From Utricularia gibba (Eukaryota > Streptophyta > Magnoliopsida > Lamiales > Lentibulariaceae): DNA of 64,000 bases. Positions 1 to 64,000 of this stretch are shown one piece after another; position 1 is the stretch's first letter, and each line of letters opens with the position of its first letter. The notes under the pieces were generated by a model that saw only the letters and a program-made list of their open reading frames with translations, was not told the origin of the DNA and ran no database searches. The stretch lies in contig NEEC01000018.1 of NCBI GenBank assembly GCA_002189035.1, forward strand, positions 806,001 to 870,000, given 5' to 3'. Position numbers and translations under genes: made by a program.

Positions 1-1050
1 TGGATCAATCCTATGGGGTATATGTAACATGCTTTAAATATCTCTTCTCCCTCACTAACAGCTTTTGTGTCGATCACAAAAGTACACCTTGGATTTGACT
101 GAAGAAATTTCTCCCTATAATCTCTCAAACGACTAAACTGCTCCACACATCAACAAAAAATGATCTCTTTTGCCTTCTTGTGTGCTCGGTACAAAGTTAC
201 CTTATGAACATCCACGCTGATGGCATCAAAAACCTCCCGATGTAACTCTGAAACCATCATTGCTGGCTTTTGAATGAAACTCCGAAGGAATTTCCTAGCA
301 ATCCAACCAGATCTTACTTCACGATTTTTCCTAACATGGTGATAATCATCCTTGTGTCGTAGCTCCATATCAGACGTCAACCAAACATTATTGTATTTGT
401 AGCATGACAACAACACAAACCATGGACATCATTCTACTGGGTTTTGAGAGTTCTCCTGTGAAGAAAACAAATTTAAGGTCTAATATATGACTAATGTCAT
501 TGTTGTACATAGCAAACACAAACACATGTTACCTCCCCATCATTTGCTACATTTTTGCATGCCATATGCTTCTTACGAGTACTACATACAAACTTGAGAT
601 ATTGTGCATTATTTTTTGACACATAAAACTCAAACCCCTCTTCAATGCAAAAGTTGGTTAACGCAATCTTAGCCTCTGCCTTTTATGTAAATTGAATACT
701 CATCCTGCAAGCATTAATACAATAAAGATAAGAGCATCATATATACTACGGTTTCAGATTCATACGAATAGAAAAGTTGTACATTAAATCTTATTCTATC
801 AAATGTCCATCAGGCCGAAATGTGGGGTAATTCGGATCTGAGAATGAATTTATTTCATCAGCACCTCCCATATAAGGAATAATTTGTAGTTCACGTACAT
901 TCCAATCTTCCTCCTTGACAAGTTGCCACTCTTCAAAAGGAAGTTTCGAATTTGTATCATCCTCGCTCTAGTTGATGCCGTCATCGGTATTTCCAAAGTC
1001 ATCATTTTCAACAATAGGAATATCATTGATATCCTCATTTATTTGATACA
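1..1050 (-). pseudogene. Decayed Mutator-like (MULE) transposase, 5' part, runs off the window edge
   Basis: Reading right to left, three blocks of a mudrA-type protein can be followed. An acidic N-terminal block at about 800-1035 is interrupted by an in-frame TAG near 970. A block at about 520-690 resembles the MuDR DNA-binding domain: it has the pattern FCIEEGFEFYVSKNN, a Cys-containing strand and a stop near its start. A block at 1-416 contains WIARKFLRSFIQKP and KVTLYRAHKKAKE, the region that precedes the DDE domain. An in-frame TGA near 148 is followed by more homology (RLRDYREKFLQSNPR) up to the edge. The stops show it cannot encode a protein. The catalytic part would lie to the left of the window. 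The family call is secure; the element boundaries are not. Confidence 0.8.
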
Positions 1051-2079
1051 TTGTCGATAAAGAACCCCCTCACCTAAACATTATAGTAATTTCATAAACA
1101 CTATAAATGAAAATGAAATATCATAAACATTATAACCATCTCACTACTTAGATGATAGTGTTATGATAATCTAGCACGAAAAATAGGCATAAGCAAATAA
1201 GTAGAAAGAAATATGAAAGAAGCATAACATAGAACGGTTGGTTGTATATAACAACAGTGGAAAATGAGACTTTATTGCTACAAAATGAGTTTCATACCTC
1301 AAGTGTGGTACATGATTGAGTAGTGGAATCCCTATTGCAAAAAGAAAAAAAATGCAATTCATATCTACATAAGGTTAATGAAAAAAAATTGATCTTTAGT
1401 CATACTTTGACCATCAATTTCAGGAACAAAATAAAAACAATATCATAATATCATCAAATATTTCTTTAAGAAATCAAATAATCACTTGGTATGATAAACT
1501 GATGGATTTAACAGTATATGGGTAACTTCTTCAAACTAACTCATACTAAAGAAAAGAACAAATCTTTATAGATGAGTAACAACCTACACATGAAAAGCAT
1601 TCCAATGGAATTTGCATTTCTATAAAAATGAACAAACACGAGAAGACATTTTTCTTAACATTCATGAATGCACAATGCTCACAAAAGATGCACCACTGAG
1701 TTAAAACCCTAAAAATCGAAGCCTTTTAATACTCCAGGGCAGGGCGACGCGATTTTGAAGTTGTTGTCTTCTTTGTACATCTATCTTTTACCAAGCTTTC
1801 ATGGATGGATTGAATGGGAATGGGAGGGAGACAACGGCAATTGTATATGTGAAGTAAATGCATCAAATTTAATCGGCCAAATTTGGGCTTTCAGATTCAA
1901 TTAGGGAACCTAAATCTTAATAAAATCAAAAACATATTCTATGATTATCTTAATTGTGTTTTGAAATTTTTGTGTGCCAATCTATAATATAGCTATCAAA
2001 TAAGAATAGTTTCGTATTTTTTAGATATCGTATGAATTTTTTAAAAATCAAAGACCAAAACTGAAACTTTTAAAAGGTG
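1051..2079. other. Non-coding A+T-rich flank of the MULE remnant
   Basis: No reading frame resembles a known protein. The stretch lies upstream of the decayed MULE transposase start, so it is probably the untranslated 5' region and terminal sequence of that element. Confidence 0.4.
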
Positions 2080-2275
2080 ATGCACTATTTTAATTAATTT
2101 CAAAACGTGATGTTTTAGAAATGCAATATCTGAAATGTGATATTTGTGTTGAGTAATTTTCAAAACGTGATGTTTTGTTTAAGTAACTTTAAAAATTTAA
2201 CGAATCAATTCTCTAATTTTATTAACGTGATAAACTAGTATCGAAAAAATTTATAATGTGATGAACTCAAAGTGA
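2080..2275. repeat. Sub-repeats with a gtgatg core, probable MULE terminal region
   Basis: The motif caaaacgtgatgttt occurs twice, near 2100 and 2160, and looser gtgatg or cgtgat copies occur near 2074, 2137, 2226 and 2258. Spaced sub-repeats of this kind are common in long terminal inverted repeats of MULEs. The partner repeat would lie left of the window, so this assignment is an inference. Confidence 0.4.
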
Positions 2276-3142
2276 ACATGTTCCTTTATTAATTTCCTTT
2301 TCCAAAAACTTTTTTTAATTCACTATTACAACAGAGCTTTCTTTATTTTGCCTCAATGTTGATATGATTGATTACTTTTGTCAAAGTGGTGTTTCATGCA
2401 GGGACAGAATTGTCGATCCAGTAACGAGTTTAGACAAGCGATAAGTACGTCCTGTCATCTTCCTCCATTTCTGGACTCAGTCGCAGGCCAAATCAGTAGC
2501 CGAGGTGTCTTGAGAGTTGAGACAAGACAATCTTCCATGCACCGCCCTTCTTTCTCTGCTGAAACACTCCATCACAACCTGGGCCTCAGGCCCATACGCA
2601 GTACCGTTCACAGGCTCAGTTGGTGACCATCTTATAACCAGTTCCACGACATATAGGATAGGACCCTTGAATTATTTCAGCGTTTAAGACAGGTTTAGGG
2701 TTTTCGAAAAATCAGAAAGTTCGTGAAAATAATTATGATTTTTTGTTTTGTAAGCTCAGCATGGTTGGGCGTTAGTGTGGTCTATTTGTACATATCTGCG
2801 AATATAATATCCCTTCCCTTCACGAATTTATTATTAGTGTGGAACAGGGCAGCCATGATGGCTTGCTTGTGTGAAGAAGAAATGGGAGGCGAAGAGGAGC
2901 CAAGAGAGCGGTTTTTGTAAATAAGGCAGCTGTCATCGAAGAAACACAAGGCCTGACGCTTTCTTACATACAGCAAACAAGAGTTTGCGATTGTCGGATT
3001 CCACTATCTCCCTGTCTCCCCCCCTCTCCCTCTCTCTCTCTCCCTCTCTCTCTCTCGCTACAACTCTTCTTTTCTTCTCAGGGAGGAATGGGATCCGGGG
3101 GGGCGCTCATTTCCCTTCTCTGAAACCTACCGGAATGCTGCA
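2276..3142 (+). promoter_or_regulatory. Upstream region and 5' leader of the RRM gene
   Basis: Nothing in this stretch looks coding. A palindromic gggcctcaggcccat at 2581-2595 contains site II-type (TGGGCC/AGGCCCA) elements, which are bound by TCP factors in many plant housekeeping promoters. A pyrimidine run dominated by CT repeats lies at 3011-3057, about 90 bases before the start codon. CT-rich leaders are typical of plant core promoters. No transcription start can be fixed from sequence alone. Confidence 0.4.
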
Positions 3143-5254
3143 ATGGCTGCTCACCGCCATTACCGATCTCCCTTCGGCGACACCACCCACACCAAGGTCT
3201 TCGTCGGAGGTCTCGCCTGGGAGACTCCCACGGAGGTAATGCGAGATTACTTCCAGCAATTCGGAGACATTCTCGAAGCCGTGATTATCAACGACAAGTC
3301 CACCGGGAAATCCAAAGGATACGGATTTGTAAGCTTAATACCCCACCCCACCCCACCCCACTCTCCGCCTGCAATTTCGAATGTCTCTGTAATTAGTGAG
3401 ATTACATTCTTTCACAGGTCACCTTTAAAGATCCTGAATCTGCCACTAGAGCTTGCGCCGATCCCAATCCGGTGATCGACGGCCGGCGGGCCAATTGCAA
3501 CATTGCCTCCTTGGGCCGGCCACGACCGCGAGGTGACTGTTTTTTTCCGCTTCTTTTTGCATTATTTCGGATGATTCATATTTTAAATATTGAGCATGTT
3601 TTTATTGATTTTGAGAAATGTATTATCATATGGGTGGTTTTCGGAGCTGGAAAGTAAACAATGGGCGTGGGAATAAAATAACCTGCTTTCGTTTTTGTGA
3701 TGAATAAAAAAAAATAGGAGCAGGAGCCACTCAAGTTAGGAGTGTGCAAGCAGTAACACCGCCGTACACGTCATTACGGCCGCTTCCTCCACCGCCGCCG
3801 CTGATTTACCGGCCATACGGGTATGTTTCCTTTTCGGTTGTAATCTCTGGGAATGTGGAGGAGAGTGTTTGTTTTCATGTCCAGGCTTCACCTGGACTGG
3901 GTTCTCCCTGTTAAACCCGGAGAAACAACCCAACCCGGCTGCCGGAACCTGTCCTTAGAAAACTGGTTAGGCAAAAACCCGACCTCTGACCAAGAGCTTG
4001 TTAAATATTGGATGAACCCACCAGGTCCAGGTTGTTACCGCTGATTCTAAAACAGAACAGTGATGTGGAGAGAACTGAATTGGGAAAAAGGGGGGTGTTG
4101 AATAGAATTGAATGCAATCGGTCAATAAGCACATGGGGAGCAGTAAATGAGTAACGATTTCTAGCATCCCCATTGGCCCCGTCCTTGTTACCTGAAAACA
4201 CTATAAAAAAAAGAAAAAAAAAAAAACTCCGGCGGAGGTCTCCATTTCTTTCTCAGCGTGTACTTTTTTACCGTCAATGTGTATTTTCTTTTGCCTGCAC
4301 TGATAATGATCATACATGATGCTGGTTTGTGTGTCAAATTATTCACCGGTGGCAGGTATTCAGCATACACGCACTACCCCCAGGTACAGCGTTGTTTTCA
4401 TTTACCCACTCACTGCAAATGAACAGCCATGGCCCTTTGCTACTCTACTCATTCATGTGTTATTTATTCTTGGAATATTGCGCGCAGCAGTGCAGTCACA
4501 TCTACGGGCCCCCGTCTCCCTCCTCTCCAGCCTTGGGGAGCCCTTACTTCTACGGCTACTCCATACAGTCACCCAGGGGGAGCTTCCCTCCCCGTCTCCA
4601 CGCGCCGCCGTACGTGCTCCCCCCGCCACCCCTCCCTTTCTCTCCTCCCCACCAGTACGTCCTCCCATCGGGTAAACTCTCCTTCCCAGTCAATACACTT
4701 GATGTCGAATTCACAATCTAAATAAGAAACACACATATGCATGCGATGATAAATGGATCCGAACAGGACCCCTACCAGTAACTGGTTAGTAAATGCAACC
4801 ATTTCTTGGTTTCTTTCTTTTTTCCCTGAAACCACTAAGTGGGGCTGGGGAGGGGAGGGGAGGGGCGGTCAACATGAAGACCGACCGACCGGAATAATAT
4901 TTCGGATAACTGAAGGGCGTAGCATACATACATGTGTAGCCATGTGAGGTCTGAGCCAATCATTCAAGTCTAAGCAGATGACCGGCTCCCCTTCCCCTCC
5001 CCTCCTAAGTTGTCGCCGGCACGTGCCTGTGACAGCTTGTCACGTGCATTCCGGATCTTGTTTTTTTTCTTCTTTTAATATACACCACTAATTAATTAAT
5101 CATTTTAACTAATTTTTTTTGTCTTGTTGGTTATTAAATATTATTATTTTAATGTTCTAATTAATTATCAGATCCCGCGCCTGTTTCTCAAAGCCAAACG
5201 GAAGCCAGGGCCGTGTCGGTTGCCTCCACGACATCGTCATCTTCTCCTGCTTAA
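3143..5254 (+). CDS. Single-RRM RNA-binding protein, ARP1/RBM24-38-like, six exons
   Basis: Exons are 3143-3328, 3418-3532, 3718-3820, 4356-4383, 4488-4671 and 5172-5254, giving 232 residues. All introns are GT-AG and every junction keeps the frame. One RRM occupies about residues 17-95. RNP2 is KVFVGGL (18-24) and RNP1 is KGYGFVTF (58-65), split by intron 1. The following [18 protein letters not shown] is a hallmark of the plant ARP1/RBM24-38 family. The remainder is rich in Pro, Tyr and Ser (many PPP and PYG patterns) and is probably disordered. Such proteins bind mRNA through the RRM; the targets of this one are unknown. Exon 4 has only 28 bases. Exon 5 has a tandem cagcag acceptor, so one Gln may be optional. 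The ATG is the first one in frame with the RRM. The family is certain; the exact orthologue is not. Confidence 0.88.
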
Positions 5255-7859
5255 GCAGCTCCTCCAACAAAAAATAATTCATTTAATTTTTTTTCAAAAA
5301 TAATTCATTTAATTACATCAACATTCCTCATTTCTTGTTGACTCTCATTTCATGTATGTATCTTATTGAAGTATTTTTATGAAATATTCGTCTTTAAATA
5401 ATGTAACACTGGATTTATGCCATTTATCTTTTTCTTGAGTTTATCTTTTATATTAAATAACATATTAAATTGATCACATATTATTAGGTTATGCACCACA
5501 TAAAATAGTATAGTATTGTTTGTCAACAATATGATCAACTGTTTTCAACTGGTATTGTTCTTTCCCCCACAACCAAGAAAATGTTGTTATTAATATGATG
5601 TTCCAAAATATCTTTTTTTATATGACAGATAATATAAAAAATTTGATATTGTTTCTAAAATCTTATACAAAATATGTGACTTATGTTGTATTAAAACTAT
5701 TAAAAAATGGAAAAAAAACTATTGAATTTGTATATAAAATATTTCTTTGAAATTATTAAATAAATCGAGCACTTTATAATGATTCATGCCTAATTTAAAT
5801 TAGATTGATGAGTTCAGTAAAAAAATAATACAATTATCATTATGACTCATTGTGGGAATAATGACGTTAAAAAGAGGTTTAAGGTATTAATTTCTTTCTT
5901 GGGTGGGGCTTAGGAAAATTAGCATAATACTAAAAAACTTTTAAAAATAATTTTAAAATACATTAAATTTTATTTATCTTACAAATTATCTTAATGTTTA
6001 AGATTAATTTGCAAAATACCTCAGCTTTTAATTTAATTTATAAAATACTTTATTTTTCATTCATTTTTACCCTAAAAAATGTGATCAAATGTTTTCGTAT
6101 ATATGATTGATACCGAATTTAAGGTTTGATACCGAGTTTAGGATCAGCATACAGATATAGCCGAATATTAAAAAAGGTTACATTTTTTAGCTGTCATGGA
6201 ACATTACAGGAAGTTGAAGTAAATTGGATAAATTTTAAAAGATAAAAATTCAAAAAATGGATATAAGAGAGGTAGAAGGGGAATATTTATAATCATTGAC
6301 TTGATAAACAAATAAAATACACTTATAAATCCATTTTTTCCCATTGTGTTTGTTTTTAAATATTTTTTTTATCATTTTTCTTCTTCCTATTCATAATATT
6401 ATCAATATTATATATTAAACTAAAATAAAACTACATATTTAATGTATTAAAATGAATACTTATAATAAATTATCAATAAAATAGGAATAAACTTAAATTA
6501 TAAAAAAATAAATACTTAAGATAAATTACTCATAATCATGTAAAATAATAGTGAATTCGATAAAAAAAATAATTAAGGTAAATTATCAATAAGATAAATT
6601 TCTAATAAAAAAATAAATAGAGGTAAATTATCATATTTATATATGTAATATTAATAAAAATAGTCAGAGAAGGTACTTTAACAAAAGTAGTAATCATATG
6701 TAGAGACATGCTAGGATGAGATGGACTCAATTGACTAGTGTCCAGCTGTTAGAATCTGATCGGCGGAAGTGTCGAGGCTAAGGTAATTTATGTCCCCCTA
6801 GTTTATTTCAAAGGTGAATTCAAAAAATTCAAAAAAAATGGATTAGTGCCTTACCAATTTATTTCTTCCATTTTTTATAAGTATACTAAATTGAGCAAAT
6901 GCCACCTTTTATTGCATAAAAATAAATAATAAAAATAACCAAAAGTTTGTCAATTATCAATTATGGGCCAAGGATATGTTGATTGAGAGTGTTTTGTGTA
7001 ACTTATGTATAACTGACTTTATTAGTACAAGTGATTGTAAGTAAAATTGATAAATGAGGAATGTTTAGTGAATAAAAAACATTTATGCGGTTAAATGTTA
7101 TATTTGCCCCTATTATTATGCTTATACATATACCATAATAAATCAATTCATTAATCATAATATCATTTTAATTGAAAATATGTTGGTGTTTAATTAATTA
7201 ATTTAATTTAATCCATTTAAAATCATTCAGCAACTTATTTAGTGACGTGAACCGAGTGAAAGTTCAATATTGAGAGTATGGTGTATCTCAAACTATAATA
7301 TTGCTGTCAAACTTCTGTGGGTTTAAGAAGAAATATGAAATTCTCACCTTGCTACTTTTGGGATCTATTAGAAATGCGGCTATTCCTCTTTAATTGTGTT
7401 ACAAAAATGGTCACCCTCAATTAAAAAATTTTGACTCAGTGTATAAGAAAGAATGGAAGAGTGACCACATTTGTAAATGATCCCTACATCTGTCCCTTTC
7501 CCGACTTGTGTTGGATTAGAGTTACTCCAACCAACAGATGGAGGAAAAAGAAAAACTTGAGGCGTGTATGAATTACAATGAACGTAAGAGATTATTTTGA
7601 GAAAGATCTAATGATTTCACAGAGTTCAAGAAGCTCATCAACCCATATTGGAATCATGAGAAATGAGATATTTATGAAGATGAAACCACCTATTGCATAC
7701 AAACAATCATGACTCTTTGCATTCTAAAAATTATAATTTTTAAACCTTTCAATGAATGTTGGAGTTTCACAACAATCTCATTCATAATGCTCAAACATTT
7801 AAATTCAAAATACTTCATTAGTGTTCCAATGTAATTGCTCCCCCAGAATCAAAGAGCCT
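5255..7859. other. A+T-rich intergenic stretch
   Basis: No coding region was recognised. The sequence is strongly A+T-rich, with loose repetition of aaggtaaattatcaa-like words around 6440-6640. A short imperfect inverted pair (aatggtcacc near 7408, gtgaccacattt near 7460) may be a small MITE scar. Confidence 0.5.
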
Positions 7860-8290
7860 TTTATTCCATGTATCTATGCTGAAGGGAAAGATCAAGTCAA
7901 AATATGCTAATGCAATTCCGGGTAGTGAACCTGCATTTTTAGAAGATGGTTCGTTTAAGGTTGAATCAACTCAGATTTTGTCTCATCGGGTTGTTCATGG
8001 GAAGAACGGACCCAAAATTGTGTCTTAATAGAAAGCTCAAACTCTAAGTAGGGCAAACTACTTGAAAAAATTTGCATACTTTGAATGTTGGCTTTCCTCA
8101 TTTTAATCCTTGGGGACAAGGATCATCTTGTGAAGATGTTATGAGTCCAAGAAAGTAGAGAATTAAGTGGAAGAAGTTATCATCAAGGATCAAGGGAGTT
8201 CTAGAGGAGCACACAACTACAATTGGGTCAGCAAAAGCCTGAGAATGATATAAATAGTAGATGACATAGAAAAAATGAGGATAGGAAAAT
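7860..8290 (+). pseudogene. Ty3/gypsy pol remnant, integrase C-terminal end
   Basis: The translation begins FHVSMLKGKIKSKY, the typical VFHVSxLK motif at the start of the gypsy integrase C-terminal tail. It continues through QILSHRVVHGKNGPK, where family members have the chromodomain-like linker, and ends with a FPHFNLGDK-type motif near 8095-8122. Stop codons and frameshifts interrupt it. It is a short 3' scrap; the upstream polymerase domains are absent. Confidence 0.65.
8136..8280 (+). repeat. Copy 1 of a diverged duplicated segment (partner 9074-9218)
   Basis: The segment starting atgttatgagtccaagaaag is similar over roughly 140 bases to the segment starting at 9074. Both contain gaagttatcatcaa and ctacaattggg at matching offsets. 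It overlaps the gypsy pol tail, so the pair is probably the 3' ends of two related gypsy copies. Confidence 0.6.
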
Positions 8291-8920
8291 GATTATCTAC
8301 CTCTCTTACTAGTCCTTGGTCTGGTGTTACTCTTGTTTGTCAGTGTGTTTGATTGTGGCTGATTTGATTATCTTTTATTGTAGGATGATTTGATTTGTTT
8401 CTCTGGATCATCATTCGAAGAAAATAGCATATGCCCAACAAATCATGGGTAAAGGTTATGTGTGTTGGAACACTGAAGCCAGCATCATCTGCCGGAACAC
8501 TATCCAGATCAGCGCAGATTTGTCAGAGTTGAGATGATCAAAAATTACTTATGATCCATAATTTTTTTAGTCTTCCTTTCTTCTATCTAGTTTGTTAAAA
8601 TTGTTTAGTCTTGGTTATTTATGTGTATGGTGTTTGTAAGCATTCTTCTTTAGTTCCTTCTTGCATTTATTTGTCCAAATTCCTCTTTGTCTCAAATTTT
8701 CACACACCTGCATTTTTTTCATCCCTTCTAAAGCACAAAACTCTATTGCATGCATCTTGTTCCATTTGGTCATGAACAGCCTCCAATCATTAGAACAATC
8801 CTTGCACACAATTAGTGAAGGCTACTGATAACCATGGTGTTGTTTCAACAACATGCTGTGAAACTCTGAGAAGGCCCTTGAGATTGTTGACAAGGACCTG
8901 GTAATCAATCTGTCTTCTCC
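8291..8920. other. No gene recognised between two gypsy scraps
   Basis: No frame resembles a known protein. The T-rich stretch after the first gypsy scrap resembles the one after the second scrap at about 9230-9420, as expected if both are 3' untranslated or LTR-adjacent sequence of the same retroelement family. Confidence 0.4.
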
Positions 8921-9218
8921 ATGCTCCCGATACTGGAAATTGGATCGTTTGTAAGAGATTTTTCTGATAAAGAACCATTAAATATCAATGGTGTATTGCC
9001 CAAAGCAAAGGTTGAAGAAGATGATACAGATGAAGATTCACTTGGCAAAAGCATTTTTCTGTTTCAAGTATGTATGTTACGAGCCCCTGGAAGAAAAGAA
9101 TTAAGAAGAAGTTATCATCAAAGTTCAAGTGAATTCTATAGGAGTATGCTACTACAATTGGGCCCAAGAACAACGAATGCTGATTGATGGAAATGAATAG
9201 CCAACGACAAAGGAAAAT
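8921..9218 (+). pseudogene. Second gypsy pol-tail scrap
   Basis: An open frame includes an acidic stretch (EEDDTDEDSLGKS) followed by PGRKELRRSYHQSSSEFY. Its second half (9074-9218) is the partner of the repeat at 8136-8280, which lies in a recognisable gypsy integrase tail. I infer the same origin. The first half is not recognised and could instead be a fragment of a host gene. Confidence 0.4.
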
Positions 9219-11199
9219 GGACAAGAAAAAAGTATTCTCTTTATACTCCTCATTCTTCTTTCTTTTCCTTACTTGTTCTACTTCACCTTCCCTGTGGGTT
9301 TGAAGGTTGTTGTTGTGGTTTGGATCTTGGCATTTATTGTCTGTGTTGAATAGGTTTGCTTCTTCAGATTGTTGTTGCTGCAATCTCAATCAAGTTTTAT
9401 TATTGCTGCTAGTTTTTTGTCGGTAACAAAGTAATACAACATATATGAGGTTTTTGGCTGGTCGGTTCATGCAGAGGGAAAGTCATGGTCTTGCCAACAA
9501 AACCGAAGAAAAGAGATGCCCGAGGAGAGGAAAATGCTGAGAAAGTAGTGCATTGCTATGCGGTTAGAATTTTATTTCAAGTGTATTGTTATTTTGAATG
9601 CAACTCCCAAATTTCTTGGTAAAAGATTGTTTGAACGCCTTAAGCAAGGAGAGTTCAGCCAGACTATCATTACCAGAAGAACAATGAACTCCTTGATAAA
9701 GAGACTGGAAAACCAGATGTAGAGTAAGAGGTAGCGCATCAAGGCTTTCCTTTTATTATCCTTTGTTAGTTTTGGCTTTGAATTTTTCATTTTCTTACTG
9801 GCTTGTTTTATTTTTTATTTTTTATTTTTTATTTTTTTGAGGATCTAGAGGAAGAGAAATAGTGAGGATTTCGGAGATATGTTCCCAGGAGTGGACAATG
9901 AAAATGGTGATTGTTTTAGTAACCTTATCAAATTGTCTCTCCCAGATTAAACTGATGAAGCAGAGGAACGAAGTGTTGTATTCAGTAAGCGAAGTCACAC
10001 AACACGTTGAGGGTGGTGATATGCTTCTATTTCCCATAATCCCTTTTTCATTGCCTCTGCATCAGTTTGAAGAGGAGTAGGATCCACCAAAGGGGGCAAT
10101 TGAAAACGTTTTCAGTCAGCAACACTGAACTGAACCAACTCAGATGGGGTATACCCAGTCCCAGACATGGTGCATGGAGCTCACGGTTTTGGAAACCAAA
10201 CCAGTTCAGTGTCTCTGAAAGGCAGTGGGCGCTCAATGTAGCGAATACGAGGCCAAGTTTGATGTGCTTGCGAGGTGAATAACTTGACCAAGGGCCGTGT
10301 TATAAATGGGGTATGCACACCCTAAAATAAAGTAATATTGGCGATGGATGTGATGCTTTCCACCCTGTACAACACAGATCGACTTAACAAAATGGATTAG
10401 CCAATTCAATACCGACGACACTTTCCACCACAAAACTTGTCTGTTCTGTTTTGATTTTCAAAGTGGTTACTACACATTTCCAAACGAATTGACAACACCC
10501 ACCTGGTTCAGGAGAAAAAACAACCAAAACAAAAAAGCAGTCCAAGCTGCAAGAGAGAAGCAGTGCGCTTTACTCAGTCAAAGGGGCTAGGAAATGTAGC
10601 ATACCATATGGGGAGAAGGTTTAGGGCAGTAAGAAGCCTTCCAATCAGCAAAATGCTGCAGCTAGAAAAGAGGTCATTGCAACACGCATCGTCTCTGAAC
10701 AAGACAAACAACACAAGGAATCAAGACCTTCAACCTCCTCAACAAGAAACATTAATGGAGTCAAGAAGACCGTCGGTCCCCCATAGTTGGGTAACGGTAA
10801 AAAAGGTGGAAACATCACCACTGCGGTGATGAAGAGGAAGGAGAATCCTGGGCTTTTCGCAGACTAGCTGACAGGTTCTAGCTAAATACTGTCACATGGA
10901 ATGAATTTTCATTGTTTCAGCTATGATGAAGTAAAGATATCATAACAAATGAAGATCAATGTTTCAACAAAAGACTCAAATTTTGCTGGATTTTCTGTAT
11001 ATTGTGCTACTGTGTGAACCACAAATACATACAGCAAGCTTTTGACGGATCTCGTAGGCCATGGAGCAGAGCAATCACGCAGTCCCAAAAGAATTTACAA
11101 AATGATTTGACATAGTTTTACCACTACAGTGAACTGAAAGATGGCAAAAAAAAAAAAAAGGACGAATCCTAGCGAACTTACCTTTGTGAGCGAAGCTCC
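9219..11199. other. Unassigned stretch with coding-like traces, about 9470-10870
   Basis: The composition here is less A+T-rich than the flanks. Stretches of low-stop plus-strand frame occur, for example FGDMFPGVDNENGDCF near 9870-9920 and a basic Lys/Gln/Ser-rich frame near 10500-10860 with a few stops. I do not recognise a family. It could be a decayed host gene or an untranslated transcript. The last 340 bases form the 3' flank of the VQ gene. Confidence 0.35.
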
Positions 11200-12135
11200 T
11201 CAATTCCCCTTCAGCCGTGGGCTGGAAAGAGGTACAGTCGGTGACAAGGGTAGCGGCGGCAGACCAGTTGGTGATAGCAGAAAACTCGATCCTATTCCAT
11301 ATGGCGACTGAGCACAGCCGAATGGCACAGGGGAAAGCGGCAACGGCGGAAAAGAGGCAGACGGCGGCGGCTGCTGTTGCTGGGAGGCAACATCCTGGGG
11401 CTGTGAATGCGTCGATGGTTGTCCGACGGTGCTCCCTTGCGGTGAAGGTAGAGATGAAGTATATGGGCTCAGAAAGCGCAGGTAACTCGAGATAGAAGAC
11501 TCCAAGGGCGGTAGCGGCAAAGCACGGGGAAGTCGCTGACCGAAATCGTTTTGATTGAGCAAAGAATCAGGACGGGGGCCTAGAGGCGGGATGCCGCTCC
11601 AGACGGCTGAAGGAGCCGGCAAGGAATTGGAGCTCTTCAAAAACCGCATGTAAGCAGAGATTGGCGATTCCGCCGCAATGTGAACAGACGGCAATGGCGG
11701 AAGCATCTGCTGCCCCTGGCTCTGCGCCGACGCCTCCGTCGGGATGAGCTGTGTGAGTGGAGGGCGGCTACTAATCTGGGACAGCGGGGGCGGGCGAATC
11801 CTCTGGAGCCGGGAACTAGGACCCCTGGTCTGCGTGCCCGTCGATTGAGACAGCGGCGTCGGCACGGGCTGGCGCTCGTTCGCAGGCGAGCCCGTGAGTT
11901 TCTGAACAACATCGCGGAAGTCATTCTTATTGATGTTGTACACAGGCGGCTGCTGCGATTGAGGACCCGGGTTCTGCGAATTCGGATCCACAACCGCAGG
12001 CGGCGGCGGAGGCAGAGGCTTCCTCACCGGCTTCGCTATCCGGTGGGAATTCTTATTGAGATGCTTCAAAAACACGTCGCCCCGGCTGCTGCTACTGCTT
12101 CCTCCATCGCTCTCGCTTCCCAATCCTCTATCCAT
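11200..12135 (-). CDS. VQ-motif protein, VQ9/HAIKU1 clade, intronless
   Basis: A single 311-residue exon, taken from the ATG at 12135. The longer frame only adds a TTG codon upstream. The VQ motif FRDVVQKLTG is at residues 73-82, preceded by VYNINKND. Near the N-terminus, FLKHLNKNSHRIAKP matches the conserved block of this clade. LQRIRPPPL, AESPISAYMRFLKSS and a C-terminal SPTVPLSSPRLKG are further clade signatures. The rest is Pro/Ser/Gln-rich and probably disordered. VQ proteins bind the C-terminal WRKY domain and modulate WRKY transcription factors in the nucleus. Within the clade, VQ9 is linked to salt stress and HAIKU1 to endosperm growth; sequence alone does not choose between these roles. 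Intron absence is usual for VQ genes. Confidence 0.88.
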   Translation of the reverse strand: MDRGLGSESDGGSSSSSRGDVFLKHLNKNSHRIAKPVRKPLPPPPPAVVDPNSQNPGPQSQQPPVYNINKNDFRDVVQKLTGSPANERQPVPTPLSQSTGTQTRGPSSRLQRIRPPPLSQISSRPPLTQLIPTEASAQSQGQQMLPPLPSVHIAAESPISAYMRFLKSSNSLPAPSAVWSGIPPLGPRPDSLLNQNDFGQRLPRALPLPPLESSISSYLRFLSPYTSSLPSPQGSTVGQPSTHSQPQDVASQQQQPPPSASFPPLPLSPVPFGCAQSPYGIGSSFLLSPTGLPPLPLSPTVPLSSPRLKGN

Positions 12136-14280
12136 AAAACCCAAATCACCGATTCTTGTCCCGCGACTCCTAATTTCAAAAGCCCTAGCTCTGCTCCTTG
12201 GGGGTGTGCACTACGCACAAAGAGAGTGCAAGAACGATGGGGGACTCCCTGTGCAGTGGAGTGGTACCTCCCTTTTCAAGGGGCGTGCATCGGCAGTTGT
12301 ACGGGACGTTGTTGGTGTGGTATCTTGGACCGGTATCCGGTCAACGTTGAGGATAGGGATTAATGCACCAATTATTAATGCACGTTAATCATCTCCATTG
12401 AATTTAATAAACATGTGGTCGCCCACGTTTCTTGCAGTAAAAAAAAAAAAAAAAAAAAAAAAAAACACACACAGCTTTGAATGAGGGAAATAACAAAATA
12501 TATCAATTTCATGTTAAAAAAAATTAATAAATGACGGAAAATTTCAGGTGTTAGATGGAGTGTCGTTCGGACCCGGGGAAGTACATGTAGCAAATGATGA
12601 TTTCGTGCACCGATTCGCCTCTCCGCACGATATCATTTATTTTTTTTATAATATTACTATTTCAAAATCATAAATTTACACGTATATTTGAAAAGTAATA
12701 TTAAATTTGTCTCTTGTCCGTTAGTAGTATAATAAATTATCTTTCCTCATAATCATTTATATGATAAAAAAATGTTATTATATTAACATAAATTATCTAT
12801 AAATTTTATATTAATTTATACATCTTATCCACAAATATTCACATCTTTTTATTTTTTATATTAATTTATTTTTGAATAACTATGATTGTTAATTGTAATC
12901 TTTATAATTGCAATTTTTTTATTTTTAATTTATTATATTAATAATGTTTATTTGAATGCATGATATTTGAGATTATTCTTATGTATCGTAATCTTTATTA
13001 TTCTTAAAATTCATAGAGTCGAATTTTTGTATTGACAAGGGACTTTTTGTATTTCATACTCTCATTATTTTTTATTAATTTTATATTTTTACATTAATTT
13101 AATCTTTTCAAAAACTAAATTTATTTTTATAATTTTTTTATGATATATTTTTATTAACTTTAGGAAAAATAAACGCTTAAAAATTTATAAATTTGAGAAT
13201 ACATAAGTTTTTTGAAACCATTTATACACTCATGCATTTATGTTTTTTCATATGTTTTAGTATTTTTCATATTTTACTTGTTTTGGAGTTGACTATTTGA
13301 GTTTGAGCAGTCCTTATTTGGGAATATAAGCTAAAGTAATGACAACGTGCAAGTTCATGCATATGTAATTATTTTATTATATTTTCTATGTTTAATTTAA
13401 GGTTTAATTTCATTTTTATGCAATTTTTTTCCTGTACAAGTGTGCTTTTGACTGCCATTAAGGTTCAATTGTCATGATAAATTTGATTTACTCCTTTACA
13501 AAAGTGCGAGTTATAGGAGATGGGATTAAATACGGAAAGAATATGGATTATGAAAACATGCAAAATGGATATGATGCCTTGGGTTACTCTAGAATCCTAT
13601 TAAATAAGATATGATACTGTAATAGTTATGAGTAATTCTCAAAATATGTATGATTATTGAAGATTGGTTTGAAATAATTAGAAAAATGATTCAATAAAAA
13701 AAAATTTCAAAACATATTTGATCTACTTCGTATGTGATAGTATAAGTTGTAGGAATTAGTATTATGTATGTTATAAACATGTATTATTACTAGAGACAAA
13801 AACAACTCTAGTGATGTAGTTAGTTTTATAGTCTTCTACTGAATGATTGATAGTATTATAGTGATTATTGAGTAATGTTTTTACAATAATATTCTTAAAA
13901 TTTTCACATGTAGATCAATATTTGAGATTTATACATATACAGATCAAGTTATTCATCGGTTGAATCCATATATAGTGTTATTATTTTCCATTGTTTAACA
14001 TTGATTTTTTTGTTTTATATATTTTTAAATAAAAAATATTTATTTTCAGCAGATATATTTTTATTTATTATTTATGTGGTTCTATAAATTAGAAAATCAT
14101 CATCAATCAATGACTTAAAATGCTGAAGAATCATAAAACTCATCTTTAGTACTATCTTTAATGTATGTTTAAGAAATGCATCGATGTATGTTTCTAATTT
14201 AAATGTTAACTGTAATGTGTATTTAAATTATTTTGTTTTCATTAGAAACTTTTATGAAAAATAAATGCTTGTTTGTAATA
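12136..14280. other. VQ gene upstream region, then A+T-rich intergenic DNA
   Basis: The first 230 bases are the probable promoter and leader of the VQ gene. A run of 28 A residues lies at 12439-12466, which could be the tail of a decayed retroposed sequence, but no retroposon body was found. The remainder is very A+T-rich with no recognisable gene. Confidence 0.45.
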
Positions 14281-15998
14281 ACATCACCCATGTTTTGGTC
14301 TCGTTCCTACAAGACGCATTTTGCCATATTTGTGTTTCGGTCGCTGTTTTTGCACAGTGTTAGAATTTGACAACGGATTCTTTTTGGTAGGAATTAAACT
14401 GATAATGCATGAAATCCACGTAATTGTTTGATGCACGCCTGGTTTGAGTTGGGGGTTGGGCTCTTGAACTGTGTTTCTGGCTCCCAATTCGGTTCTATCC
14501 CCATAGCAGAGCAGAGCAGCAGCACACTTACAACAACGCAGCTGTAGTTAGCCCAGACCCAGAACCAGACGATATGTGTCTTGAAACGGGAGATGTGTGA
14601 GAGGCCTTTTTATGAAGAAACAGTTGAGACGGATGGGAAGCATCGGAGCCCACCCCCTTTCTGAATGGAGCTGCTGTGATTGATGCAGTGCAGTGCATGG
14701 AGCTTCTATTCGAGAGGGGATGTCTGTGGACTCCTCATTTTACTTGCTAGACATTGTTTATCACCTGACTCCCCCACCACACAACAGATTAAATTATCAA
14801 ATCTTGAAGTTTGAGACTTCTGATGCATATTGTGGGACTAAAAACAGTGAAGAGAGTGAAGAGATTGCTGTGTTTTAAAAGTATTTCCCTGACACCCACA
14901 TTCCTTGTGTTTAAAAAGATTGTCACTTCAACCTCGAAAAGAAAATATGGATCCATCTGATACACGAACGAAGCCTCACTCTTGCAATTCAAAAAATAAA
15001 AAGTTGTCATGTGGCGGTGGAATAAGCGATCAGCATCCTGCTCTTACAATTCGACACAGGCATTGAACCAATCCTGTGCGAGTAGCTGCTCCCTTGCATT
15101 TCAAAATTTCTCTCTTCTTTCAGCTTTTCATCTCACCCCTCGCTCGCTCTTGAAAAGTTCTTGTCAGATAATCATCCACCAGTCATGTCATGTGTCTCAG
15201 AAGAAGGAAAAAAAAAAGAAAGAAGCACAGGCTTTGATTCGTTTTTTGACCAGGACGTCTGCGGAGCCGAAGCCTATCCCAAATTCCCTATCATTATCAA
15301 CAGCAACCCGTAACTTTATTTGGTTTGCATCCATTCAAATTTTCACCTCCTTTTAATACCAAATCAGTGCAGGTGCCACGCTTGTTTTTCAAATTCACAT
15401 GGTTATTGGGCGGTCGGAAAACCTGATTTTGGTCTGGAAAATCCGACAGTCGAACTGATAAACCAACTGATGAAAGGCTTTAGGCTGTCAACTTGCATTT
15501 GAAAACTAAACAATTTTCTCCAAAAGAGTGTGCCAACAACACCCACTAAGAGAAGAAAGGAGCACAATTTCTGCCCAAATGGCAGCAGCACTGAGGGATA
15601 CAATCGAAGCTGTCGAAGAACTGCCCCAAATGAGAAGAATGAGAGGGGTTGGTGGCGAGGACAAGAACATAATGGGGGCCGAGCGTTGAACTATTCATTT
15701 ATTAGGTGAGTGATCAGTGAAATGCAAGCCACCGGAGGGTGATTGTGTGTCAGTGTTTTTGAATGAATGGTGTGGATTTGCTTGGGTTTGGTGCATGCAG
15801 CGTACGTGGAAGCAGCTTCACCAATCACCTACTGCTACTCTTGGGAAGTAGATGGATAAGCTGACGCACATTCAATAATAATAGGAGGCTGCTAATAATT
15901 AGCTCGAATTACATGTAACAAGAAGCTCATGGCAGGAGGCCTAGTCCTCAATTAGAGGAATTAAACAACATCATCATAAGCCGTACCCTTGATTTTGA
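14281..15998. other. Unassigned intergenic stretch downstream of the AHL gene
   Basis: The composition is closer to that of genic DNA than the preceding block, but no open frame resembles a known protein and no splice-linked chain was found. It may include the AHL 3' untranslated region near 15900-15998 and an untranslated transcript. Confidence 0.35.
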
Positions 15999-16739
15999 TT
16001 AGAAGCGAGTCGGCGGCCAGATCGCATCCGAGGCTTGGTAGTTGGGGAACTTCGAACCGCCGGACACCGCCGCTAGGGGTGACTCCGGCGCGGCTGGGCT
16101 GTCTTCTGGGGGGAGTCTGTCGAATTTGGGGCCGTTGAAGGTGGCGGCGATGAGATACACGGTCCCGGCGGCGGTCAGTGGGCCGACAACGAGGCCTCCA
16201 ACCACCTGCCCCTGTGGGCCTGCGAGGAATATGGTGAACTGACCATTGCCCTTGGCATTCTCGTTTGCTTCTGAAGGCGAGCCCGTCGGGAGAATAGTTG
16301 CAGAGATGGAGAGAATGTCGAACCGGCCGTGGAATGTGACGGTGGCGCCGTGGGCGGCAGCGGGCTGTCTCAAGGTGACGTTTGACACAATCCCGTGCCC
16401 GTTGAGCACCGCCAGGCCGAGTCCCCGTTTCCGGCAGAACCTCCCGATGGACTCGACGACATCTATTCCACTGGGAAGTTCCAAAACATAAGGACTCATG
16501 GACGGCTCCTCCGTCGGATCGCTGGTGATGATCACCGGCGGCTGTTTGGGCTTGTTTTTGGAACCCGGAGGACGCCCTCTGGGTCGCCGGACGACCTCGA
16601 TTGTGGCGCCATCTGTGGTGGCAGAGTCGACCTTCGCGCTCTTGGGACTGCGCGTATCAGCAGGCTCCGTCGGCGGCGGCGGAGAGTTGAAATTGGGAAA
16701 CATATTCCTGTGTTGCTCCTCGAACAGCTCTCGTTTCAT
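15999..16739 (-). CDS. AT-hook motif nuclear-localized (AHL) protein
   Basis: A single exon of 246 residues. The start at 16739 (MKRELFEEQ) was chosen because homology begins shortly after it. An upstream in-frame ATG at 16913 would add 58 unfamiliar residues that look like translated leader. One AT-hook, with core RGRPP at residues 54-58 and the extension GSKNKPK, is followed by a PPC/DUF296 domain at about 81-210. The PPC hexapeptide reads GRFDIL (138-143), then QGQVVGG and a buried strand VYLIAATF. AHL proteins bind the minor groove of A+T-rich DNA through the hook and assemble with each other through the PPC domain; they regulate growth and development in the nucleus. One hook, GRF(E/D)IL and no intron fit the type I (clade A) group. 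Confidence 0.9.
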   Translation of the reverse strand: MKRELFEEQHRNMFPNFNSPPPPTEPADTRSPKSAKVDSATTDGATIEVVRRPRGRPPGSKNKPKQPPVIITSDPTEEPSMSPYVLELPSGIDVVESIGRFCRKRGLGLAVLNGHGIVSNVTLRQPAAAHGATVTFHGRFDILSISATILPTGSPSEANENAKGNGQFTIFLAGPQGQVVGGLVVGPLTAAGTVYLIAATFNGPKFDRLPPEDSPAAPESPLAAVSGGSKFPNYQASDAIWPPTRF

Positions 16740-17960
16740 CCCAAGGAAAGGGATGAGTGGGGGACGAAAGGGCGGGACAGCTGAGTATTCCTGAGCCCAG
16801 GTGTGTAATAAAGAGATGTTTGCTTCCGTAGAGAGAAAGAGGAGGAACCCTGAAGATGAACGGAAACGAAGATTTGGTTTGATGTGATCTGAGAAAGAAG
16901 CGAAGCGCCGCACAGAAAAAAAAGGGAGGATTCCGATGCAGTTTCAAGATTTTCGGCTTATTTTTGGAAATCTCGTTGATGTCAAAGGGGGGCTACAGTA
17001 CAAATATGGCCCGACAGCTGCCCATAAAAATTATCAAGATGGTAATTAAACTCATCAAATAAATACGTAAATAAATTAGCATCCTTCCATTGGAATATAT
17101 TGTTGATACATCATGCGTCGGGTGCAAATTCTTTGTACTGGAAATATGCTGCACAGGTCGAGAGTATTTTTTTAAATAAACGTATATTTTCAATCATTAA
17201 AATGGTTTTTCTAAGGTTTTAATCACAATAAAATAATGAATATTTATATTTAAATTCATTTAATGATTATGATAAACATAAAGTCAAGGTCACATGCGGT
17301 GATGGGAGAGGTGGTGGTGTCGCTGTTTGGGGCCGAAGAGATTGACAAATCGGGGACGATTCCTACCGCCAGTTGCCTTTGTTTTCCTTTTTTTTTTTCG
17401 CTTTTGTTTTTGTTCTTGCCATAGATTCATTTAAATATTCAATTTCTTTTGCTCAAATATCTTATCATTTTTTATTAAAAAACATATATTTTCAAAATCT
17501 ACATGTGAGAAATATAGATACCCTTAATAGCTATTATGAAAATTTTAAAAAATTGGTTTCTCACGCATTCCCAAGATATCATATGGGTATTTGAAAATAT
17601 TATCTATTTTCAACATTTATACATCCCCCAAACCGTAGTCAACAGTGATTTTGAATTTTCAAAAATATTAAATCAAAAGGAAGAAGAAGCTACTTTGCTT
17701 TTCTGTAATTTCAGGGAGGCAGTTTCCGGAACCCAGAAATGATGTTGGGGCAGGGGAAGGGTGTTAGGATAAATTATCCCAGCAGAGATGCCGATGCTTG
17801 ACTAATTCAACCAAGTCCTCGAAGTTTTCCGGCCGCCGCTGTCGGTGACTGCAGCCTCTTTTTTGTTTTTGTTTTTAAACTATCCATCCGCCAGCCCTAC
17901 TCTCCCTCCTCGGCAAAGAAACAGTCAAATTGAAGTAGGCAACTGTTTTCCTCCTTGAAA
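16740..17960. other. AHL upstream region and A+T-rich intergenic DNA
   Basis: This contains the AHL promoter and leader, which is pyrimidine-rich on the minus strand near 16760-16930, and then A+T-rich sequence. No other gene was recognised. Confidence 0.45.
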
Positions 17961-17968
17961 AATAAAGG

Positions 17969-17974
17969 TTTATT
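17969..17974 (-). terminator. Probable polyadenylation signal of AP4M
   Basis: AATAAA on the minus strand, about 190 bases beyond the AP4M stop codon. This is a plausible near-upstream element. Plant signals are loose, so this is tentative. Confidence 0.35.
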
Positions 17975-18163
17975 CTCCATCACCGGGCTACAACGTTTGA
18001 TGAAAAGTAAAATACTACAATGGAAAGGCATATGGAAAAGTTTCCGTAGTCAACAAGTGGAGAGAGTGGCATGTAGTCCACAGCTTGAAAAGGAAAAAAG
18101 GAATCACACATTTCTCTCAGAATGGACGGATGGCATTCAAAAAGCAAGGGGATGCCTGTTTGT

Positions 18164-21100
18164 TCAGATCCGCGCGACGTATGAGTTTGCCTGAGTGACA
18201 TATCTTACCCATCGGTATGGATTCGAGTTTTTGGGTGTCTTGGCTATCTGGAGATACTTCACCTGCAACCCACATCTCATATTGATTAAAAGGGTTCACA
18301 GCTTTAAACTGTGGTTGCTTCCAGCATTTGACATATGAAAGAAAAGTGTATGATTAGACAGACTCCGTACGATTTTTAGGATTTCACATGAGAAAATCTA
18401 TCTGTGGAAAATTGATACAAGAACAAATCCACTGCCTGTACCTGTAGCCTCGATGGATTGTACATGGGGATGGTGAAGGTCATGCTCACAGGACCAGCTT
18501 CTTTCGTAATGTTTCCTACGTTTCCGAGGAGCAATAACCAAAACAAGAAGATTGTGTAAACAAACTTCAGAAAATGGAAATTTTTTAACGATACTCAAAA
18601 CCAGATTCTTCTTTTTGATATCATACCATGCAACTCCTGTGAAAAATTCAATTTTGCACGCAGAGTATGTTCACTCCCACCAGCTACCTGCGCCACATTG
18701 AAGTGTATTTGAGAAGGTTTCTGAACGTCAGGACAAAAAATAGTAAATGCCATTTAGCAGTAAGCATTTGCTTCAGGATATGCCTTCTTTATGCTCCATT
18801 CAAGTTTTCTAATCTGTTCTTTGAAATCAGATGTTTGTCCAGCAAGTCCTTGCTCCAAATCAAAATTCACCCTGAGGGGAGAATGTTTCACTCACTTGTC
18901 TTACGGATAAACCACAGCACCACAGCAACTAGCCACACATCTAAACTTCACCTGGTTGTACATGTTGGCAATGGCATTTCCACAGAAATAGTGTTGGCCG
19001 TTATGTTAGAAGGAAATTCAGCACGGATCTTCAGAATAACTTCAGCCTGAAAAAGAAAGGCCCAGTAGTGTTCTTGAAAGTCAAACAAAAGGTTACACCA
19101 CAAATACAGCCTGAAAAAGGACACATACCTTGAGAGACCCTGCTTCTTCAATCAAGGCATTGATTGAGAAGGGAGGTTTGAACTCCTGTGTAATACGATA
19201 GTTCATGACTGGAAATTCCCCATCTGGGGGCACCTAACAGATAGTCATGATTATAGTGAACCATGCACAAGCAAACACAAATATCCACATTGAGGAAAAA
19301 CAATGGAATAAATGTGGTAAAAAATTTACAACACTCACAAGGCTAAGTGTTCTGTCTACATCAAAACTATCCATATGAACAGATTCATGAAAATTGCAAT
19401 CATCCAAAACAACTGGCCCTGTTACAGAAGAACCACCATATCCTGGGAATAGTCGACATTCAAAAACAAAATGAGTAGGAAGCAGTTACAAATACAAGTC
19501 TCATGGCCTAAATGAGAAAAAAATTATCAGAATACCATAGTTTGATGCCCCGCTTCTTCTAATGTACAGATCATCATTGAGTGCTAATCTGATTTCAGGG
19601 TTCCCAGTTAAATAACTCTTCATTTGAATTGTGCCATCAATTTCCGAAGTTAATATATATCCCTGGCATCATTATTTTGATTATTCACCAACCTATCTCA
19701 AAAAGTGTACAAAAAAAAAAAATCTAGGCCAACATACTTCATCAGGGACAATATAAGACTTCGTTTTATAACATTTTCCATCAGCATTCAATTAACGAAC
19801 ATGATAACAAAATATACTATCACTTACACTAGAGCTAAAGGTGACACTTATTTTTTCAATAACATCAACAAAGATTTCCTCCCTCTTCCGACCCCAGGTT
19901 CATTTGCAACTACAGATTTCGTAACAGCAGTACCAGGCATTCTTTTGTTCCCTTGCTGCATAAACCAGTGATGATAATGAGTGCTCAAATCCGTCAAATG
20001 GTGTATGCTAGAGTGTGCTACGGTGTAGTAACAAAAAATCAATAACCAATTCTTGAAACATTATGCAACTTGATACCATAAATAGTGAAGCTGGACCAAG
20101 GGTAGGCAGACGTGCATCTTCAATCACGATTGGTTCGTTGAATATATAAGACTTCAAGACTTCTGTCGATGTTGTTTGAACATACCCAAAATCCTGAAAG
20201 CACATCAACAGCCATAAAGGTGAGGGGATGGCTTATTATTACCAGGAAAATTCAACATCCAGTAGTACTATTTCTGTGGTCTTACAATAACTTCATCAAG
20301 CAGCTCATACACAAGAACAAAATTTTTTCTCAATGATTCTTCATTAAGAACACCAAGGTAATCTTTAATCACACGTGCAATTCTCTGCAGTAGCTCCAGT
20401 GCCAAGGAAGGAGACAAGTTGACTCTTGTAGTTGCCACAAAAAGAAGGCCAACAACCTTCACATGAAAGTAATTCACGCCATCCACGTTCTGTAGATTAA
20501 TATGCCAAAATGCGTATGTTTAGCACCAAATCAAACACTTGCCTATTAGAATAACTTCAAAATGCCAAACACATATGCCTCAGATCTGCAATCATACCCA
20601 CTATAAGGCAAGAAATGATGAAAAAGAACCAAAAGGCTAAATTTAGCAGGAGCCAACAACAGTGCATTTAATGAACAAAAAGAAGATGATAAACCGAGAC
20701 TACCGTGCTACTTGTACCCTTCAATGATCAAAATTTGGAAAAAAAAAACTATAAATACCCACAAAAACAGGAGGAGCTTCTTCTTTTCCATCTTCCTTCC
20801 AGAATTTAACTTTACGGAAGAATATCTCTGCGCTTCCTTTCTGCACATCCCGTCGATCTGAAAAATGTTGAATTCACCGATAAGTCAAATTAAATGTCGC
20901 TAACAATTTATGCATCGCCCTCGACTCAGGTAAATAAGAGGCTAATGCCCGGGCCAGTTCAAGCCGAACTCTTTGTATTCTTTTTTCTCATTTCTCGAGA
21001 AACGGCTCGAGAAGGCAATCCTCTTTAGAGTCATGAAATCGAACAGTTGTAACACAGAAAGAAAATTCTCAGAGAGATCTATGAATAAAATGCACAACAC

Positions 21101-21210
21101 ATATGATCAGCTTGTAGTCACGCGGGCAATCAAGTAAAAGAAGGGGGCTTACAGTCTCGAAAGACGATGTTGTCGCCTCTTAGCGACAGCACGAAGAATT
21201 GAGAAATCAT
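18164..21210 (-). CDS. AP4M: AP-4 adaptor complex subunit mu, 13 exons, with a 1-base deletion in exon 5
   Basis: Exons in transcript order are 21210-21153, 20857-20763, 20489-20286, 20193-20077, 19955-19828, 19662-19536, 19442-19339, 19233-19129, 19046-18952, 18871-18784, 18687-18627, 18515-18442 and 18262-18164. The N-terminal longin-like half starts MISQFFVLSLRGDNIVFRD. The mu homology domain covers the C-terminal two thirds and ends RYVTQANSYVARI. AP-4 mu selects tyrosine-motif cargo at the trans-Golgi network, including vacuolar sorting receptors. All junctions keep frame except inside exon 5, where a run of four C at 19892-19895 should be five. The 128-base exon is thus one short and the frame is lost after residue about 178. 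With that base the product would be 451 residues, the normal family size. Intron 10 has a GC donor. The gene is otherwise perfectly conserved, so an assembly homopolymer error is more likely than true loss. Confidence 0.9.
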
Positions 21211-24200
21211 GACGGCGATGAAAAGGAAACTGCCACCGCAACTCCGTTGAGACTGCCGATCAAGTAATCGGATCCTCCCGGTCTCCTGGCTGGAGCGAGG
21301 AGAAAGAAAAACCAACAATTTGCACAGCAGGCAAAAATAGAGATCCTGTACGTTAGTTAGTTGGGCGGAGAACAAAGTAATGGGCCTCACGCCTGGTAGT
21401 TATTGAGCTGGGCCTTCTTCATTTCCCGTTTCAGGCCTCATTTGGGTTTACTTTCGGAAAACACCAATTTCCAAGTGTGTGCTTATTATAAAACCAATTT
21501 TGTATTTATTTATAAATATCATAATTAACTAATTTTTTTTATTTCAAAATTGGGCATCACTATTTATTTTATTTTCCTCATTTTTTTTTGATTTTGAAGG
21601 AATGATTTTCTAAATTTTGACTTAATTGACAAGGATTAATTACTATTCAGCAAAATACTCCTTGTTGCAGCAATAAACATCCGACTCTTCGTTAAGGAAT
21701 TAGGACAAACCGACACCTTCATGAAGAATCAATAGCTCAATAGATGAAGCTTGAAATAATTAATGCGGCAATAAAGAAGTAATAACTACTTTCTTCAAAG
21801 ACATGCACCCAATTTTTCCACTCATGTGCTTTCAACATTAAGAATTAATGCGCAAACCAAAGATTGAAAATTTCCATCTACAGCCCCATGGATTGAAAGA
21901 AACAGCAGAAATGAAAATGGTATTTAAAAGTAGTACCTTTGGTGCTTACAACTAACAATGAAGAATGAGACAATAGATGGAGTCAAAGAACAATCTATTC
22001 AATATGTCCTGAAAAAATCTTATCAATAGTCATAGTAATGATACACACATGCAAGTGTATGATATTACTTCCATTGAGGATATATAATATTACAAGACAT
22101 TAGCATAAAGATATGAGAATCTTCTAGAGATATTTTCGTTGCATGTGTCAACTCAACTCATAAACTAAATAACATGTATAAACTTCAGTCGATTGTTGAA
22201 GCAAATAATTTATTATTATTATTTCATCAACCACCAGCTTATTTATATAGTAAAGAAAAATAAAGGAACTCTAAATTTACAAATTTGAAGGTTCCCTCTA
22301 GCTCTCCTCCTCATCTAGACATGGAGCATGTGGGGAAATGAGGATAAAATCTATGATTATGATTTTAAGAATTGGAGGAAATCCACATTTCTTACATCAT
22401 TGGATGTTCAGAAGGAAGAAAAATGAGTTACACAAGATAAAATTTCTTATACCCTTCAACGGCTAAGAAGGCCATGACAAGAATTAATAGAAGCAAACAA
22501 TAATAACAAGAAAGCATGCAAACATAAGAACATAGAATTGATATTATGAAATGCCTGATGAGATGATCTAATAGGAGGTCTGAGAGCACTTGGAGTCCAC
22601 TTCTATCTTGCATAAAAATTAGAAACCAATAATTGTGTTGTCTATAAAATAGCACTTCTTTCAGACCATTCCTCCTTAAATGGCAAGTTGAAGACATAAA
22701 CATGAACTATAGTAAAAAATTCTTCACTCACTAAATAGAATATATTCAATAAAATTTATTTATAATCAGATACAAGTTAATAAATAAATAAATCTGTGCA
22801 TAGATTATTATATTCACAACCCTACCACCAAAAGCCACTTTACCATGAGGAGTCTTAGGTAAAAATTATGTACAGAAAAAAATCAATAGAATGGAGAGTC
22901 TTAATGAAGCGCATAAGTCTTTGATTTGAGTATATGACCACATTAACCTGTATTTAACCATAACAAAAACTTTCTAACCAGGCTACCATATGAGATCCAT
23001 GAAACATTGTAGTAAATCTTGAATGTTGTCACATTGGATGAAGTAAGGAAATTAAACAAACTGTCAATAATCAACGAATTAACCTTGAATTTCTATTCAT
23101 GAGAAAAAAAACTCCTTTTTTAGTAACCCATTGAGGTATAAACATGTATAATGTGAAAACCATGTTTAGATAAACCATCCTATAAAATCATATGCAATAT
23201 CATCTAATCCACATAACTGTGGATGTCCAAAGCTATGTATCAATCATAAATTCTTTACGGAAATAAAGAAAACCATAATAGATGATATGACAAATATATA
23301 ATCTGTTAAATTTTTAGTTTCTAGAGAAACAAAAGTAAAGAAAATTTAAATCAACTTTCAGAATGAAAACCACCCTCTAGAGAAAAAAAATACTCAAAAT
23401 GAAGGACAAAAGAAATATATAAGCCAATGGAGAGTTCGACTATAAATCAAATCATCTTGATGATGTTGCCGTCATTAAAATCAAAGCAATGATTCATTGT
23501 TTAGAAAATATGAAAAATATCATAGAAATGTCATAATGCCGAGATAGGAAATGCTGCGAAAGGATGAGGGTGTGTGACAGGGGAGATAAAGCAAAAAAGA
23601 AACACATGAAGGTAATAGACACTGTTAAGATTGTTTTCATTACAAACTAGCCGTTATCAATCTAGCAGTTAGTTCCAAATGCCAAATGGATCAGCCCAAC
23701 GGGTTAGATGGGTAAAATATTTCCCCAAACCTCTTCAAATACTTGACATAAGTTATAAATTACATTTCATTTACCTAAAATATTTTAAAAAAACCTAATA
23801 TTAAATATTTTTTATTCTTAAAAAATTACTTATTTAAAATTATAATCATCACTTTTTTTATGAGAAAATTACAATAAAAATACTTCATTCTTCGATCAAT
23901 ATGAAGACTTTAACCATAAAGTTTTAAAATTGTAAAAAAATACCTAAAGTTGTCAAAGCTATGCAATGAAAAATCAAATGATTATCTAAATTTTTAAAAA
24001 TAAACAGATTCACAATGTCATGAATCAGTTTTGATTTCATAACTAACAAAATTTTTTGATAGATCTTTGTGTATTTGCATATGAAGTTCGACGAATAAAA
24101 ATTTATTGTTAGGGTTAAAGGTATAATCTGAATCAATATCGATGGTTTCGATTCTGTTTGAGTTTCATGATATAAGCGTTTGTATGGTTCTTATTTTGGA

Positions 24201-24943
24201 ACCGAAACCATACGACTTCAGTTCGATTCGACACATTTGGAATTGTAGAACCGTCGATTTCAATTCATGTAGAACCGATCAAACTGATAATTCAAAACCG
24301 TGAACCATCGTTTGGTATTAAAATATTCAAAAATTCAAAATATTCATGAAAATATGCAAAGTGAGTTAATAGATTTGACATGCAATAGAATGATTTTATA
24401 AACTTGGAGATAAATTGATCGCAAAAAAAGTATTTATACTTATTGTTACTGTAAATTAAAATACAACCGCCTAACTCCACCTTTTTTTATTCCAAAATTA
24501 CGGTTAAATATTACAATTAAATACCATATATCTTTAATAGTATAGTAAAAAAATGGTATCAAAGATAATACTAATTTTATTAATGAAACATCAAATAACA
24601 AACTAATCTCTATATACTATTTTTATTTGAATCTGAATAAATGAAACTCTTATTATCCTAATTCATCAATTAAGCACATCTGACATTTTAATTCACCAAC
24701 AAGATTTACAGTTTCGGTCTCAATTGCTTTCCCATTCAGGGGATACTCCCACTACTCAGAAACTCAATCCCGCATATAATCTGATTATAACTGTAAAATC
24801 TTGACTAGCAAACTGGTGAATGAATCACAAACACAGAAGGATATGGATATGTTCAAGGAGTAAAGGCCACTCATTCAAACAAACACTTACAAGCACACCA
24901 AGGTATATGGTAGCTGCTACACATGCACTGATGATCGGCCGCA
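21211..24943. other. A+T-rich intergenic DNA, no gene recognised
   Basis: The first 200 bases are the AP4M leader and promoter. The rest shows no recognisable frame. Near 24110-24310 there are several accgaaacc/ggttcg-type words in both orientations, as in the ends of plant hAT elements. The stretch at about 21650-23650 may be an old decayed retroelement, but no domain could be assigned. Confidence 0.4.
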
Positions 24944-26391
24944 TCATATCGGCCGTGTCCGAACCGCATCTTGTAGATTTTTCACAGCACTATCATAGTT
25001 CACAAACCCCATGAACCAGAACTCATGGTTGTCAACAGAAATGATCTGAATGTACTTCTCTGATGGATTTGCTCTGCTTACTGAAGGATTCACAGCAGTG
25101 AGTTGATTCAATGGGATAATCACCTGGAAGAAACATCATTAGATATGGTGATACTTTGAAAGGTACAACCACAGCCACCCATTACCTTATAATACCTGTA
25201 CTGGACTTCCTCTGAGGCTTTGTATGAAATGGGACTATCGCTACAAAATGCTACTTTTTCATTTGACAAGTAGAGGACTCCAACGATAGGACCTGCAGAG
25301 GTAGACAAGTAGCAGCCGTATGACTTGAGGAGCTTTTCATCTGCACCGATCTCGAATGTGTTCTGGAAAACCTTTTCGTATCCACCCTCTGCCAAAACCT
25401 TGGTACTTTGTGCGATTTTTCCGACAGCAGCATCAGCAACACTCGGGCCAGTTTTCACTGAAAAAATGGAATTTTTTTATCTACGGCATTGACACTTTTC
25501 AACACTTCATATCAGCAACAGGGATAAACCCCCATATCAGCAACTTGACTAAAGTTCAAAAATCCAACTAAGGCTCATCTATCATATAGTACAAGGAAGG
25601 GGTAGATTTGATTGGGAAGCTTCAAACTAAACATACTAGTAAAAAGATCCAATTCTTTTTTGGATGAAGCTCCCTAACAATTTCAGTTTCCATAGCACCT
25701 TCACAGGTGGTTTACTACAGAATGCAAAACATTCGATGGTTTGCTAATCACATCCATGAAGCCAATTGCACAGGGCAAGAAGTACATTTATCCAGGAGAG
25801 ATGAAACAAAACATGTCACTAAAAAGATCCGAGTATTAGGCCTGCCTAAAAAATTCAGCTACAAAACTGTTCATGAGTACTTCTTAGTAAAAAGTAGCGA
25901 CTCACAGTGCTGCCACATGTTTCCAGCCAAGTCTTCAGCCCTCTTAGTGGCATCTGCAGCTTTCTTTCCCCATTTACCAAGAGCATCCCTTACCTTGTCC
26001 ATGTTATCTACCATCCAAAACGACAGACATTCCAAAGCCCACACAAGCCGTAAGCATCTCTATTTCCAATCAACAACACGGAACTGAAAAAGAAAAAGGG
26101 GGAAAACGTACTCTTCAGAGAAGATGAAGGAGCACTTGCAGCGGAAACGTAGGGATTCGAGGCCGATGGGACGGCGGTGGCTCCGATGTACTCGACAGAA
26201 GTAGGAGCAGGCGGCGAACCAGATTGGGTGGAACTCCACGTATTAGCCACAGGCGCAACATCTTTCGGATCGAGTTTCGGATACGAGGCATAACCGGCGC
26301 CGTTTCCAGATTCCGATTCAGACGCAGCGTGGGCCACCGGCGGCGGTTCGTTTGAGTTTGAAAAGGCAGCCGGTTTCGAATCGGAGCTCAT
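24944..26391 (-). CDS. GER5: GRAM-domain GEM-related (GER5-like) protein, four exons
   Basis: Exons are 26391-26112, 26007-25906, 25457-25186 and 25123-24944, giving 277 residues with all junctions in frame and GT-AG. The N-terminus is Pro/Ser-rich and contains [19 protein letters not shown], close to GER5 as I recall it. A basic helix [20 protein letters not shown] follows (about 102-121), then a GRAM domain at about 157-235, and finally [22 protein letters not shown] domains bind phosphoinositides or proteins. GEM-family members respond to abscisic acid and act in seed and reproductive development or, for GEM itself, in epidermal cell fate. The family is certain. The GER5 assignment rests on the N-terminal block and could be replaced by a close paralogue. 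Confidence 0.85.
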
Positions 26392-26979
26392 GGTACACCG
26401 GTTTGTCAACAGAATCGTGCAACAGAGGGAGTACGCCCAAGTGTTTTATACTGTGGTTTAACTTTAAAATTTAAATAAATTTCTCGACTAACTTTTGGTG
26501 CCTTTTTTATTTGTTTTGTAACATCATTTTTGTAACATCAAATACGATATTAAAAAAATTAGAATATAAGCATACTATTCGAAATAAAATAATTTTAATC
26601 ATTTATATATTTCAGAGCTATTTTTTTAAAAAAAAATATGTATTTACTATGTCCATAGAGAAAACACTCATTAAAATGGAGTAAAAAGTTATAGAAGAAA
26701 ACCCAAAGGTTTGATGAAATATTACAATTGAGGAATATTTGTGATTGAAAAAATCGTTGGAAAAATCAAAAGAGAGAGGATAAAATTAATGAAAATAAAA
26801 AAGGTATATTTCACTAATTGATTTATTTATCTCACAAAACATATAAAAATTAAATTATTTAGGATATGTTTAGTATTATATTTTAATTAAGACTGCATTT
26901 GAAATATTTATGTTTAAATAAATATAGGTCATGTGATTAACATTAAAATTTATTTGATATATAAATTTTACACATGTAT
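26392..26979. other. GEM-related gene upstream region and A+T-rich DNA
   Basis: This holds the leader and promoter of the GRAM gene, then A+T-rich sequence up to the transposon nest. No other feature was seen. Confidence 0.4.
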
Positions 26980-29040
26980 TTTGATGGTCGAAAATCTACT
27001 TGTGCGATAGAGTAAACAAAAAGAAAAAACATGATCTCAAATCATACAAATTGGTTGGAGATCACGAGAATCGGCATGAAGTATAAATCAACAATCCAAA
27101 TGGATTGATTGGGATTTGCAAGAAAACTAGCTATGGGTCATAAATCGATGCTAAATCCCAAATCAACTAAATAGAGCAGAGACTATTTACAGATAGCAAA
27201 TTGGCTTAGGGGTTCTCAATAATCGGCTACGGTGATAAAGGAGATAGTGTTGAAAAGTCTTAAGGGCCACATACTAATCGGAGTTTAGAGTAGAAAGCGG
27301 TTATTTGTTGATAGACCATAAACAAGATCAAACCAATCTTGTCAAGTGCAGAAAAAAGTAACTAATTTTCTTAAAAATCGATTGATCGAGATTGCCTTAT
27401 AAATAGGATCCCAATTTAGAAGAAATTCATTTTGCGCTCATTACACACTTTGTAATATCCTTCTTTCCTCTTAATAAAACTCATTTTTTAGTGAGAACCC
27501 CAATTCCATGGTTTTTTATTATGGCGATTTTCATGTAAAAAATCTTCGTTTAATTTCCCTTTGATCTCCAAACAACATAAATCAACATTTAATCTAGGTA
27601 AAATAGTTAATCATCAATTCAACCCCCAAGAACCTACACATCACCCCTGTAACAATCTGTGGCAACACCCTAGTTAGATGGACCGTTATTACGCGTGCGT
27701 GGGTAGATTGATTGCAGCGACACACTCCGCCCGCACGGGATTCTTGTGCTGTGTCTTGTGCACATGCTTGGTGTCACCCACGCACGGTGTTCAGTTCTCA
27801 CCATGTTTGTCCGTGCACAAGGTCCTAAGTAATTTGAGTGGTTTCGTAAAACAAATCAACCTTTATTCATACTTAAGTAAATAGTCAAGGTTCAAGCAAA
27901 AAGAAAATAAGGAAAACTGCAACATACATTATTCATATGAATCAACCAAAGTACTACCTTGAACACCATCACTTGGCTACCTCACCCTCATCATTTGCTG
28001 TGCCTACGCCATCCGTTCCTTTGTCCCCAAACATTCCTACAAGACGCATAAGGGTTATTCTCGTGTGATACTCAATCCTACACCTAAGCACAAAGAGACA
28101 ATCATGCAATTGATCCGCATAACATCTAGTGGTGACCCCTAGGTCACCTTGCTCCACTAATGCCTCTTGAATGGATCCGAGGATTCTCCCAAGATTGATC
28201 TATCAATCTCGTATGCTCGGAAGGCTCTTGACAGCATGAGTCCCATGCAAGCACCTTGCCTTTGAGTTGGGGTGGCCATCTCTCCAACCCTTCCCTTGAT
28301 TGTATCGATCAAATATATTTTGACTCCCCTAGTTCCTCAATCGACCTATTCCATTGACACACTTCAACACTCATGTTAGTCCCCAAAATCGTATAAAAAC
28401 CCTTTATTGGAATGAAGAATCGTTCTTCCTCTTCTTGCTCTAGCTGCCCGCAAAGTAAGAATGCGGGAGAAAAAGAAGTGGCTTCATTCCTCTCCTTTTA
28501 TAGAGGTCCCTCTCCTTATGCTCGTGTTATGGATATTTCCATATCTTCAAAGTTTGATCTCCCTTAAATTTAGGAAACTTCCTATTGACCGAATCCTTGC
28601 AATATCTCATCATTGTCCATGCGCCTGCATCTTGCTACACATGCCATACCACATCCGGTGCATGTTGCATACCGCATCCCGTTTGCACTCAATGCTCAAG
28701 CGACGCATCTTGTGTGAGTCACCGCCCGCGCTTCTATCCATGCATGCTATATTCATTTCACTCTCATCATGTGCATTGCATGCACACTTGCACACTTGCT
28801 ACCCTTGCTCGCACGTTATCCCTATCCATGAATGCCCCCATACGGTGTCTGCTCTGCTTGACAAGATGTACGATAGCCTCTCTCGCCTCATGCTACAACC
28901 TCTCGTACTTTCCTTGGACATCCCTCGATCCAACAATCATGTTTCACGTCAAGATCATGTAGATTAGGCTAGGTTTGAAAAAAAACGTCAGTACCTCTTT
29001 CTGAGATCGCCACACCTCCCCCATCCGATTTTAACCACAG
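26980..29040 (+). repeat. Ty3/gypsy 5' LTR, split by another LTR
   Basis: The left part shows normal LTR promoter order: TATA box ttataaatag at 27398-27407, then AATAAA at 27473-27478. The right boundary is suggested by the sequence at 29041-29063 (tttgacatctaccgtgggg), which resembles the start of the internal region of Tat-type gypsy elements just after the LTR. The intervening 27648-29014 is a different LTR in the opposite orientation. The left limit, near the tgatggtcg at about 26984, is uncertain. Confidence 0.5.
27648..29014 (-). mobile_element. Nested solo LTR, minus orientation
   Basis: Read on the minus strand it begins TGTGGCGATCTC and ends in GCCACA at 27658 or TTACA at 27648. It contains a TATA box (ctctataaaagg, 28494-28506) followed about 630 bases later by AATAAA (27862-27867), the normal U3-R-U5 order. 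No gag or pol of its own flanks it, so it is best read as a solo LTR inside the gypsy LTR. A clear 5-bp target duplication was not found, so the left end is uncertain by about 10 bases. Confidence 0.55.
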
Positions 29041-29883
29041 TATTTTGACATCTACCGTGGGGCAAATTTATTGTCCCACTTGACAATCCACAAAAATTGT
29101 TTGCTAACCTCGTGATATGGAGAATCTGAGTACCACCGTAAACATTGACAATGAAGAAAGTGCACGTGTGGAAGACCTTGGTTCGATGGTTATAAATGGG
29201 AACAACTAAAGACTCTAATGATAGAGATATTCTCAGATACTAAGAGATTGTTGGGCCTTAACTCCAATGTGCAAAAAGAAACACCGGAAATTGCTTGGAG
29301 GGTTGGAAAGCAATTGACGAGATAAAGAATAATGAATTGAGGAAGGAGTTGGAAGAAATTATGTCAAAGAAGAGGGAAATCGGCCTACAAATGGACTGAT
29401 GATCAAGAGGAGGTTGGGGATTTAGTGATGTTTTCCATTAGAATGTGTCCATGGAATGCATAGATGTATTGGTCAATATTGATTTGGCCTCAAGAGCAAT
29501 GTCGAAGGGTTGTTAGGAGCAATGACCCTGCATTTCGACACATTCTCGGATGACTTAATGGAAGAGAAACCAAAGAGGAGATTCAGAATCCCAAACATGA
29601 GAATGATGACGTTGCGGCACTCCTAAACCATGAAGTGTAAATCGTTCTCTTGTTCACTCAAAATGGGAGCAAAGACCTAATTTAAGATATTGGAACTTTG
29701 CAATGTAAGATCTTTCAAGGAGTTAGTCTTGCTGTTCACGACTCAATATGCGGTTTATAATGAAGCCCCTCTACCAAGATGGTATTGTACTCAATTTGGC
29801 ATGATCACTGAAAAAAAAACTTACAAAAAATTATTGACTAGTTCAGTTGCCTAGTATAGGATGCTTAACTTGATTTGAAGGAA

Positions 29884-30032
29884 TGAGTTGAGATCATGAA
29901 GTGGGTTTTGAGCACTTCAAAGTTGGAATAGAGTTTATCGAAATTTCTATTGAAAAATTTATATGAACTACTACGGAAGATTATGAAGTACATATGAGTT
30001 GCGATCATGAAGTGGGCCATGGACACTTCAAA
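29884..30032 (+). repeat. Pair of 38-base direct repeats, 111 bases apart
   Basis: The segment at 29884-29921 (tgagttgagatcatgaag...) recurs at 29995-30032 with about 32 of 38 positions identical. The pair lies immediately beside the captured ClpB-like exon and may mark the captured segment's edge or a local duplication. Confidence 0.6.
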
Positions 30033-30126
30033 CTCAAGTAGCCATCAAAACAAAAGAGCACTTTATTTTCGAACTAGATATTGTAGGGAAATCATTGAAT
30101 CATAATAAATATAAGAAGTGACATAC

Positions 30127-30402
30127 CTGAATCTCCACTATTTTCCTTATCTCACTCATGTGCAACGGTTGGAAGACAATGAATTCATCTACTCGATTCA
30201 TAAACTCCAATAAAAAAGGTTTCCTTGCAAAGTCTATCACCTTCCTTTTCATCAAATCATGAACAACGTCGTTTCTAAACACTGTGTCTTTTAAAGTTTC
30301 AAGGGTGTGATAGGATCCAGTATTAGAAGTCATAATCAGAATATTATTTCTAAATAAAACTTTTCTTTCTTGAAAATCCATGATCCTTGCATCATCTAAT
30401 AG
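30127..30402 (-). pseudogene. Isolated exon of a ClpB4-type (mitochondrial Hsp100) chaperone gene
   Basis: A 92-codon open block bounded by a good acceptor (gtag before 30402) and donor (gtatgt after 30127). It starts LLDDARIMDFQERKVLFRNN, continues ILIMTSNTGS and LMKRKVIDFARK, and ends EFMNRVDEFIVFQPL then EIRKIVEIQ. This is the second AAA+ module of ClpB, from just after Walker B through sensor 1 and the arginine-finger region. The SxxxLETL and MKR..D.AR wording is closest to mitochondrial ClpB4. No neighbouring ClpB exon was found on either side, and the block sits inside the gypsy remnant on the opposite strand. The exon is uninterrupted, although FRPEFMNR has become FLLEFMNR. It is a captured fragment, not a functional gene. 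Confidence 0.8.
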
Positions 30403-32610
30403 CTACATAAATCATACAGTACTACATTTCAAATACCAATAAGTTTATCAGGTGGAACTCATTTAGATAAACACCTATTGCGAGATTCACAAATCGTTAG
30501 GACACAATACTCTTCAATTGGGCTTGTTGCTCGAAATGAACAACTTGTCGCCATAACTGGAATTTGTGGTTATACAAAAGTCGAAAGATTTCTCATCTAC
30601 CAAGGGCTTTTTTGTAACATAATGAAGAGAGAAGTCATCAAGTTTACGGAATCTTTCAAGGAGGGGGAAATTCATTGAATTACTATGGAATTATATGCAT
30701 TCAATCAAAGAGCGGTTCAGATGGTTGATATGATAACCATGCTTGTGACATTCGACACTGTTGGACGAAGCAGAACCAAAAGACTAGAAATCTTAATTTT
30801 GGAGTCAAAAATATCTTATATTATTCTTAATCGGCCAGGGATCAACCAGTTTGACATGGTTCCCTCAATTGTACATCTCAAGATCAAATTCACAATCTCA
30901 AGGAAAGTTTGTAACTTGGATGTTAATAAAAAAATGGTGCAATCCTACTACTTGTCATCATGCCAGAATCCATGTTCCAAGAAATTGAAAGTAACGATGA
31001 TGGAAAAAGAATCTAAGAAAATACCAAAGCAAGTTATGAAATTGGTGGGACACAAGGAGTTGTAGCTATCACTGAAACTTAGTATTCAGTCACTAAGAAA
31101 TTTATACTGGCCTTGAAGATGACAGCAACCAAGTTAAGATGTTATTTTCTGGATCGGCATATTGTTGTATTTACTAATCAATATCTGAAGAACATACTCT
31201 CTCGTGTGGAGATAGCAAGAAAGATCCCCAAATAGGTTGTTAAATTAAGCATCATGGATATTGAATTCATAACGAGGATGACGACTAATGTTCAACCTTT
31301 AGCTTATTTTATTATTGAGATGATGTGACCAAACGAACGATTTGTACAAGTTAATGATAGATGGACTATGCATATTGATGGATCGACTCATAATGAAGTT
31401 GGAAGATGGAATATATATCAAAATTTTGTAGTTAGATCATATTTAAATGACCGTGAAGTCCTAATTTCCAGCTTCGAACAATGTAGCCGAATACAAAGCC
31501 CTAATTGAGGGAATGAAGATAGTCAAAAAAATCGGAGTCGCAAAGCTTGACATCTATATTGATTCACGATTATTACATGGATAATTTTGCGACAAATTTG
31601 AGACTCATGATTCATTGGTGGCCTTGTAGTGTGGTAAGGTGAAAGAATTGATGAGATCCTTTAAATAATTTACACTATCTCATGTGGTTTGAGAAAAGAG
31701 TATATCGATCGACAACTTGATGCAATTAATTACAAGATTCTAAGATGTAAAAGAGGGAAGTGTGATAATTCAGCTACAAGATCAACCCTCTATGATATTA
31801 CAGACTATCGATCATATATCTCACCGATCGATGAATGACATTTCTCATCAATTGAATTCTCCTTTGATATGGATAGATTCATATATTAAGTTTTTTCAAA
31901 TTGTGGAAAAATCAATTGGTAAGTTGGAGCTCAAAAACTTGAGATTGGATCAAAATGGTTGATGTAACCTTATACAAGAATTCTTTTGATGGACCTTTGT
32001 TGAAACGTTTTTATAAGAAGCAATCCTAATATCTCATTATTCATATACACGAAGACAAATGTGAAAATTATATCAGTACATGCTTCATATGCCCTAAAAT
32101 ATTGAGTGGATATGATTGATCAACCATGAAGTGAGATGTCACCGATCAAGTAAAGAGGTGCAAGGTGTGCAAGTGCCTGCAAATATACCCAGAAAATTAG
32201 TAAACAACTTAATAGTCAAATCGTTATCTTGCTCATTCGATTAGTAGGGAGTTAATATTATGGGACTGTTTTCCCAAGTCCCAAGACAGAAAAATTTGTG
32301 ATTGTCGTTAATTGAATAATTTTCCCAATGGGTCGAGGCTGAAGCCATTGCAAAAATCTCCAAAGAATTGGTTATTTGTTTCATTTGGAGAAACATTTTT
32401 ATCCAATTTGGTTTCCCCCTGTTCTTGGCCTTTTAAAGAGAACAATCTTCTTCCAACAAGGATCGATAATGAAAAGGTCAAATACTTTGACAATATGATG
32501 AAGTTATCAATACATGACCAAGTTGATGGAATCACCATCGTAAAAGGCTGCAAGCTCTAAGAAACAACAGAAGCAAACAAATTTCTCCAGTAAACGTTTA
32601 ATTATAAATG

Positions 32611-32692
32611 TGAGTTTTTTACTTCAAATGTATCTAAACTTTAGGTTACTTACATAAAATATATCTAAATTTTAATATTTACAACAATTTTT
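32611..32692 (+). repeat. Left terminal inverted repeat of the MULE
   Basis: It pairs with 37773-37857 in inverted orientation over about 75 bases, with substitutions and no large gaps. Confidence 0.7.
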
Positions 32693-33439
32693 TTTAAATA
32701 TTTATTTTCTTTACATAAAATATGATTTATGAGCGTGTTTTACATGCTACCATAAATTTTAGCCTGCTAAAATTTTACCAACCAAAAAAATTCTTCGACA
32801 AATTTCCAGACATCACACTAGAAGTTAGGACCAAAGAGACTATCAGGAATTAGATAAACAACAATTTAGAAGATAGATTGTGACGAAGATACTATTTGAT
32901 GGTTCAAAAATTGATAATAACTCAACATTGATTATTGTTATTTTGCATTATTGAGCATCTTTTTTTGTATACCTTACTATTTGAGGCTATACGTATAATT
33001 CTTTTGTTTTTGTTCTTTCACAATTTCTTCTTCATAATTTTAAAAATTTATTTTTAGGCAATGCTTGAAATTTCAGAGTACCAATCAATTTTGTGTTGTT
33101 GTACTATTATGAATGTAGATTCTTTTTCTCATGAGACAAACTTTTATATTTTTAGATTCCAAAGCACAAATGGTGAGTCAAAGTAACAGTTAACTGAAAA
33201 GAACATCTCTTTATGGTATGTTTTTTAATATATTTGGAGATTTATGAATAAAAATAAATATAATTATTCAATGTTTTTCTTTATTTCATTTTGAGTATGT
33301 TATAGTTGGATTATGCATGCATAGATGAGAAAGTATTGTATTGATAACTGACTATTGTTATTTTTTGTGTGATTTGTTATGGATACTCAATTATCAATTA
33401 TGCATAGCTCGTACTTATTATCCACAGAAGTTTATAATA

Positions 33440-36400
33440 GTTACGTATTATATAGGTAAGTTGACGGTGAAGTCAAGTTTCAAATGGATATCATGAAAAT
33501 TGAGTACTTTGATTTCAGTGAATTCGAATGGACTAACTTGAAAAGATTGTTTCAATGTGCGCAAGAGTCAGAATATTCAAATACAACATATATTAGATTT
33601 TGGTATAAGAAAAAAGAGACAATGAGTAATGGATTGACGTTGTTAGAGATTGATCAACAAATTATGGAGTGAGAGAATTATTTTGATAAAAAAGACAAAT
33701 TCATGTATATATTAGTTGATGAGGACACTAAAGAGATGTAATTTGATTTAATTCATATGATTGGATAGAGAAAAGGATATAATTTAGAAATAGTAAATGA
33801 TGAAGTACCTTTTTTGGATTCTAGTATATGCAATCACAACATTGAATTTTTTGGACAAATATTGAAAAGGAAAATGTTACACATGAGACATTCATTGACA
33901 TAGAATATAATTCGGAAGTTGATGAAATTTTGGGAATTAAAATCACTCATGATAAATCGAGTGATGATGAGAATCAAGAAGACAACCTTACAATAGGGAT
34001 TATGGATGAAAAAATAAATTGAGGTACAAATGTTTTGGGAAGTAATAGATTAGAAGAAGAAAATGATGATAACATAAAAGCATAATACATTAGACACATT
34101 TTCAATGGTCTCAATGAGCTTGATATTGGTGATTTAGAGGAAGATCTAAATAGCTAATAATTTTGATGATGAGGAGGGATCCAAATATTTTGTCTATGAT
34201 GTAAAAGAATTTAGAAAAAATCCAGAACTTTTGAAGGTAACACTCTTTAATACTAGAGATGAAGTTAAATATGTAATCAGAAGTCACTGTATATGGAAAA
34301 TACATACAATCAAATTTGTATGGATTGATTTAAAAAGAGTAAGAACAAAGTGTATAGGAGATGATTGTTCTTGGTATATATCTACATGTTGCGTGTCATT
34401 TCCTCAATAAATTTTAAATATTTAAAACATAAAACACAAAAGAGCGTAGTACGAGTATCGATCTCAGGGAGTTGTTTTTCGTGAAAAGTGTTTTGTAAGA
34501 AACTTCTACAAAATGTCACGGTTTTGTAAAAAAGGGTATGTGAAAAGCAGAAATAAAAGTTACAACCTAAGTGATGGGCCTTGATTACGGGACGCAGTTC
34601 CTGTGAATAAGATTCCGTCTTCTTCCTTTGTCTATCCTTGCCTCGGTTTTCACCGATTTCTTCCGAATAGCTGGTTATAGGAGCAAGGAATAGCCTACTC
34701 TCCCTTACACTCTGATTAACAAGGAGGCACGGGAATAGACTCATGTGATTCCCCATTGGACGATTGAGAAGACAAGAGGACGCCTTCGATTGCCTTCAAA
34801 ACCAAATTGCGTCCGTGTGCCCAGTTGTTGCCAATGGCCAGTGGCAGGTCCGAAGTCACAACCTGTCCGTTATCGCGGTACCTAAGCCACAAACAATCCA
34901 CTACTTCCCTCGAATCGGTAGAATTGGAGTTGGCACTTTTCACCTTGATCTTCATCAAAATCTACGAGGAGTGACGTGCTACTCATGGACCTTGACTAGG
35001 AGTCGTTATAGAAAGACTGCAACAAGATACGTGGAAGTATGCAAAATCTGTATTGAATTCAGCGAAGAACCGAGTGTAGTGCTCAAGACTTGGAAGGAAA
35101 CTTCATTTTCTCCCAAAAACTAAAAGGTTTTAACCCGAAAGGGCTATGAAAACATAAATGAAAATGGAAGTTAAGTGTTCTTCCTCCTTGGAGGGGAGGA
35201 AGAACTCAAAAGTTTTAAGTCTGGAAAGGAAATGGCAAAAGTCCATAACTAAGTGTTCCAAGTTGCTTTTATATCACTCCCCACGTTCATTAACTCCTTT
35301 GGGTCCCCTTCTCATCATTCCTTATGTCTTGCATACACCACTAGCTTTACTTTGTGTGCAAGTTAGCGCCCAATCATTGTTGCAAACTCTGACATTCCGT
35401 AAATCAGGGACCTTGACCAGTGTCAGTCTTCTGCTCACAATCGTTCCAAGTCACGTCTAAGGCACGAAAATTCAGAGTCTGGCCTCCTGCTACACTCCTG
35501 CAGTCTTCTAACATGTCTCGGTTAAAGTGTATGAAAAAAAAGACATAAAATATATACAAAATAGAAAAATAAGATTTTTCTTGGGAAATCAATTTCTTAT
35601 CAATATTCCTAATTAGAAGACTTAACACATAATAATACCTAATAAATAACTAGAAAATAACACTTAATACTACATCTAAGGAAAGTGTTGATATTGCATG
35701 GCAAATCAAATCATTTGATGAGTATCATAATCATGTTTGGAAGAAATTTATCACATGGAAAGAGTAGCTATTTATGGTTGGGACGAACGTTTCAAAAAAA
35801 GTTTATAGAAAATTCGTGGGCTATATATTCTGAAAGTTGAAGTGCAAAGTATCATGGATGAAAGCATATCTAACCAAAAAATATGCTCTTAAATTGATTA
35901 GAGGATAGTATAAAGAACAATTTTTGAATATTTTTATCTATTTCAAAGAGCTTTTAGGGGCAAATAAAGGTTCAACATTAAAAGTCAAATTTTCTGAAGG
36001 GAAGTTATCCTATCAACACTTTGAGGGTTGCTATATATGTTTCAACTCCTAACTGTTGTATCTACTGATCGCAATATTAATATTTTTCCTATGGCATTGC
36101 CTGTTGAAGAGAATGAGAATAGAGAAGCTTGGAGATGGCTTCTTGAATTACTCGTAAATGATACTGATATTAGGCAACATAATAAGAGATCTTACACATT
36201 TATTTCAAATAGACAAAAAGGTATTATTCCAATAATTGAAGAAATTTTGCCTCATGTAGAAATAAAATATTGTGTATAACACATATATGAAAATATGAAG
36301 AATGATTGCATAGTTTGAGGACAATCTATTAAAAATAGTATGTGGAAAGCTGCAAAATATACAAGAGTGCAAACTTTTGAACTTACAATGAAGAAACTCA

Positions 36401-37056
36401 AGAAGCTTAATTTGAATTGCTATAATTGATTGATAAAAATTCCATCAAAGCAATGGTGTAAAGCATTTTTCTCAACTTCATCAAAGTGTGACATGCTATT
36501 GATTAATGATTGTGAATGTTTCAATTTATTCATCCAAGTTGCAAGAGATCAACATATCATTAGCATGCTTGAAACAATAAAGAATCTTGAAACAATAGTA
36601 AGAATTCACTCCAATAGAATAAAGGTTAGAAATTGGATTGGACTATTATATCATAATATTCAAAAGTTGCTTGAAAAAAATATGTGAAGCATGCAACGAT
36701 CTTCCTTTACTATCAAATGAGTTTTATTGTCAAGTTGGAACTCAAAAGGATCAGTATAATGTAGATTTGGTGGGAAAGAAATGCAATTGTAAACAATGAC
36801 AATTAATTAGTATTCTATGCACACATGCTACATGTGTGATCAAGTATGTGGGATATGATCCATTTAATTATATCGATCTAATGCTTTTCAAAGAAATGTA
36901 CCATGTTATCTATGCTCTATCATTCCGTGGTATTGATTCTATGAAACTGTGGATGCCAAGCGATAGAATTCCACTACTTCCTCCTATTTTTCTTAAGAGA
37001 GTTGGTAGGCTAAAAAAGAAAATAATAAGAGCACTCTGTGAGCTACCATCCAAATA
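33440..37056 (+). pseudogene. Decayed MULE transposase, interrupted
   Basis: N-terminal pieces occupy 33484-34380, ending with the MuDR DNA-binding domain (FNTRDEVKYVIRSHC, then CIGDDCSWYI). After the solo LTR the protein resumes at 35690 with QIKSFDEYHNHVWKKF. It continues through YKEQF and FEGCYICFN, then the DDE region ENREAWRWLLELL with FISNRQKGI. HSNRIKVRNW follows, and last a SWIM zinc finger (CNCKQ...CTHA, about 36780-36830) with a conserved tail ending near 37056. Many stops interrupt it, including one inside the SWIM motif, so it is not functional. Confidence 0.8.
34387..35669 (-). mobile_element. Solo LTR (gypsy type) inside the MULE, with 5-bp target duplication
   Basis: The 1283-bp insert is flanked by direct repeats ctaca at 34382-34386 and 35670-35674. 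It falls exactly where the MULE transposase reading is broken. On the plus strand it starts TGTTGCG and ends TTAATA, so on the minus strand it runs TATTAA...CAACA, a TA...CA LTR. Near the plus-strand start it carries gtacgagtatcgatctcagg, which read in reverse is the conserved U5 end of Athila/Tat-type gypsy LTRs. No internal coding region remains. Confidence 0.75.
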
Positions 37057-37772
37057 ATAAGTGTTTATGTTATGATGAGTTTAGACTAATATTCATAAAT
37101 GCGAGAATTATTTAATGTTACATACTGAAAAAAAAATTCCCAAAAAAATGGTATGTTTTCTTATTTTTCTATTCTTTAAAATATGAAGTGTACTTTATTT
37201 AATTCTTCATCCTAAAGCTAATAAATTCAATTCTACATTATATAGGGACGACCATGCTCACAAAATCCATTTGCAACTTTGAGAAGTAGAAGATCCTAGA
37301 AAACAAAAAAAACATTTAAATGAATATAATGTTTTCATGAAAAAAAATGAATATTATTTATGTCGATGTTATGTTTTCATAGTATTATGAATATTTCTTT
37401 TGTTTGATTTACATCTTATTATGTGGAATTATGATATTATTCTTATTTAAAATGAATTTGTATCTTTTATGTGGATATCATTATGACATGCACTAATTAT
37501 TTATTTTAATGAAATGATTTATATTTTATTCATATATAGGAAAAGTGTAATATTTTCTGCCATAGATAGTTTTCTAGAGCTATCACTTTTTGGTGAACTC
37601 AATTCTACAACATTACAAGAAGCATTATTGTAAGAAATTTGTTTAATTAATTTATATGTATATAAATGGTGCACATATTTTTATTTAATGCAATTTGTAG
37701 TATAATGATGGGAAGATTTATGATCAAACAAAATTGTGAGAATTATATTTTATATTAGAAAAATGAATGTTT

Positions 37773-37857
37773 AAAAATATTTGAAGTAAATATGAAAGTT
37801 TAAATATATTTAATGTAAATAACCTAAAATTTAGATATATTTGAAAAAAAATCTCTA
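37773..37857 (-). repeat. Right terminal inverted repeat of the MULE
   Basis: The inverted partner of 32611-32692. It lies about 260 bases downstream of the kinesin stop codon (on the kinesin's 3' side). Confidence 0.7.
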
Positions 37858-38113
37858 CAAATGTTATAATATAATTAAATTGAATTTGAAGAATAAATAA
37901 TATAATTCATATTGGATCCAATTAAATTGATTAAATAAAAAAAATCCACTGCATTAGTGAACGGAGAAGCCACAATGCGTCCAGAAGCAAACGTTTTCTT
38001 TCACATAAAGTTACAGAGAGCAAACGCGACACCAACCTCGAGCCAGAATCAGTCTGTCTCCAGTTATCACTCTAAATGCATAGAGCTTTGGAATATTACA
38101 AATGCTCCATTCC

Positions 38114-41100
38114 CTAGTTCTCCTTCCCTTCTTTCCTTCTTCCTGATGCTGAATGGATGGTGTCAACATTCCCTGACTCATTCCATTGATCATCAGTGTT
38201 CCTATCCTTGAGCTGATTATTACCCGCCATGGTGGAGCGCAGTGCTGGAGGCAGTTTCAAGGGAACATCAGCTTCTACTTCGGGTTTCTGTTGTTGCGCA
38301 GGCAGATCAACATTCTGATCTTGAGGCACAGGAGGAGCGGGGACTAGTTTAATTACTGACTTGCGCCATTTTTTCCGGGTGATTGGTTTTGGTACGTTCG
38401 ACCGTGCCTGATACGAGGACAAAAGTTTGATGAAATGCTGCAAGAGTGCATCAACTTACATATGAAGGAGTAACAATTAGCACTTACAAGGTTATTCCCG
38501 ATGTCCGATAATGGCTTCCTGGCAGCGCCGTCATCATTAGTGTTGCGCACCTTCTGAGATAAAGCATTTTGAAGCAGTACTGCGCCTTGGCAAGCAAGTT
38601 CATGACTTTCACCATCTAAATTGACATGAATTTCTCCCGCAGCTTGCTCCACTGCATCCCCAGGGATCGGCTTTTCTCTGTTGCTGCATTTAGAAGGCTC
38701 GCATGAACATGAAAAGACACATATACCTCCTGCAGCTCGACATTCACATCTTGATGTTTTACATGACGAAGTTTTGCTACATGAGCAACAGCATCCTTCG
38801 GTCAAAGACACTTGAGTCGGCTTTTCAGAATCTTTAATTTTCTTGGCTTCCCTTCTGGTCCTTTCTACTGTTAATTCCCACTCATCATCAGAAAGATTGG
38901 AGTGTTCAGTTTGATCATCTTCAGATGTATCCATATCTACCAGAAACTCGCGTTCACTTGCACCATTGCTTGAAATGATGGACTTACGGTGTCCCTACAA
39001 CACCAAATAGAAGTTAAAACGTCTAGTGTAGGGTTCAGACAGGAGTTCAAAATAATGAAATCACCACCAGGGAACCTTAATTCTCAAGTCATATTTATGC
39101 CCGTTTCGGGAACAGAATTCTGGATTTACGTCATGAGATCCATTAAGAGTACTCTCCATCGCCAGTTTCTGTCAGGAGCATTACATAAATAATGTTTTAA
39201 AATCCCAGTAAAACCATGGTGCGTCTGAAATATAAAGAGAATATGACATGACTCACTATTAGTTTCTCTTGGTGGTCGAGCTCAACCTTTTGCTGTTCCA
39301 ATTGCCTTGTTAAATTGACTACTTTTTCTTTCAAATCTCTAACTTCAGAATCCTTATCCCGGCAATCACATTCTCTGTCACTTAGTCGACATCTAAGGAA
39401 GGAAACATAGTAAATCCAATGCTAAATGCCACGTGAAAATCATATGATGCCATTGTTTAGAAAAAAAAAAACCCGCGTGAAAAGACATGGCAGGATACCT
39501 GGAAGATGCAGCAAGGTTAAACAAGAAATCCATTATATGTTTTGCCTCAGCCATGGAACGAACTTGGTTCCACCTTCCCTTGCCATTAAATCCACGTTCA
39601 CACTCTTCTGCTTCAGACAATTGAGATGCCATTGAAACAAGGGCGCTTGAAGATGTGGCAAGCATATTTTCAAGAGCAAAAATCCTTGAGTTCCTTGCAC
39701 CAGGAGACATTGTCTGTGGAAAATCTCTGCAATAGAGGATATTGCCACATTAGAAAATTATTTTCCCCATATAAATTATCACTTTCTTTTCAAAATATGA
39801 TGAGAAAATTAATCACAGAAAGTAAGAAGACATAATCAAGACCTCAGGTTTTGTTGCTTCGCCATTGATACCTCTTCTTTCAGCCTTGCAATCTCTTCAG
39901 CCATTTTAGACCTCCTATGAATAGTAACATAAATGATTAGAAAGTAGGATAATAATGCTAGCATGCCATTTTGATGCAAAGGACTTACTCATTCAGTTGG
40001 CGTTCGTGCTTTGAACGCACCTCGTGTACTCCAACAATAACCTCTAGCTCATGCTCAATATTTCGAGTTAATGCCTTTAGTTGAAAAAAAAAAACGATTT
40101 AAAAGAAAGAAACTCCAAGTTCATTTGACCCAATCCAGAAAGTTGAACGCTTACCTGAACACTCGGACCTTTATTACCTGCTTCAAAGTGACAAATGCAT
40201 GAGTAAATTTCAAAAGCGGCACTTCATGACAATATCCTCTAACCTAACCTGGTGTTTCACGTGAGGCTTTCTTAGATTCTAATAATTCTTTAAGCCGTTT
40301 TGTAGCCATGGCAGCCTCCTCAGTCTTCCGCAGCAAGACCTGCAAGTCCACATGTGTTATATTTAAAACTTAAAAACTACACGATGGATTGGAGAAAACA
40401 AACATCTTTACCTGTTTCTGCCGTTGGTTGAGTGCAAGCAGCTTATGCATCTCGTACTCATTCCTTCTTCCCTCTTTCCTTAGCTGTAAACGATAATGTA
40501 AAATAAAAATAAAAATATACTCAACACTGAGAATTTCCAACATTGCAGTGATCCTCTTTCATAAATGTGTCTTGCAAAGAACCTGAAGCACTTCTTTTTC
40601 CCTAGTTGCTTTCCACAGCCTGAATTGCTCAGATTCTTGTTTAATCTTTTGTTGCAATTGAACCTTAACACACGAGGAGGCAACAATAGCACATTATGAA
40701 ACTGAACCTAGAGACTTGTGTGAAACACTGAAGAAATACTTTTTGAGTTTTTATTCTATGAATCTCATCCTGCAGTCTTTTCGCTGCTTCATCACTTTTT
40801 TGTTTTTGTCGTAGCAGTTGAGCTTGAGCATCCTGCTTCTTCTTCAGTTCAGCCACCTGAGGAGGGCTTGAAGGTTTAAATAAGAATGCAGAAAACTTGA
40901 CTCAAAAGAAAAAATATTTCAACTTACATGGTTCTCAAGAACATTGAGTTTTTGAAGATACTCTTGTTTTATTTTCTGAGCAATGTCACCAGAATTTGAA
41001 GAGATATTGGCGAGACTATTTTTAAGCTCATCAATTTCTTTCTGTAAAGAGAAAGACAACATTGAAGATTGGGTCACACAAAGAAGAATTTGAAGGTACA

Positions 41101-44100
41101 AAAAAACTGTCTACCTGCAAGGCTTTCTTTTGTAATTCCAAATCTTGAACCTTTTTTTCGTAGTGTTGTTTCAGCGTCGATGTATCAGAACCCATAACTC
41201 GCTTCATTTCAGCCTATAGTTGGAAAATACAAAACGAAGAAACAGATTGCATCATATCTTACAACTGTTCCATGCATCCTACAAGTCATATTAGTGGCCT
41301 GAAATACTTTCATTTCTTAGCACACTAGAGAAATAATAAACCTAATACCTATGAACAAAACTGCAAATGCTAAGAAAAATGGCGTGAGAGCATCATGCAA
41401 CATTGATTATGCTTATGACCAGGTACAGAAGACAAAGCATGTGCAATTTTATGCTTAAAATTAAACTACTTTTCAACAGAATAAAGGCTTTATAGGGAAA
41501 GAGACAATAAGGATTAAGGGTATTGGACGACAAGGAGGAAACAGCACTTCAATACACCAAAACTTCCACAATATGTACCTCTTTTTGTTCAAGCCTTTTG
41601 TCCAGTTCTTTGAGTTCTCTGTCCAATTTCTCCTGAAGAGAAGAATGTTCAAGTTCCTTTTCATCAACTTCCGCAACATCTGTGGAAGGTTTTAAAAAGT
41701 AAATATTTCATGCAGGCAGGATTAAAGAAGCAATACTTACTGAATCCATTTGGAAAAAAAAAGGGGGGGAGAAGAGTTGCTAGTGAAGCACATTACCTGT
41801 TTCAAAATGTTGATGGGATTCCATGAGGGAAGAGTTCTCTGTATGAGAATCATCATCCTCACCATCATAACAATCAGCAGAGTACTCAGTCCCTAGATTG
41901 CAAGCACTTTGGATTTTTAAAAGGTCACATTCAAGATTTCTAGAAGCATCAGTTTTCATCAGATCAAGTTCCTGAAATGTGAGCGAACCAATTTTTATGA
42001 AAAAAGATTTAGTGCTTTTTAGATTGTGAATGATAAACTAGGCTACCGGGGATTTAGAATTTGAGTCTGGAAAAAGCCAAAATAAACCTTATTTAACTCA
42101 AGCTCAGTTTCACTCAATGTCTTCCCAAGTTCAGAACCTTTCATCTTCAAAAGAAACCTATCTCGTTCTACCTGAAATGGGCATAGATATTCCAAAATAG
42201 AGAAGCTGTGTCCCAAAATTCAATAGATTCTTTCAAATCACAAGATTTGTTACCAACCTGAGCATCTAAAGCAAGCTTCCTCATGTGTTCATTACTCGCT
42301 TCCAAGACTGATACTTTCTGCTTAAGAATCTGAAGATTAACAGATAGAATGGGTCTTAAATATTGCCAAGCATTATACAAATTTGCACATGAAGTCAATA
42401 ATGAATGTATGCAATGCAAATATGTTTTTTTTTTCTGAATTTTCACAGAACGCGCCAGATTACGTCTGAAGCACGTTCTCTGAACGCACAAATAAACAAA
42501 GTAGATAAACCAGTGTCATCATACTTCAATTTCCTCAGCTGGTGCACAGGACTCCCCACGAAAAAAAAGCAACTCTGTTTGTAATTGTTCAATTTGGCTT
42601 CGCATTCTTTGTATTTGAGCTGCAACAGGGTCATGATTGACCTGCAGCAAAGATGAAAAGACGTCAAACCAATAATTCTTATGATTAAAAACAAACCAGC
42701 CAAATACTGAATGCATACAAATTACACAAAAAATAATATCTTACTATCGCTTTATTCTGAATGTTTCGGGCACGATTTGCATACTTCAATGTGTTAAGTG
42801 TCTCTTCAGTATTTGTGTCAGCTGGGCTGATGCAAGCTGTTTAAAGAAGAGGAAACGTAGAAGAACTGAGTAGTTACACAGCCATCCCCAAAGCAGCCAA
42901 GCTATTTTCTACAATTTCAAATGAAATGGGACAGACTGGGATAAAAGAGCATACCAATCATAATTGTTTTGCTGTTCCCACCAAGAGAATCCTGCAAAAC
43001 ACTCGTCAATACACTTCTAATCCAGAAATATACAATCTATTAAATACTTGCAATAACTTTCGTAAACCATTGCTATTGGAAAAAAAAAAATTAGGATCAT
43101 ATTTTGTACTTGCAAAATGCGGGTTAATTTGCTATCCCGGTATGGAACATGGCCACCATCTTTTCGTTTCTTTTCATCACCTAAAGCACTTATGACATTT
43201 CCAAGTGCCAACAAACCCTTGTTGATGTGAATGCCTAAATGAAAAAACCAAGGAATTGAATCAGCACAGCGATCAAATAGTTAACTAGAGAAAAATGAAC
43301 GCCAGATTTTGAAGTAATATGAACATTGACTTCACATAAAGCATGAATGCCAGTGATCATTAAACGGGAATCAAATAAAAGATACCTCAATTAAAAATTT
43401 TGTAAAATCAAATAGGATCAGCAACATCATAACAATTTGCACAAAACATTACCTTCTTGTAAACGATTACCATCTGCACCCGTTCGTTTTGCCCGCTCAG
43501 ATCCTGCAAGATCCACTAGGTGAAGCTTTGCAAGAAGAACATCATCGACAGAGCCATCTCCAGACGTTGGAGATATTCTCCTTTGCTCCATTAGGATGGT
43601 AAAAATGGCATGAGAGCGACTGTTTAACAAGAAATCGCCAAGTGAGTGAGACTCAAAATGAAAAAAAAAAAGTACTAGGACACCATCTCTAAACAAAGAG
43701 TCTATATAAATACACATCCTGAGAACTAAAAAAAGTCCCCCTAGGAGCAGCATTACATAGATGACGCATTAAAGAGAAGTCAGATAAACAAACCTTGATT
43801 GGCTGTTCATGTTTGTGCTAGCTGTTGCGCGAGTTAGTGATCCCTGCAACAGATACGACGCCATCTCTTCTTTTGTCCTAACCTCTGCCTCGGTCACCCC
43901 AGAGAGTGTGATTTCTCCATTCAACTTTTCTCTGATCTGAATAGGAACTCTTGAAAGCCCAGAAGTTTTTGAATCTAGCAAGTCAAATACCTCTTCCTTG
44001 AAAATCTACAGGTTTAAAGGAGACTTGAAATGCATTAACTCGAGCAGAAAAGTACACTAGGAAGCACAAAAAGAATATAGCACCATATCTGAGAATTAGA

Positions 44101-44730
44101 TGAAGGAAAATGTTTAACTACCTCGATGAAGGAAACTCTAATAAGAAATTCAGTAGACTCCTTCATACTCTCCACCCTAGAGAAAATGCTATCCATGACC
44201 TTAGGTAGCACACCATTTACACGCTCTTCACCATTATAATTGGTGCCCATGGTATAAGTCTTCCCAGAACCAGTCTACACATAAATTTTAACAACAAAGG
44301 TTCGATGAACAATGACACAGTAGGATCAAACCATATTCAAATGATGTGAAAGTCATAGACCTGTCCATATGCAAGCACGGTTCCATTGTATCCGTGAAAA
44401 AAGCCATCAACAAGGGGTGAAACACAATCATCGAAAATTCGTGATGAAGGGTCTCCCTTACTACCATATATGTAATCGAAGGTGAAAGCATGAGACCCTA
44501 TTTGAACCTGTAAGCATCCAATTCCAGAAATTGAAACAATAAAGTAATCGAAAAAGGACAACTACATCAGTTAAGCTAAGCATAAACACATTTAGCGAAG
44601 TTCAAACCTGTTTCTCAGCTGGATAAACAGAAATGCAATCTGTGCAACCCAAGAGAAGCTCGGATGTAACAAGTGGCCTGACATTAACTGCAACCTTTAC
44701 ATTTTGCGAAGACTCGTCCATGGGGCGCAT
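38114..44730 (-). CDS. KIN4C: Kinesin-4 motor protein, KIN-4C type, 27 exons
   Basis: Exon starts in transcript order: 44730, 44507, 44274, 44005, 43619, 43234, 42991, 42836, 42641, 42329, 42171, 41971, 41679, 41213, 41041, 40856, 40663, 40483, 40339, 40177, 40074, 39914, 39726, 39392, 39168, 38994, 38407. All junctions are GT-AG and in frame, giving about 1205 residues. The motor domain spans about 10-345: P-loop GQTGSGKT (89-96), switch I SSRSH (211-215), switch II DLAGSE (248-253). Long coiled coils cover about 355-900. The cysteine-rich block at about 1007-1042 ([19 protein letters not shown]) is a C-terminal kinesin-4 feature and favours KIN-4C over FRA1/KIN-4A. Family members are plus-end-directed microtubule motors. 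In-frame Met codons at 44730 and 44721 are both possible starts. Exons 7 (37 bases) and 20 (23 bases) are unusually small. The gene appears intact. Confidence 0.9.
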
Positions 44731-45709
44731 ATCATGAGAATTCCCGCTACCAACAACGGGAAATCCAGTCCTCTTAACCTATGCAGAATAACGAGAATTT
44801 TACCACCGCCTCTACGCCTGTAACCTACACTCCGAATCGGATGTACAGACTCCCTCAAATCTACAAAGGAAAGATGAAACTACCCAAAAAAAACAACCAC
44901 AGCATGTAGAAGAAAAGAAATGTTTTAAGAACAAGGAACAAGATTTCTCACCCTCAAAACCCAATGCCGACGGAATCTGATCAAATGGTGAAGATGCCCG
45001 TTGGATAGCTGAGAAATCCTCTTGGAATACCGCGGAAAATTGAAATGGTAGAGGCAGAGAAAGGCCGAGTGGGAAATCGAATTTCGAATTTCGAATTTGA
45101 CTTGCGCTTCTATTCCCCCGGTATGGGCCAGCTCAGCAAACATTTTCATATACGCTGACTGGGCTTCAACGATCTGTAGACTCTGCTCCCGGCCCAAGAC
45201 AGCCTGCAAACATTTTCCTGGTCGCCTTGTCTTTTTTATTATTATTTTTAAATCCATATATTTGCATTAATTATAATTCTAAAATTTTTATAAGGAATTA
45301 GAAGTGGATTGAGAAGCATGATTAGGTTCCTCCATTTGCATTTACGTTTTTATTACCTTGCTTTAACATTATTTTGTTGATATGGTTACAAGTCACTTTT
45401 TGTCACGTGAAATTTATAATTTTCATAATTTTTTTACATTATTTTATGTTACTTGTAAGACTTCCTCGATTAAACAATTTTGACCCAATTTTGTTGATAT
45501 GTTTCTTCGCGATCGTGTTCTCCTTTGGATTGTTCTTCCCTTTATTCTTTTCTTCTTCTTTTTTCTTTTTCATCTCCTTTAGATATGGTTGTAATTTTTT
45601 TTCTCTTTTTCAACTTTGTAATTTTAGGTTTTCATTCTAGTATACTTATATCAAGATAGAGTCTATTAGACGTGGACATTTAAGATGTAACTTAAAAATA
45701 TACCATTAT
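44731..45709. promoter_or_regulatory. Kinesin leader and promoter region
   Basis: No other gene was recognised. About 270 bases upstream of the kinesin start, the minus strand reads TCCAACGGGC (44996-45005). This contains the YCYAACGG core of the mitosis-specific activator element bound by three-repeat MYB factors, although the last positions differ. The promoter is cut off by a solo LTR beginning 980 bases upstream of the start. Confidence 0.35.
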
Positions 45710-47069
45710 TGATGGTGATTGTGCAAGTGCACAGAAACCGTCGAAGTAATAAAATAAGATCGTATCCACAGAGAATTGTTATTGGAATTTTCTTTTCAAA
45801 ACAAAGAGTTAAAAAGATTGTAAATAAAAGAAAGATTTGGTTTTTGAAGACAATAAGAAAAGTGGTATTGGATCTAAGATCCACCTTACTTGAAAATCGC
45901 CCTTGCGTGTGTGCAAACCTTGAAGACTAACCTGCTTGCACAAGCTTTGGGGTGTTAACCTAAAGTAGTGCTACTCGGTGACCGTTATAGTACCGTCCCT
46001 TATTTTTGTGGGATTATGGAATCAACCATGCCATCAAAGCCATTTCACCTCTTGTGATAACTCATGTTTTCCCCACACCCAAATCTAACCCTTACACCTC
46101 ACACCTCACACCTCGCAGACAGATTAGACAGAATGTGTCTTACCAACGATGTCTGATTGAGCCCTTCTCCTTAGGTGCTTGAGACCAACCTTTGATTCTC
46201 TCATACTTCCTTACCAAATCATGTTGGTAAAGAAAACGTTGCGAAAAACAGAATCAAACCTTAAATTAAATGCTGAAAAACATAGTAACAAAGTCACACG
46301 TGCAGAACTTGCGCAAACAAGGTTTCACAGCAGATCCTCAGCCGTAAGCACTCACACGCGCATGCTTGACTCTAAACAACAAAAGTTGATGAAAAACAAA
46401 AGTGAAGTAATCCAAAATATGTTAGACTCGACTCTAAACCCTAATTTGACTCTATGGTCGTCCACCACTTGACTCTCTTTTAGGTATTCGCGTTTGGATT
46501 TTTATATAATGGTGGGGATTTGTCGGGCTTTCTTGATGGGCTCACATCAAATCTTCTATCCAAATCTTCTAAGATTTGATACAAATCTTCTAGGATGAGA
46601 TCCAATTTCTTTAAGATAAGATGCGAATCTTATCTTATTCGAGAATCTTTGATCGATTCTTCATCCGGATAGACAAAATCTTAGCTTCCATCAAAGTAGC
46701 TCGAAAATCCTCCAAATTATTCTAAATTCGTACTTAAAAATCACAAAACATACTTTCCTTCCAAAAAGATCAAAGTGCTATAAAAGATATAAAATTCTTC
46801 TAGAAACATAAAGAAAGTGAGAAAAAAAGAATGCAAAACTCATCTAAATGAATCTTAAAAAGCATAAATATAAGTGACACAAAATTATTTATCAATTATA
46901 TTTAAACATATATGATTAGTTCTAGATAGAGATTAAATTACCAATTTAGTCCCCAATTTAAACAAAAGATGAAAACTAAATAAATATTATTAAAAATACT
47001 ATAATTCATTCTAAATCCTAATTTTCAATATAAAAACATATTGATTTTTCTATCTAAAAACTACAAATA
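45710..47069 (-). mobile_element. Solo LTR (gypsy type), second member of the TA...CA group
   Basis: A 1360-bp segment flanked by attat at 45705-45709 and 47070-47074. On the plus strand it begins TGATGGTGATTG and ends CAAATA, so the minus-strand reading is TATTTG...CATCA. Near its plus-strand start are gcaagtgcac, gtcgaagtaataaa and gatcgtatccacag. In reverse these are the U5 end seen in Athila/Tat-type LTRs. It has the same orientation, size and organisation as the LTR at 34387-35669. No gag or pol sequence adjoins it. Confidence 0.7.
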
Positions 47070-47924
47070 ATTATATGTTATCAACAATTGGATACTTGAA
47101 AATTACATGCAGAGAGATAAATATATGTATTAATAAAACATAGACTTAAAGTCATTATCTTCCATTATTTTACATTAATTTGTTTCTTTTTGTCGGTTGC
47201 GTTTTTTCTTGTTTTTTATTTTCTGAAAATATGAAATAATCAATTATATGTGAACACAATCTTTATTTACTACTAAGTAGATTTTTTTTTTCTCAATTGC
47301 AGAATTATCATTAAATTCTAATTGTTTGTGTTAGTCTTAATTTGTCCTTTTTTTGTAGATCCATATTTCTTATACCTCCCCCGAATAAAAGTAGAGAGAT
47401 TTGTACCAAATAAACGAGTGAGACACTCCAACAGAAATAAAACATATCATGTTTGAAAATCGGACTGGTTACTAATCAGTATCGTAAACTCAGTCCATTC
47501 CATCGATTTCGGTGATAGTGTTTTGTTTTTTCTATTATATATGAAAAAAAATTAAAAATATATATATTGACCAATGAGACTTGGATTTGACCGGTTCAAA
47601 TCGGACTTCATATCAAATCCATACTTGGAAGTTGTAACCGAATTCCAACACAGTGGAAACGTGGATGGCCAAATGTCGTTAATATTTCATTAGTTAATAG
47701 AATGATGGAGTGCGCAGTTAGCAGTTGGTGTGACATCTCAACCACCAAATAATACAAAATAGAATAATTATATTCTCGTGTCCGTTGATGGGGAAAAAAT
47801 TTGGCAAACACGTTAAAAAATGAGCATTCCTTTTTAGAAGTGATTTTTCGATTTTCGAAAAGAAATTTCAAGAATATTTGAAGCATTTTTTTAACCATGA
47901 AACTCAATTTTGCAATTAAGATTT

Positions 47925-48480
47925 CGATAGATCAAGAATATAAGTATACAATAAACGTAAATTATGTTAAAAAAAAGATTAGATCTAATGGATTATTAAT
48001 GATTTTAATTTTTTATATTTTTCATTATTTCATTTATGTAATTTCTTGTTTTAATAGTCAGTTGTGGTACAATGGCCCGGATTCAACGTGAGGACCATGA
48101 GGTGGCAGGGGATAAGCCCTTGTGACGAAAACAAAGGCAGGCACATGCCATGGCCCCATGGCTGTTAGCCATGTGCATCATCGCATACAGGAGGGTATAT
48201 ACATTACATTGTTTTGTAATGTATTTTGGAACAATGATAGGGCCAAAGCTAGCAATATATTCATTCCCTATTGGGTCCTAGATGCAGTGCAGTATGGCGC
48301 AGTCATGGGTTTCCAATATTGAGGATTCGGGAATCACATCATTATTAAAATGAAGATGGAATCGATAAACATGAAATTCAAATATATAATAAATATAAAT
48401 TATATTAAAAAAATTAAATTTAATGAATTATTAATAATTTATAATTTTTTTATATATTTAATTATTTTATTTTTAAATTT
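47925..48480 (+). repeat. Direct-repeat pair flanking a G+C-richer 300-base segment
   Basis: 47925-48045 and 48360-48480 align over about 115 bases. Shared landmarks in order are ataaa(c/t)(g/a)taaattat, ttaaaaaaa, (t)aatg(g/a)attattaat and attatttca/attatttta. The 300 bases between them are richer in G+C (for example ccatggccccatgg). The organisation recalls a small LTR-type (TRIM) element, but no primer-binding site was identified. Confidence 0.45.
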
Positions 48481-49246
48481 CGATGTGAAATTATTTATTC
48501 TAATAATTATCAATACAATGAATATAGTTTGGAGGAGTCATTACAAGGAGTCTACACCCTACTAAAATTACAAGAAATCCAAGGTCGATGCGGGGGAATG
48601 GTTGGTGGCTGGACAAAGCATCACACCAAGCTCAAGACTAGGGATTGTTGTTGTCATGACGGTCGCTTTTTCCTGTGGATGTCGTGTTTGGTCCTCCAAA
48701 AGGACCCCCCAACTTTTGTCACCAGTTGATGGAAAACACAAACCGATAATAGAGTCTTTGGTGTTTTGTGGAAATTGATAGATCAAAAACTGTCATACCA
48801 CATAGGACATAAATTTATCACCATCTCGGACAAAATTTTAGAAAATCAAACCTAACAAGATTTGAAAGCAGTGAGAAAATAATCAAAATTGGAAGCAAAA
48901 AAAAAAAAAAAATCCACTGTCAATCTACTTGAACAAATCCAAGGGAGGTCCCATGAGTAAGAATTGAATGAAAGAACATGAATGATTAAAAAAAATTATC
49001 AAGAAAAATTGAGGGGACAAATCTATCTTAATATGATATTAGAAAGTAGCTCCAATTAATACGTCTAAATAACATCACTCTACTTTCTATCTCGTTTTAA
49101 AAATATTAAGTGTTTAAAAATCCTAAATTCATAATCTCTTTTTCTAAATCATCAAAACATTACAAGAAAATATGATTTTTCTAATAATAGAATCTAGAAT
49201 AATAAACACATCCTTTGAGTGATGATGAATTTATGGATGGATGTAG

Positions 49247-49845
49247 AGTTGTAATCAGTTATGATTTCGATTCAAGATTTTGATTTTTTGTACAATTTCA
49301 TGAGCCTTATGATTTCATATTGATTCATTATTTTTGGAATCGAAAAATTGTGGTTCCAACTATTGGAACTAATTTTTCGAAATCCACGAAGTTTTGGTTT
49401 CAATCATTCACATGAATTACTATAGGTGCTTGAAAAAAATTGTAAAAAAAACATTTTTTTCTAAGATACTTATATATTTTAAATGATTGAAACATTTTTA
49501 TAATAGTTTTCAAACATTTATATGAATCATTATGAATAATTGAATTTTTTTTAAAAAAAAAATTATAGTTCTTAAGTACCCATAATAACTCATGTGGGGT
49601 TGTGAAAAAAAATGACATTTTTGAAAGTATTTATAGACATTCATATGAATCGTTAAATGTGTTTGAAAATATTTATTTTTATTTTTAAATTAATTTTGAG
49701 TACTCAAAATCACGGCTCTAAGTGAAATCGTATGGTTGGATTTCAGATTTATGATTTTGATTTCGAACTCAAATGGAATTTGACATGGAACTGTGATTTA
49801 TGAATCATATGTTTTATGAAACTAATTAATTCCAAATCAGTCACA
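49247..49845. repeat. Possible non-autonomous hAT-like element with internal repeats
   Basis: The outer ends (gttgtaatcagttatgattt at the left, and a roughly similar inverted copy near 49845) are weakly matched. Inside, an atatgaatcattatgaat-type unit recurs near 49410, 49520 and 49640. Subterminal words such as tggaatcgaaaaattg and gatttcgaactc are like those of plant hAT ends. This is a weak assignment. Confidence 0.3.
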
Positions 49846-50473
49846 ACATTAGCAGGATGGATGACTTGTTGCATGTTGATTCCTTGATGTTGAGTAACTC
49901 GCAACTTGTGAGTTAGAGTTAGATCACATGATGAGACAGCAATATAACTGGTAACTTTCTAGATGGGTATCATGTCACAACGTTGAACAAGTTGCAGGTA
50001 TGTTGAGGATAGTGACAATTGACGGGTGATTTTGAAATAAATGCTCCTCAACTAACACAATTAATTGCATATTCCCCCCCCCTGGCCCCTCTTCTATTAT
50101 TCATTCATTCATTGGGCGTATTTTATTCCACAAAATCTCATGGATCAAATATAAACAAATGAATATATATATTTTTTGCATTAAATTAATAGAAAATAAT
50201 GCAACAAGCTCGTGGAGTTGTTCTGGAAAATAGTCACATCTACTTTATCTCACATTTATTAAATCCAAATTGTAACACTAAAATTATTTTTGAAATAAAC
50301 TTCTATTTTTAGAAAATTAATTTTATAACAATTTCAATATAATATAGAAAAGAAAAGTGATATTAAATTAACCATATTCCTACTTGTATACTTCACTCCA
50401 AAGTGGGCCCTTTGCCATTGATTACATGGGACCCACTTTTCTCCCTGGGAGTAAATTGATGGTTGAGTGGTCG

Positions 50474-50497
50474 GGCTGAGTTGGTGATATACATCTT
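50474..50497 (+). repeat. Left terminal inverted repeat of the intact MULE
   Basis: 24 of 24 bases match the inverted copy at 55459-55482. It lies 325 bases before the transposase start codon. Confidence 0.8.
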
Positions 50498-50821
50498 TAA
50501 TATATTATTTTTATTTAATAAATGTAATTAACAATTATACAAAACTATTTTTTATAAATGTTATACCATATGAATTATTTGAAGAGATCACATGGGTGGT
50601 TAAATATAAAATTATTGTTTCATTTTAATTTAATTAAACTGCTGAAAATGAATGGCCGTAGCATGCCCATGACTAATTCAAAAGCATTTAGTTAGTTGAA
50701 TATTAAATGATGTCTCAATTCCTTCTTATTTAAATTGACTTCTTTTTCATTTCCACACCTCTCATCTTCCATCTATATCCTACGTTTAGTTTCCTGCAAA
50801 AAATTGCTGCTCACAATCATC

Positions 50822-53800
50822 ATGTCAAAGGTTTCAATCCGTATATTCTCCGGTGGAAATATCTTAAGAGATCAATACTCCAATTCTGTTGTACATGATC
50901 GTGACCCCGTAAAGGTGATTCTAGTGAAACCTACAATTTCACTAGAACGATTTATCGAGATTTTACAACGTGAGGTAAATATAGTTGTAGATTTTCGTAT
51001 TGTTCGTATCAAAGTCAAATTTTACGATGTCAACACTCACGACTTCAACTTCTTCCCAATTTCTGATGAATCCGGTCTACGGTATGCCTTGAATCCATTC
51101 AACTCACAATATGATGTGGACTTATATATTATTGATGATAGCATGAGTCAATGTGCTTCTTCTAGTTATTCCGGTAAGTACAATATTTTCAGAATATAAT
51201 TTATATTTATTTTTCATGCATTAAAACTATAAATTTTGCATAATCTAAATATAAATATTGATTTTGTAATGCATAATGTTTGGATACTTATTATGAGTGT
51301 GATTACATAATATTTTATTAATATACACAATTCATCAGATTTATAATTAAGTGATCACTATATTAGCATACATCATATTAATATTGATGATATTATTTAT
51401 TTTTATTTAATAATGAATAAACTAAATTTTTAGATAATTAAGTTTAAAAACTAATTTATAATTAATATCAATTATAAAATTAATTTGCACATAAAGAAAG
51501 ATCTTTGGTTGTGGCAATATTAATTGGCCGATGAATTCTGAGAACTATTTAAAATAAACTTAAAAAAATGATTTAAGAATTTTAGTAATAGGTATTGATA
51601 TAAAAACATAAAATATTTTAAATAATCAAAAAGAAAAGTTAAGAACTATTTATAATAAAAAAAGAATAAGTGGAGAATTAATTTGAATAAAAAAAGTTGA
51701 GATTAAAATAAAAAAAATATTAATTCAGCATAGAACCGTAAGTAATTTTTTAGCATTTTTATTATTAATATCACTTATGAAATTAATTTTCGTAAATAAA
51801 TAATAATTTTGATGAAAAATAACTATTATTAAAATAAAATTTACAAAATAATTTAAGAATTTCAATAATAAAATATTGATGTAAAGTATAAATATTTTAA
51901 ATAATTAAAAAGAAAGTTAATAACAATATGTAATAAAAAGAAAATAAATATAAAAATTAATTTGAATAAAGAGAATTGAGGTTAAAGTAAAAAAATTATT
52001 AATTCATTATAGGAAGAGAAGTAATTTTGATAACTATACATTTTACTAATTATTTTCATGAATAACAGTGCCAATGGCTCCGCAACCGATTCAAGATCAA
52101 CAATATTTCGATTCAGAATACTATCAAAATTTGTACAACTCACTCCCGTCGTCCTACATTGAACAAGATTTCGACCCGTTCGATTTTCCACATCCCCAAC
52201 CATCTGAGCCTCATCATGAAAATGCTGCCTCTGACAATGACCCCATGGAGGAGCATGAGGAATTTGCAGAGTACAACAGTGATGATGATTCTGATTACAT
52301 TGCAGATACTGTCGAGAGTGACTCTGATGATGAATTTATCCCAACCCCAGAGGAGGTGGCTATGGCAGTAGCCGCGTTGGATGACGGAAACATAGGTGCT
52401 ACACCATCTATTGGGGTAGATGACAATGATGCAACTCTTGATGACTTGGAAGAAGGTCCCCCTGCAGATTATTATGATCGAATCCCATCTATGGATACAC
52501 AACAGGCAGAGGAGATGCATCTGCGTGAGGGTATGCATTTTAATGATAGTCAAAGTATGATGGATGCAGTGATGAGATATCATGTATCGGTGGCACAACG
52601 AGAGTTCAAGGTGTATAAGAGTGACAAAAAGAATTATTCCGTCATTTGTCGACAAGCAGCAAATGGAAGTAGTAATTGCCCATTTGCGCTGCGTGGGGGA
52701 CCTAGCAAGAAGACGAACACATGGAGGATTACTATGCTGGTGGAGCCACATACTTGCGATGTGACTGATTCATTGGGAGCTGGTCATCATGTCAACCTAT
52801 CAATCAAATTCATTGCGCCTCGATTGAAACCATACTTGAAAGCCACGCTCACAATCAAAGGGGTGCAGTCGATTATCAGAGACAAGTGGGGGTATGAGGT
52901 TAGCAAGTGGCAGGCCTGGGCTTGCATGATCCGTGCATACGAACTTTGCTACGGTACCTGGGAGAAGTCTGTGATAGAGCTACCACGGTATCTAGAAGAG
53001 GTTCGTCATAGAAACTCAGGCACTGTGGTCAATTGGGGTGATGATGCACAGGATACCCAGGGCCCACATTATCTAAGAAGGGTTTTTTGGGCATTCGGTT
53101 TTGCGATTCGAGCCTTCGCCTATGCTCGTCCGGTGCTATGTGTCGACGCCACACACTTATACGGTCGCTATGACTACAAGCTGCTTGTTGCGGTTGCCGT
53201 TGATGGGAGCAACAAGATTTGCCCTGTCGCTTACGCCTTCGTAAGAAGTGAGAGTGAGGAGGATTGGACGTGGTTTTTAGGATTGCTTGGAATGCATATT
53301 GTCCGAGATAGAGAAGGAGTATGTATCATAAGTGACCGTGCCGCAGGCATATTAGCAGCATATAGGAACTACAAGGAATGGTTTCCCCATTATGGCGTGC
53401 ATCGTTTTTGTAATTGGCACCTCCGCAAGAATGTTCAGACGCATATTGGAAGACGATCGAAGGGTGTGTCCAACATGGTGCATAGGGTTTCTTATGCTAG
53501 GAATGAGGTAGATTTTCAAAATGCATGGAATCACTTGAAAGAGCACTGTCCAAAGGCACATGCTTATTTGGAAGATATTCCATTTGAGGAGTGGACATTG
53601 CTATATGATGGAGGACATCGGTTAGTAGTTTTTAGGTTATTTTTTAAAATTATGAATTTGATATGACATCACAAATTATATTATCTACAAACATCATGTA
53701 CAGGTATACCATAATGACCACCAATCCTGCGGAAGCTTTGAACGGTGCCCTAAGGGAAGCTCGACGCTTACCTCCAACCCAAATTGCCAAGGTATTATGA

Positions 53801-54994
53801 TATGCAATAATGTTTGAGCCTTTATACTATCAATCTTTTATAATATTCAAGAAAATTTCAGGTTACTTTCGAGAAAGGAAGAGAGTATTTTGAAAAATAC
53901 CGAGCAGCAGCGATGAAGAGACATAAAGAGGGCATACTTTTTGGGAGAGTAGTGGAGGAAGCATATCGAGAGGAAGCGAGAGCATTGCCATTCCTACAAT
54001 GCATTGTGTATGATACTGAGAATCAGGTGGCAGACATCATAGAGGAGACTCCACACTCTTCTCAATCCCGAAGGGTGCGTGTTATCCAAGGAGAGTGTGC
54101 CTGCGGGATTTGGAACATAGACCGTTACCCTTGTCGTCATGCACAAAAGGTAATAATACGATATCTGTTATATCATTTTTCCTATGATTTAAATGCATTG
54201 ATTACATGCAGGCCCTTCATAAATTTCGTATCAATCCAAGGACTCGAGCCTCGGTATACTACCTTGTAACCACAATGGTTAATATGTACCGAGGTAGCAT
54301 TAATCCGGTAAGAGATGAGAGTGAATGGGAACCCGCACCCTTTGAGCTCTTGGTTGACCCAGCACGTAAACGAGTCACCGTCGGTCGAACACAGTCAACA
54401 AGGTACAAGGGGCCACCAGATTTTGAGCAGAGAGCAACTAGACGTGAGAGGCGACGGAAACCGAATGAAGCCTCATCTGGCATCACCCGGAACCAATCAA
54501 TGCAACAACATGGACTGGAAGATTCACATAATAGTACATCGAGGCGTTCTAGGAGACAACAGGATGCAAGTAAGGGACCAAGCTCGATTGATTTGAATAC
54601 TCCTCCTCCAAGCCAGGATTATGGATATGCGCCCTCGTTCAAAGAGTCTTCGGCGTATCCGATCCCTTCTTACAGTGAGGTACCACATTCTAGGCGAGAT
54701 AGCGCATTACTGTCCACAGGATACAACAAACCGGGAGGCTCCTCGTTCAGACATTCGTCGTATGATGGTCTCGAATTGGGTCTTGCTATACAACCCACCT
54801 CAACAACGGCATGTGATTCAATATCACATCCCCCTTGGGCTCCGCAAGGCATAGCTGCTAGGAATTCGATATCATATCTTCCAAGGCATCCGCAACTCGA
54901 GAGTCGGAGTGGCACAAACATTGGCACCCAGAGTAAGAAGGTCCTTGTGAAACTTATTGGAAATAAAATAAGTGGTGTATTTAAGAAGAAGTAG
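50822..54994 (+). CDS. MULE (mudrA-type) transposase, apparently intact, five exons
   Basis: Exons are 50822-51173, 52069-53620, 53704-53791, 53862-54149 and 54212-54994, giving 1020 residues with all introns GT-AG and in frame. Exon 1 encodes the beta-grasp N-terminal domain of this family. An acidic linker (about 150-250) leads to the MuDR DNA-binding region (about 268-345: EGMHFNDSQSMMDAVMRYHV, then CRQAANGSSNCPF). The MULE DDE domain follows, with D477 (CVDATHL), D540 (ISDRAAG), the CNWHL motif between the second D and the last acid, and E645 (NPAEALNGAL). The SWIM zinc finger is C743-A-C745...C755-R-H757. The tail is Ser/Pro-rich with a short basic end. It would catalyse cut-and-paste transposition of elements with matching ends. 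All catalytic and zinc residues are present. Host domestication is possible, but terminal inverted repeats flank it, favouring a mobile element. Confidence 0.9.
51461..52045 (+). repeat. Diverged tandem duplication inside transposase intron 1
   Basis: Unit 1 (51461-51763) and unit 2 (51764 to about 52045) both start attaatatca. They share in order aaattaattt, atttaagaattt, ttttaaataat, aaaaagaaa, aattaatttgaataaa, attaattca and agtaattttt. The period is about 303 bases. The duplication largely explains the 895-base length of this intron. Confidence 0.65.
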
Positions 54995-55458
54995 ATGTTT
55001 TAAAATTGTCTAAAATGCAGTTGAATACTTGATCTATTTTTTCAAATATTGGCTTTGAGTCAAATGGATAATTTACCTTCGATCGATAAAAACACTCATT
55101 TATATCACTTGTAAATAAAACAAAAATTAAAAAAATATGTATTTTTCGTATTCTATCAAGAATACGGAAAAGTGATGAGATACCAAAGATCAATATTGAT
55201 CAGAATGACAAAAAAATCAAAACCCAAGATCCATAGGACCCCAATCTCTAACTCACTTAGTTCATCGCATTAACACAAACCCGGTAAATGAGAATGCAAA
55301 TCTCAAGAAACCCAGTTGAAAAATTGGACAGACAAATCCAAAATTCCACATTTCATTGAGGTAAAAAAAGCTGCTGAGTTAAAAAAAACAAAAATACATA
55401 AAAATGTATTTTCCCAACATTAACCAAAAGGATGTATTTTGCAAACTAAAATTGTAAA

Positions 55459-55482
55459 AAGATGTATATCACCAACTCAGCC
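55459..55482 (-). repeat. Right terminal inverted repeat of the intact MULE
   Basis: The inverted, identical partner of 50474-50497. It lies 465 bases after the transposase stop codon. Confidence 0.8.
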
Positions 55483-56724
55483 GTTGATTTCGAATCTAGC
55501 ATTCATTTCTTCGCAGATTTAAACAAAGCAGCAAATCTTGTCCACTCGACGAGAGTATTTCTTCATAAAAATAAACGACGCCAAATATTTAAATTAATAT
55601 TATCAACAATTGCAATTTCCATGATGAACTAAACTCCAAAGATGATCAATAATTATATGAAGAGTAAATTAAATATATATTTAAATAATTATTATAGTTT
55701 ATTAATAAATAGAAACTAAATTCATTCATATATATAATTATGAAAATTATTTTTTATTTTTCCAAAAAAATATAAGTATGAATAATATAATATTCATATA
55801 ATACAAAAAATGATTGAAAATATTGTCTTACACTCTTATTTTTATATTTTAATAAAAAATATCACAATTATGTATTTTTTTCAAAATTATCTAGAAAAAT
55901 AAATCATCTAGAGAAAAAAATATGTTTTTATTAAAAATATGTGGGAAAATTAGTTATTTTTAATTTTTTATTCTTTTAAAATAAATTAATTTAAAATTAT
56001 TATTAATTTTCTTTATTATTATCTCTTACAATGTTACAATAAATTAATTTAAATTTATTACTAAGTTTTATACTAGTATAAAAAAAGAAGAAATAATGGA
56101 TTTCTTTCTTGAATTATGTATCAAGTGTTATTACAAATCATAACAATAAAAAAATAATTTTAAATTAAATTATTTAACTGGATAACAAATTAAAGATAAT
56201 TTATTTTTGTAAATACTTTTTTCATACTAATTAATTTCTTGTATATATGTTTTTAAAAATACATATATTTATGGTATTTTTTTATTAAAATATACAAGTG
56301 AGAATATAGAAGAATATTTTTTATCATTGTTTTTTTGTAAATATCATACACTAATGGATGTAAATATAAATATTTTTTTATTCATATTTATATTTATTGA
56401 AATAATGAACAAAGTAATATAACCATATTCAATGGAATCTTAAAAATAGTTAATTTTCGAATTTTGTATTACTATGGTTATTTGATAATAACCATATGTT
56501 TTATGACGTGGAAGCTGTGCACCATTCAATTAGAAATTATTTAAAGTCCAATAATTACGTTTAATTATGCATCACACGTCAGCGCTAATTACGTGTATAT
56601 CTGTATATATATACCCTGCTCAGGTTCGTCTACCCTCAACCTGTAGCGGGAGATTTTGGAACTCTACGTCCGTGCAGTGACAAGGAAATCCGTGAGATCT
56701 GAATCCAGTTCCTCGTCTTGGGAT
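55483..56724. other. A+T-rich intergenic DNA and WAV3-like gene upstream region
   Basis: No gene was recognised. The stretch is very A+T-rich until about 56500. A TATA-like tatatatata at about 56603-56612 lies roughly 115 bases before the predicted start codon of the E3 ligase gene and is a plausible core promoter. Confidence 0.45.
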
Positions 56725-58511
56725 ATGGGAAAAAGCTGGATGGTAAGTGCATTTCGAGACGCCGGAGACACCGATCACACGGACGCCGGCGCCGCCTTGG
56801 CGTCCCCCAGGGGGCCAATGCTTCCGTTAGCTCGGTCTCCGAGATCGCCTTTTTCCATCCTCAAGAACACCCTTCGTCTGTCAAGAGTATGATTCTTGTA
56901 AAGTGAATCGCACGAGTAGACGAAGGTTTGCATCAGATTTTGTTTCTAATGCTGGGTGTTTGTTTGCAGAGTAGCTGTGGTGTGTGTATGCAGACCTTGA
57001 AATCCGGCCATGGAATGGCCATTTACACTGCGGAGTGCTCCCATGGCTTCCACTTCTCTTGTGTAGTCTCACATGTCAGGGAACGAGGATCCCTTGTTTG
57101 TCCTGTCTGTGGAGTTACTTGGAAGGATGCGCCTTTTCTAGCAGTTCGTCCACACAACGAAGCTGCTTTGATGGAGATTCCCAAAAAGAACAGGAAGAAT
57201 TCGCAGCTGCATTTCGTTGAGAACTCACGTTACGCAGACGATGAACCACTGTTGACTCCCAAGACGAGTAGGGCTCTACTTGCTCCTATTCAAGATGAAG
57301 AGTTTCCTGGTTTCTTAAATAACCCCGTTTCTAGCACCGACTATCGTCTCCCTGGAGATCCACTGAAACTGGAGTTCAGCTTATCCAGTGAGGCAGCTGT
57401 GATTTCTCGCGGTCCAATACACAACACCTACGCCGTCGTGCTGAAGGTAAAATCCCCCGCGCTGCAACCGAAACGGGCGGCGGAAAAGAAAAGTCGGGCG
57501 CCGATCGATTTGGTGGCGGTTCTCGATGTTAGCGAGGGAATGGCCGGAGCCAAGCTTGCAATGTTAAAAAGGTCCATGCTCCTGGTCTTATCCTCCCTAA
57601 GCTCCGCCGACCGCCTCTGTATCGTAGCTTTCTCATCTGCGCCGAGGAGACTCATGCCCTTAACGAGGATGACAGCCCGCGGGCAGCGATTGGCTGAGCA
57701 CATCATCCACAATCTTTCCTGTAGCCAGGGAGCGAGCGTTGAAGAAGCGCTGAAGCACGCAACGCAGGTGCTCCACGAAAGGCATGAGACAAATCCCGTC
57801 GCCAGCGTGATCCTCCTTTCAGGCGGTCACGGAGGCGGATTCGCCGCCACAAAAAAGTACCAGAGATCGCAAGAAGATGCGTCGTTCACTCGATTCGCAC
57901 ACGTCGAAATTCCGGTGAATTATCCGGAGCCGGCTGAGAACACTGTGTCCAGATGCCTCGGCGGCCTACTGTGCGTCGTGGTCAAGGATTTGAGAGTCCA
58001 ACTCAGTTTCGGACCCGGATCCGACCCAGGAGAAATCACCGCGATTTACCCACTGACCCAGCCAAGGACCGTCTTCGGGCCGAATTGCATCCGACTCGGA
58101 GATATGTACTCCGAGGAGGAGAAAGCGCTAATGGTAGAGATCAGAGTACCCGCATCACTTCCTCGGGTCGGGTTACACCATGTGATTGCAGTAAATCATT
58201 ACTACAAGGATCCGATCACCAGAAAGCCAATCAAGGGTGGAGATCGACATTTGGTGTTTCCGCGGGCCGAGACCGTTCGATCTGGCGGCCTGAAAATCGA
58301 GCGGCTGCGGAACACCTTCATTAGCCACCGAGCCGTGGCGGAGTCATTCCGGCTAATTGAGCGCGGCGCGATGGACAAAGCCGAGGAGTTGTTGTCATCA
58401 GCTCTCGCCCTGTTACGGCAATCGGCTGCTCATCCAGCCGGTGAATGGGTCGAGAATTTAGAAGCACAACTCAAGCGAGTGAAATCACAGCGCCGGCGCG
58501 TGGGGGACTAG
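56725..58511 (+). CDS. WAV3-family E3 ubiquitin ligase (RING-H2 plus vWA), two exons
   Basis: Exons are 56725-56886 and 56970-58511, giving 567 residues with a GT-AG intron in phase 0. The intron sits just before the RING, as I recall for the family. The short Ser/Pro/Arg-rich N-terminus ends with SPFSILKNTLRLSR. The RING-H2 ligands are C57, C60, C77, H79, H82, C85, C98 and C101. A vWA domain begins at about 232, and a family-specific C-terminal region ends in helices with RLIERGAMDKAEELL. Members bind E2 enzymes through the RING; WAV3 and homologues act in root gravitropism. The vWA MIDAS motif, normally DxSxS, reads D240-V-S-E-G, and the usual late SDGQD-type loop reads SGGHG. Metal binding is therefore probably lost. 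The coding sequence is G+C-richer than its surroundings. The frame continues upstream of the ATG without another Met. Confidence 0.88.
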
Positions 58512-59942
58512 AAAAACTGCACATTTACATGAGACATGATTACGCACATGCAGAAAATCAAATTAGAGTGCAAAAATGATAAACCTTAAGTTGTTTTGAG
58601 CAGTGTGACGCGAGCCATGTGTAAGAAGACGAGTTTGTATGTTGAAAAATCATATTTATTTTTTTGTATTCATTAATATTTAATCTCTATTTTTATAGTA
58701 TGTTACAGATTAAATGCATAGAAAATGTATTTTTAAAGCATTACAAATATGTTGACAAAATCCAAAATATTTATAATTAAAAATTTATGATTAAATATCA
58801 TTACATTTTCAGTATGCAACTATATTTATTCTCTTTTGTTCATAAAAAATTTATAAGTTACAGAGATTAGGAATAGAAATTAGATAGATAAATTGGAGTA
58901 ATCATTATTTTTGGATGACCAGTTTATATGAATATATAACTAATTCATTAATGTTTTAAAAATTATATAAGCTAATTTTTAAAAATTTTGTAATTATAAT
59001 TGAAGATATCTAGTTATTTATCTTTTAAAAAATTAGAAATAAAAAAAGGGTAATTCGATCCAATCTACTTAATTGGAACATATATAATTTAATTTGTTAT
59101 TATTTAAATTAAATTTGAATTTGAATTCAATGATGAAAGTTGGGTTTGGATTGATTCAAGATTAATAACTATAAACCCAATTAGACCTGTTTGATCCATA
59201 TATATTTTAATTATATTACTCTTATAAATAAACATTAAAAAGTATGATAGAAATTAATATTATGTAACTAATGAATAAAAAATTGAATCATTTAACTTAG
59301 ATAAGTTTCTAATCATATTTTTCAAATTGAATATAATTTTTATTATAGAATATCATATTAAATCTGAAAAGGCATCAATGAGAGAAAAGTTCAAATCTAG
59401 TTAGAGAGAATATGAGAGGAAATGGGTGGTGGGGGGTGGCATGGACGAGTGTGGATCATTATGATCCACTAAATGACTTGCCATCATGATATAGTTTTAA
59501 GCAATCCATCCTTATGTGGAACCAAGAAGATTGATCAAATTTCTCAAGGGGCTGAGTTCATAGTTTCAAAATAGACGAGCACTCATATACCGTATAAAAA
59601 TGTTACCATTGTTGAAATTGTTAGAAACTTAAAAAGGATTGTAGATGTGTGTAGTGTTTGGATTTTGAAAAAAATGGTTTAGGATTGTTTGAAACGTAGA
59701 AGATTTGCTTGAAAAATATTATGTAGTACTCTTTTTTTTCTGATTTATTGGAGTACTCTTCCATTTGATTGTTGAGCCTAAAAGATGTTTGGTCGAATGG
59801 ATTACTATCCAAAAATTTGAATGATTATTATTATTTATATAAACCTTTATTAAAAGGTTTATAAATTAAACCAATGTATCCATAAATGTTGCATTCATTT
59901 TTTTTCCTTTTCAAACTTGATGATGCATTTGTGCATTTAAAT
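58512..59942. other. A+T-rich intergenic DNA
   Basis: No gene was recognised. The first few hundred bases are the 3' flank of the WAV3-like gene. The rest is A+T-rich and without a clear repeat structure. Confidence 0.45.
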
Positions 59943-61106
59943 ATGGTTGGAAGTCAAAAACAACAAGTCAGGCAGCAAGGTGACAACAAAGATATGAATG
60001 TTAAGACTAAATGTGCATGAAAACCAAATGAAGAAAAGCATTTAATACAAGCAATGAAACGGATAATGGTTGAGAATGGGTTCAGAGAAAATTATCTACA
60101 AGCTCTCAAGGATGCATTTTTTAGCATAAACCCAGGTTCGCATATTCGGACAACCCCACATCTAGACTCCAAGATGCACACATGGAAGAAGGAATATAAC
60201 AGTCTTCATGACTTCCTAACAAAATCTGGGATTGGATTTAACAAAACTATGAATATGGTTGATGCTACCGATGAACTTTTGATAGAATTAAAGCATGTAA
60301 GTTATGTATCATTAACATTGATTTACATATATGTTGTTGTTTATATTAGTTGTGCATTGCTTGTGGCTTACAACATAATGAAAATTCATACAAATTGTTG
60401 AGATATAAATCATGGCCATACTACATAGATTGTATTATGATATTTGGCAAGCATAGAGCATCAAAAGAATGGGCAGAGACTATACGTGAATGCACAAATA
60501 AACATTGCAAAGAAAAGGCTCCTAAAGAAGAAATGGATGATGTCCCATTGTTATTGAGGTTTTCAATATTGTCTAAGGGACTTGAATGGAACACATGTTA
60601 ATGCAGAGTAAATGAAGATTTGAAGCTAAGGTTTAGAAATCTAAAAGGAAATATCAAAACTAATGTGTTTAGGCATTTGTGACTAGAATATGAATTTTAT
60701 ATATGTATATGCCAATTGGGAAGGATCGGTTGATGATAGTAGGGTACTACAACATGCTATCGCATTACAAGATGGGATGCATGTTAGTAAATGTGATTTT
60801 CATTTGTTACTTATTTTTAAATATGATGGATTATGGTTCATATCATGCTTTTTGATAGACAATTATTATTTGTGTGATAATGACTACACAAATTATGAAG
60901 ATTTTTTATATTCCTATCGTGGTGTATGCTATCATTTAAAAGAATGGATTCATGGCTCACAAGCTCCTCAAAATCATCGTGAGTATTTTAATATGAAACA
61001 TTTTTTACCTAGAAATGTAATTGACAAGGCATTTGGTATCTATCCTAAAGACATGTTAGACAATTTTACGAAATCTATTTTCTATCCTATTCAAATGCTA
61101 AAGTGA
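59943..61106 (+). pseudogene. PIF/Harbinger-type element remnant: Myb/SANT-like domain then DDE transposase piece
   Basis: 59943-60299 encodes a Myb/SANT-like domain (HLIQAMKRIMVENGF, HTWKKEYNSLHDFL), interrupted by one TGA near the start and ending at a gtaagt donor. 60400-60600 continues the same protein type (WPYYIDCIMIFGKHRASKEW). 60690-61106 is a Harbinger (DDE_4-like) transposase C-terminal piece: NWEGSVDDSRVLQHA, DNDYTNYEDFL, then YHLKEW and APQNHREYFNMKH, then RNVIDKAFGI. The N-terminal part of the transposase with the first catalytic Asp is reduced to a frameshifted scrap near 60600-60690. The remnant is not functional. Confidence 0.75.
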
Positions 61107-62529
61107 CAAAGTAAAGAGTTTTAATATATTTAATATAAAAGAAGTTCCTAATACATTTAGATGTGAAAAATGTAGTTTCATTTATATTCTCTTTTATCAA
61201 ACTTTTTTATGAAACACATTCTACTTTTACATATACCTTTTTACCAATCTACCATACATATTTATTTGCATTTCATTAATCATTTTAATCCTTCATTTAG
61301 ATGCATGTGGTTGATAGAATACTAACAATATAACACGAATCTATAAGTATGTTTTTAAACCAATCGACCAACTTGTGATACAAAATCAAATAAAATACCA
61401 TAACTTTTAACGAGGAGAGAAAGACCTCGGGTGCTCCATACTAGTTCAAAATGCTTTATTGTTAACGGTTTTCGAACTACATGAACAATCATAGTCCAAG
61501 AATAGGTTTAAGAACCTAAGAATAACAAGAATCTGTCATTGTGTCTACAACAAATCGAATCAATATTAGAGCTTGAAGCCTTATAACTCCCAATTATCAA
61601 CGAACAGTTTTTCTTCAAAGCTTTCTTCCCCTTTTCTCCTTTTCTTGGGGGGCACTAACATATTGAGACAGGTCGTAAAAACATAAGGAGTGTTGAAAAA
61701 TTTTTAAAACCTATTTCGACTTTTCAGAAGTAAAAATAGTTTTGTTTTAGAACATTTTTAATTGTAAAAGTAATTTTATCAAAAATACTTTAAAAATTAT
61801 AACTACAAAAGTGATTTTTGAAAAAGTAAATGTGTGTTTTGGAAAATTTTTAGATGTTGTTTTTACTTCTATTTTTACTAAAAATAATTTTACACATAAC
61901 ACTTCCTATTTCTATTTTTGTTTTTCATAAAAATAGTTTTTGAGTATAGTTAAAAATCAAGCAGAAGTAGAAATAAGAAAACAACTACTTCTACTTCTCA
62001 TTTCTATTTCTACAATAAAATTCTCGAAAATATTTTTCACCTTACGCTTGGGTTTGTTTGAAAAGATCATCATAAACCCAACAATTCCCTAAACAATCTT
62101 CTTTAATTTTTATCGGAGATGACCATTCCTCTCGACGACGAAATAATTGCTGGCTTTTGTTTCCTCAGTTTCTTCTCTCTTTCTCCATTGGATGCAAATA
62201 TAAAACAAGGAAGGAGCTGTTTCACATGGGCTTCTGGGCAATAAGGGTTTAGAATAAACAGAGGTCCATTTTGGCAATAAATTTCAAGTATTTTTTATAG
62301 TTAGAACAGATTTTTGGGTTTGCTTTGAAGATTTATCAATTGGGTTTTCTTTTGGAATGATTGTTGAGAAAATTGTAGTCAATTTTCATTGGTTTCTCAT
62401 TTTTTTTGGATGTTTCTTTATTAAAGAAGTGCAAACATGTTGATGAAAGTGATGCCTACGAATGAATTTGTGGAGCTACTGTGTTATTTTTTTTATTCTC
62501 ATTATGAATTTTTTTGTTTCAATTCTCAT
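61107..62529. other. A+T-rich DNA between two Harbinger-type remnants
   Basis: No coding region was recognised. Around 61720-62020 there is loose repetition of agtaaaaata/ctatttttact words in both orientations, which could fold into hairpins and may be a MITE remnant. Confidence 0.35.
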
Positions 62530-63972
62530 TATGATAGTGCAAATATCATGAATGCAAGCAATCAAAAAAGAAAGAAAAGTGTTCTTGGTGGCAGAACTTC
62601 CACCGTTTCCACAGGCATAAAAGAAAATTTTGATTGGCATGATGCTAGAGCATAGAAATGTATTTGAAACTTGCCCTAGGGGAAGTGAAAAAGGAAAATA
62701 TACGAAATACATCATTTAATATAGAAGGATGGGAGAACCTTTAAAAAGGAATGAATACAGCACAAAATTATCAATTTGACATGATTCAGATCAAGAACAA
62801 GTGGAATACTCTTCGAAAATACTAAGGTTGGTATAGAGGATTGACCAAAATGACTGGGATAGGTTGGGGTGATGACGGTTGTACTATCAAGATGGATGCT
62901 GAGTGGTGGTATCTTCGTATTCAGGTTATTATGATTTTTTGTTGATCATTACTATCATTATTTTTATGAGTTTTGTTTTTAATAGCATACGGTTTCTTTG
63001 AGTATTGCTGGTTTTATTTATTTTTTTTTTTATTGATTTGTTTTGTTTGCTGATGATTTTGCATTCAATATTTATTGTTCTCTTTTTTTTTGCTCTAACA
63101 TTGCGAGTGGTTGGGCTTTCAAAGAATGCTGAAGCAATAAACTTGTATTTCCATTGAGGCTTCCTTTATTTCCCATTTTTTGCAACGATATGAATGTTTG
63201 TTTGTTTTCCATTTCTTGCATTAATGATAGAATTAATGGTGGATATTATATAACGGATGCTTATTATTGTAGTTATATTTTGTTTTGCTTTATTTGTTCA
63301 TTTATTTTCTATTATTCATGATATTATTTTGTTCATATAGGAAAATGCTCTTAATGCAAAATTCAAGGATATGCCTCTAATGTTTGCAGAATTATTGCAA
63401 AAGTTATTTGACCCTATTGTTGGGCATGCACCTGTTATGTTCCTAATGGTGGTTTGCAACAAAATAATTCAGAATCTGAAGAATTTGATGGTGAGAATGC
63501 ACCAACTATGAGTTTGAATGATATGGATCATATGGAGCTGCCTCAAAATGAAGACAGACAAGATCAATAATCTGCATGGACTCAAAAGCGAGCTAAGGTA
63601 AACCGCAGAAATAGTGATCGTATAGCTGCTTCTTCAGAAAGATGGGCAAAAGCTTCTGAGGCAATATCATCAGTGGTAATGAGAAAGGAAAAATTCTCTA
63701 TCGAAAATTGCATGAAGGTTTTGAATTCCACTGATAGTGTTATTGAAGGTAATGATGTGTGGCTCAAAGCTTTGGACTTGATTAAGAGTAATTCAAACCA
63801 AGAGATTTTTATGATGATCAAAAGTGATGAGGCACGTTTGCAATGGATAATGCATAGCTCATCAAGGCTTGATGGTGCTTCATCTGGAGCTTCATCTGGA
63901 GCTTCACCTGCATCTAATGGTAGGATGGGATATGACACTGATAGCTTTTATAATGATTCACTTTTTCATTAA
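62530..63972 (+). pseudogene. Myb/SANT-like (L10-interacting MYB type) protein remnant
   Basis: Fragments appear in the order of the plant Myb/SANT-like family linked to Harbinger elements. A helix near 62640-62760 is decayed. FDMIQIKNKWNTLRKY is at about 62775-62823, and GLTKMTGIGWGDDGCT with DAEWWYLRIQ at about 62840-62925. After an intron-like gap, ENALNAKFKDMP is at about 63342-63380. A clean C-terminal block at 63590-63972 includes KFSIENCMKVLNS, LKALDLIKSNSNQEIFMMIKSDEARLQWI and a GASSGASSGAS repeat, ending at a stop. Stops in the first half (for example at about 62655 and 62823) make it a pseudogene unless unusual splicing removes them. Confidence 0.65.
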
Positions 63973-64000
63973 TGAGTATGAGACTTTGTAGCAGTGTAAC

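Follow-up and report, generated by a model that had tools for sequence, protein, structure and literature searches.

The Utricularia gibba DNA analysed here, a stretch of 64 kb referred to below as the window, contains an element (50474-55482; coordinates given without a contig are positions of the window) which, judged from its relatives, is a young, recently mobile member of a MULE transposon family. Sequence comparison with these relatives demonstrated that the canonical ends of the family are unequal, and that in the window copy an inverted duplicate of the right end has taken the place of the left one. The best explanation, which we consider probable taken as a whole, is that the left end of a young MULE was lost after insertion and was rebuilt from the right end by a template switch; the perfect inverted repeats of the window copy would be the product of this repair, i.e. 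two right ends. The window element was compared with its own genome (100 Mb in 516 contigs, possibly incomplete, so that further intact copies could exist), and the relatives were named by contig, e.g. C412, C255, C4 and C142.

Four siblings were detected in the genome, on C412, C255, C4 and C142. They were 98.1-99.6% identical to the window copy over approx. 4,990 bp and differed from it at 26, 18, 28 and 81 sites, respectively. The siblings occupy unrelated genomic sites, each with a target duplication of 9-10 bp (AGTAGAAGTC, TAGTTTCGTA, CCAACATGG and TCTAAAAAC). In the same genome an older relative, C304, was about 10% diverged, and C213 and C414 were more decayed. Target duplications of 8-11 bp, by which the MULE superfamily is recognised, were present in the four siblings and in seven of the eight non-autonomous relatives examined, and terminal inverted repeats were observed in the siblings in an imperfect form (approx. 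81% over 90 bp). At commonly used plant rates, the 0.4-0.6% divergence between three of the siblings and the window copy would place the spread roughly within the last few hundred thousand years, the rate being assumed. The sequence-only reading had regarded the element as a possibly autonomous MULE and had proposed a genome search for common ends and near-identical copies; this search yielded the four siblings, the older copies and nine relatives of about 690 bp, in agreement with a recently mobile MULE.

The two ends of the window copy consist of the following parts:
50474-50488, minus strand: 15 nt, GGCTGAGTTGGTGAT, an inverted copy of the right terminus where a canonical left end of 103 bp would be expected, not present in the left end of the relatives
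50489-50498, plus strand: ATACATCTTT, a microhomology of 10 bp which the right terminus has in common with the left interior (corresponding to repeat unit 4 of the left end in its canonical form); the junction of the rebuilt end
55333-55482, plus strand: canonical right end with subterminal ATACATC repeats, its terminus CAACTCAGCC at 55482 being set by the target duplications of the siblings

The inverted ends of the window copy were identical at 25 of 25 nt (50474-50498 and 55458-55482). Their identity had been recognised before, but their length had been given as 24 bases. The relatives have two different ends, the left one being GAAAAAATTRGTRAAATACATC (in a longer form GAAAAAATTGGTAAAATACATC) and the right one, read inward, GGCTGAGTTGGTGATATACATC. 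The right end is the same in the siblings and in the window copy, and the siblings align with the window from 50489 onward, not from 50474. The outer 103 bp of the canonical left end are absent from the window copy and could not be found elsewhere in the 64-kb window, where strong matches occurred only in the right end of the element. The ATACATC repeats are situated 16, 46, 74 and 104 nt from the terminus in the canonical left end and 16 and 46 nt from it in the right end, while the left end of the window copy has only the repeat at 16 nt; three of the four left subterminal repeats have been lost. The fused end is made up of repeat unit 1 of the right end and unit 4 of the left end, joined in register.

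Since the 22-mer GGCTGAGTTGGTGATATACATC had 14 exact sites in the 100 Mb and its reversed control had none, the matching of the ends is not due to chance. The 14 sites correspond to the right ends of the family of the window element and to the left end of the window copy, and in a genome-wide scan no element other than the window copy had the right-type 22-mer on either side. A natural palindrome at the insertion site, as another source of inverted flanks, could be ruled out, since the 15 nt are the right terminus of the family. One could also regard the window copy as a normal, fully autonomous MULE with perfect terminal inverted repeats, and the siblings as the degenerate ones. The intact frame and the perfect repeats would suit this reading, but the ends are unequal in the relatives, including the C304 copy (approx. 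10% diverged) and the 690-bp family, which indicates that the form in the window is the derived one and makes the reading very improbable. Thus the identical ends, which had been taken as the mark of an intact element, belong in fact to a copy in which the left end was replaced by the inverted right end.

The immediate flanks of the element were as follows:
50462-50473, plus strand: GTTGAGTGGTCG, probable edited left copy of a 10-bp target duplication
55483-55492, plus strand: GTTGATTTCG, which probably represents the right copy of this duplication

No clean target duplication was found at the flanks of the window copy, as had been noticed earlier for one of 9 bp; the missing duplication is probably represented by an edited 10-mer, and 10 bp is the commonest duplication length in the family. 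The outer 5 and 3 bases of GTTGAGTGGTCG and GTTGATTTCG agree and the interior differs, an agreement expected by chance with a frequency of about 0.005 (anchored alignment score) or 4e-4 (two-block pattern). Since this near-duplication is suggestive only, insertion into the present site may have followed the rebuilding of the end. In that case the left end would have been remade at a previous site, from which the element would have transposed here on two right-type ends, the altered end being functional. The precise stop of the inverted copy on the last base of the canonical end, which resembles a cut by the transposase, and the ATACATC of the fused end at the normal 16 nt from the terminus are consistent with such a history. 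However, a fresh insertion should carry a clean 9-10 bp duplication, which is edited or absent here, and two such ends occur at no other locus, hence we consider an earlier rebuilding unlikely. A normal insertion, the left junction of which was later broken and repaired, is the simplest account. Both flanks were effectively single copy in the genome of the plant, and no closely matching second locus that could represent the empty site was found there for either of them, only short or AT-rich partial matches.

An error of the assembly, in which a wrong joining of repetitive MULE-end reads at the 10-bp ATACATCTTT produced a false left end, has to be considered as well, because the junction lies inside a repeat common to several near-identical copies. 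The 15 nt adjoin single-copy DNA on their outer side, though, with a duplication-like match to the right flank, and a random misjoin is not expected to stop exactly at the terminal base; the probability of an artefact appears to be small.

Two further features were observed to the right of the element. An imperfect palindrome, rich in AT and about 560 bp long (55786-56348; 67% self-match when inverted), lies close beside it, and approx. 1.4 kb downstream begins the open reading frame of a WAV3-like RING/VWA E3 ubiquitin ligase (56907-58508, plus strand), the MULE being on the 5' side of this gene.

The MULE transposase gene of the window copy (50822-54994) comprises these parts:
50822-51173, plus strand: exon 1, open frame with GT donor
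51174-52068, plus strand: intron 1, containing an internal direct duplication
52069-53620, plus strand: exon 2, with the DBD_Tnp_Mut-like region, D477 (53145-53147), D540 (53334-53336) and the CNWHL motif
53704-53791, plus strand: exon 3, with the catalytic E645 (53732-53734)
53862-54149, plus strand: exon 4, with the SWIM zinc-finger residues 743-757 (54096-54140)
54212-54994, plus strand: exon 5, with the stop codon TAG and, at 54599, a 3-bp in-frame deletion relative to the siblings

The unbroken 1020-residue transposase in five spliced exons, predicted from the sequence alone, was recovered in full: with the four GT..AG introns removed, the five exons read through 1,020 codons to the stop, with no frameshift. 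The reported DDE acids (D477 in CVDATH, D540 in IISDR and E645 in TTNPAEALN), the CxxH motif CNWHL at 565 and the SWIM residues CxC...CxH (CACG..CRH) at 743-757 are likewise present, and these motifs were found again in those relatives that are readable. In comparison with Pfam profiles the window transposase scored 61.3 bits for PF10551 (MULE; cut-off 27.6) and 34 bits for PF00872 (Transposase_mut; cut-off 21), while the values for DBD_Tnp_Mut (22 versus 25 bits) and for SWIM itself (18 versus 19.6 bits) were slightly under the cut-off. The duplication in intron 1 (51543-52028) is degenerate, its units of about 207 bp being offset by approx. 278 bp and about 81% alike, and the siblings have it too.

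Among the five young copies in the genome searched, the frame was unbroken in that of the window only. In case of C412 one stop was found, C255 had one frameshift and one stop, C4, read in the frame of the window copy, had two frameshifts and two stops, and C142 had several of both; the lesions are independent, differing from sibling to sibling. Nine codon changes were unique to the window copy, seven of them non-synonymous and two synonymous. Two of the seven amino acid changes affect conserved positions, namely R278S in the DNA-binding region, where the readable relatives have R or K, and A359V, where alanine is present in the relatives readable at position 359. The coding differences among the young copies are, by this comparison, neutral in kind (non-synonymous fraction 0.71-0.80; neutral expectation from the observed spectrum 0.75). 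Since the codon changes look neutral and two fall at conserved positions, the unbroken state of the gene is no proof of its activity. Against C304 the non-synonymous fraction was 0.66 (p = 0.003), a value hinting at older constraint.

A frame that is intact although one end of the element is damaged would also be expected of a domesticated, MULE-derived host gene, similar to FAR1/FHY3 or MUSTANG. The element belongs to a young multicopy family with target duplications, however, and neither the fraction of 0.71-0.80 against the neutral 0.75 nor the 7 to 2 ratio of unique changes speaks for a host function. Domestication is extremely improbable and was rejected on copy number, target duplications and neutral change. 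The sequence-only reading would have accepted it if no other locus carried these ends and the gene were under purifying selection, while in fact the siblings lie at unrelated sites and their coding differences appear neutral.

The existence of related non-autonomous copies, anticipated by the same reading, was confirmed by nine elements of about 690 bp with the common ends (L042-L049 and L070, on C451, C414, C328, C4, C304 and C3). They have both end types of the family, their ends being approx. 81-85% identical to those of the window family. In the eight elements whose borders were read (all except L070), the ends were unequal in the same way, two of them having small left-end variants. Perfect 10-bp duplications flanked seven of these eight, including the one at C451:2700036 with its slightly variant left end; in L046 (C4:3767970-3768661) the left target duplication was edited (CATGGGACGACTC versus CATGGGCCTC) in the same pattern as at the window copy. 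The interiors, 94-100% alike among the copies, match at 80% the source-like locus C321:333756-334300, which encodes IRX15_IRX15L_GXM (1e-45), and a more distant locus of this sort is found at C1:2190565-2191095. The IRX15/GXM gene fragment is antisense relative to the 690-bp element as oriented here. By their MULE ends and captured host gene fragment the 690-bp relatives are Pack-MULEs, and the ends which they have in common with the window element suggest that its transposase could move them. A further relative of about 555 bp, L039 (C244:832090-832643), had a right-end identity of 90%, its terminal bases being cut off by what appears to be a different inverted-repeat element.

We infer the course of the rebuilding, from the break and the order of events to the template switch, the filler, the activity and the reduced mobility, from these sequence features. 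The family would move by DDE cut-and-paste, with 9-10 bp target duplications, naturally unequal ends and subterminal ATACATC repeats in phase. After insertion a double-strand break, probably a cut by the transposase, would have occurred at the left junction with loss of the outer left end. Repair synthesis may then have switched template at ATACATCTTT, from left unit 4 to unit 1 of the right end of the element itself (or of its sister), and copying would have continued as far as the last base of the right end; the new end would then have been ligated, via a few filler bases, to the left target duplication. Documented cases of template switching at microhomology exist among TIR transposons (PMC8277862), and breaks at plant transposons often contain filler DNA (PMC4423477). 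For MULEs whose TIRs are in tandem, a slippage between the TIR motifs has been put forward (PMC3310237). In a small search of the open-access literature nothing specific was found on template switching between the two ends of one MULE.

The possible autonomy suggested earlier holds for the gene, which is intact, but not for the left end, which is damaged and lacks the canonical 103 bp; with an intact transposase frame and one of the two canonical ends missing, the autonomy of the window element is doubtful. The unbroken gene could supply transposase in trans and is a possible source for the relatives. The element itself is perhaps a poor mover, since its left end has one ATACATC instead of four. 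It is conceivable, though rather improbable, that a MULE end was rebuilt from the opposite end in register via the subterminal repeats and that the right-right element either could still be cut and moved or became fixed as the sole intact helper of a young Pack-MULE family, repair thereby separating the source from the mover.

The window family resembles the plant MULEs of the MuDR/VANDAL/Jittery radiation (PF10551) in its DDE transposase, MULE domain, SWIM-type finger residues, 9-10 bp target duplications and single gene, and differs from them in its short, unequal ends with spaced ATACATC repeats. As in Pack-MULEs, a host gene fragment (IRX15/GXM) is carried by the 690-bp relatives, which have ends and duplication length in common with the window family; the window element, in contrast, bears the transposase and has no recognisable captured gene. 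The gap filling of Pack-TIR elements and FoSTeST (PMC8277862) and the multiple-TIR MULEs (PMC3310237) are similar in that template switching at microhomology or slippage between repeat motifs remodels the ends, whereas the template of the window copy would have been its own opposite end, giving two right ends. The window copy thus appears to be a known kind of element with an instructive end rearrangement, a recent single-event example in which the repeat array of a transposon would let DNA repair exchange one end for the other, and in which perfect inverted ends need not signal an intact element. With its intact gene and non-autonomous partners, it is a plausible and concrete candidate for a transposase source. 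A fragment of a decayed, distantly related MULE transposase (24% identity) was also observed in the window, at 36034-36546.
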